Shown here: positions 1 to 35,388 of the stretch, one piece after another
Layout of the letters: each line of letters opens with the position of its first letter
How positions within the stretch are numbered: position 1 is the first letter of the stretch
Source: Rhizobium sp. Q54
GTDB lineage: Bacteria > Pseudomonadota > Alphaproteobacteria > UBA2966 > CAIVPW01
DNA: 35,388 nucleotides
Assembly (NCBI GenBank): GCA_945889645.1
Contig: CAMDCA010000019.1
Span: 1-35,388 of the forward strand
Direction of reading: 5' to 3'
Made by a program: the position numbers and the translations under genes
Notes under the pieces: model-generated
What the model was told of the DNA's origin: nothing
The model's input: only the letters and a program-made list of their open reading frames with translations
Databases searched by the model: none

Positions 1-46
1 CCGCGTCAGGCTGAACGGCATTCGGCTTCGTGATAGTGCTTGTCAT
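1..46 (-). CDS. Partial gene start, N-terminus beginning MTSTITKPNAVQPDA (left copy)
   Basis: ATG at 46-44 on the minus strand opens a frame that runs off the window edge after 15 codons. A ribosome binding site (GGAGA within ACAGGAGACCACGCC) sits about nine bases before the ATG, and the start is 23 bases after the stop of the upstream frame ending at 70, so the two are likely co-transcribed. The same start occurs at the right end (35343). The product cannot be identified from 15 residues. Confidence 0.45.
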   Translation of the reverse strand, partial: MTSTITKPNAVQPDA

Positions 47-147
47 GGCGTGGTCTCCTGTCCGGCGCGTCAAACGCCGCACTTGCTGGGGTTGAAGCAC
101 CCGGAGACTACGCCACCACCAATTCCAACCAACTTCGCGACGCCACC
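1..147. repeat. Terminal inverted repeat, left copy (147 bp, perfect)
   Basis: The first 147 bases are the exact reverse complement of the last 147 bases (35242-35388). The match stops at base 148, which is C here and T in the reverse-complemented right copy. On the minus strand it holds the last 25 codons of an open frame, a stop codon, a purine-rich ribosome binding site and the start of a second gene. The most economical reading is a sequence present at least twice in the genome, at which the assembly stopped on both sides. True telomere-like repeats of a linear replicon are less likely because the repeat is coding in character. Confidence 0.95.
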
Positions 148-339
148 CGCTGTTGCGGATACCAACTTGTTTGCCTCGGCAGGGGCGGCAAACGCGAACA
201 TGTGGAAAGGGATATTGGTGGTCTCCCAGCGACCTGAACCTTTGTTCTTCGGCACGTGCGGCTCAATCTCGGCCGCACCCACGATAGCCACCGTCTCCGC
301 GCTCGCGGCCATCGACCCGGCTTGCGCGCGCCGGTCCAC
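70..339 (-). CDS. Small unknown protein with Gly-rich, two-Cys C-terminus
   Basis: An 89-codon frame from GTG at 339. An internal ATG at 312 would give an 80-residue product. I do not recognise the family. The C-terminus is a small-residue stretch (GVAKLVGIGGGVVSG) followed by two cysteines spaced C-x5-C and a terminal CGV. This tail lies in the 147-bp terminal repeat and recurs in frame at the right end of the window behind a different N-terminal region. No convincing ribosome binding site supports either start, and the N-terminal half has no clear signal peptide. A Gly-rich hydrophobic tail with paired Cys could suit a small membrane or peptide-type product, but that is speculation. The frame could also be a junction of a repeat with unrelated sequence. 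Confidence 0.35.
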   Translation of the reverse strand: MDRRAQAGSMAASAETVAIVGAAEIEPHVPKNKGSGRWETTNIPFHMFAFAAPAEANKLVSATAGGVAKLVGIGGGVVSGCFNPSKCGV

Positions 340-618
340 CAGGCAGCATGTGTTGCCCCCTCTCGCACTTCTACCGCATTTCGCATCGGTGCGACGTGAA
401 GTCGATCACTCGAGCGCAACGGAAGCAGCCCACGACCACCGGCTCGATTATCCCTTGAAAAAGCGCCCGGCGCGAGATGTGCCTCAACCCCTGAAGCCGG
501 CGTCAGGCCGTTCTTGGAGCGAGTGGAAAGGTGGGCCGGCGGGCGAGGGGACTGGTGCTTGGCCGAGAGTGGTCGCCTATACTTCGCGCCCCACCGGCCC
601 GCGCCCCTTTTCCCTCCC

Positions 619-1185
619 GTGATCACCACTCTTCCCAATCTGCTGACGCTGTCGCGCATCGTGGTGATCCCGCTGGTGGTGGCGGCGTTTTATCTCGAGT
701 CGCCGTGGGATGATTGGGTGCCGTTGGGGTTGTTTGCGTACGCGTCCATCACCGACTTCTTCGATGGGTATCTGGCGCGGTCGTGGGGGCAGATGTCGGC
801 GTTGGGGCGCTTTCTGGACCCGATCGCGGACAAGCTGCTGATCGCCACGGTCATTTTGATGCTGGTGGCGTTGGACCGCATCAGTGGGTGGCACGTGCTG
901 CCGGCCATCGTCATTCTGTTGCGCGAGATCCTGGTGTCGGGGCTGCGCCAGTTTCTGGCGGAGGTGCGGGTTTCCGTGCCCGTGTCGGCGATGGCGAAGT
1001 GGAAGACTGGGATTCAGATGGTGGCGTTGGGGTTTCTTCTCGCCAGCGGGAGCGGCGATGGGGTGCTGCCGGGTGTCGGTACGGCCACACTCATTGGTGA
1101 GTATGGGTTGTGGGTGGCGGCGATTCTCACGCTGTACACGGGGTGGGATTATTTGCGCGCCGGGCGCGTTCATCTTGGCGTCTGA
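619..1185 (+). CDS. pgsA: CDP-diacylglycerol--glycerol-3-phosphate 3-phosphatidyltransferase
   Basis: This membrane enzyme makes phosphatidylglycerophosphate from CDP-diacylglycerol and glycerol-3-phosphate, the committed step to phosphatidylglycerol. The product has 188 residues, usual for PgsA. The full CDP-alcohol phosphotransferase signature DG(x2)AR(x8)G(x3)D(x3)D is present, with D46, D49, G50, A53, R54, G63, D67 and D71. The N-terminal TLPNLLTLSRI is also typical of the family, and four to six hydrophobic segments follow. I chose GTG at 619 because the conserved N-terminus begins there. The same frame is open back to 514 but that extension has no family character. The next gene, mobB, starts 87 bases downstream, and a palindromic repeat lies between them. 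Confidence 0.93.
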   Translation: MITTLPNLLTLSRIVVIPLVVAAFYLESPWDDWVPLGLFAYASITDFFDGYLARSWGQMSALGRFLDPIADKLLIATVILMLVALDRISGWHVLPAIVILLREILVSGLRQFLAEVRVSVPVSAMAKWKTGIQMVALGFLLASGSGDGVLPGVGTATLIGEYGLWVAAILTLYTGWDYLRAGRVHLGV

Positions 1186-1203
1186 GTCTCGCATCAGCAC
1201 CCC

Positions 1204-1257
1204 CGTGGTCCGAATGTCTGGTCGCGCCACCGCGCGACACATTCACGCTGCGAGCGG
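1204..1257. repeat. Dispersed palindromic repeat, copy A
   Basis: A segment between pgsA and mobB contains the hairpin GTCGCGC-cacc-GCGCGAC (1221-1238), flanked by CGTGGTCCG on one side and CACGCT on the other. A very similar segment in the same order lies at 4947-4999, upstream of the symporter gene. The shared core covers roughly 50 bases with only a few mismatches. It is intergenic and behaves like a REP-type element. Whether it also ends pgsA transcription cannot be decided from sequence. Confidence 0.6.
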
Positions 1258-1272
1258 TGTGGGCGGCACCGC

Positions 1273-1776
1273 GTGAGTGCATTGCTGGGCATCGCTGGCC
1301 CGAGTGGATCGGGGAAGACAACTCTGATTGAGAAGGTCGTGCCGATTTTGGTGGCGACGGGGATGAAGGTGTCCACCGTCAAGCATGTGCACCACACGGT
1401 CGAGGTGGACGTGCCGGGCAAGGATAGTTGGCGGCATGCCAAGGCCGGCGCGCACGAGGTGATGATTGCGCTGGCCGATGGCTGGGTGCTGCATCATCCG
1501 AGGCGCGACAGCGGGCGGGCGGCGTTGTTGGACATGGTGGCCAACATGAGTCCGTGCGACCTGATCCTGATCGAAGGGTTCCGCGACATGGCGATCCCGC
1601 GCGTGCGGCTGTTCGAGCTGGAGGCCAATCCGCGCACCGTTGTGGTGCTGGACCCGAAGGTGGTCGCGGTGGTCGGGACCAAGGTGCCGGAAGGCTATGC
1701 GGTGCCGGCGTTCGCGCGCGATGATGCGCTGGGCGTCGCGACGTTCGTCCTCCAGTACACCAAGCAGCACGCGTGA
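1273..1776 (+). CDS. mobB: Molybdopterin-guanine dinucleotide biosynthesis adaptor MobB
   Basis: MobB is a GTP-binding P-loop protein that assists MobA in attaching GMP to molybdopterin for bis-MGD enzymes. The 167-residue product starts at GTG 1273 and shows Walker A GPSGSGKTT at residues 9-17, the following TVKHVHH segment, and the family motif DLILIEGFRD near residue 100, all typical of MobB. The length fits a stand-alone MobB. No mobA, moaD or moeA is visible in the window, so its partner genes lie elsewhere. Its stop codon overlaps the GTG of the next gene in the GTGA arrangement, which suggests translational coupling with the DUF1905 protein. Confidence 0.92.
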   Translation: MSALLGIAGPSGSGKTTLIEKVVPILVATGMKVSTVKHVHHTVEVDVPGKDSWRHAKAGAHEVMIALADGWVLHHPRRDSGRAALLDMVANMSPCDLILIEGFRDMAIPRVRLFELEANPRTVVVLDPKVVAVVGTKVPEGYAVPAFARDDALGVATFVLQYTKQHA

Positions 1777-2060
1777 CGTTCACCGTGCGGGCAAAGGTGT
1801 GGCGCTATCCCGGCGCGGGGGGATGGCATTTCCTGACCGTCAGCCGCGCGGCGTCGAATGCCATCAAGAGCATGCCGCGGAGACGGAAGATCGGCTGGGG
1901 ATCGGTGCCGATACGCGCCACGATCGGCGGCGCCGAATGGCGCACCAGCCTGTTCCCTGGCAAGGACGGCCGCTATCTGTTGCCGGTCAAGGCGGCGGTG
2001 CGCGCCAGCCAGGGGTTGGGGGATGGATCGACCGTGCGCGTAATCCTGCGCCTGCAATGA
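1773..2060 (+). CDS. DUF1905 domain protein
   Basis: A 95-residue protein that looks like a single DUF1905 domain, a small beta-rich fold of unknown role. Recognisable features are the N-terminal FTVRAKVWRYPG..GWHFLTV strand pair, the ..GWGSVPIRATIGG.. segment and the LFPGKDGRYLLPVKAAVR segment. The start is the GTG at 1773, whose GTGA overlaps the mobB stop. The gene's own stop overlaps the ATG of the following membrane protein in the same way. The three genes are therefore very likely one transcript, but no functional link to molybdenum cofactor synthesis is known to me. Confidence 0.8.
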   Translation: MTFTVRAKVWRYPGAGGWHFLTVSRAASNAIKSMPRRRKIGWGSVPIRATIGGAEWRTSLFPGKDGRYLLPVKAAVRASQGLGDGSTVRVILRLQ

Positions 2061-3058
2061 AGTCCACCACCAAGGTGCTGGCGATCGGCGCCAAGGCGGC
2101 CGCATCGCTCGGCCTGCTGTGGCTGGCGCTGCGCGGCATCGACTTCGGCGCGGTGTGGACGGCGCTGGGCAACGTCGAGGCGCGCTGGCTGATCGTCGCG
2201 CCGCTGGCGCTGACCTTTGGCGCGCTGGTGAGCGGCGTGCGCTGGCATGTGCTGCTGCGGGCCCACGCGGTGCCGGTGCCGCTGCGGCGTGCCACGGCGC
2301 TGGTGCTGATCTCCAATTTCTTCAATTCGGGGCTGCCGTCCACCTTCGGCGGCGACGCGGCGCGCATCTACTATGCGACCAAGGGCGCGGGCGCCAAGGC
2401 CGGCGCAGTTCTTCCGGCGGTGACGGCGACCATCCTGCTCGACCGCTTCGCCGGACTGGCGTGCGTGATGCTGGTGACGGTGGCGGTGACGCTACTGGCG
2501 CCGTACGGCCTGGAGTTCACGCCGCTGTGGCGCACGGCCAGCTTGGCGCTGGGACTTGGCGTCGCCGGCGGGTTCGTGTTCCTGGCGCTGATCAACGTGG
2601 TGCCGCGGCCGGCGTCGTGGACGGCGCGCGCGGCGGGCGGCAGCGGATGGACGGCGGCCATCGTCGATACGCTGGCGGCGATTGCGGCGCTGCGCGTGTC
2701 GGTGGCGGCAACCGGCGTAGCCACCGTGGTGTCGATTCCGGTGGTGGTCAGCGTCGGGGTCGCCCTGGCCGCGCTGAGTGCCGCCACAGGGCCCGAGGGC
2801 GCGCTGGGACTGGGGCGCGCGGTCGCCATCGCCGGGCCGCTGGTCCTGGCGACATCGGTGCCGATCTCGTTCGCCGGCTGGGGCGTGCGCGAGGTGCTGC
2901 TGGTGCAGTTGTTCCCGCTGCTCGGCCTCCCGGCTGAAGCGGGACTTATTACGTCGGTGCTGTTCGGGCTGAGCGTGTTCGTCGCCGGGACGCCCGGCCT
3001 GGTTGCGTGGCTGCTGCTGCAGCGGCCGGACGAAAGCGAGCAACCGCGCGCGGCGTGA
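2057..3058 (+). CDS. YbhN/UPF0104-type membrane protein (lysylphosphatidylglycerol synthase TM-region family)
   Basis: An integral membrane protein of 333 residues with about eight hydrophobic segments. It resembles the flippase-like transmembrane half of MprF, without the catalytic aminoacyl-transferase half. Family marks include the ALGNVEARWL start of the second segment, SNFFNSGLPSTFGGDAAR near residue 85, a conserved ILLDRFAGL motif, and SFAGWGVRE followed by a C-terminal VAGTPGLVAWLL. ATG 2057 overlaps the stop of the DUF1905 gene (ATGA). The frame is open upstream through mobB but only as a shadow. The exact substrate is not known. A lipid-related role is inferred from family membership, which would fit with pgsA three genes upstream. 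Confidence 0.82.
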   Translation: MKSTTKVLAIGAKAAASLGLLWLALRGIDFGAVWTALGNVEARWLIVAPLALTFGALVSGVRWHVLLRAHAVPVPLRRATALVLISNFFNSGLPSTFGGDAARIYYATKGAGAKAGAVLPAVTATILLDRFAGLACVMLVTVAVTLLAPYGLEFTPLWRTASLALGLGVAGGFVFLALINVVPRPASWTARAAGGSGWTAAIVDTLAAIAALRVSVAATGVATVVSIPVVVSVGVALAALSAATGPEGALGLGRAVAIAGPLVLATSVPISFAGWGVREVLLVQLFPLLGLPAEAGLITSVLFGLSVFVAGTPGLVAWLLLQRPDESEQPRAA

Positions 3059-3061
3059 GCC

Positions 3062-3418
3062 TTAGTGCGCGGCGGACGCCTTGCGCAGCTTCGACGTCAG
3101 CGAGCGCAGCAGGGCGCGCACCAGCGGGTCGGATTCTTCGAGACGCCGCTGGAATTCGACCGGCGTGATGACGACGCAGGTGGTCGGCTCGCGCGCCACG
3201 GCGCTGGCCGAGCGTGGCAGGGCGTCGATCAGCGCCATCTCGCCGACCATCTCGCCGGCCTTGAGCATGCCGAGCGGAATGGGCTTGCCGTCTTGGGCGG
3301 CCGAAACCTCGACCGCACCGGCCTGGATCAGGTAGGCGCAACGCGGCGCGTCGCCGGCCTTGAAGATGGATTGGCCGATCGAGAACGTCTCGCGCCGCAG
3401 GATGTCGTGGTTGCCCAT
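3062..3418 (-). CDS. Cyclic nucleotide-binding domain protein (Crp-type sensor domain only)
   Basis: A 118-residue protein made of one cNMP-binding beta-roll. Visible are the FSIGQSIFKAGDAP entry strand, YLIQAGAVEVS, and a phosphate-binding cassette-like GEMVGEMALIDALPRSASAVA at residues about 60-80, where the conserved Gly-Glu and Pro-Arg-Ser-Ala are kept. There is no HTH, kinase or transporter domain, so it acts as a stand-alone sensor or adaptor. I took ATG 3418; the frame is open to 3472 but the extra 18 residues show no domain. It ends head-on with the YbhN-like gene three bases away. Two hairpins lie between it and the upstream symporter gene. The ligand is unknown. Confidence 0.85.
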   Translation of the reverse strand: MGNHDILRRETFSIGQSIFKAGDAPRCAYLIQAGAVEVSAAQDGKPIPLGMLKAGEMVGEMALIDALPRSASAVAREPTTCVVITPVEFQRRLEESDPLVRALLRSLTSKLRKASAAH

Positions 3419-3447
3419 GGCAGAGCGAAGCGTGTCATGCCCGGAGC

Positions 3448-3474
3448 GGTTGTGCTGTAACGCAGCGCACAACC
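3448..3474. repeat. Inverted repeat upstream of the cNMP-binding gene
   Basis: GGTTGTGC at 3448-3455 is the exact reverse complement of GCACAACC at 3467-3474, with an 11-base spacer. It lies 30-56 bases before the ATG of the cNMP-binding gene, a position that would suit either an operator or a weak transcript end. There is no T-run. Function is not established. Confidence 0.4.
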
Positions 3475-3491
3475 TGTTCGAGGATCGCTGC

Positions 3492-3517
3492 GGGGCAGAT
3501 TCCGGGCCTTCTGCCCC
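3492..3517 (-). terminator. Hairpin after the symporter gene
   Basis: A perfect 8-bp stem, GGGGCAGA (3492-3499) and TCTGCCCC (3510-3517), with a 10-base loop. It starts about 30 bases downstream of the symporter stop on the minus strand. No U-tract follows on that strand, so it may slow or end transcription, or protect the 3' end. The call as terminator rests on position and stem strength only. Confidence 0.4.
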
Positions 3518-3547
3518 TTCTCGCCCAGGCCAAGCCCGCCCTAGCGG

Positions 3548-4933
3548 CTATCGTGCGCGGGCCGGCAAGGGTGCGCGCCGTTCGTAGTAGGCGACGGCGA
3601 AGAACGTGGCGGCGGCGAGCGCCAGCGACAGGAGGAACGCGGCGTCCTCGTAGACGACGCCGAACACGATGGTGCCGGCCAGCCCGGCAACCAGAGCGGC
3701 CAGCGCGGCGCGCGGACCACCCAGGCCGCTCCACAATCCCACCACCACGGTGACGGCGATTCCGGCGGTACCGTACGACGATGCGGTGGAGACCAGTTCG
3801 TACACGCTGTCGGAGCCGGTGGCGATGATGTAGGCGGCAACGCCGGCGAGCGCCGTGACGATGCGCGCGTTCAGCAGGCGCTGGTCGTCCGACATCCACG
3901 GCACCATCGGATCGAGGATGTTGCGCGTCGCCAGCGCCGACACGGCCAGCAGGGTCGAATCCACCGTGGACAGAATGGCCGAGACCAGCGCGCCGGCGAA
4001 GAAGACGAACAGGATCGGCGGCATCAGTTCCTTGGCCAGCAGCGGCAGGAAGGTGTCGTCGTAGGCGAGCCCGAGGTCGAGGTGCGAGCCGATCAGCGCC
4101 ACCGCGACCGGGATCAGGCCGACGACGAAGTAGATGCCGGCCGCAACGAAGCAGGCGTTGCGCGCGATCGACGGCGTCTTGGCGCCGAGGAAGCGCGAGA
4201 TCGCCTCCTGCGCCACCAGGCTGCCGACAATGGGGACGGCCCACGCGTCGAGGCGCGACAGCATGCCCTCCTCGGGATCGGCGAAGCGCAATTGCTCGGG
4301 CGTGATCGAAGCGATGCCGGCGTCGAAGCCACCGGCGGCGACGAACACGAACACCAACAGCAGCAGCAGGCCGATGACGACGACCGTCTCGTGGAACAGG
4401 TCGTTGATGGCGTCGCCGAGCAGGCCGCCGAGCGTCGTGTACAGCACGACGACGACCAGCGAGACGAGCAGCGCCGATTCGATTTCGACCGGGGCGACGA
4501 CGGTGATGACCTCGCCAAGCGCCAGCAGTTGTGCTGCTGCCCACATGATCGACGTTGGGATCATGATGAGGACGGCGAGCAGTTCGACCAAGCGGCCGTA
4601 GCGCTCGCGGAAGAAATCGCCGAGCGTCATGTAATTGCGGGCGCGCATCTTGTAGGCGATCAGGAACGCCATGCCGACCAGGCACAGCGTGTAGCCGAAC
4701 GGATCGGCGCGGCCGCCGGACAGCCCCACCTCGGCGACCGAGGCGCCGGAGCCCATGATGGTTTCGGCACCGAACCAGGTGGCGAACAGCGACCCGCTGA
4801 CCAGCACTAGGCCGAGTTGGCGCCCGGCGACGAGATAGTCCGCCTCGCCCGCGATCCGCTTGGACGCCCACCAGCTGATGGCCAGCGAGATGAAGAAGTA
4901 CAACGCGATCGCGATCCAGAGTCCGGAACTCAT
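3548..4933 (-). CDS. Sodium:solute symporter family protein
   Basis: A 461-residue inner-membrane transporter of the SSS family (LeuT fold), with about 13 hydrophobic segments. Typical marks are the N-terminal DYLVAGRQLG motif after the first helix, then SLFATWFGAETIMGSG, MTLGDFFRERYGRLVE, and the sodium-site helix AGALVSAILSTVDSTLLAVSA in the middle. The ion is inferred from the family. The substrate cannot be read from the sequence; solutes such as proline, pantothenate or short acids are all possible. I chose ATG 4933 because GGGGGA lies six bases upstream. The frame continues to 4990 through a palindromic repeat that is not coding in character. The gene stands alone. Confidence 0.9.
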   Translation of the reverse strand: MSSGLWIAIALYFFISLAISWWASKRIAGEADYLVAGRQLGLVLVSGSLFATWFGAETIMGSGASVAEVGLSGGRADPFGYTLCLVGMAFLIAYKMRARNYMTLGDFFRERYGRLVELLAVLIMIPTSIMWAAAQLLALGEVITVVAPVEIESALLVSLVVVVLYTTLGGLLGDAINDLFHETVVVIGLLLLLVFVFVAAGGFDAGIASITPEQLRFADPEEGMLSRLDAWAVPIVGSLVAQEAISRFLGAKTPSIARNACFVAAGIYFVVGLIPVAVALIGSHLDLGLAYDDTFLPLLAKELMPPILFVFFAGALVSAILSTVDSTLLAVSALATRNILDPMVPWMSDDQRLLNARIVTALAGVAAYIIATGSDSVYELVSTASSYGTAGIAVTVVVGLWSGLGGPRAALAALVAGLAGTIVFGVVYEDAAFLLSLALAAATFFAVAYYERRAPLPARAR

Positions 4934-4946
4934 AGCCATCCCCCAA

Positions 4947-4999
4947 CGTGGTCCGCATGAGGGGTCGCGCCAGCGCGCGACTCCGTCCACGCTTCGACC
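4947..4999. repeat. Dispersed palindromic repeat, copy B
   Basis: This is the second copy of the element at 1204-1257. It has the same order of CGTGGTCCG, a three-base variable spacer after CATG/AATG, the hairpin GTCGCGC-cagc-GCGCGAC, then CACGCT and a TCGA/GCGA end. The central variable base of the loop differs. It lies directly upstream of the symporter gene, so transcription of that gene either starts downstream of it or passes through it. Confidence 0.6.
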
Positions 5000-5120
5000 G
5001 AGCCTGAGCAGATTAGATCAATACTCCGACCAAGGCGGTTAACGGCGGATGGTGCGGCGCCGGCCACGCGGGTATGATCCGGCCGCATTTTTCCGACCTT
5101 TACGCCCGGTTTTCCCGCCG

Positions 5121-6326
5121 ATGATGAAGCGCATCCTTACCGGCCTGGTGGCCGTCGCCGTGGTCGCCGTCCTGGCCGGCGCCGGCGTGCTGGTGGCCAA
5201 GTTCGACGAGCTCAAGTGGTACCTGTCGAGCCCGCGCGTGCACTACGGCGATATGGAGCGCACGACACCGCCGGTCTACTTTTTCGAGGAGCAGTGGGCG
5301 GCGCACCCGGCCCGCAAGGACGGCGCCGACCTGGTGCCGGCCGGCTTCACCGACAACCAGGCGACCGCCAAGGCGGACGTGTTCTTCGTCCATGGCACCG
5401 CGTACTTCGGCGACAAGTGGATCGGCGAGGCGCATGACGCCGATGCTGAGACCATCATCAACGGTCCGCTGATGGCGATGGACGCGTCGGCGTTCAACGG
5501 CTGCTGCCGCGTGTTTGCGCCGCGCTACCGCATGGCGCAGTTCGCCGCCATCGAGCAGACCACCGGCGACGGGCGCAACGCGCTGGAGCTCGCCTACACC
5601 GACATCGTGCGCGCGTTCGACAGCTACATCATGGAGGACAACGGGGGACGGCCGTTCATTCTGGTCGGCCACGACCAGGGCGCCATCCTGGTGCAGCGCC
5701 TGATGGATCTGCGCATCACGCCCGACACACGCATCTCGGAACGCTTGGTGGCAGCCTATTTGATCGGCGGCGGCATCGCCTTGAACCGCTTCCAGGGCAG
5801 CTTCAAGCGACTGCACCCGTGCGCCACCAGCACCGACAGCTTCTGCGTGGTGGCGTGGGAGACGTTCGTCGAGGGCACCGACCCGCGCGCACACCCGAAT
5901 GCGACGGAAGCGTGGGACACGCGCGCGTGGACGTTCCTCAATGAGGAAGCGCGGGTGTGCACCAACCCGCTGACGTGGACGATGGACGCAACGGCGCCGG
6001 CGAGTGCCAACCTGGGCGCCCTGCCTGTGGGCATCGACATCGGCCTCGGCATCAACCGCATGATGGGCGCCATCCCTACGGCGAACGTCGGACGCTACAA
6101 GGCGCTGCCGGAGCTGAAGCCGGCGTACACCGGCGCCACGTGCAGGGACGGCTTCCTGATGGTGCCGAAGCCGAAGGACAGCGTGTTCACCCACGGCTGG
6201 CGCGGCACCGGCAACCTGCACCTATCGGACATCACGCTGTTCTGGGCCAACATCCGCCAGAACACCATCGAACGCGTCGAAGCGTTCGTGAAGGACCGCC
6301 CGGCGTACAACCCGCGGGCGCTGTAG
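5121..6326 (+). CDS. DUF3089 alpha/beta-hydrolase with Asp in the nucleophile elbow
   Basis: A 401-residue secreted or membrane-anchored hydrolase. Residues about 5-28 form one hydrophobic helix after MMKR, so it is an uncleaved anchor or a signal peptide facing the periplasm. DUF3089 marks follow: PPVYFFEEQW, ADVFFVHGTAYFG, ASAFNGCCRVFAPRYRMAQ, and a C-terminal NLHLSDITLFWANIRQN that probably carries the catalytic His/Asp region. The nucleophile elbow reads VGHDQGA with Asp at residue 185 (codon GAC, 5673-5675), where the family normally has GHSQG with Ser. Asp in this place is the rule in epoxide hydrolases and haloalkane dehalogenases. ATG 5121 or 5124 is the start, since the conserved region begins there. 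The neighbours give no substrate clue. Confidence 0.82.
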   Translation: MMKRILTGLVAVAVVAVLAGAGVLVAKFDELKWYLSSPRVHYGDMERTTPPVYFFEEQWAAHPARKDGADLVPAGFTDNQATAKADVFFVHGTAYFGDKWIGEAHDADAETIINGPLMAMDASAFNGCCRVFAPRYRMAQFAAIEQTTGDGRNALELAYTDIVRAFDSYIMEDNGGRPFILVGHDQGAILVQRLMDLRITPDTRISERLVAAYLIGGGIALNRFQGSFKRLHPCATSTDSFCVVAWETFVEGTDPRAHPNATEAWDTRAWTFLNEEARVCTNPLTWTMDATAPASANLGALPVGIDIGLGINRMMGAIPTANVGRYKALPELKPAYTGATCRDGFLMVPKPKDSVFTHGWRGTGNLHLSDITLFWANIRQNTIERVEAFVKDRPAYNPRAL

Positions 6327-6353
6327 GCCCGCGCCGCGCGGACGGCAATCGGC

Positions 6354-7571
6354 CTACAGGACGAAGTCGGATGCGCTGAGGGCGGGGCCGACGAAGACGG
6401 TCAGCGCCGGGGCGTTCAGCGCCTCGCACGCATGCAGGAATCCGCTGTCGGCGTCGTAGCGGATTTGGCCGGCGGCAAGCGGGCCGCTGGGGACGAACGT
6501 GAATGCCTGGTCACCGCGGAGACGGGTGTTGGCGTCGATGGCGGACAGGTCGATGCGGTCGATGCCGGTCTCGAAATCGACGACGTGGTCGGGGCCATCG
6601 CCCATCGAGGTGAAACGGAACACGTCGGCGCCGCCTTCGCCGAACAGGAAGTCCTCGCCGCTGCCGCCGGTCAGGGTGTCGTTGCCATCACCGCCATGCA
6701 ACTCGTCATCGCCCGCGCCGGCGAGAATGGTGTCGTTGCCGTCGCCGCCGTCGATGACATCGACGCCGTCCGCCCCGTCGATGAAATCGTTGCCGCCGTC
6801 GCCCCATAGGTCGTCGTCGCCGGAGGCGCCGAGCAACCTGTCGTTGCCGTCGCCGGCCATGAGCAGGTCATCGCCGGAGCCGCCGTCGAGCCGATCGACG
6901 CCATCGCCGCCGTTGAGGACGTCGTCACCGGCGCCGCCGTCGAGGGTGTCGTTGCCGCTGCCGCCGCCGAGATCATCGCGCCCGCCGCCGCCCGCAAGTT
7001 GGTCGTTGCCATCGGCAGCTTCGAGGTAGTCGTCGCCCTCTCCGCCGTCCAGGCTGTCGTTGCCGGCGCCGCCGTAAAGGCTATCGCCGCCCGCGCCGCC
7101 GGCGAGGACATCATCGCCGTCGCCGCCGTCGAGTTCGTCCGTGCCGGCGCCGCCGTCGAGGCGGTCGTTGCCGGATTCCCCGGCCAAGCGGTCGTCGCCC
7201 GACCCGCCATCGAGACGGTCATCGCCGTCGCCGCCGAGCAGGCGATCGTTGCCCGAGCCGCCGTCGAGGCGATCGCGGCCGGCGTCGCCTTTGAGCACGT
7301 CATCATCAGAGCCGCCGTCGAGGGTGTCGTCACCGGCGCCGCCGCCGATCGAATCGACTCCGCTGCCGCCACGAATCACGTCATTGCCGTGGCCGCCCGA
7401 GACGACGTCATCGCCACGCCCGGCGAAGATCAGGTCGCGGCCGCCGAGGCCATCAAGGATGTCATCCCCGGCGCGGCCGAACAAATGGTCGTGCCCTTCG
7501 CTGCCGACCAAGGCGTCGTTGCCGGGCGTGCCGGTGATGGTGCGGCGGCCGTGGTGGTGCCAGTGAGTCAC
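6354..7571 (-). CDS. RTX (hemolysin-type calcium-binding repeat) protein, likely type I secreted
   Basis: A 405-residue protein. About residues 15-310 are almost uninterrupted RTX nonapeptides of the form GGxGxDxLx, roughly thirty of them, which fold into calcium-filled parallel beta-rolls outside the cell. The last 100 residues (FLFGEGGADVFRFTS, then VVDFETGIDRIDLSAIDAN) match the serralysin/peptidase M10 C-terminal type that carries the type I secretion signal. The short N-terminus has a His cluster (HWHHH) and no enzymatic domain. GTG 7571 is supported by GAGGGA seven bases upstream. No HlyB/HlyD transporter is in the window; the TolC at 16012 is linked to a different pump. It stands alone, convergent with the DUF3089 gene. 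Confidence 0.92.
   Translation of the reverse strand: MTHWHHHGRRTITGTPGNDALVGSEGHDHLFGRAGDDILDGLGGRDLIFAGRGDDVVSGGHGNDVIRGGSGVDSIGGGAGDDTLDGGSDDDVLKGDAGRDRLDGGSGNDRLLGGDGDDRLDGGSGDDRLAGESGNDRLDGGAGTDELDGGDGDDVLAGGAGGDSLYGGAGNDSLDGGEGDDYLEAADGNDQLAGGGGRDDLGGGSGNDTLDGGAGDDVLNGGDGVDRLDGGSGDDLLMAGDGNDRLLGASGDDDLWGDGGNDFIDGADGVDVIDGGDGNDTILAGAGDDELHGGDGNDTLTGGSGEDFLFGEGGADVFRFTSMGDGPDHVVDFETGIDRIDLSAIDANTRLRGDQAFTFVPSGPLAAGQIRYDADSGFLHACEALNAPALTVFVGPALSASDFVL
6640..7550 (-). repeat. Tandem 27-bp-type repeats coding for RTX nonapeptides
   Basis: The coding DNA is a long series of imperfect 27-base units (often doubled to 54) reading GGCGGC..GGC.ACGAC on the minus strand. Purifying selection on the protein motif explains them. 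They are internal to the RTX gene and not a separate element. Confidence 0.8.
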
Positions 7572-7656
7572 GGAGTCCCTCGTGCGATCCTGCGGCTGCC
7601 CAGGGGCGGCCCGACCGTTTGTAGCGCAAGGGCGGCCAGACAGAGAATCCGGACGA

Positions 7657-8157
7657 CTACGGACCGAGAACGGGCTTGCCGTCCATCTGGCGCCATTCCC
7701 AGGGCTTGGTGAACTGGATGTTGGGCTGCCACACGCCGATCCGCTTGGCCTTGGCTTCGTCTTCCAGCGGCGCGTATTTCTCGGACTGCGGGCGGAAGGC
7801 GAGCGCCCAGCCCTGGCGCACCAGATCGGCGCCGACGTCCGCGCCGCGGATCGTGCACGTCATGTAGGCGATGCCGATGAAGTTCTTCACGCCGGAGTCG
7901 GTGCACTCGACCGGTCCGAGGGAGAGCAGTATCTCGAGCGCGCGCTTGGCGTTGCTGGCGCAGCCGTAGAAGGCGCGGCCGGCGGTGCACTCGTTGTCCT
8001 GATCGGGATCGGGCGCATCGACGCCGAACAGGTTGATGCGCGCCGTGCCGATGGCGATCTGGTCGGATGTGATGGCGCGCGCCTGGCCGGCAGCGTCGGC
8101 GGCGACGGCATTGCCGGACGCGAAGGCGAGGACCGCGACGACCAGTAGGTTGCGCAT
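7657..8157 (-). CDS. Secreted SNase-like (thermonuclease-fold) protein, paralogue 1, lacking nuclease residues
   Basis: A 166-residue protein with a signal peptide (MRNLLVVAVLAFASGNAVAADA, cleavage near residue 20). It has the SNase-type core: a strand with INLFGVDAPDPDQD, then a helix AKRALEILLSLG, CTDSG, a YMTC strand, and ADLVRQGWALAF. In SNase the strand reads RLxGIDAPE with catalytic Arg and Glu. Here these positions are Asn and Asp/Pro, and the second catalytic Arg (YGR region) is not visible, so nuclease activity is doubtful. Four Cys (EC, GC, CT, TC) are shared with the paralogue at 9316-9849 and suggest two disulfides. The C-terminal PWEWR..G.P.LGP block is shared too. ATG at 8157 or 8160 overlaps the stop of the lipoprotein gene upstream. 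Confidence 0.78.
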   Translation of the reverse strand: MRNLLVVAVLAFASGNAVAADAAGQARAITSDQIAIGTARINLFGVDAPDPDQDNECTAGRAFYGCASNAKRALEILLSLGPVECTDSGVKNFIGIAYMTCTIRGADVGADLVRQGWALAFRPQSEKYAPLEDEAKAKRIGVWQPNIQFTKPWEWRQMDGKPVLGP

Positions 8158-8288
8158 CATGGGAGGGTGATCACGGCGATGGCAGCGAGGGTCTGGTTGA
8201 GGCCCTGCAGCGACTTGGTCGCGGTGGCGCGATCGGTGGCGGTGCAGGCGGCCAGGAGGAGCAACGTCAAGGCGACGGCGAACTTCAT
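8157..8288 (-). CDS. Tiny lipoprotein (43 aa) coupled to the SNase-like gene
   Basis: On the minus strand ATG 8288 opens 43 codons that end at TGA 8157-8159. The product is a short type II signal peptide, MKFAVALTLLLLAACT, with lipobox LAAC and Cys at residue 15. A 28-residue Thr/Ala-rich tail containing KSLQGLNQTLAAIAVITLP follows. The stop overlaps the start of the SNase-like gene (CCATGATG), a strong sign of coupled translation. Small entericidin-like lipoproteins have this size, but I cannot assign one. The reading was translated by hand from the sequence. Confidence 0.55.
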   Translation of the reverse strand: MKFAVALTLLLLAACTATDRATATKSLQGLNQTLAAIAVITLP

Positions 8289-8633
8289 TCGGTCATCTTA
8301 GCTGACACCACTCGCGCGCGAAAACGACGCTAGAATGTCGGCCGCGAGCGGGAAGAGGCGTTCACTCTCCGCGTCCGCGAAGGCTATTCGGAGCGGCGTT
8401 CCATTTGAATTGAAATAAGCCGACACCCGCGCGGTGACGTGGAATTGGCAAGTCCTCAAGGTCCAGCAGGGCAGCCAGCGGCCTCGCCAACCCGTCCATC
8501 CCGACGGTCGACCGAGACAGCTAATTCACCGCCACCACGCTCACGCTGGGCGGCGGCTCTTGTCAAGCGGGGCGCCATTGATCGCGTGGCTCGCGCAGGG
8601 CGCCGGGTTGGAGCCGATCTCGGCCCGGGAAAT
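8289..8633. other. Intergenic gap of about 345 bases
   Basis: It lies between the lipoprotein gene and cytochrome b561, both on the minus strand. Short open frames on the plus strand (for example from 8434) show no domain, no ribosome binding site and low-quality composition. The stretch next to 8288 should contain the promoter of the lipoprotein/SNase-like pair, but I cannot point to convincing -35 and -10 boxes. I see nothing else in it. Confidence 0.4.
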
Positions 8634-9173
8634 CTATTCGCGGCGACCGAAGGACATGCGGGCCAATAGTCCGTCCTTGCGAACGAACTGATGATAGAGC
8701 GCCGCCAGTAGATGTAGCGCGATTAGCGCCAACAGCACCCACGCCCAGAATGCGTGCGCCGCCTTCGGCAAGAACACGTCAAAGTCGGGCGGCAGCGGTT
8801 CGCCTGAGCCACCAAACACAATAGCCGGCAGTCCCGCTACGATGGCGGTCGTGAACCCGCTCAAGGTCACGAAAACCACGACCAGGTAAAACCCGTAGTG
8901 CGTTAGCGGTGCCGCCCGGTCGAGCTTGGCGTTGCCTGTAGTGGCCTCAGGCGGTCGGCGCGACCTCATGCGTACGACGAAGCGCAGCAGCATCAGCGCG
9001 AGAATGGCCATGCCGACCGCCATATGTACCCGCAACACGGCGATCTTCCCCGGATCGATGTTGGATGTCTCGGCCAGTACAAGGAAGCCGACCACCAACG
9101 ACACAGAGATCATCAGCGCCATGAGCCAATGCAGGGCGACAAGAAGCGGGTGATAGCGGGAAACCAAGCTCAT
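8634..9173 (-). CDS. Cytochrome b561 family membrane protein
   Basis: A 179-residue di-haem membrane cytochrome of the bacterial CybB type, with four transmembrane helices. It transfers electrons from the quinone pool or to superoxide in the inner membrane. Candidate haem ligands are visible as His in LLVALHWLMA (helix 1), RVHMAVG (helix 2), and the C-terminal helix pair AAHAFWAW and ALHLLAALYHQF. The C-terminus KDGLLARMSFGRR is also typical. The length equals the usual family size. It sits between two SNase-like genes on the same strand. Whether the three are co-transcribed is open, because gaps of 142 and 345 bases separate them. Confidence 0.9.
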   Translation of the reverse strand: MSLVSRYHPLLVALHWLMALMISVSLVVGFLVLAETSNIDPGKIAVLRVHMAVGMAILALMLLRFVVRMRSRRPPEATTGNAKLDRAAPLTHYGFYLVVVFVTLSGFTTAIVAGLPAIVFGGSGEPLPPDFDVFLPKAAHAFWAWVLLALIALHLLAALYHQFVRKDGLLARMSFGRRE

Positions 9174-9315
9174 CGAGACTCTCCGTGCGATAAGCGGTGG
9201 GAAGCACGAGTTAACCTAGCTTGGTCGGCCGGAGTCCGCCACCGACACCCCCTCCCTACCCTGCGCCGCAAGCGAGGGAAGCGATTCCTCTGAGTCGCAG
9301 GGAGTCTTCTGTTGA

Positions 9316-9849
9316 TCAGGGGCCGTAGAGGGGGCGGCCGTTGATTTCGCGCCATTCCCAGGGGAACGTGAAGCGGATGGTGGCCTGCCACATCCCCTTC
9401 TTGGCGGCGCGCGCCTCGGCCTCGGCCTCGACGTACTTAAGTGACTGTTGCTTGAAGGCGAAGGCCCAGCCTTGGCGCACCAGGTCCTCGGCGATGTCGA
9501 GCTGGCCGAGCTTGCAAGTCATGTAGGGGAAGTTGACGTAGTTGCGCTCGCCGGTGTCGGTGCAGGTCACCTCGCCGAGGTCGACCAAGCTTTCCAGCGC
9601 GCGTTTGGCGTTGGTGTAGCAGCCGAAGAAGGTGCGGCCGGCAAGGCACTCGCGATCCTGGTCGGGGTCGGGCGCATCGATGCCGTAGAGCGAAACGCGC
9701 TGGGTGCCGATGACGATCTGATCGGCCTGCAGCGCCCGCGCCATGCCCTTCATGCTCATATCCTGGGCGGCAGCGCCGCCGGCCGGGACGCCGGCAACAA
9801 AGACCACCGCCGCCAACGCCAGAGTGGCGGCCGTCAACAACCCGCGCAT
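9316..9849 (-). CDS. Secreted SNase-like protein, paralogue 2, lacking nuclease residues
   Basis: A 177-residue paralogue of the product of 7657-8157. A signal peptide covers about residues 1-28 (hydrophobic to GGAAAQ). The core has VSLYGIDAPDPDQDREC, AGRTFFGCYTNAKRALE, CTDTGERNY, YMTC, LVRQGWAFAF and the closing PWEWREINGRPLYGP. As in its paralogue, the Arg and Glu that SNase uses for catalysis are replaced (Ser before L-Y-G-ID; Asp-Pro after AP), while four Cys are kept. A structural, binding or chaperone-like role in the periplasm is more likely than DNA cleavage. The gene is transcribed away from the sigma-factor operon. Confidence 0.78.
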   Translation of the reverse strand: MRGLLTAATLALAAVVFVAGVPAGGAAAQDMSMKGMARALQADQIVIGTQRVSLYGIDAPDPDQDRECLAGRTFFGCYTNAKRALESLVDLGEVTCTDTGERNYVNFPYMTCKLGQLDIAEDLVRQGWAFAFKQQSLKYVEAEAEARAAKKGMWQATIRFTFPWEWREINGRPLYGP

Positions 9850-10316
9850 AACTGTGTCTGCCCCTTGGCCCTTGGAATGGCGCCGGAGTGTACTTGGCCG
9901 CGCCCGCGGCGCAAGGCGCCGTGGCGCCCGCCGAAGCCGACGACGATGAAGCCAGGTAGCGAGCCTGTGCGATGGTCACGGTGCCTTTCGCCGACCAAAC
10001 CGTCCCGTCCACCTTGCATAGGGGAAGGCGAACACGCACGTGGCGGACCGGCCGAAACGCCGCTCAGCCGCGGAATGCCTGGGCCGTGCAACACTCTGTT
10101 ACCCAGCAACGATTGATGCCCCTGCGGCCGTATGTCTCAATGCCGGGACGAATTGTACGGGCGGCACCCGGTGATTTGGGGCTGGCCTTCGAGCGACGGA
10201 TCGCGCCGCGCCTGACGTTGAATAGGCGGCGTTTCGCTCGGAGTGAAGCCAGGTCTGGTCGGGTGCCGGACATTGTCGGGTCGCCGTTGCCAAGCCCGGG
10301 GAGTTATTTCGCTCCG
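9850..10316. other. Divergent intergenic region (467 bases)
   Basis: This separates the minus-strand SNase-like gene from the plus-strand ECF sigma operon and must hold promoters for both. The longer frames that cross it (9972 onward and several on the minus strand) have no domain and no conserved look, so I do not call them. A promoter recognised by the ECF factor itself would be expected here, but I cannot identify one by eye. Confidence 0.4.
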
Positions 10317-10883
10317 ATGTTGCAGCCACTTCTTTCGCCGCACAGTGACGACGCGTTGATGGGGCGCCTACGCGGAGGCGACGGCGATGCCTTTGCCGAG
10401 TTACTCGGTCGCCACCTCGGCGCCGTGGCCCGGTTCTCCTACCGCATGATTGGAAATGCCGCTGAAGCCGACGACATCGCCCAGGAGACCTTCCTGCGAC
10501 TTTGGCGCGGCCGTGAGCGCTGGGAGCCGCGCGCCCAGGTCCGCACTTGGCTGCTGCGCGTCGCCCGCAACCTGTGCATCGACCGTTTCCGCCGCCGTGA
10601 GGTGGTTACCGACGAATTCCCGGATCTGCCCGACCTGCGGCCGACGCCGGCCGGCAACCTCCAGGCACGCGAAGTCGAACGCATCGTTGCCAAGGCCCTG
10701 GCCGAGCTACCGGAGCGGCAACGCGCAGCCATCGGACTCGTATATTATGAAGGACTTAGCAATATCGAGGCAGCCCAGGTGCTGGACGTCAGCATCGACG
10801 CCCTCGAGTCGTTGCTGGCGCGCGGGCGACGCAGCCTGCGCACCAACCTCAACGCCCTTCACCCTCACCTCGGGGAGATATGA
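10317..10883 (+). CDS. ECF-type RNA polymerase sigma factor
   Basis: A 188-residue group 4 sigma factor. Region 2 is at about residues 20-90 with FSYRMIGNAAEADDIAQETFLRLW and the core-binding and -10 recognition WLLRVARNLCIDRFRRRE. Region 4 is at about 125-180 with LAELPERQRAAIGLVYYEGLSNIEAAQVLDVS and ALESLLARGRRSLR. There is no region 3. ATG 10317 is chosen because the domain starts directly after it; the frame is open further upstream without domain content. It is followed after 31 bases by a putative anti-sigma gene and then a sensor-like gene and an efflux pump. The natural reading is a sigma factor controlling this operon and perhaps itself. Confidence 0.93.
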   Translation: MLQPLLSPHSDDALMGRLRGGDGDAFAELLGRHLGAVARFSYRMIGNAAEADDIAQETFLRLWRGRERWEPRAQVRTWLLRVARNLCIDRFRRREVVTDEFPDLPDLRPTPAGNLQAREVERIVAKALAELPERQRAAIGLVYYEGLSNIEAAQVLDVSIDALESLLARGRRSLRTNLNALHPHLGEI

Positions 10884-10914
10884 GACGAAGGTGATGCGGC
10901 GGGCGGGGACTTGA

Positions 10915-11436
10915 ATGGCGGAACGGGATTCTCAGCGCGATAGGGCGCCGGAGCGCACGCACGCGTCCGGCGACCACGCACGTGCGCGCACCGTGCTCGG
11001 TGCCTATGGCGCCGTGCCGGCGCGCTGGCCGGTGGGTGAGCGCGACGGCGTGTTGTCCAGCGCGAACAGCGACCTGACGGTGGCGGCGCAACGGCGGCGC
11101 GAGGCCGCGCTTGACGGCCTTCTCGATTCGGCGCCGCGCCACGTTCCGGCGGCCGCGCTGATGGCGCGCATTCGTCTGGCGGCGGTGACGGCGCCTCACT
11201 CGGGCTGGAGTGTCGCGTTGGACTTGCTGTTCGGCGACGTTACGCGCGCGACCTTGATGCGTTCAGCAACCGCGTTGTCTGCCGCCGTAGTGCTCGGTGT
11301 CGGCCTGGGTACTTGGTGGACGCCGGCGGAAGAGCCGGACCTGCTGGCCGAGGAATACGTGACGCTGGCATTCGCGCATGACCTGCTGAGCGGCGGCGGA
11401 TTCGGGGAGACAAGCCCCGGGAGCGTGATGGAATGA
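10915..11436 (+). CDS. Putative membrane anti-sigma factor
   Basis: A 173-residue protein with a soluble N-terminal part and one transmembrane helix at about residues 116-136 (ATALSAAVVLGVGLGTWW). The N-terminal part contains the pattern VLGAYGAVPARWPVGERDGV, seen in alphaproteobacterial anti-sigma-like proteins coded after ECF genes. It lacks the H-x3-C-x2-C zinc motif of ZAS anti-sigma factors. Position right after the sigma gene and the membrane topology support an anti-sigma role: holding the sigma factor at the inner membrane until a periplasmic signal arrives. Its stop overlaps the ATG of the next gene (ATGA). Confidence 0.6.
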   Translation: MAERDSQRDRAPERTHASGDHARARTVLGAYGAVPARWPVGERDGVLSSANSDLTVAAQRRREAALDGLLDSAPRHVPAAALMARIRLAAVTAPHSGWSVALDLLFGDVTRATLMRSATALSAAVVLGVGLGTWWTPAEEPDLLAEEYVTLAFAHDLLSGGGFGETSPGSVME

Positions 11437-11882
11437 TTTCTTCGACCCGCATTTGGCGCGCAGTCCTCGTCGGCTCACTGGCGCTCAACCTGTTCATCGC
11501 CGGGTTCGTCGTGGCGCAGGTGGCGCGCGGCGACAAGGTGGTGACGGCGCCGGCCGCAGCGCGCGCGGCCCAACCCCTCTCCCGGCAGGCGCCGGAAGTG
11601 CGCCGCGTGGTCGAGCAGAACGACAAGGTCGTGCGGCCCAACCTGGTAAACGTGCGCAAGGCCAATGAGGCCGTGAGCACCGCGTTGCTGGCCGAGCCGT
11701 TCGACGCGGAGCGCCTGACCAAGGCGCTGGAGCGCCTGCGCAGCGCGACACTGACGTCGCAGAAGGCGCTGCACGGCGCCATGTTCGAAACGGTTGCGAC
11801 GATGTCGCCGGAGCAGCGGCGGCAGTTTGCCGAAGCAACCAAGCGTACTGCTGCGGAACGTGTCTTTCTCCTGGGGCAGTGA
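11433..11882 (+). CDS. Periplasmic heavy-metal-sensor/LTxxQ-like protein
   Basis: A 149-residue protein with an N-terminal membrane anchor (residues about 8-30, AVLVGSLALNLFIAGFVVAQ) and a helical periplasmic part. The anchor style and the helical hairpin ending in TMSPEQRRQFAEATKRT resemble the Metal_resist/CnrR-type periplasmic sensors and the Spy/CpxP LTxxQ family (here MSPEQ). Such proteins tune ECF/anti-sigma pairs or bind misfolded proteins and metals. The start codon overlaps the anti-sigma stop, and the stop overlaps a possible GTG of the adaptor gene, so the operon is tightly coupled. Metal specificity cannot be read: there is no Cys or Met/His cluster of note. Confidence 0.68.
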   Translation: MISSTRIWRAVLVGSLALNLFIAGFVVAQVARGDKVVTAPAAARAAQPLSRQAPEVRRVVEQNDKVVRPNLVNVRKANEAVSTALLAEPFDAERLTKALERLRSATLTSQKALHGAMFETVATMSPEQRRQFAEATKRTAAERVFLLGQ

Positions 11883-11884
11883 CC

Positions 11885-13867
11885 ATGATCAACCAAGGTT
11901 TTCGTCGCGGCGCTTGGACTCGCCGCCTGGTGCAGGGTGCCGTTGTCGTCGTGGTGGCAGGCGGCGCCGGCTACTACTTCCTGCAAGCGCGCGCCGAGGG
12001 CGGACCGGTTGAGTACCGCTTCGGCACGGTCGAGCGCGGCACCATCACCAACGTCGTGTCGTCCACCGGCAAGGTGACGGCGGTCGGTGAGGTGAAGATC
12101 TCGAGCCAGGTCGCCGGACAGGTCATCGAGGTGATGGCGGACTACAACACCCCGGTCACCGTCGGCCAGATCCTGGCCAAGCTCGACCCGGAAGCATTCC
12201 TGTCCAAGGTGGCGCAAGCCGAAGCCGACCTCGCCATCAGCCGCGCGTCGCTGGTCTCGAACAAGGCGTCGGTCGAGCGCTCGCAGTCGGACCTCCGCAA
12301 CGGCGACGCGTCGCTGCAGTCGCTGCAGGCGCAGCTGAACAACTCGCGGCTGGCGCTGGAGTCTGCCGAGCGCGACTACAACCTGCAGCGCGAGCTGTAC
12401 GCGCGCAACGTCGTCGCCACCAAGGCGGTCGACGATTCGACCACCAAGTATGAGCAGGCCAAGACCAACTTCGAGCAGGTCACCGCCAACGTTGCCGGCA
12501 GCATCGCCACGCAGGACGGCCGCAAGGCATCGCTGGCGCAATCGAATGCCAGCGTGACGACCGCAGAAGCGCAGGTGAAGCAGCGCGAGGCACAGCTCGC
12601 TTCGGCCAAGATCGAACTCGAGCGCACGGTGATCAAGGCGCCGGTCAACGGCACCGTCATCGACCGCACGGCCGAGGTCGGCCAGACCATTCAGAACAAC
12701 TCCAATGCCCCGCTGTTCACCGTGGCGCAGGACCTGCGCCAGATGCAGCTCGAGGTCAGCGTCGATGAGGCTGACATCGGCAAGATCCAGCAGGGCATGG
12801 CGATCAAGTTCAACGTCGACGCGTTCCCCGGCCGCGAGTTCCAGGCCACCGTGCGTCAGGTGCGCTTGGCGCCGAAGACGGTGCAGAACGTCGTCACCTA
12901 CACGATCATCGCGCAGGCTCCCAACCAGGACCTGTCGCTGTTGCCGGGCATGACGGCGACCGCACGCGTCATCATCGAAGAGCGCGCTGCCGCGATGCGC
13001 ATTCCGAACTCGGCGCTGCGCTACACGCCCGCCGGGTTCGTGGCACCGGTTGCGGCGACTCCCGCCGCAGGCGGCGGCCAGGCGGTCGCCCAAGGCGGCG
13101 GCCAGGGTGGCCAAGCGGCCGCTCAAGCCGGCGGCCAAGGCAATCGCAACCCGCAGGCGGCAGCCGGTGGCGGTAACGCCCAAGCGGCGGCTGGTGGTGC
13201 CAACGCCGCTGGCCAGGGCGGTGCACGCGCCGCGCAGGCTGGGGGCGGACAAGGAGGCCAGGGCGGACAAGGAGGCGCGGCAGGCGCCCAGTTGGCGCAA
13301 CTCGCCCAGCTTGGCCTGACCGACGCGCAGCAGCAGACGATCACGCAGGCGATCACAGCTGCCCGCACCCAGGCACAGGCCGGCGGCGGCACGGCGCAAG
13401 AAATTCAGCAGCGCGTGCAGGCGTCGCAGCGCGCGGCAATCGTCGCCGCTCTGACTCCGGAGCAGCGCACCCGCTTCGAGGCGTTGGAACAACAGCCGGC
13501 AGCCGCACCGGGTGGTGCAGTCGGCGCCGCCGGCGGTGGCGGGCAGGCGGCGGCGCCGGTCGCCGCAGCCGATGTCCGTACCCTGACGGCGGGCGGCGCG
13601 CGCAATGCTGCCAGCCGCGCACGCGCGGCACGCGTGTTCATCCTGGGCCCCGACGGCAAGCCGGTGGCGGTCAGCGTGATGATCGGCATCACCGACGGCG
13701 GCTTTACCGAGATGGTGCAGGGCGACCTGCAGCCCGGCACCAAGGTCATCACCGGCTCGAACGAGGTCGCGGCCGCGGCCCCGGCAGCCAATGCCAACAA
13801 TCCGCTCGGCGGCGTGTTTGGCGGCGGCGGCGGCGGCGGCGCGGGCCCGCAGGTGTTCCTGAAGTGA
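11885..13867 (+). CDS. macA-like: MacA-type periplasmic adaptor with large Gly/Ala/Gln-rich insertion
   Basis: The membrane-fusion protein of an ABC export pump, anchored by one N-terminal helix (residues about 13-30). In order: first half of the lipoyl domain (VEYRFGTVERGTITNVV, SSQVAGQVIEV), a long coiled-coil hairpin (about 95-240), second lipoyl half (VIKAPVNGTVIDRTAEVGQTI), and a beta-barrel (LEVSVDEADIGKIQQG to LPGMTATARVII). The membrane-proximal domain is then split by a Gly/Ala/Gln-rich stretch (about 390-475). Inside the added part are two LTxxQ motifs, LTDAQ at 478 and LTPEQ at 523, in helical sequence. A second Gly/Ala-rich linker leads to the final VFILGPDGKPVAVSVMIGITDGGFTEM strands and a poly-Gly tail. 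At 660 residues it is about 250 longer than usual MacA. GTG 11879 is an alternative start. Confidence 0.9.
   Translation: MINQGFRRGAWTRRLVQGAVVVVVAGGAGYYFLQARAEGGPVEYRFGTVERGTITNVVSSTGKVTAVGEVKISSQVAGQVIEVMADYNTPVTVGQILAKLDPEAFLSKVAQAEADLAISRASLVSNKASVERSQSDLRNGDASLQSLQAQLNNSRLALESAERDYNLQRELYARNVVATKAVDDSTTKYEQAKTNFEQVTANVAGSIATQDGRKASLAQSNASVTTAEAQVKQREAQLASAKIELERTVIKAPVNGTVIDRTAEVGQTIQNNSNAPLFTVAQDLRQMQLEVSVDEADIGKIQQGMAIKFNVDAFPGREFQATVRQVRLAPKTVQNVVTYTIIAQAPNQDLSLLPGMTATARVIIEERAAAMRIPNSALRYTPAGFVAPVAATPAAGGGQAVAQGGGQGGQAAAQAGGQGNRNPQAAAGGGNAQAAAGGANAAGQGGARAAQAGGGQGGQGGQGGAAGAQLAQLAQLGLTDAQQQTITQAITAARTQAQAGGGTAQEIQQRVQASQRAAIVAALTPEQRTRFEALEQQPAAAPGGAVGAAGGGGQAAAPVAAADVRTLTAGGARNAASRARAARVFILGPDGKPVAVSVMIGITDGGFTEMVQGDLQPGTKVITGSNEVAAAAPAANANNPLGGVFGGGGGGGAGPQVFLK
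13040..13310 (+). repeat. Low-complexity Gly/Ala/Gln coding repeat within the adaptor gene
   Basis: The DNA repeats short units such as GGCGGCCAGG and CAAGGCGGC that encode GGQGGQ, AQAGGQ and AAAGGGN runs. Composition differs clearly from the flanking adaptor sequence. Such a tract can expand or shrink by slippage, so length variation between strains is expected. Confidence 0.7.
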
Positions 13868-13895
13868 TCGACCTCGGACTGAAGAAGCAGCAGTA

Positions 13896-14642
13896 ATGGC
13901 CAGCCCAGTCGTACAGACCATCGATCTCCGCAAGGAGTATCGAATGGGAACCAACGTGGTGAACGCACTCGCCGGCGTGTCGGTGCGCATCGATCAGGGT
14001 GAGTTCGTCGCCGTCATGGGGCCGTCCGGCTCCGGCAAGACGACGTACATGAACCTGCTCGGGTGCCTCGATCGGCCGACCTCGGGCAAGTACCTGTTCG
14101 AAGGGCAGGAAATCTCGACCTTCGCGCCCACCGAGCTGGCACGGCTGCGCAACCAGAAGATCGGCTTCGTGTTCCAGCAGTTCAACCTGCTGCAGCGCAT
14201 CACGGCGCTCGACAACGTCGCCCTGCCCTTGGCCTATGGCAGACTGCCGCGCGCCGAACGGCGCAAGCGCGCCGAACATGCCTTGACGGAGGTCGGCTTG
14301 GCCGACCGCATGGATCACCGCCCGGTGCAGCTGTCCGGTGGACAGCAGCAGCGCGTCGCCATTGCTCGGGCCATCGTCGGCTCGCCGTCCCTCATCTTGG
14401 CGGATGAACCGACCGGCGCGCTCGATTCCAAGACCGGTGTCGAGATCATGGCGATCCTGCAGGACCTCAACCGGCGCGGAATCACGGTCGTGCTGGTCAC
14501 CCATGAACACGACATCGCCGAGTACGCCGACCGCGTTCTGACGTTCCGCGACGGCCGCATGATTCGCGACGAGAAGGGTCTGGGCCGCCGGGCCGACCAG
14601 CCCACGCCACAGCAACCTGCACAGTTGGTTGCTGTGCACTAG
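13896..14642 (+). CDS. macB-like (ATPase): MacB-type ABC transporter ATPase subunit
   Basis: A 248-residue nucleotide-binding protein of the MacB/LolD class that powers the pump from the cytoplasm. Walker A GPSGSGKT is at residues 42-49, the Q-loop is FVFQQFNLL, the signature LSGGQQQRVAIARA, Walker B LILADEPTGALD, and the switch His is in VTHEHDIAEYADR. MacB of E. coli fuses this domain to the permease; here they are separate genes, as is common. The C-terminus carries an extra Gln/Pro-rich tail. The gene starts 28 bases after the adaptor and is followed 27 bases later by the permease. Confidence 0.93.
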   Translation: MASPVVQTIDLRKEYRMGTNVVNALAGVSVRIDQGEFVAVMGPSGSGKTTYMNLLGCLDRPTSGKYLFEGQEISTFAPTELARLRNQKIGFVFQQFNLLQRITALDNVALPLAYGRLPRAERRKRAEHALTEVGLADRMDHRPVQLSGGQQQRVAIARAIVGSPSLILADEPTGALDSKTGVEIMAILQDLNRRGITVVLVTHEHDIAEYADRVLTFRDGRMIRDEKGLGRRADQPTPQQPAQLVAVH

Positions 14643-14669
14643 ACCCGACTTGGCGCAAGGAGCCATCCG

Positions 14670-15899
14670 ATGACGGCGACCGACCTGTTCTTCTCGGCGC
14701 TGCAGTCCCTGCGCGCCAACACCATGCGCAGCGTGCTCACTGCGCTGGGCATCATCATCGGCGTCAGCGCCGTCATCACCATCGTCGCCATCGGCGCCGG
14801 GGCGCAGGCTAACATCGAGAAGGTGATCGAGCAGATCGGCTCGAACATGCTGACCATCACCCCGGGCCAGTCGCGCGACGGCGGCGCGGCGCAGGGTGCC
14901 GGCTCCCGCCCGACCCTGACGGCCGACGATGCCGACGCCATGAAGGTGGTGGGCGGCGTCCTGGCGGTGGCGCCCCAGGTCAGCGGCCCGGTGCAGGTCA
15001 TCCTCGGCAACCAGAACTGGCGCACCAACGTCAACGGCATTACCGAGGACTTCTTCCAAGTGCGCGGCTGGAAGGTCGACAAGGGCCGCAACTTCGAGGA
15101 CTGGGAGATCAGCTCAGGTGAGAAGATCGTCATCCTCGGCTCGACCGTGGCCGAGAAGGTGTTCCCCGGCTCCGATCCGCTGAACCAGATCATCCGCATC
15201 GACCGGGTGCCGTTCACCGTGGTCGGCGTGACGGCAGCCAAGGGCCAGTCGAGCTTCGGCCAGAACCAGGACGACATCGTGTTCGTGCCGCTGCGCGCGG
15301 CCCAGCAGCGCCTGCTCGGCGGCCGCCTGATCAAGCCCGACGCGGTGCAGCAGATCGCCGTGCTGGCCCGCACGGCCAAGGACGTCGATGTGGTCGAGCG
15401 CGACCTGGCCGAGTTGCTGCGCGACCGCCACGCCATCGTGCCGGGCCGCGCCGACGACTTTCAGATTCGTAACACCTCGGAGATCTTCCAGGCGCGGGCT
15501 GGCGCCACCGAGGTCATGACCCTGCTGCTCACCGCCATCGCGTCGGTGTCGCTGCTGGTCGGCGGCATCGGCATCATGAACATCATGCTGGTGTCAGTGA
15601 CCGAGCGCACCCGCGAGATCGGTGTGCGCATGGCGATCGGCGCCAGCCGCACCGACGTCATGATGCAATTCCTCATCGAGGCCGTGGCGCTGTCAATGAT
15701 CGGCGGGGTCGTCGGTATCGTGCTGGGCATGATCTGCTCGCAGCTAACGGCCCATTTCGCCGGCTGGCCGCTGCGGATCGAGATGTCCTCGATCCTTCTA
15801 GCGGTCGGGTTCTCGGCGGCAGTGGGCGTTTTCTTCGGCTACTACCCGGCGCGCAAAGCCGCGCGGCTGGACCCAATCGAAGCTCTGCGCTACGCCTAG
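14670..15899 (+). CDS. macB-like (permease): MacB-type ABC transporter permease
   Basis: A 409-residue inner-membrane permease of the FtsX/MacB family. One helix near the N-terminus (NTMRSVLTALGIIIGVSAVITIVAIG) is followed by the large periplasmic MacB_PCD domain (about 50-260) and three C-terminal helices. The conserved NIMLVSVTERTREIGVRMAIGA cytoplasmic loop precedes the last two helices, and the closing GYYPARKAARLDPIEALRYA is diagnostic. Type VII-style mechanotransmission transporters of this kind do not move substrate through the membrane; they push it from the periplasm through TolC. The ATPase gene lies directly upstream. ATG 14670 has AAGGAG about eight bases before it. Confidence 0.94.
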   Translation: MTATDLFFSALQSLRANTMRSVLTALGIIIGVSAVITIVAIGAGAQANIEKVIEQIGSNMLTITPGQSRDGGAAQGAGSRPTLTADDADAMKVVGGVLAVAPQVSGPVQVILGNQNWRTNVNGITEDFFQVRGWKVDKGRNFEDWEISSGEKIVILGSTVAEKVFPGSDPLNQIIRIDRVPFTVVGVTAAKGQSSFGQNQDDIVFVPLRAAQQRLLGGRLIKPDAVQQIAVLARTAKDVDVVERDLAELLRDRHAIVPGRADDFQIRNTSEIFQARAGATEVMTLLLTAIASVSLLVGGIGIMNIMLVSVTERTREIGVRMAIGASRTDVMMQFLIEAVALSMIGGVVGIVLGMICSQLTAHFAGWPLRIEMSSILLAVGFSAAVGVFFGYYPARKAARLDPIEALRYA

Positions 15900-16011
15900 T
15901 ATTCTTGGCGGGCGGCTCTTGCGCACGGAGCCGGATATCACTTCATTGGCTCAGGTGGCACGGCGGCGAAAACTCCGCCTGTCCGGCCTGCGCGGTTCGA
16001 GGAGACGTAGC

Positions 16012-17367
16012 ATGCGTACTGGGGGTCGTTTCGTTCTTGCACTGGTGCTGCCGCTGGCAGGCACCCTCCCCTTGGCCCTTCCCGCCGGCGCCCAAACCCT
16101 TACCGATGCGCTGAGCCAGGCCTACCTGACCAACCCAAGCCTCGCGGCCCAGCGCGCCAGCATGCGCGCCAGCGACGAAGCGGTGGCTCAGGCCAATTCG
16201 CAATGGAAGCCCTCGGTGTCGATGAGCACCGGCATCACCACCACCTACACCAGCGGAACCACCGCCGCGACGACCACCGGCACGCCGAACCTGACCCTGT
16301 CGGTCAGCCAGCCGCTGTACCGCGGCGGCCGCATCGACGCCGGTATCGACCAGGCCGAGGCCAACGTGCTGGCCGCCCGTGCGCGCCTGCGCACGACGGA
16401 GCAATCCGTGCTGTCGTCGGTGGTCGAAGCCTACATGGGCGTACTGCGCGATCAAGCGGTGCTGCAGCTCAACACCAATTCAGAACAGGTACTGCAGACC
16501 GAGTTGCAGGCCGCCCGCAACCGCTTCCAGCTTGGCGCCGCGACCTCGACCGACGTGGCAACCGCCGAATCGCGCCTCTCCAATGCTTCGGCCACTCGCA
16601 TTCAGGCAGACGGCGCGTTCCGCACCAGTTTGGCGAACTTCGAGCGGATCGTCGGCGTGGCGCCGACCAGCATGACGACGCCCGACCCCCTCGGCCTTCT
16701 GCCGAATAGCCTGGAGGATGCAGTCGCCATCGCGCTCAACGAGAGCCCGACGGTGCTGACGTCGTTCTACGCCGAGGCCGCCGCCCAGGCGACCTTGCGC
16801 ACGGCCAACGGCGCGCGCCTGCCGACCGTGTCGCTGTCGGCGAGCACGTCGCGCCGTTCTCCCGATTGGCCGGATTGGACGCCGGCGACCTACTCAAGCC
16901 AGATCGGCGTTTCGGTGTCGGTGCCGTTGTACCAGTCGGGCGGCGAATTCTCATCCATCCGCTCGGCACAGGAAAACCTGTCGGCTGCGCGCCTCAACCT
17001 CGAGGACGCGCGCCGCACGGTGAAGCAGACGGTGACGCAGAACTGGCAGACGCTGGCGACCTCGCGGGCACAGATCCTGGCGCGCGGCGACCAAGTGCGC
17101 GCCTCGGAAAGCGCCCTGCGCGGGTTCCGCCAGGAGTACGAAGTCGGCGCCCGCACGCTGCTGGAAGTGCTGAATGCCGAGCAGGACTTGCTCAACGCCC
17201 GCGTCTCGCTGGTCACTTCGCGCCGCGATGAAGTGGTGGCGAGCTACAACCTGCTGTCGGCGATGGGCCGTCTGACGGCACAGACCCTGAGCCTGCCGGT
17301 GCCGATCTACGACCCGGCGGTTCACTACAACCAGGTCGAGAGCAAGTGGTGGGGAACGACGCCGTAA
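16012..17367 (+). CDS. tolC-like: TolC-family outer membrane efflux channel
   Basis: A 451-residue outer-membrane factor with a cleavable signal peptide (residues about 1-27, ending LPAGAQ). Two repeats of the TolC/OEP fold are visible, each with the long helical hairpin pattern: first LTDALSQAYLTNPSLAAQRASM, later LEDAVAIALNESPTVLTSF. The family motifs VSQPLYRGGRIDAGIDQAEANV and VSVPLYQSGGEFSSIRSAQENL mark the start of each second helix. The C-terminal VGARTLLEVLNAEQDLLNARVSLV is equally typical. I chose ATG 16012 for its ribosome binding site (GAGGAGA) and the signal peptide. It follows the permease after 112 bases and completes a tripartite pump with the adaptor and MacB subunits. Confidence 0.94.
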   Translation: MRTGGRFVLALVLPLAGTLPLALPAGAQTLTDALSQAYLTNPSLAAQRASMRASDEAVAQANSQWKPSVSMSTGITTTYTSGTTAATTTGTPNLTLSVSQPLYRGGRIDAGIDQAEANVLAARARLRTTEQSVLSSVVEAYMGVLRDQAVLQLNTNSEQVLQTELQAARNRFQLGAATSTDVATAESRLSNASATRIQADGAFRTSLANFERIVGVAPTSMTTPDPLGLLPNSLEDAVAIALNESPTVLTSFYAEAAAQATLRTANGARLPTVSLSASTSRRSPDWPDWTPATYSSQIGVSVSVPLYQSGGEFSSIRSAQENLSAARLNLEDARRTVKQTVTQNWQTLATSRAQILARGDQVRASESALRGFRQEYEVGARTLLEVLNAEQDLLNARVSLVTSRRDEVVASYNLLSAMGRLTAQTLSLPVPIYDPAVHYNQVESKWWGTTP

Positions 17368-17376
17368 GCAGCGCCG

Positions 17377-17796
17377 CTACTTCTTCGTTTTTTTCTTGGG
17401 CGGCGCCTTCTTAGGCGCCGCCCTTGTTTGGGGGGCCGGCTTCTTCTTGGGTGGAACGGTGCGGGCGTAGGCCAGTGCGCGCGTGACCCACGGCTGGGCC
17501 TGGGACGGATCGTCGATCCAGTCGAGCGGCAGCAGGACGTACTCGCCCATCCGCCGCCCCGGCATCGGCTCAAAGTGCGTGGCACCCTCCTCCGCCAGCA
17601 GCTTAGGCCGGTCGGCCTCCGCCAGGCGCACGAGCACGCGATCGCCGAACACGCCCATGAACATGCTGCCGTTCACGAAGGCGCCGCGGTGACCGAACAT
17701 CGGCTTCACGGCGATACCGGCGCCTTCGGGCACCAGATCGTCGAAGAACGCCAGTGCGCCCGGGTCTGCCTTGGGAAATCCGCTCTTTGCAGCCAT
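17377..17796 (-). CDS. TfoX N-terminal domain protein
   Basis: A 139-residue protein with a TfoX/Sxy N-terminal-type domain at residues about 8-105: VKPMFGHRGAFVNGSMFMGVFGDRVLVRL is the recognisable core, followed by PMPGRRMGEYVLLP. A Lys/Ala/Pro-rich tail follows (about 112-139, KKKPAPQ to KKKTKK), which would bind nucleic acid non-specifically. Full-length Sxy activates competence genes with CRP, but single-domain TfoX_N proteins are common outside competent bacteria and have no settled role. ATG 17796 is selected because the domain begins there. The gene ends nine bases from the TolC stop, head-on. Confidence 0.87.
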   Translation of the reverse strand: MAAKSGFPKADPGALAFFDDLVPEGAGIAVKPMFGHRGAFVNGSMFMGVFGDRVLVRLAEADRPKLLAEEGATHFEPMPGRRMGEYVLLPLDWIDDPSQAQPWVTRALAYARTVPPKKKPAPQTRAAPKKAPPKKKTKK

Positions 17797-17873
17797 GGCG
17801 CAGCATACTTCCGCCGCGGCCCTAGGCGACAGCGTGGCGGCACCCCATATCCCTTGGAGAAGGGGGACGGATC

Positions 17874-18518
17874 GTGCGCCCAGACGCAATTCGCCGCGGC
17901 GCAGGCCGCGTCGCCATCATCGGCAGCGATCCTCTGGCGCGCGAGTCTCTCGCCGTCGCCTTGAAGGGCCGCGCCGACGTCGCGGCGTCCATCCCCGCAG
18001 AGCCCCGTATGAACGACGCGCTGGAGCGCGCCGACGCGGATGCGGTCGTGTGGGACCTGGGGCCCAATCATCATCCTGATTTGAGCGGCCTGCGTGCGGC
18101 GTCCAAGGCCGGTCACGCCATCGTTGCGCTGATCGCCGACGACACCCAAGCCGGCGAAGTCCTCGCGGCCGGAGCAACCGCCGTGTTGCTGCGCGAGACC
18201 GCAATGGAGCGCCTGCCGCTGGTGCTGGCCGCGGCCGCCCAGGGACTGGTCGTGCTCGACGACGCACTGCGCACGCGGCTGATCGGCGCCCGCCACGCAC
18301 CAATCGATGGACTGCCGACCGAGCCTCTCACCCGGCGCGAAAGCGAAGTGTTGGCGCTGCTGGCCGAAGGCCGCAGCAACCGCGACGTCGCCCTCGCGCT
18401 CGGCATCGCCGAGCGCACGGCAAAGTTCCACGTCAACGCGATTCTGGAAAAGCTCGACGCCGAAGGGCGGACCGAGGCCGTCGTGCGCGCGGCACGGCTT
18501 GGACTGATCGTCCTTTAG
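17874..18518 (+). CDS. NarL/LuxR-type response regulator with degenerate receiver
   Basis: A 214-residue regulator. Residues 12-125 form a receiver-like domain in which the phosphoryl-acceptor Asp is kept (VVWDLG, D61), but the acidic pair at the end of strand 1 is reduced to Ser-Asp (IIGSDPLARESL) and the conserved Lys of strand 5 is replaced by Arg (AVLLRE). Residues 148-210 are a LuxR-type HTH: LTRRESEVLALLAEGRSNRDVALALGIAERTAKFHVNAILEKL. The start is GTG 17874, with AAGGGGGA seven bases upstream. No histidine kinase is near. The two HtrA-like genes follow on the same strand after a REP-like element. Confidence 0.85.
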   Translation: MRPDAIRRGAGRVAIIGSDPLARESLAVALKGRADVAASIPAEPRMNDALERADADAVVWDLGPNHHPDLSGLRAASKAGHAIVALIADDTQAGEVLAAGATAVLLRETAMERLPLVLAAAAQGLVVLDDALRTRLIGARHAPIDGLPTEPLTRRESEVLALLAEGRSNRDVALALGIAERTAKFHVNAILEKLDAEGRTEAVVRAARLGLIVL

Positions 18519-18531
18519 CGAGCGCGCTGCT

Positions 18532-18613
18532 GTGGATTGCTTCGTCGCTGCGCTCCTCGCAATGACGGAGCGAAGAGGGACGTCATTGCGAGCCGGAGGC
18601 GAAGCAGTCCAGG
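18532..18613. repeat. REP-like inverted repeat
   Basis: The left arm contains CTTCGTCGCTGCGCTCCTCGC followed by AATGACG; the right arm contains CGTCATTGCGAG and GGCGAAGCAGTCC. They pair over most of about 30 bases as a large imperfect hairpin, with outer ends TGGATTGCTTCG and CGAAGCAGTCCA. Sequences of this CGTCATTGCGAG type are known as dispersed intergenic repeats in many proteobacteria. It lies between the NarL-type gene and the first HtrA-like gene and may affect read-through. Confidence 0.75.
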
Positions 18614-18703
18614 ACCGCCCCACGAGGCGCCGCCACCTGTCCGCGTTGCCAGTGTGAGGCCCTAGGCGCCCGACCTACCTTTCGTGCAGGAGGAATTTCC
18701 TGC

Positions 18704-19597
18704 ATGACCGACGCCCTCGCTCTTTCGAACTCCCTTGCCACCGCCGTCGAGGCCGCCGCGCCTAGCGTGGTGCTCATCGCGGCAGAGGGCGGCAGCGCCA
18801 GCGGGCTCGCCTGGGACAAGGACCTGGTCGTCGTCGCCGCCGATGCGGTGGACGAAGACGGCGCACTCACCATCATCGATGCCGACGGCAACGAGACCAC
18901 GGCGACCCTGGCGGGAACCGACCCGGGAACCGGCCTCGCCGTCTTGCGCGCGCCTGGGTTGAACCGGCCGAAGCTCGGCGCCGCGGACGACGCGGCCCTC
19001 AAGGTCGGACATCTGGTTCTGGCGGTAGCGCGGCCCGGCAAGTCGGCGCGCGCGACGCTGGGCATCATCACGACGCTGGGTGACGCCTGGCGCACGCGCG
19101 ACGGCACGCGCATCGATCGCTACATCGACACCAGTCTTGTTCTGCCGTGGGAGTTCGGCGGCGGCGTGATCGTTGACGCGGCCGGCAAGCTGGTCGGCAT
19201 CGCCGTGCCGGGCGGACAGCGGCAGCGCGGCGTCATCGTACCGCCAGCGACTATCGCCCGCGCTGTGGCGGCGGTGTTGGCTGGCAAGACCGAGCAGCGC
19301 GGCTACCTGGGCATCGCCACCCAGCCAGTCCGCGTTCCCAAAGACGCGCGCGCGGTGGCCGGCCAGGAGCATGGATTGCTGGTCGCCGACGTCGAGGACG
19401 ACAGCCCCGCCGCCAAGGGCGGCATGGCGCTCGGCGACGTGCTGCTGGCGATCAACGGGAGCGCTGTCGAGCGCATCGCCGACCTGTTCGGGGCGCTGGC
19501 CGACGCTGGCCCAGGCGCACAGGTGAAGGTGCGGGTGCTGCGCGGCGGCGCCACCAAGGAACTCGCCATCACGGTCGGTACGCGGCCGTCGGGCTGA
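18704..19597 (+). CDS. HtrA-like protein with PDZ domain but no catalytic triad
   Basis: A 297-residue protein with a trypsin-like double beta-barrel (about 1-190) and one PDZ domain (about 200-295, GYLGIATQPV, GLLVADVEDDSPAAKGGMALGDVLLAINGSAV). Every catalytic position appears lost. The place of the His motif (TNAHVV) reads VAADAV, the Asp motif (TDLAVL) reads TGLAVL, and the Ser motif (NPGNSGGP) reads LPWEFGGGV. It is therefore probably a pseudoprotease that still binds peptide ends. There is no signal peptide, so it is likely cytoplasmic or peripherally bound. AGGAGG about ten bases upstream supports ATG 18704. The degraded HtrA gene follows after four bases. Confidence 0.8.
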   Translation: MTDALALSNSLATAVEAAAPSVVLIAAEGGSASGLAWDKDLVVVAADAVDEDGALTIIDADGNETTATLAGTDPGTGLAVLRAPGLNRPKLGAADDAALKVGHLVLAVARPGKSARATLGIITTLGDAWRTRDGTRIDRYIDTSLVLPWEFGGGVIVDAAGKLVGIAVPGGQRQRGVIVPPATIARAVAAVLAGKTEQRGYLGIATQPVRVPKDARAVAGQEHGLLVADVEDDSPAAKGGMALGDVLLAINGSAVERIADLFGALADAGPGAQVKVRVLRGGATKELAITVGTRPSG

Positions 19598-19601
19598 CGC
19601 A

Positions 19602-20069
19602 ATGACCCTGCTGTCGCAATTCTCCGACGAACTCGAGGCGCTGGTGGCGCGGGCGGCGCCCGCGGTCGCCAGCGTCAAGCACCAGCGTGGCGCCGGACGG
19701 CTACCTGCTACCAACGCCCATATGGTTGACGGGCAGAAGTCCGTGCGTGTGCGGTTTCCCGACGGCCGCCACGGCAAAGGCACGGTGGTCGGCCGCGACG
19801 GCGCCACGGACATCGCCGTCCTGCGCATCGACATGGCGACACCGGCGACCCTGTCGCTGCGCGAGCGCGACGACGTTCGCGTCGGACAGATGGTGGTGGC
19901 GATCGGCAATCCGCTCGGCTTCGTGCAGACCGACGCGGCAATCAACCCCGGCAACTCCGGCGGCCCGCTGGTGGACGCAAGCGGCCGGATGGTCGGAATC
20001 AATACTGCCATCGCGGCCTACGCGACCGGACGGCTTCGGTCTAACGTGGCCGCGGGGGGGCGGAGCTAG
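19602..20069 (+). pseudogene. Degraded HtrA-type serine protease (triad present, several deletions)
   Basis: A 155-codon open frame that keeps all three S1C motifs: His in TNAHMVDG, Asp in TDIAVLR and Ser in NPGNSGGPL. Three faults are visible. Around 19685-19712 about nine residues are read in the wrong frame; the neighbouring frame gives VAPDGYLL, so two compensating indels are likely. GNPLGF runs directly into QTDAAINPG, skipping the roughly 28 residues that usually lie between. After GINTAIAAYA the frame diverges and ends, with no PDZ domain. The reading frame stays open, so a residual function cannot be excluded. It follows the triad-less PDZ protein by four bases, an arrangement where the two might once have acted together. 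Confidence 0.6.
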
Positions 20070-20100
20070 CGACTCTTGCCCGCCCCGCCGTTTTTCCACA

Positions 20101-20121
20101 GCGGGGCAAGACTTGCCCCCC
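20101..20121 (+). terminator. Hairpin after the HtrA-like pair
   Basis: GGGGCAA (20103-20109) and TTGCCCC (20113-20119) form a tight stem with a three-base loop, about 30 bases after the end of the degraded protease frame. A competing 7-bp stem with GCCCCGC at 20082-20088 is possible. There is no T-run, so the call is weak. Confidence 0.35.
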
Positions 20122-20279
20122 GGCACCGCGGCCGACGTAAATGGCCCTCCACCCTAGGCCGGCCGGGGCGGCGGACCCCAGGCACCGCCTCGATTTCCGG
20201 CCATCGCGCCATGGCACGCGGATTGAATGTTGGGAGCCAACAGCGTCAACATTTCACACCCCCGGAGCAGGCCCGTCCC

Positions 20280-20762
20280 ATGAGCAGAACCCCGACCGTA
20301 CTGGCGAAGGACCCGAGCCGCGGCACCCACATGGCCACCGTCGGCCTTGGCGACGCAAAGGCTCGCGCCCTTGCGGTCACCCAGGAGCGCCTGGAAGCCG
20401 AGACCCTGCGGGCCGCCCTGCCCGACCCGCGCCAGGTCTATGACCTGCGCAAGATCGCCGGCCGCTACGACCTGCGCTCGATGTCGGGCACCGACGCCGT
20501 GCGCCTGGCCTCCGACCTGGTGGCGTGCGGTTTCGAGGCAGCGGACGCGCTCGCTCTCACCCTGCCGATCTCCAGCCGCAACCTGATGAGCAAGATGGGC
20601 AAAGTTGCCCGCGCGCCGCGCATCGAGACCTGGACCGACCTGATGCTGCACCACGTATCTCAGCTGCATGGCGCCCGCGGCGTCGACCGCAAGCGCCTCG
20701 ACCAGCTGGCGCGCATGGTCGCCCTGTCCGAAGTACTCTCCGAGGCCGAGCACGAGGGCTAA
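20280..20762 (+). CDS. Unknown 160-residue protein, mainly helical
   Basis: I do not recognise this protein. From ATG 20280 it has 160 residues, no signal peptide and no transmembrane segment. It appears mostly alpha-helical, with regular Leu/Ala spacing (ARALAVTQERLEAETLR, then LPDPRQVYDLRKIAGRYDLRSM) and a basic, globular C-terminal half (LMSKMGKVARAPRIETWTDLMLHHV). A second start at ATG 20331 would remove 17 residues. Codon use and composition match the neighbours, and the coding look is good. It stands between the degraded protease and cca, which it faces head-on with a hairpin in between. A cytoplasmic regulatory or structural role is possible, but nothing in the context fixes it. Confidence 0.65.
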   Translation: MSRTPTVLAKDPSRGTHMATVGLGDAKARALAVTQERLEAETLRAALPDPRQVYDLRKIAGRYDLRSMSGTDAVRLASDLVACGFEAADALALTLPISSRNLMSKMGKVARAPRIETWTDLMLHHVSQLHGARGVDRKRLDQLARMVALSEVLSEAEHEG

Positions 20763-20776
20763 GACGAATTGCGCCG

Positions 20777-20800
20777 GCGCGCGTCCCTAGGGGCGTGCGC
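20777..20800. terminator. Hairpin between convergent genes
   Basis: GCGCGCGTCC (20777-20786) pairs with GGGCGTGCGC (20791-20800) around the loop CTAG, using two G-U pairs in one orientation. It lies in the 47 bases between the convergent ends of the unknown 160-residue gene and cca, where a bidirectional terminator is expected. It lacks a U-tract. Confidence 0.45.
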
Positions 20801-20809
20801 TGGCGTCCG

Positions 20810-22024
20810 TCACGCCACCAGTGCGCGCAAGCGCGCGACACATTCCTCGCGGCCCGCAACAAAGCCGCCGTCCATCCACCAGCGCTCGACCTCGGACAAC
20901 AGCTCGCCGATCTTTGGGCCGCGCTCAAAGCCCAGGGCGAGGACGTCGTCGCCAGAGAGCGGAAAGCGCGGCGGCGACCATTCGTTGGCGATTGCGAGCA
21001 GGGCCGGAAAGCGACGCTCGCCGGCCCGCCCGCCCGCCTCGGCCCAGCGCAGATACACCTGATCGACGAACGCCTCGACGCCGTTGCGATAGAGCGTCGC
21101 GCGCACCGTAGCGACGTCCGGATCCGGTCCGATGGCAGCCGCGGCAGCGGCGAGCAGCCGTCGGCGATCCTTGTTCGACAATTTGAGACGGACGGCCACC
21201 ACGTTGGCAGCTCTGGGCGAGATTCCGAACGCGGCGGAAAGGCGACGCACCGGCACGATGTCGGCGCCGTCTATGCGAGCCAGCGCCGCCAGACGGTCGA
21301 GGTCGGCGGCCTCTGGCAGGACGGCGGGCAGCACGTCGGCCTGCAGCATCAATCGCAGTGTGGCGGCGGGATCGGGGGCGGCCAACAGGCGCAGCAGCTC
21401 GTGGGCGACACGCTCGGCCGACAGGATGGCGAGGCCTTTGACGTGCTGGCGGCAGGCCCACAGCGCATCGGCGTCGGCCGGCGCACGGCCGAAGTGCGCG
21501 TAGATGCGAAAGAAGCGCAGGATGCGCAGGTAGTCTTCCTCGATGCGGCGCGAGGCGTTGCCGACAAATCGCACGCGCCCAGCGGCAAGATCGGCGATGC
21601 CGCCGGTTGGGTCGTACAGCGTGCCGTCGGGGTCGCAGTAGATCGCGTTGAGCGTGAAGTCGCGCCGCGCCGCGTCGGCTTCCCAATCCTCCGTGAAGGC
21701 GACGCGGGCGTGGCGCCCGGTGGTCTCGACGTCGCGGCGCAACGTCGTGACCTCGAAGGGGCGCCCCTGGACCACCGCCGTCACGGTGCCATGGTCGAGG
21801 CCCGTCGGAATGGCTTTGATGCCAGCGGCCTTCAGCAAGTCCATCACGACGGCCGGTGGATCGGCCGTGGCAATATCGATGTCCTGCACCTGGCGCCCGG
21901 CAAGCGCGTCGCGCACGCAGCCGCCGACGAATCGCACGATGCTGCCACGCGCCTTGAGTGCCGCCAGCAAGGCGCGGGGCGCCGGCGCCGTCAGCCACTC
22001 CTGCCCGGAAAGGGTCTGGGTCAC
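20810..22024 (-). CDS. cca: CCA tRNA nucleotidyltransferase / poly(A) polymerase family
   Basis: A 404-residue class II nucleotidyltransferase that adds or repairs the 3' CCA of tRNAs. The head domain shows the GGCVRDAL phosphate loop, the catalytic DxD in QDIDIATA, and RRDFTLNAIYCD. The neck has GGIADLAAGRVRFVG and RRIEEDYLRILRFFRIYAHFG, which is diagnostic. A more variable C-terminal body follows. The alphaproteobacterial type, linked to NUDIX and DUF6111 genes, fits. The start is GTG 22024, overlapping the stop of the DUF6111 gene (GTGA). tRNA function rather than polyadenylation is inferred from the length and from the absence of the long basic tail of PcnB. Confidence 0.92.
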   Translation of the reverse strand: MTQTLSGQEWLTAPAPRALLAALKARGSIVRFVGGCVRDALAGRQVQDIDIATADPPAVVMDLLKAAGIKAIPTGLDHGTVTAVVQGRPFEVTTLRRDVETTGRHARVAFTEDWEADAARRDFTLNAIYCDPDGTLYDPTGGIADLAAGRVRFVGNASRRIEEDYLRILRFFRIYAHFGRAPADADALWACRQHVKGLAILSAERVAHELLRLLAAPDPAATLRLMLQADVLPAVLPEAADLDRLAALARIDGADIVPVRRLSAAFGISPRAANVVAVRLKLSNKDRRRLLAAAAAAIGPDPDVATVRATLYRNGVEAFVDQVYLRWAEAGGRAGERRFPALLAIANEWSPPRFPLSGDDVLALGFERGPKIGELLSEVERWWMDGGFVAGREECVARLRALVA

Positions 22025-22314
22025 GGAGCGGCGGGCGGGTCGCACACCATGTCGGCCGGCACCACGCGGCCATCGACCAGTTGGCTCGGCACATACCGGC
22101 AGCCGGCATCGGAGCCGTCATAGAACCCAGCAACGACGAACCCGCCGATGACCAGCGCCAGGCCGGACGCGGTCAGCCACACAAGCGGCGCATCGCGCCA
22201 GCCGGGCTCGTTTTCGTGGCCACGCAAGCGCCGCCGCGCGAGCAACAGCCAGATGCCGTAGGCGATGAACGGCAACAGGAACAGGAGGGCGTAGCGAACC
22301 ACGCGGACGATCAT
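22021..22314 (-). CDS. DUF6111 small membrane protein
   Basis: A 97-residue protein with two transmembrane helices (residues about 5-25, RYALLFLLPFIAYGIWLLL, and about 45-65, LVWLTASGLALVIGGFVVAGF). A basic loop lies between them, and a C-terminal periplasmic part contains GCRYVPSQLVDGRVVPADM with two Cys in total. This matches DUF6111, found in alphaproteobacteria next to the NUDIX and CCA genes. The function is unknown. Its ATG overlaps the stop of the NUDIX remnant and its stop overlaps the cca start, so it is translationally coupled on both sides. Confidence 0.82.
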   Translation of the reverse strand: MIVRVVRYALLFLLPFIAYGIWLLLARRRLRGHENEPGWRDAPLVWLTASGLALVIGGFVVAGFYDGSDAGCRYVPSQLVDGRVVPADMVCDPPAAP

Positions 22315-22613
22315 GACGATGCCCCAACGAGCGAACCGGCCGACATCAAGTGCGCGAACGTCACCAGGATGGCGGCGGTGGCGCCCCAGATTCGGTGGTC
22401 ACGGTACTGGAGCACATCATACGTGCGCGCAGCGCCGCCGAGCACCGCCGTCTCGCGCCGATGGTTGGCGGAATCGAGGATGAACGCCAGCGGCACCTCG
22501 AACGCATCGTCAACCTCGGCCACCGCCAGGCGCAGCGACAAGGGCGGCCGAACCACGGCCGGCCTGATCCTCGACCGCTGGCCGCGCAGCGCCCGCGCGA
22601 CGAGCACCCGCAA
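22311..22613 (-). pseudogene. C-terminal remnant of a CoA-pyrophosphatase-type NUDIX hydrolase
   Basis: The 100 codons encode only the last part of a NUDIX hydrolase. VVRPPLSLRLAVAEVDDAFEVPLAFIL and the closing YRDHRIWGATAAILVTFAHLM are typical of the C-terminal half of CoA-type NUDIX enzymes. The Nudix box (GX5EX7REUXEEXGU) and everything before it is missing, and an in-frame TAG lies a few codons upstream of the TTG that opens the frame. Upstream DNA (22614-22849) shows no NUDIX sequence in any frame, so the 5' half has been deleted. The stop still overlaps the DUF6111 start. The remnant may survive only as a leader that carries translation into DUF6111. Confidence 0.75.
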
Positions 22614-22849
22614 GAAGGTGGCGGTTCGCTAGGCGCGCGGCGCCTCCTCGACACATTGCCTAACCAAAGCGTGAGTCGCGCCGGCTCCGCCCCCCATGCT
22701 ACAAATGGCTCTCCCGGCGGGTCTTGGGCACCTTACCCACCCTCCGGAGCGCGGCGGAGTGACCGTGTTTCGCGTACGCCAGGGCAACCCTGGGGTGCCG
22801 CGTTGCGGCGGGGCCGCTGATCCCGACAACCGGTGCGGAGCAAAAACCC

Positions 22850-23878
22850 GTGAGCGTTCGGAACGACGTAGTGAGCCCCGGGCGCCCGTCCGGCAGCGGC
22901 CCGGACGCAACCGTGGCCGAAATCGAGCAGGTCGGCCCGCGCGTGGCCGAAGTAAGGCGCCGGATCAGCGAGGTCATCTTTGGCCAGAAGCAGGTGGTGG
23001 AGGAGACCCTCATCACACTGCTGGCCGGCGGCCATGCGTTGCTGATCGGTGTTCCCGGCCTAGCCAAGACGCGGCTGGTTGAGACGCTCGGCACCGTGCT
23101 GGGACTTTCCGCCAAGCGCGTGCAGTTCACCCCCGATCTGATGCCGGCGGACATTCTCGGCTCCGAGGTGTTGGAGGAGGCCGATAACGGCCGCCGCTCC
23201 TTCCGCTTCATCCAGGGCCCGGTGTTCTGCCAGCTGCTGATGGCGGACGAGATCAACCGCGCCAGCCCACGCACCCAATCGGCGCTGCTGCAGTCGATGC
23301 AGGAGCGTGAGGTTTCGGTCGGCGGCACGCGCCATATCCTGCCGCATCCGTTCCACGTCCTTGCGACGCAGAACCCGATCGAGCAGGAAGGCACCTATCC
23401 GCTGCCCGAAGCGCAGCTCGATCGCTTCCTGCTGCAGGTCGACGTGACCTATCCAGACCTCGACGCCGAGCGGCAGATGCTGCACGCCACCACCGGGGCG
23501 AGCGAAGCCAAGCCCACCGCCGCTATGACGGCGGAACAATTCGAGGCGGCACAGCGCTTGGTGCGTCGCATTCCGGTCGGCGACAAGGTCGTCGAGTCGA
23601 TCCTCAGCCTGGTGCGCAACGGTCGCCCCGAAAGCTCGGCGTTCGATCAGGTGCGCAAGCACGTCGCGTGGGGCCCCGGCCCGCGCGCCAGCCAGGCGCT
23701 GATGCTGGCGGCGCGCGCGCGCGCACTCATGGATGGCCGCCTGTCGCCATCCACCGAGGACGTGCTGGCGCTCGCCGGCCCGGTCCTGCGTCATCGCATG
23801 GCCCTGAACTTCTCGGCCCGCGCCGACGGCGTGACATTGGAGAGCGTGATTGCCCTGCTTTGCCAGCCGCTGAGCTGA
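22850..23878 (+). CDS. MoxR-family AAA+ ATPase
   Basis: A 342-residue AAA+ chaperone-like ATPase of the MoxR family. Walker A is GVPGLAKT (residues about 66-73), Walker B with the following motif is [24 protein letters not shown], sensor 1 sits in [26 protein letters not shown], and the C-terminal lid contains [19 protein letters not shown]. MoxR proteins act with DUF58 and von Willebrand-type membrane proteins to mature metal or cofactor enzymes and in envelope stress. GTG 22850 is taken as start; the N-terminal 20 residues are variable. It heads a five-gene series to 29952 with gaps of 20 bases or less, probably one operon. Confidence 0.94.
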
Positions 23879-23898
23879 GCACCTAGGGGCCTCGGAAC

Positions 23899-24777
23899 AT
23901 GGCCGATCCGGCGGTCCGCCAACGCGCCGAAGAACTAGCCTCCACCCTGCCGCCGCTGCTGGTCGCAGCGGAGCGGGTGGCGATGACTGTCGCCCAAGGC
24001 GTGCACGGACGACGGCGCGTCGGACCCGGCGAGAGCTTCTGGCAGTACCGCCGCTATGAGCAAGGCGACGCAGCGACTGTGATCGACTGGCGCCAGTCGG
24101 CGAAGTCGGACCGGCTGTTCGTACGCCAGCAGGAATGGGAAGCGGCGCAAAGCGTGTGGCTGTGGCGCGACAACTCGCCGTCCATGCACTACCGCTCGGG
24201 TTTCACCCCGTCCAAGATCGACCGCGCAACGCTGCTGCTGGTGGCGCTGGCTGCACTATTGATTCGCGGCGGCGAGCGCATCGCGCTGCTGGGCGAAGAA
24301 CGCCTGCCGGGATCCGGCCGCGCTGCCTTGGCGCGCGTGGCGGCGACTCTGGTTGCGCGCGCGAAGGCCGACGGCCCGTCGGGGAGCCTGCCGCCGGCGG
24401 AGCAGCTGCCGCGATTCTCGTCGTTGATCCTGATCGGTGACTTCCTGTCTCCGATCGAAGAGATCGAGCCGGTGATCCGCGGTTACGCCGCGCGCGGAAT
24501 CACCGGGCACCTCCTGCAGGTGCTCGACCCCGCTGAGGAAGACCTGCCGTTCACCGGCCGCACCGAATTCGAGGGCGTCGAGGGCGAAGGCCGCCTAGTG
24601 GTCAGCCGCGTTGAAGGCCTGCGCGACTCGTACTTGAAGCGCCTGGCCGACCGGCGCGCCAACTTGAAGCAACTGACACGGGCCGCCGGCTGGACCTTCT
24701 CCACCCACCGCACCGATCGGCCGGCACAGGTGCCGCTGTTGTTGCTGTACGAACTGCTGTCGACGGGCGAAGGCTAG
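23899..24777 (+). CDS. DUF58 domain protein
   Basis: A 292-residue protein of the DUF58 family, the usual partner of MoxR. The family core is clear: GVHGRRRVGPGESFWQYRRYEQGDAATVIDWRQSAKSDRLFVRQQEWE at residues about 34-80, where the R-Y-x2-GD and IDWR positions are kept. A von Willebrand-like segment (VWLWRDNSPSMHY, with D-x-S-x-S-type D-N-S-P-S) follows, and LILIGDFLSPIEEIEPVI sits in the middle. There is no transmembrane helix, so it is probably peripheral to the inner membrane. It lies 20 bases after MoxR, and the next gene begins two bases after its stop. Confidence 0.92.
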   Translation: MADPAVRQRAEELASTLPPLLVAAERVAMTVAQGVHGRRRVGPGESFWQYRRYEQGDAATVIDWRQSAKSDRLFVRQQEWEAAQSVWLWRDNSPSMHYRSGFTPSKIDRATLLLVALAALLIRGGERIALLGEERLPGSGRAALARVAATLVARAKADGPSGSLPPAEQLPRFSSLILIGDFLSPIEEIEPVIRGYAARGITGHLLQVLDPAEEDLPFTGRTEFEGVEGEGRLVVSRVEGLRDSYLKRLADRRANLKQLTRAAGWTFSTHRTDRPAQVPLLLLYELLSTGEG

Positions 24778-24779
24778 GA

Positions 24780-27569
24780 ATGCTGATTTTTGGAAACCTC
24801 GCCTTCGCGGCGCCTTGGGTCTTGGCTGCGCTGGCCTCGCTGCCGGTGTTGCTGTGGCTGATGCGCGTCACGCCGCCGACGCCGAAGCGCATCGACTTCC
24901 CCGCCATCCGCCTGCTGTTCGGCCTGCAATCGCCCGAGGAGACTCCGGCCAAGACGCCGCTGTGGCTGTTGCTGCTGCGTGCGCTTGTCGCGACCCTCAT
25001 CATCCTGGCGCTGGCCAATCCGATCCTCAACCCGGGCGCGCGCCTCGACGGCCTCGGCACTGTGGTGCTGGTGGTGGACGACGGCTGGGCCTCGGCCGAC
25101 CGTTGGGAGCCGCGCCGCGACACCATGTTGAACCTGCTGGCGCGCGCCGACCGCGAAGGCCGCGCTGTGGCGCTGCTCACCACTGCGCCGCCGCCGGACG
25201 GCAGCCCGCTGCGCATCAGCGGCCTGATGACAGCCAACGAAGCGCGCGAAGAGGTGCAGGCCCTGCAGCCGAAGCCGTGGCCGGTGGACCGCTTGGCGGC
25301 CGCCGCCGCAGTGCGCGGCGCCGACATCGACCGCCCGGCAGAGGTGTATTGGCTGACGGACGGAATCCTGACGCCGGGCGAAGGCGCTACGGACGATCCG
25401 TCAGCACGCGAGCTGGCGGCGGCGCTGCAACGTCTCGGCACGCTGCACGTTCTGTCGGATGGCCCTGGCGACCTGTCGATGTCGTTGTCGTCCCCCCGCA
25501 TCGAAGGCTCGGACCTGAGGTTCACCGTGCGCCGCGCGTCGGCCGCCAGCGCCAACATCGTGTGGGTGCGGGCGAGTGCCGAACGCGGGCAGTTGCTGTC
25601 GCGCCAACCGGTAGAGTTCGCTCCCGGCACAATGGCTGCCGACTTCGCCCTCGACCTGCCGTCCGAGTTGCGCAATCGAGTGGTGCGCGTCGAGCTGGAG
25701 GCGCAGCGTTCGGCCGCCGCCGTGTCCCTGCTGGACGAGCGCTGGCGCCGCCGCCCGGTCGGACTCGTCTCGGGCGAGTCGGTGGACCGCGACCAGCCGT
25801 TGCTGTCCGGCCTGTATTACGTCGAGCGCGCGCTGGCGCCGTACGCCGACCTGCGTCACAGCACGATTTCACAGGTGCTGGAGCGTGACCTGTCGGTGCT
25901 GGTGCTGGCCGACGTCGGCCGCCTGGTGGGGTCGGACAAGACGAAGCTCGACGAATGGGTGTCCGACGGCGGCGTGCTGATCCGCTTCGCCGGCCCGCGC
26001 ACCGCGCAGGAGACAGACGACCTGATGCCGACGCGCCTGCGCCGCGGCGAGCGCAACCTGGGCGGCGCCATGACGTGGACCGAACCCGCAAAGCTGGCCC
26101 CGTTCCCCCAGATCGGTCCGTTTGCTGCGCTGTCCATTTCCCCGGACGTGCGCGTCAACCGCCAAGTCTTAGCGGAGCCGACCCTCGATATCGGCGAGAA
26201 GACCTGGGCCAAGCTGGAAGACGGCACGCCCCTAGTCACCGGCGCGCGCTACGGCGATGGCTGGGTCGTGCTCTTCCACACCACCGCCAACGCCGACTGG
26301 TCCGACCTTCCACTATCGGGACTGTTCGTCGATATGCTGCGCTCGCTGGTGCGCCTGTCCCAAGGAGTCGACGTGCAAGGCAACCGTGTCTCCCTGCCCC
26401 CGCTGGCGTTGCTGGACGGATTTGGCCGCCTCGGCGAGCCGTCTCCGGCCGCGCAACCGATCGCCAGCGACGAAGTCGAGACGACACGGCCGGGCCCGCG
26501 GCACCCGCCCGGCTACTACGGTGTCGACGAAGCGCGGCAAGCATTCAACCTGGGCGGCGCCCTTGGACCGCTGGCGGCGATCAGCGGATTGCCGAGCAGC
26601 GTGTCTTTCGAAGCGTTCAATGAGAGCCGCGAGCGCAACCTGATGCCGTGGCTGCTGACGGTCGCCCTCCTGCTTGCGCTGACCGAATTGGTCGCGAGCT
26701 TCGTGCTGCGCGGATTGTTCCGCGGCGGCGTGGGTGTCGCGACGGCGAGCGCCATTGTCCTGGCCGTGCTTGGCGTCGCGCATCCGCATAGTGCCGAAGC
26801 GCAGACACCGACGCAGTTTTCCCCGCCGATCACCACGCCGGCGCAAATCGGCGACGCGTACGCGCTCAATGCCGCGCTGCAGACGCGGCTGGCCTTTGTC
26901 GTTACCGGCAACGCCGACGTCGACAAGCTGAGCGAGGCCGGGCTGCTGGGCCTGACCCGCGTCCTGGCGGCGCGCACGTCGGTCGAAGGCGGCGCCCCGG
27001 TCGGCGTTGACATCGAGCGCAACGAGATCGCGTTCTTCCCGCTGCTGTACTGGCCGATGACCGGCGGCGAGCGGCCGCTGTCCGACCAGGCGCTGGCCAA
27101 GGTCGACGCCTACATGAAGACGGGCGGCACCATCTTGTTCGATACGCGCGACGCACCCGACGGCGGCTTCGGCGGCACCGGGCGCGGCACACTGGCACTG
27201 CGCACCCTACTGTCCCAGCTCGACATCCCACCGCTGATACCGGTGCCGGAAGGCCACGTACTGACCCAGGCGTTCTACCTGATGCAGGACTTCCCCGGCC
27301 GCTATGCCGGCGGGCGCGTATGGGTGGTGCAGCATGGCGGCGGCATCAACGACGGCGTCTCGACCATCGTGATCGGCGCCAACGACTGGGCCGCCGCGTG
27401 GGCGCTCGACGCCGACGGCTGGCCGCTAGCCACGGTGGACAACGGCGATGAACGCCAGCGCGAGATGGCGTTCCGCTTCGGCATCAATCTAGTGATGTAC
27501 GTGCTGACCGGCAACTACAAGGCCGACCAAGTGCACCTTCCCGCCATCATAGAGCGCCTCGGCCAATGA
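24780..27569 (+). CDS. BatA-N-terminal / DUF4159 membrane protein
   Basis: A 929-residue inner-membrane protein. Residues about 1-80 are the aerotolerance regulator N-terminal (BatA) region, with two helices framing TPPTPKRIDFPAIRLLFGLQ. A large periplasmic or cytoplasmic middle part with a von Willebrand-like beginning (VVLVVDDGWASADRW) follows to about 615. Two helices at about 620-670 (LMPWLLTVALLLALTELVASF and the next) lead to a DUF4159 domain (about 690-925) with FFPLLYWPMTGGERPLS, GGTILFDTRDAP and a C-terminal FGINLVMYVLTGNYKADQVH. This fusion is standard for alphaproteobacterial MoxR loci. ATG 24780 lies right after the DUF58 stop. Confidence 0.92.
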   Translation: MLIFGNLAFAAPWVLAALASLPVLLWLMRVTPPTPKRIDFPAIRLLFGLQSPEETPAKTPLWLLLLRALVATLIILALANPILNPGARLDGLGTVVLVVDDGWASADRWEPRRDTMLNLLARADREGRAVALLTTAPPPDGSPLRISGLMTANEAREEVQALQPKPWPVDRLAAAAAVRGADIDRPAEVYWLTDGILTPGEGATDDPSARELAAALQRLGTLHVLSDGPGDLSMSLSSPRIEGSDLRFTVRRASAASANIVWVRASAERGQLLSRQPVEFAPGTMAADFALDLPSELRNRVVRVELEAQRSAAAVSLLDERWRRRPVGLVSGESVDRDQPLLSGLYYVERALAPYADLRHSTISQVLERDLSVLVLADVGRLVGSDKTKLDEWVSDGGVLIRFAGPRTAQETDDLMPTRLRRGERNLGGAMTWTEPAKLAPFPQIGPFAALSISPDVRVNRQVLAEPTLDIGEKTWAKLEDGTPLVTGARYGDGWVVLFHTTANADWSDLPLSGLFVDMLRSLVRLSQGVDVQGNRVSLPPLALLDGFGRLGEPSPAAQPIASDEVETTRPGPRHPPGYYGVDEARQAFNLGGALGPLAAISGLPSSVSFEAFNESRERNLMPWLLTVALLLALTELVASFVLRGLFRGGVGVATASAIVLAVLGVAHPHSAEAQTPTQFSPPITTPAQIGDAYALNAALQTRLAFVVTGNADVDKLSEAGLLGLTRVLAARTSVEGGAPVGVDIERNEIAFFPLLYWPMTGGERPLSDQALAKVDAYMKTGGTILFDTRDAPDGGFGGTGRGTLALRTLLSQLDIPPLIPVPEGHVLTQAFYLMQDFPGRYAGGRVWVVQHGGGINDGVSTIVIGANDWAAAWALDADGWPLATVDNGDERQREMAFRFGINLVMYVLTGNYKADQVHLPAIIERLGQ

Positions 27570-29656
27570 ACGCCGGCATCATGACCGTCGCCTTCACGCC
27601 GCTGGTGCCGTGGGCGGTGATCGCCGCCATCGGCGCGCTCGCCTTGGCGCTGCTGGGATTCGGTGCTTTCAAGCGCGCGCGCGGCCTGCTGCTGCGCGCC
27701 GGCGCCTTCGCCGTCGGCCTGCTTGCGTTGTCCAATCCCTCCCTGGTCGAAGAACAGCGCGAAGCTCTGACGGACGTCGCGGTCATCATCGCCGATAACT
27801 CGTTGAGCCAGAACATCGGCGAACGCCGTGCTCGCACGGACGCGGCGGTCGAGGCGTTGCAGCGCCAATTGGGGTTGATGAACAACCTTGAGGTGCGCGT
27901 CGTGCATGCCGGCAACGAGGCGAATGCCGACGGCACCAAGCTGTTCGCTGCCATCGAACGCGCGCTGTCAGACGTTCCGCCCGAGCGCGTCGCTGGCGCC
28001 ATCATAGTCACCGACGGCCAAGTGCACGACACGCCCGAGATCGACGCCGTGCGCTCCGGCGCCTGGCGCGGCACGGGCAACGGTCCCGTGCACGTGCTGC
28101 TAACCGGCGAGCACAACGAGGGCGACCGCCGCATGGTGGTGGTGCGCGCCCCGGCCTATGGCGTCGTCGGCAACAAACTCATCGTCACGGTACGGGTCGA
28201 GGACGCCACGGCGCCACCCGGCACCACGGTCAACGTCACGGTGGTCACCGACGGCATCACCGAGGACCATTACCGGATGCAGGTGGGCCAGGAAACCGAC
28301 ATCCCGCTCTTGGTGGAGCACGGCGGGCCGACGGTGTTGGAGATGGTAGCCGAGCCGGGCCGCCAAGAACTGACACTGCTGAACAACCGCGCCGCAATCG
28401 TCGTTAACGGCGTGCGCGACCGTCTGCGCGTGCTGCTGGTGTCCGGCGAGCCGCACAATGGCGAGCGCACCTGGCGCAACCTGCTGAAGGCCGACCCGAG
28501 CGTCGATCTGGTGCACTTCACCATCCTGCGGCCGCCCGAGAAGCAAGATCAGACGCCCATCCGCGAACTGTCGCTGATCGCGTTCCCGGTGCGCCAGCTG
28601 TTCGAAGACAAGCTCGACGATTTCGACCTGATCATCTTCGACCGCTACGCCAGCCGCGGCGTCATCCCGCGCATTTATCTGCAGAACATTGCCGACTACG
28701 TCGCCTACGGTGGGGCCGTGCTGGTCGCGGTGGGCCCGGAGGACGCCAGCCCGTCGCTGTCGCTGTTCACCACGCCGATCGCCACTGTGCTGCCGACCAT
28801 TCCGACCGGGCGCATCGCGACGGCCGGCTTCAAGCCGCGCATCTCCGACCTGGGCGAGCGCCACCCGGTGACCGCCGACTTGATGCCCGCGGGCACCACG
28901 ACGCCACCCTGGGGTCGCTGGTTCCGCCAGATCGGCGCCACTGCGACTCGCGGCAGCGTGGTGATGGAAGGCGACAACGGCGCGCCGCTGCTGGTACTGG
29001 ACCGCGTCGGCGAGGGGCGCGTGGCGCAGTTGCTATCCGACCAGGCGTGGTTGTGGACGCGCGGCATCGAGGGCGGCGGCCCCCAGGCCGAACTGCTGCG
29101 GCGCCTGGCGCACTGGCTCATGAAGGAGCCGGACCTCGAAGAAGAAGCGTTGCGCGCGGTGGGCGCCGGCAACCGCCTGGAGATCACGCGTCAAAGCCTG
29201 TCGGCGACACCGCCAACCGCCGTGACGGTCACCGGTCCCGACGGAGTCGAGCAGACGGTGGCGCTGGAGCTGGCCACCGGGGGACGCTGGGTTGCTACGG
29301 TCCAGGTCGAGAACAGTGGCCTGTATCGCGTCACCGATGGAACCCTGACGGCCGTTGCCGCCGTGGGCGCCCTGAACCCGAAAGAGAACGACGACCTGCG
29401 CACCACGGAGACGGTCCTGCGCCCGATCGCAGAGGCCACGGGCGGCGCTGTACAATGGCTCGTGGACCGCGGCGTGCCTGAGGCTCGCCAGGTCAGCGGC
29501 GACCGCGAAACGGCCGGGCGCAATTGGATCGGGCTGCGCAACAACGAGGCCTATTTCGTCACCGGCGTGCGGGAGATCCCGCTCATCCCTGCCCTCTTGG
29601 CGCTGGCCCTATTGCTAGGCACTGTGCTCGGCGCTTGGTATCGGGAGGGGCGGTGA
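27566..29656 (+). CDS. Large membrane protein of the MoxR/DUF4159 locus (VWA/glutamine-amidotransferase-like)
   Basis: A 696-residue protein with two N-terminal helices (about 10-60), a long extracytoplasmic part and one C-terminal helix (about 672-692, IPLIPALLALALLLGTVLGAWY). The early segment LTDVAVIIADNSLSQNIGERRARTDAAVEAL and RVAGAIIVTDGQVHD resemble a von Willebrand fold with a reduced metal site (D-N-S-L-S). The middle stretch RLRVLLVSGEPHNGERTWRNLL and DLIIFDRYASRGVIP resembles the class I glutamine-amidotransferase-like domain found in such proteins, without a catalytic Cys that I can see. ATG 27566 overlaps the DUF4159 gene stop. It completes the membrane part of the MoxR system. 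Confidence 0.85.
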   Translation: MNAGIMTVAFTPLVPWAVIAAIGALALALLGFGAFKRARGLLLRAGAFAVGLLALSNPSLVEEQREALTDVAVIIADNSLSQNIGERRARTDAAVEALQRQLGLMNNLEVRVVHAGNEANADGTKLFAAIERALSDVPPERVAGAIIVTDGQVHDTPEIDAVRSGAWRGTGNGPVHVLLTGEHNEGDRRMVVVRAPAYGVVGNKLIVTVRVEDATAPPGTTVNVTVVTDGITEDHYRMQVGQETDIPLLVEHGGPTVLEMVAEPGRQELTLLNNRAAIVVNGVRDRLRVLLVSGEPHNGERTWRNLLKADPSVDLVHFTILRPPEKQDQTPIRELSLIAFPVRQLFEDKLDDFDLIIFDRYASRGVIPRIYLQNIADYVAYGGAVLVAVGPEDASPSLSLFTTPIATVLPTIPTGRIATAGFKPRISDLGERHPVTADLMPAGTTTPPWGRWFRQIGATATRGSVVMEGDNGAPLLVLDRVGEGRVAQLLSDQAWLWTRGIEGGGPQAELLRRLAHWLMKEPDLEEEALRAVGAGNRLEITRQSLSATPPTAVTVTGPDGVEQTVALELATGGRWVATVQVENSGLYRVTDGTLTAVAAVGALNPKENDDLRTTETVLRPIAEATGGAVQWLVDRGVPEARQVSGDRETAGRNWIGLRNNEAYFVTGVREIPLIPALLALALLLGTVLGAWYREGR

Positions 29657-29952
29657 ACGACTTTCACGCCATTGCTAAAGCATTGGCTGATCCGCAGCGC
29701 TTTGAGATTTTCGAAATGGTCTCGAACGCAGGGGAACTGTCGTGCGGCGACATCGCCGCGCGCTGCCCGATCAGTCAGGCAACCGTGTCCCACCACCTGA
29801 AGGTGCTGCAGGACGTCGGGTTGCTGACGGTACGCCGCCAGGGCCAGCGACACATCTTCTCGGCCAACGCCGACGTGCTTGAGATGTACATGCGCGAACT
29901 CAAGGGCCGCACAACGCCCGGAGCCAAGGTAGCGGCTCGTCCGGCGAGCTAG
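29653..29952 (+). CDS. ArsR-family winged-helix repressor
   Basis: A 99-residue regulator with an ArsR-type winged helix: FHAIAKALADPQRFEIFEMV for the first helices, LSCGDIAARCPISQATVSHHLKVLQDVGLLTVRRQGQRHIFSA for the recognition helix and wing. The metal-binding ELCVCDL motif of ArsR/SmtB is absent; SCGDIAARC has two Cys but in a different spacing, so a metal effector is not supported. GTG 29653 with GGGAGGGG before it overlaps the stop of the large membrane protein by four bases. It is thus the last gene of the MoxR operon and a good candidate for its feedback control. Confidence 0.9.
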   Translation: MNDFHAIAKALADPQRFEIFEMVSNAGELSCGDIAARCPISQATVSHHLKVLQDVGLLTVRRQGQRHIFSANADVLEMYMRELKGRTTPGAKVAARPAS

Positions 29953-29991
29953 CCCGCGCCGCGCCGGCCGCCAGCGTATAGTGGTGGCACC

Positions 29992-30777
29992 ATGACAATC
30001 GCCGTACCAGAATCCCCGACATGGGCCAAGATTTTGGCCGGCGGTGCGACGGACCTGACGCGTGCACGAAAGCTTTTCAAATATTTTCCGGGCGCGCCGC
30101 GCTGCAAGATGTGCAACGCGCCGCTGCACGGACTAGGACGCGCGATCCTTTCGCTGGCGGGGCGCCTGCCCGATCCGAACAATCCGAATTTCTGCACGCC
30201 GTGCCAGTCGCTGGCGCGTCTCAATCCCGGCGGCGCGAGCACGGTGGCGACGCTCCTGGTCGCCGATGGCCGCGCGTGGGCGGCCAAAGGCATCAATCCC
30301 GCCAGCGTGCCGATGCTGCTGTCGCGCTATCACCGCGCCGCACGCCGTGCGCTGGTCGAGACCAACGGCTTCGTCGATAAAGCGGTCGACGGCACGGTTG
30401 TGGCGGCGTTCATCCCTGGCTTTGCCGGCCCGGACCACGCCCCGCTTGCCGCGGCGGCCTCGCATCAGATGCTGCACGAGACCGGACACGCGGCTACCAG
30501 CGGGCCATGGCTGCCGGTGGGGATCGGTATTCACACAGGGGTCGCCTTCGTCGGCTCGGCGCCCGTGATACACGGCACAACCAAGGGCAACGACGTGACG
30601 GTCTCGGGCGACGCCATCGCCGTTGCCCAAGCTCTGGCGGCCGCGGCGCGGCCTGGTGAGGCGCTGGTCAGCGAGACGACCGTTGCGGCCGGTATCGGCA
30701 CACCCGAACGGCGGACCCTGGACCTGAAGACCGGCACCGCCCTGGTCGGGGTACTGAGGGTCGTGCCGGGGCATTGA
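29992..30777 (+). CDS. Class III adenylate/guanylate cyclase homologue without catalytic residues, Cys-pair N-terminus
   Basis: A 261-residue protein. Residues 38-71 hold two CxxC pairs (C38/C41, C68/C71) that look like a zinc or iron-sulfur binding module, seen elsewhere in front of class III cyclase domains. The cyclase-like domain follows (about 84-258): LLVADGR, NGFVDKAVDGTVVAAFIPGFAG, PVGIGIHTGVAFVG and VSGDAIAVAQALAAAARPGEALVS. D92, a likely first metal ligand, remains. The second metal site reads VDG instead of VGD. The transition-state Asn and Arg of the usual GDAVNxAAR are Ala at 210 and Ala at 214. Cyclase activity is therefore unlikely, and a sensor or binding role is more plausible. 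It starts 39 bases after the ArsR-type gene. Confidence 0.8.
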   Translation: MTIAVPESPTWAKILAGGATDLTRARKLFKYFPGAPRCKMCNAPLHGLGRAILSLAGRLPDPNNPNFCTPCQSLARLNPGGASTVATLLVADGRAWAAKGINPASVPMLLSRYHRAARRALVETNGFVDKAVDGTVVAAFIPGFAGPDHAPLAAAASHQMLHETGHAATSGPWLPVGIGIHTGVAFVGSAPVIHGTTKGNDVTVSGDAIAVAQALAAAARPGEALVSETTVAAGIGTPERRTLDLKTGTALVGVLRVVPGH

Positions 30778-30824
30778 GCGCCCGGCCCATTGAACTTCTA
30801 TCGATCCGCATCTATGTAATACGC

Positions 30825-31637
30825 ATGCAGCGATTTCCGGCAGTTTTCATCGGTCACGGCAGCCCCATGCAGATCCCCACAGGGGCGCCGGGCACCGAAT
30901 TCCTGCAGCGCCTGGGGCGCGAGCTCGGGCGGCCAAAGGCGATCCTGATCGCCTCCGCGCACTGGGAGACGGAGCGGCCGGCCGTGAGCGGCGCCGCACA
31001 CCCTGAGACCATCCACGACTTCGGCGGCTTCCCACCCGAGTTCTATCGGGTGACGTATCCGGCGCCGGGCGCACCAGATGTCGCCGAGCGCGTTGTCGAC
31101 TTGCTCGGCAACGCCGGCACGAGCGCGGACATCGATCCGTCGCAGGGTTTCGACCACGGAACGTGGGTGCCGCTGCGGCTGATGTATCCGGGCGCCGACG
31201 TGCCGGTGGCGCAGTTGGCGCTGCAGCATCACCTGGGACCGGCGCATCATCTGGCGATGGGACGCGCGTTGGCGCCGTTGCGCGACGAAGGCGTCCTGAT
31301 CCTTGGCGCCGGCAACATGACCCACAACCTGGGCGACGCGTTCCGCAAGATGCGCGAAGGCGCCGGCGCCAAGCCCGACGCGTGGGCGCTGACGTTCGAT
31401 CGCTGGGTGAGCGACGCTGCGACGGCCGGCAACTTCGATGACCTGGTGAACTACCGCCGGCTGGCACCGTATGCGCAGATGGCGCATCCGCGCGACGAGC
31501 ACTATCTGCCGCTGTTGGTCGCTGCCGGCGCCGGCGGCGACGGCGCGCGCGGCAAGCGCCTCAACGACGAGTTCCTGCTTGGCAACCTGAGCCAGGCGGC
31601 CTTCGCCTTCGACGCGCCGGAGCGCCTCGCGGCCTAG
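30825..31637 (+). CDS. DODA-type extradiol ring-cleavage dioxygenase
   Basis: A 270-residue class III (LigB/DODA) dioxygenase, which opens catechol-type rings or acts on related diols with a divalent metal. Conserved parts are VFIGHGSPM with the first metal His, LIASAHWET with the second, ETIHDFGGFPPEFYRVTYPAPG, FDHGTWVPLRLMYP, and ILGAGNMTHNL. The C-terminal MAHPRDEHYLPLLVAAGA carries the catalytic His region. Size equals E. coli YgiD. The start at ATG 30825 matches the family N-terminus; the frame is open back to 30774, overlapping the cyclase-like gene. The substrate is unknown. Its stop overlaps, tail to tail, the nuclease pseudogene. Confidence 0.92.
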   Translation: MQRFPAVFIGHGSPMQIPTGAPGTEFLQRLGRELGRPKAILIASAHWETERPAVSGAAHPETIHDFGGFPPEFYRVTYPAPGAPDVAERVVDLLGNAGTSADIDPSQGFDHGTWVPLRLMYPGADVPVAQLALQHHLGPAHHLAMGRALAPLRDEGVLILGAGNMTHNLGDAFRKMREGAGAKPDAWALTFDRWVSDAATAGNFDDLVNYRRLAPYAQMAHPRDEHYLPLLVAAGAGGDGARGKRLNDEFLLGNLSQAAFAFDAPERLAA

Positions 31638-32022
31638 AGGTCGAACTCCGCGACCAGCGGGCGCGAACGAGGCGGCGATCGGCTTCGCGTCCTGGGCGAC
31701 CTTGTCGGGCAGGCCATCGTTGCGCACCCCGGCGCGGCGGAACGCCGACCACTAGTTCTGCGACACCAAAGACATGGTCGATCATCGAGAGGCGCGCGGC
31801 GTGGCGCACCGTGGAGCGCTGGTCCGGCGCGATGGTGCCTTCGACACCCGTCAAAAACGCGCGAAGCCAAGGACGGATTGCCGGTGTCCTCGACCCGCAC
31901 ACGCCGGTCGCCAGCGGCGATATCATGTTCCCTTGCGTTGAAGTCGCCGCACATGAGCGACACGCCGCGGTCGCTGCGCTCATCGAGACTCTTGATGTTG
32001 AAGGTGGCGATGCGGACGCGCG
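31634..32022 (-). pseudogene. Endonuclease/exonuclease/phosphatase (exonuclease III-like) pseudogene
   Basis: Pieces of one EEP-family gene lie in order on the minus strand but in three frames. VRIATFNIKSLDE at 32017 downward is the N-terminal metal-binding strand and lacks a start codon. LMCGDFNAREHDIA follows after only a few codons instead of about 100, so the part with the catalytic Glu is gone. The next frame gives LTGVEGTIAPDQRS and LSMIDHVFGVAELVV. A third gives RNDGLPDKVAQDAKPIAAS, and the first frame resumes with RPLVAEFDL and a stop. The final SDH motif is lost. A functional protein is not possible. Typical intact genes are about 750 bases. Confidence 0.8.
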
Positions 32023-32027
32023 CCGAC

Positions 32028-32738
32028 CTACGCTTTCTTTCCGCCAATCGCCGTGACCACCACGGCCACATGGCCATTCTTCGCCGAGTAACCGATGTAG
32101 CGATACTGCACCCCAAATGCTTGCACGAACTCCTGCCATGCGCGGAACTCGTGATGGCGCCAGTTCGGATAGTTGAAGTACTCGTCGAACAGAATCACCG
32201 AGCCGGCGCGCAGCCGGTCGGCCAGCGCCCACAGCACCGTGCGGCTCGACGAATAAAGATCGCAGTCAATGTGCACCAACGCGGCAGGTCCGGAATTGGC
32301 CGCCAGGAAGCCCGGCAGGACCTTGTCGAACCAGCCTTTGTGCAGGGTAACGTTGGCTGGCACGGCCGGCATTTGGCCGCCTAGCGAAAACTTGCCGCGC
32401 TTCTCCGATGTGCCGGCCCAATCCTCGGGCAGGCCCTCGAAGGAGTCGAAGCCATGCACGGTGCGCGGGGTGGACGCCGCAAGCTGGCGAATGCTGCCGC
32501 CCTTTTCGACACCGAATTCAAGCACTAGGCCCTCCGCCGGGGCGCTGGCAACGCAGAACGTCAACAACTCGTCACGTTCCTCGAACATCATGGCATCCGG
32601 CATATGCTGTTCGACGTAGTCCGCCGACTGCTCCCGGGCGCGCAACTGCAGCGCGTAGAGGAGGTTGCGCGCGAAGTACTTATAGTAGAAGCGGCGCACC
32701 AGCCGCTCCCCCCATGGGCGCCGCTGCCCCTGCCCCAT
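32028..32738 (-). CDS. TylF/macrocin O-methyltransferase-like SAM-dependent methyltransferase
   Basis: A 236-residue class I methyltransferase of the TylF/MycF type, which methylates sugar hydroxyls in natural products and surface glycans. Motif I is LVLEFGVEKGGSIRQLA. PRTVHGFDSFEGLPEDWAGT is a hallmark of the family, and ALVHIDCDLYSSSRTVLWAL carries the Asp that binds the metal and substrate. GSVILFDEYFNYPNWRHHEFRAW holds the second metal site. ATG 32738 is chosen as start because the N-terminal GERLVRRFYYKYF begins the family region. The frame is open much further upstream, across the divergent DUF3422 gene, as a shadow. No glycosyltransferase neighbours suggest the substrate. Confidence 0.88.
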   Translation of the reverse strand: MGQGQRRPWGERLVRRFYYKYFARNLLYALQLRAREQSADYVEQHMPDAMMFEERDELLTFCVASAPAEGLVLEFGVEKGGSIRQLAASTPRTVHGFDSFEGLPEDWAGTSEKRGKFSLGGQMPAVPANVTLHKGWFDKVLPGFLAANSGPAALVHIDCDLYSSSRTVLWALADRLRAGSVILFDEYFNYPNWRHHEFRAWQEFVQAFGVQYRYIGYSAKNGHVAVVVTAIGGKKA

Positions 32739-32897
32739 CGACCGATTTCTCCATATCGCGCGTTGCCCGCGCCGGGCAGCGAGGGTAATGCTTGGCAAGC
32801 GTTTGAGCGAGCCCTTGCGCAGCCTTGGTCTTGGAGCCCCGCCCTGCATACCCGCCCGATTCCGCCGGAGGCCGAAAAGGCCGTAGCCGACCGGTCC

Positions 32898-34196
32898 ATG
32901 GACCGCCACGTGCGGGCCCACCCGCTGCGCGACGAGCTGGTACTCGAAGTTCACGCGCGGCCGTTCGAGGCCATGGCGGCGCCGGAACGGGGCTCGCATT
33001 TGGCTGTGATCACGGAAAGCGACGACGAGCAGGCGGTCGCCGACCATCTAGCCGCGCTATGCACGCGCTACGGCGCGCCGGTGCCGCCCAGGGGCGCCAA
33101 GTTCTACAGCCAGGACCTGGGTCCATTCCGGCTGCGCTGGGAGCAGCACACCGAGTTCGCCACGTATACCTTTGTGCGACATGGCGCCTTTCCTTCGCCG
33201 TTCGCCGACCCAGTCATCACCCTGGTGCCGGCCGACTGGCTCGAGACGCTGCCCGGCGCGGCCCTGGCCGCCGTGCACTTCGCGCTGGAGACCAAGGACG
33301 CACTGGAGCGGAACAGCGAAGAGTTGTCCCTGCTGTTCGGCGGCAACGCACTGATTGGCGCCGACGTCGCTGGTGGCGCAGCACGGGCGTGGTCCGACCT
33401 ACGCACCCATGACGATGGATTCTCGCGCATCCTGGTGCGCGATCATTCGACCTCGGCGATGCAGGCGGGACGCTTGATGCAGCGCCTGCTGGAGATCAAC
33501 ACCTATCGCCTCGTAGCCCTGCTGTCGTTGCCGGTGGCGCGCGAGGTCAGCCCGCGCATCCGCCGCGTCGATGCGGCGCTGGGCGAACTCACGGCCAAGC
33601 TCGCCGACGGCGCGCCCGGTCAGGAGAAGATGCTACTCGACCGCCTATCGGCACTCGCCTCGGAAATCGAGAAGGTGGGCGCCATGACGTCGACACGTTT
33701 CTCCGGCACGCGCGCCTACTACGACATCGTGCAGACCCGTCTGACGCAGATTCGTCAGCTGCGCATCCAAGGATTGCAGACGTTCTCGGAGTTCCTGGAA
33801 CGCCGCTTGTTGCCGGCGGTGAACTTCTGCAGCGCCACTTCCGAGCAGTTGAACGCGCTGTCCGAGCGCATGGCGCGGGTCGGCAGCCTGGTGCGCGCCC
33901 GCGTCGAGGTGCAGATCGAAGTCCAAAACCGCGACCTCCTCGCCTCGATGGATCGGCGCGCCCGCCTGCAGTTCCGCCTGCAGCGCATCGTCGAGGGGCT
34001 ATCGGTGATTGCGATCACCTATTACTTGCTAGGGCTGCTCGCCCATGCCCTGCATGGAGCCGAAGCGCTCGGTGCGCACCTGAACCCGGACGTCGTCACC
34101 GGCATCGCCCTGCCGTTCGTCGCGGCAATCGTGTGGTTCATCATGCACCGCGCGCGCGAATACCTGAGCGCCGAGGAGGACGACAAGGACGGCTAG
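32898..34196 (+). CDS. DUF3422 family membrane protein
   Basis: A 432-residue protein of the DUF3422 family, of unknown function. The N-terminal part has HPLRDELVLEVHARPFEAM and FYSQDLGPFRLRWEQHTEFATYTF, both conserved in the family. The middle is helical and probably coiled-coil (about 215-375, LIQRLLEINTYRL-like helices, RLTQIRQLRIQGLQTFSEFLERR). Two transmembrane helices close the protein (about 375-395 and 405-422, GLSVIAITYYLLGLLAHAL and GIALPFVAAIVWFIMH). This CorA-like outline, with a soluble domain before two C-terminal helices, hints at a membrane transport or sensing role, but that is an inference. ATG 32898 is divergent from the methyltransferase start, with 159 bases between. Confidence 0.9.
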   Translation: MDRHVRAHPLRDELVLEVHARPFEAMAAPERGSHLAVITESDDEQAVADHLAALCTRYGAPVPPRGAKFYSQDLGPFRLRWEQHTEFATYTFVRHGAFPSPFADPVITLVPADWLETLPGAALAAVHFALETKDALERNSEELSLLFGGNALIGADVAGGAARAWSDLRTHDDGFSRILVRDHSTSAMQAGRLMQRLLEINTYRLVALLSLPVAREVSPRIRRVDAALGELTAKLADGAPGQEKMLLDRLSALASEIEKVGAMTSTRFSGTRAYYDIVQTRLTQIRQLRIQGLQTFSEFLERRLLPAVNFCSATSEQLNALSERMARVGSLVRARVEVQIEVQNRDLLASMDRRARLQFRLQRIVEGLSVIAITYYLLGLLAHALHGAEALGAHLNPDVVTGIALPFVAAIVWFIMHRAREYLSAEEDDKDG

Positions 34197-34411
34197 CTGC
34201 GGGTTTGGCCCAAGGAAAAGGAAGGGCAAGGGAGGTCCGCTTGGCCGCTGGCGGGACAACGCGAACCGCAGCAGGTAGAATGCTCCTTGCGTCTGGGCAG
34301 GGGCGGCCTTCGCAGGACGGCCGAAGACCCTCTGGCCTTTGTGTGATCCCGTGAACAAAGCGCCCACCTGGACCTTGACAGCTTGGGCCGGCGGCCGGTG
34401 CTGAGGTTGCC

Positions 34412-35319
34412 ATGAACGCTCCAATCTCTCTCGCCCGTCGCCGCTTCGCCTTGCTTGGCGCGGCCGCGTTGGCCAGCGCCCTGGCCCTGGCGCGCGGGGC
34501 GGCAAAGGCGGCCATCAGTCCCGCCGGTCGCACCACCCTTGTTATCGGGATGGTTACGGCCGACCCAAAACGGGCCTACCAACGCCTGAAGCCCATCGCC
34601 GAATATGTGGCTGGCGCGATGGAAGGTCTTGGCGTCACCGGCGGCGACGTCGTTCTTGCCGAAAACAGTCGCCAGATGATGGCGCTGCTACGCCAAGGCA
34701 GTGTCGACTGGGTGACGGAGACCGTGTTTTCGGCGCTGCTACTGGCGGAAGGAGACTTGGCGGACGTGTTGCTGCGGCGCTGGAAGGACGGCGTCGCCGA
34801 CTACCGCACGTACCTGTTCACGCGACAGGACAGCGACATTCGCGAACCCCGCGACCTGGTGGGGCGAACCATTGCGTTCGAAGATCGCACTTCGACGTCG
34901 GCGTATTTCGTTCCCGCCGCATGCTGCGTGACGCGGGCTTCGACCTAGTCGAATTGCGCTCGCCCGCAGGCAACGTGCCGGCGGGCAAGATCGGCTACGT
35001 GTTCGCACGCACCGAGATCAACATCGCGGTTTGGGTGGCACGCGGGTTGGTCGCTGCAGGGGCATTCGACGACATCGCCTGGACGGACCGAGGGTCAACA
35101 TTGCGGCCCATCCGCGCCGATCTGCGGGTGTTCCTGCGCAGTGATCCGATTCCGCGTGCAGTCGAACTGGTACGCCGCGACCTCGATCCCGCCATCCGCG
35201 CCCGCCTGTTCGAGACGTTACTGGGCGTACATCTTGATCCAGGTGGCGTCGCGAAGTTGGTTGGAATTGGTGGTGGCGTAGTCTCCGGGTGCTTCAACCC
35301 CAGCAAGTGCGGCGTTTGA
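34412..35319 (+). pseudogene. PhnD-type phosphate/phosphonate-binding protein, frameshifted, 3' end in terminal repeat
   Basis: A periplasmic substrate-binding protein of the PhnD family with a twin-arginine-like signal (ARRRFALLGAAALASALA). The body has TLVIGMVTADPKRAYQRLKPIAEYVAG, then DWVTETVFSALLL and a GRTIAFEDRTSTSAYFVP motif typical of PhnD. At about 34919-34920 one base is missing. The first frame ends at 34948, while the next frame continues without a gap as MLRDAGFDLVELRSP to GVHLDPGGVAKL. The usual C-terminus (a last helix and strand) does not follow. Instead, from codon GGT at 35242 the reading enters the 147-bp repeat and ends as in the small frame at 70-339. No transporter genes are near. 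The break may be real decay or an assembly fault. Confidence 0.72.
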
Positions 35320-35388
35320 CGCGCCGGACAGGAGACCACGCCATGACAAGCACTATCACGAAGCCGAATGCCGTTCAGCCTGACGCGG
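35242..35388. repeat. Terminal inverted repeat, right copy (147 bp, perfect)
   Basis: The exact reverse complement of positions 1-147. It begins at a codon boundary of the PhnD-like reading frame and holds 25 codons, a stop, GGAGA and the start of a further gene. The identity is total up to its edge, so the copies are recent, under gene conversion, or one assembled sequence used twice. Confidence 0.95.
35343..35388 (+). CDS. Partial gene start, N-terminus beginning MTSTITKPNAVQPDA (right copy)
   Basis: ATG 35343 opens a frame that leaves the window after 15 codons. GGAGA stands about nine bases upstream. It is identical to the start at 46 on the minus strand. The stop of the preceding frame is 23 bases away, so the two are probably co-transcribed. 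Confidence 0.45.
   Translation, partial: MTSTITKPNAVQPDA

What the first reader, a model, noticed from the sequence alone, without database searches (positions are those of the whole stretch)
11885..13867. MacA-type adaptor enlarged by a Gly/Ala/Gln tract with its own LTxxQ motifs
The adaptor is about 660 residues where MacA has about 400. The extra sequence splits the membrane-proximal domain, which contacts the MacB permease. It contains LTDAQ (residue 478) and LTPEQ (523) in helical sequence between flexible linkers. LTxxQ is the hallmark of Spy/CpxP periplasmic chaperone-sensors. An adaptor that carries a built-in chaperone or sensor module could deliver misfolded or bound cargo straight to the pump, or gate the pump by stress. 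I know of no described system with this layout.
Basis: partly seen in the sequence, partly recalled or inferred. Interest (0 to 1): 0.68.

Follow-up and report, generated by a model that had tools for sequence, protein, structure and literature searches.

The report
Efflux-pump adaptor with built-in Spy-like domain
A bacterial pump's connector protein carries, in the loop that faces the pump's entrance, a small helical domain related to the periplasmic chaperone Spy; many related pumps have it, and what it does there is still to be tested.

Summary
The 660-residue MacA-type adaptor (11885-13867) carries about 215 extra residues in the membrane-proximal-domain loop that is about 7 residues long in E. 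coli MacA. Inside flexible Gly/Ala/Gln linkers sits a ~75-residue helical module with LTDAQ (478) and LTPEQ (523).

The module is real, conserved and related to Spy/CpxP. A profile of it ranks the four Spy sequences first among 177,635 PDB sequences (E 4e-7); the same alignment reversed finds no Spy. Pfam LTXXQ matches 33 of 43 module sequences; the window's own copy scores 24.1 bits, just under the 24.3 cut-off. The L and Q of both motifs are the only four near-invariant columns. AlphaFold2 gives four helices in Spy order. The module profile hits 47 of 80 MacA-like adaptors examined. Full-span matches occur in 22 family-level groups, three outside the window's class. The low-complexity tract is a local elaboration.

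Chaperone or sensor function is not shown. The module lacks His/Cys in 38 of 43 copies, against CnrX-type metal sensing. I judge a tethered Spy-like client clamp at the pump mouth most likely; a regulatory contact or decorative insert remain open. Nine literature searches found no description.

The parts
11885..13867 (+). MacA-type periplasmic adaptor, 660 aa
   Evidence: ORF and translation; TIGR01730 RND_mfp 138 bits and MacA model 111 bits; PDB relatives are MacA chains, E 1.7e-19
11885..13030 (+). Adaptor core: N-terminal hydrophobic segment, lipoyl/hairpin/beta-barrel and first membrane-proximal strand (residues 1-382)
   Evidence: Pfam HlyD_D23, HlyD_3, Biotin_lipoyl; alignments
13031..13279 (+). 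Upstream Gly/Ala/Gln linker (residues 383-465)
   Evidence: pLDDT mostly 27-33; 41-55% identity with many gaps inside the genus
13280..13507 (+). Spy/CpxP-like LTxxQ module (residues 466-541)
   Evidence: Pfam LTXXQ E 6e-5; PDB profile search ranks Spy first; four helices predicted; dN/dS 0.14-0.37
13316..13330 (+). First motif, LTDAQ (residues 478-482)
   Evidence: L in 40 of 43 and Q in 41 of 43 modules
13451..13465 (+). Second motif, LTPEQ (residues 523-527)
   Evidence: L in 40 of 43 and Q in 42 of 43 modules
13508..13627 (+). Downstream linker (residues 542-581)
   Evidence: low pLDDT; 56-79% identity with gaps
13628..13762 (+). Rest of the membrane-proximal domain (residues 582-626)
   Evidence: 82-89% identical in the genus, no gaps; aligned with E. 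coli MacA RYKVKL...VVIGE
11433..11882 (+). Membrane-anchored Metal_resist (CnrX-like) protein, a second Spy-superfamily protein in the operon
   Evidence: Pfam PF13801 E 1.7e-14; conserved at this place in family-level relatives
10915..11436 (+). Likely membrane-anchored anti-sigma factor (no family match; inferred from place and one hydrophobic segment)
   Evidence: no Pfam or NCBIfam hit; conserved position
9972..10883 (+). ECF sigma factor (true start probably further in)
   Evidence: Sigma70_r2/r4_2; PRK05602 above its cut-off, 217 vs 208 bits, residues 124-298
13896..14642 (+). MacB-type ATPase subunit (separate gene)
   Evidence: best NCBIfam model is the MacB NBD region, 267 bits
14670..15899 (+). 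MacB-type permease (MacB_PCD + FtsX)
   Evidence: Pfam MacB_PCD E 1.4e-50, FtsX E 1.2e-21
15919..17367 (+). TolC-type outer-membrane channel
   Evidence: TIGR01844 331 bits, above cut-off

Best explanation
The adaptor of a MacA-MacB-TolC type pump carries a compact LTxxQ domain of the Spy/CpxP superfamily, inserted in the membrane-proximal loop that faces the MacB permease (identity and place in the sequence: shown). It works like a Spy half-cradle on a leash. Six copies per adaptor hexamer would surround the gap through which periplasmic substrates are thought to enter the MacA-MacB cavity, where they bind exposed, flexible or amphipathic peptide or protein segments transiently and without ATP. 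This would raise the local concentration of cargo, or shield it from aggregation, for the pump (inferred). In this family the long linkers let the module reach further; in relatives shorter linkers hold it closer.
For: Spy is the top PDB sequence match of two module profiles, and the reversed control finds none. Pfam LTXXQ matches 33 of 43 modules, the reversed control 0 of 12. The four near-invariant columns are the L and Q of both motifs. AlphaFold2 with only three sequences gives four helices, pLDDT 77; a second-look structural alignment puts Spy and CnrX chains near the top. It sits at the same insertion site in many families. Both MacB-type genes lie beside the adaptor in 44 of 44 module-bearing loci with enough sequence. 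His and Cys are almost absent, 38 of 43 with neither, so the module looks like a protein-binding rather than a metal-binding member. The reviews say that substrates may enter at the MacA-MacB interface (PMC5985334, passages), that Spy holds clients in a cradle without ATP (PMC4791398, passages), and that another adaptor, SilB, carries a metallochaperone domain (PMC4446572, passages).
Against: No experiment bears on function. The module is 28 residues shorter between motifs than Spy (45 against 73), so the client-binding surface may not be kept. Foldseek alone gives no match at E<=0.001 and no Spy among its 17 rows, and Z about 8 is weak for helical bundles. The module varies a lot between families (mean column identity 33%). 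Its presence changes at least 10 times on the tree, so the pump works without it. Net charge varies from -11 to +6 in the 12 modules printed, which gives no conserved client-binding charge. A common cargo is unknown.
Confidence: 0.5

Rival explanations
1. The module is a regulatory contact. Like CpxP or CnrX it docks on a partner, for instance the CnrX-like protein encoded just upstream, so that pump assembly or cargo is reported to the anti-sigma/ECF sigma pair, or the pump is gated.
For: The window operon is ECF sigma - probable anti-sigma - Metal_resist (CnrX-like) - adaptor - MacB ATPase - permease - TolC. This set, or the part of it inside the contig, stands beside 9 of 33 module-bearing loci read with large flanks (window included), in three families; one of these is divergently oriented. 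Spy forms dimers (PMC4791398, passages).
Against: 24 of the 33 loci show no such set in the stretch read, some of them cut by contig ends; one of the 24 has only a sigma-like gene downstream. The relative L044 keeps the sigma set although its module is reduced to one motif. The module is nearer to LTXXQ than to Metal_resist (33 against 2 of 43).
Confidence: 0.2
2. The module is a structural or nearly neutral decoration in a loop that tolerates inserts. It may stabilise the hexamer or reach the peptidoglycan, but has no client.
For: Repeated gain or loss: at least 10 changes, at least 4 forced by well-supported branches. Closely related adaptors lack it (L036-L039, about 50% identical; L147 beside L118). 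Other adaptors carry unrelated inserts of 27-68 residues at the same loop.
Against: The L and Q of both motifs stay while the linkers turn over; dN/dS in the module is like that of the core. A neutral insert would hardly keep one family-specific signature across about 22 families.
Confidence: 0.25
3. The insert is only low-complexity sequence and the two LTxxQ motifs are chance.
For: The surrounding tract is extremely Gly/Ala/Gln-rich, and the whole-protein Pfam scan does not list LTXXQ.
Against: Everything.
Confidence: 0.02
4. The module was copied from the neighbouring CnrX-like gene by duplication and fusion.
For: Both belong to the same superfamily and lie side by side; the neighbour ends with a related MSPEQR motif.
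Against: Metal_resist matches only 2 of 43 modules, LTXXQ 33. Profile comparison with the neighbour is weak (probability 8-10%). The neighbour's invariant His (10 of 10) is absent from the window module. The module occurs in many loci where no such neighbour was found.
Confidence: 0.03

Closest known systems
E. coli MacA (MacAB-TolC adaptor; PDB 3fpp, 5nik)
   Same: Same family, domain order, N-terminal anchor and MacB-type partner (PMC5985334 passages)
   Different: 371 aa; the membrane-proximal loop is about 7 residues, with no module. Here the ATPase and permease are separate genes.
Spy, E. coli periplasmic chaperone (PF07813 LTXXQ)
   Same: Two LTxxQ motifs at matching helix starts, four-helix order, best sequence match in the PDB
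   Different: Stand-alone soluble protein; 73 residues between the motif leucines against 45 here; chaperone activity was shown for Spy (PMC4791398, passages), nothing is shown here
CpxP (LTXXQ family, regulator)
   Same: Next PDB sequence match after Spy (E 0.0018)
   Different: Stand-alone; signals to CpxA (recalled); weaker match
CnrX / Metal_resist (PF13801)
   Same: Similar fold in the second-look alignment (3zg1, Z 6.3); a Metal_resist gene is in this operon
   Different: CnrX binds metal (the entry titles name Ni-bound forms); the module has no His or Cys in 38 of 43 copies
SilB, heavy-metal RND adaptor with a C-terminal CusF-like metallochaperone domain
   Same: Precedent for a periplasmic adaptor that carries a chaperone which also exists as a separate protein (PMC4446572, passages)
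   Different: Metal-binding beta-barrel at the C-terminus of an RND adaptor; here a helical LTxxQ fold inside the membrane-proximal domain of a MacB-type adaptor

Membership tests
MacA-type periplasmic adaptor | Sequence match to the adaptor family and to MacA | tested here: met
   TIGR01730 138 bits (cut-off 94.9), MacA model NF008606 111 bits, below its equivalog cut-off of 342; PDB MacA E 1.7e-19. Member of the adaptor family, not an equivalog of E. coli MacA.
MacA-type periplasmic adaptor | MacB-type ABC transporter and TolC in the same operon | tested here: met
LTXXQ (Spy/CpxP) family, module only | Two LTxxQ motifs, L and Q conserved | tested here: met
LTXXQ (Spy/CpxP) family, module only | Profile score above the family's curated cut-off | tested here: inconclusive
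   Window module 24.1 bits against 24.3; best of 43 relatives E 1.7e-8, 33 of 43 at E<=0.01
LTXXQ (Spy/CpxP) family, module only | Spy-like four-helix fold | tested here: inconclusive
   Four helices in the right order, pLDDT 77; Spy chains Z 6.0-8.0 in the second look; Foldseek alone lists no Spy
LTXXQ (Spy/CpxP) family, module only | Cradle-shaped dimer and ATP-independent chaperone activity | not testable with these tools
   needs purified protein
CnrX/Metal_resist metal sensor, module only | Conserved His (and further) metal ligands | tested here: not met
   No His or Cys in 38 of 43 modules, none in the window's
CnrX/Metal_resist, gene 11433-11882 | PF13801 match, membrane anchor, conserved His, sigma/anti-sigma neighbours | tested here: met
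   PF13801 54.5 bits, cut-off 29.2; one His invariant in 10 of 10; neighbours. The full ligand set was not checked.

The most novel reading that the evidence does not exclude
A recurrent, undescribed class of MacB-type tripartite pumps wears a ring of six Spy-like clamps on the membrane-proximal rim of the adaptor. The clamps capture unfolded or amphipathic periplasmic peptides and proteins and hand them to the pump, making it a periplasmic protein/peptide disposal machine. In some lineages the same clamps also talk to a Spy-superfamily (CnrX-like) sensor that controls the operon's ECF sigma factor, so that load and expression are coupled.
Probability: 0.2. Interest if true: 0.85.

Novelty: new variant of a known kind. 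Interest (0 to 1): 0.6.

Why it matters
How MacB-type pumps choose substrates is poorly understood: the MacB review read here says that little is known about how MacB recognises substrates (PMC5985334, passages). A conserved chaperone-fold domain at the pump entrance gives a direct handle: it can be expressed alone, screened for clients and deleted. It would add a protein-quality-control fold to the known adaptor add-ons, of which SilB's metallochaperone domain is the example found. Because the module has come and gone several times between close relatives, natural with/without pairs exist for comparison.

Tried and rejected
Random low-complexity reading: rejected.

Metal-sensing by the module: tested by looking for His/Cys/Met. 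38 of 43 modules have no His or Cys, and 12 of 43 have none of His, Cys or Met.

Origin from the neighbouring CnrX-like gene: weak profile match only, and far fewer Metal_resist hits than LTXXQ hits.

hhalign of the module profile against single sequences gave only the first motif for Spy (E 1e-4, probability 57%) and for CpxP (E 0.002, 14%). I rest on the HMMER results instead.

Foldseek on the module model listed 17 rows, none at E<=0.001 and none Spy. The VIA-align second look puts 'VirG-like' 5io8 first and Spy/CnrX chains next; its own notes warn that Z below about 13 is weak for helical bundles. I used it only as support.

AlphaFold2 on the whole adaptor with three sequences was poor (mean pLDDT 49, pTM 0.30), so nothing is said about where the module sits in the assembled pump. 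A viral-contig scan found no relative. Tblastn of plasmids with one module-bearing adaptor found 20 records whose best places cover 27-62% of the query. Of these I opened three and read two adaptors, both without a module. So I name no cultured organism with the module.

Dropped or hand-set rows: in the tree L117, L121 and L122 were counted as module-bearing by eye although the module profile did not reach its threshold, and L044 (one motif left) was not counted. L049, L082, L083 and L114 were left out of the 43-sequence module alignment (one cut by a contig end, two with a long internal insert, one near-duplicate). Insert lengths were measured by a pattern that failed for some adaptors.

Nine full-text searches found no paper on an LTxxQ domain in a MacA-type adaptor. 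That library lacks most subscription journals and preprints.

Full report
WHAT IS THERE. The ORF at 11885-13867 (+) encodes a 660-residue periplasmic adaptor. It matches the RND/ABC adaptor family (TIGR01730, 138 bits, cut-off 94.9) and, below the equivalog cut-off, MacA; the nearest solved structures are MacA chains. Upstream in the same direction are an ECF sigma factor, a probable membrane-anchored anti-sigma factor (no family match) and a membrane-anchored Metal_resist (CnrX-like) protein. Downstream are a MacB-type ATPase, a MacB-type permease and a TolC-type channel.

WHERE THE EXTRA SEQUENCE LIES. The window's insert measures 217 residues by the pattern used. It consists of an upstream Gly/Ala/Gln linker (383-465), a helical module (466-541) with LTDAQ at 478 and LTPEQ at 523, and a downstream linker (542-581).

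THE MODULE IS REAL. In the genus, three other genomes with the whole gene carry it. Between the window and these mates it is 57-77% identical with at most one gap column and dN/dS of about 0.14-0.37; the upstream linker is 41-55% identical with 11-28 gap columns. In the wider set the inserts lose much of the low-complexity tract but keep the module. A profile of 12 modules, searched against 80 adaptors, hits 47 at i-E<1e-3, 35 of which were not in the profile; 33 have no hit. Of those 33, three (L117, L121, L122) have a similar insert below threshold, one (L044) keeps only the second motif, and the others look module-less. Measured insert lengths are 27-68 residues without and 112-230 with the module. 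Across 43 modules the only columns at 90% or more are L13, Q17, L58 and Q62, that is the L and Q of both motifs.

IT BELONGS TO THE SPY/CPXP SUPERFAMILY. The 12-sequence profile ranks the four Spy sequences first among 177,635 PDB sequences (E 3.8e-7 to 1.6e-6), with CpxP further down (E 0.11, 0.2); the next unrelated chain is at 0.0054. The 43-sequence profile again puts Spy at ranks 1-4 (9.1e-7 to 2.4e-6) with matches through both motifs, and CpxP at ranks 5 and 7 (0.0018, 0.0039); unrelated helical chains begin at 0.0023. The reversed 12-sequence alignment, same composition, gives GroEL at 0.018 and no Spy. Pfam LTXXQ matches 33 of 43 modules at E<=0.01 and 0 of 12 reversed ones. The window module alone scores 24.1 bits, a hair under the 24.3 cut-off, and the whole-protein scan does not list it. 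NCBIfam's CpxP-family model matches 5 of 12 at E<=1, and its Spy model 1 of 12.

STRUCTURE. Foldseek alone lists no significant match. The VIA-align second look puts a VirG-like protein first (Z 8.4), six Spy entries among its ten best rows (Z 6.0-8.0) and CnrX at 6.3 and 5.5. By the tool's own warning this is support, not proof. Compared with Spy the module is compact: 45 residues between the two motif leucines (478, 523) against 73 in Spy (counted from the alignment).

HOW WIDESPREAD. With a profile of the C-terminal half including the module, full-span matches (from position 1-2 to 196 or beyond of 212) occur in 26 of 386 genomes of the class and 18 of 397 of the phylum. Four genomes are in both, so these are 40 genomes in 22 family-level groups. 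Five of them, in three groups, lie outside the class. Two further genomes have the match in two pieces. These are lower bounds, since at most seven candidates per genome were scored, and three of the full-span loci are the below-threshold ones named above. On a tree of the adaptor core with the insert removed (80 rows; 50 with the module, 3 of these by eye; 29 without; 1 not counted) presence changes at least 10 times (10-12 in bootstraps), of which starred branches force at least 4. Whether gains or losses prevail is not settled. The window's genus also has a module-less adaptor, 48-50% identical, with no MacB-type operon beside it. The nearest named records are environmental genomes labelled Rhizobium sp. 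Q54 and Alphaproteobacteria.

NEIGHBOURS. Both MacB-type genes lie beside the adaptor in 44 of 44 module-bearing loci with enough sequence, window included; three more are cut by contig ends. Since the search profile was of this adaptor family, this mainly says that the module lives in MacB-type pumps. The sigma, anti-sigma and CnrX-like set, or what the contig holds of it, stands beside 9 of 33 module-bearing loci read with large flanks (window included), in three families. It also stands beside L044, whose module is degraded. So the sensor set and the module are associated in some lineages but neither needs the other.

HOW IT MOST LIKELY WORKS. Shown: the domain's identity, place, conservation and recurrence. 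From the literature (passages only): MacA forms hexamers over a MacB dimer and substrates may enter at the MacA-MacB interface (PMC5985334); Spy holds clients in a cradle without ATP (PMC4791398); the SilB adaptor carries a CusF-like metallochaperone (PMC4446572). Inferred: the module is a tethered Spy-like clamp near the entrance which binds flexible peptide or protein cargo. The near absence of His and Cys (38 of 43 with neither) argues against CnrX-type metal sensing. A regulatory contact with the CnrX-like neighbour, and a structural or nearly neutral role, are live rivals.

NOVELTY. Nine full-text searches found no description of an LTxxQ domain in a MacA-type adaptor. The parts are known and the combination appears not to be, so I call it a new variant of a known kind.

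Noticed in passing
window 9972-11882: ECF sigma - probable anti-sigma - CnrX-like (Metal_resist) gene set just upstream of the pump genes, a CnrYXH-like arrangement (recalled) driving or reporting on an ABC pump; one His is invariant in 10 of 10 of the CnrX-like proteins aligned.
   Followed up: partly
L036, L037, L038, L039: A module-less adaptor about 50% identical to the window's occurs in four genus mates without the MacB-type permease within the stretch read; its partner transporter is unknown.
   Followed up: partly
L044:4630-6579: A family member keeps the long Gly/Ala/Pro tract but only the second LTPEQ motif: the linkers seem to outlive the module.
   Followed up: partly
window 13280-13507: Synonymous divergence in the module (dS 1.1-1.6) is two to three times that of the adaptor core (about 0.5) between the same genomes; unexplained.
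   Followed up: no
L118 and L147: Two adaptors of one family outside the window's class, sisters on the tree, one with and one without the module: a natural pair for comparison.
   Followed up: no
window 11240-13990, - strand: A 916-codon open frame runs antisense to the adaptor; most likely a by-product of high G+C, not a gene.
   Followed up: no
PDB 5io8 / 5ihf: A Salmonella 'VirG-like' protein is the best structural match to the module model (Z 8.4) and also appears weakly in the profile searches; it may be another member of the superfamily.
   Followed up: no
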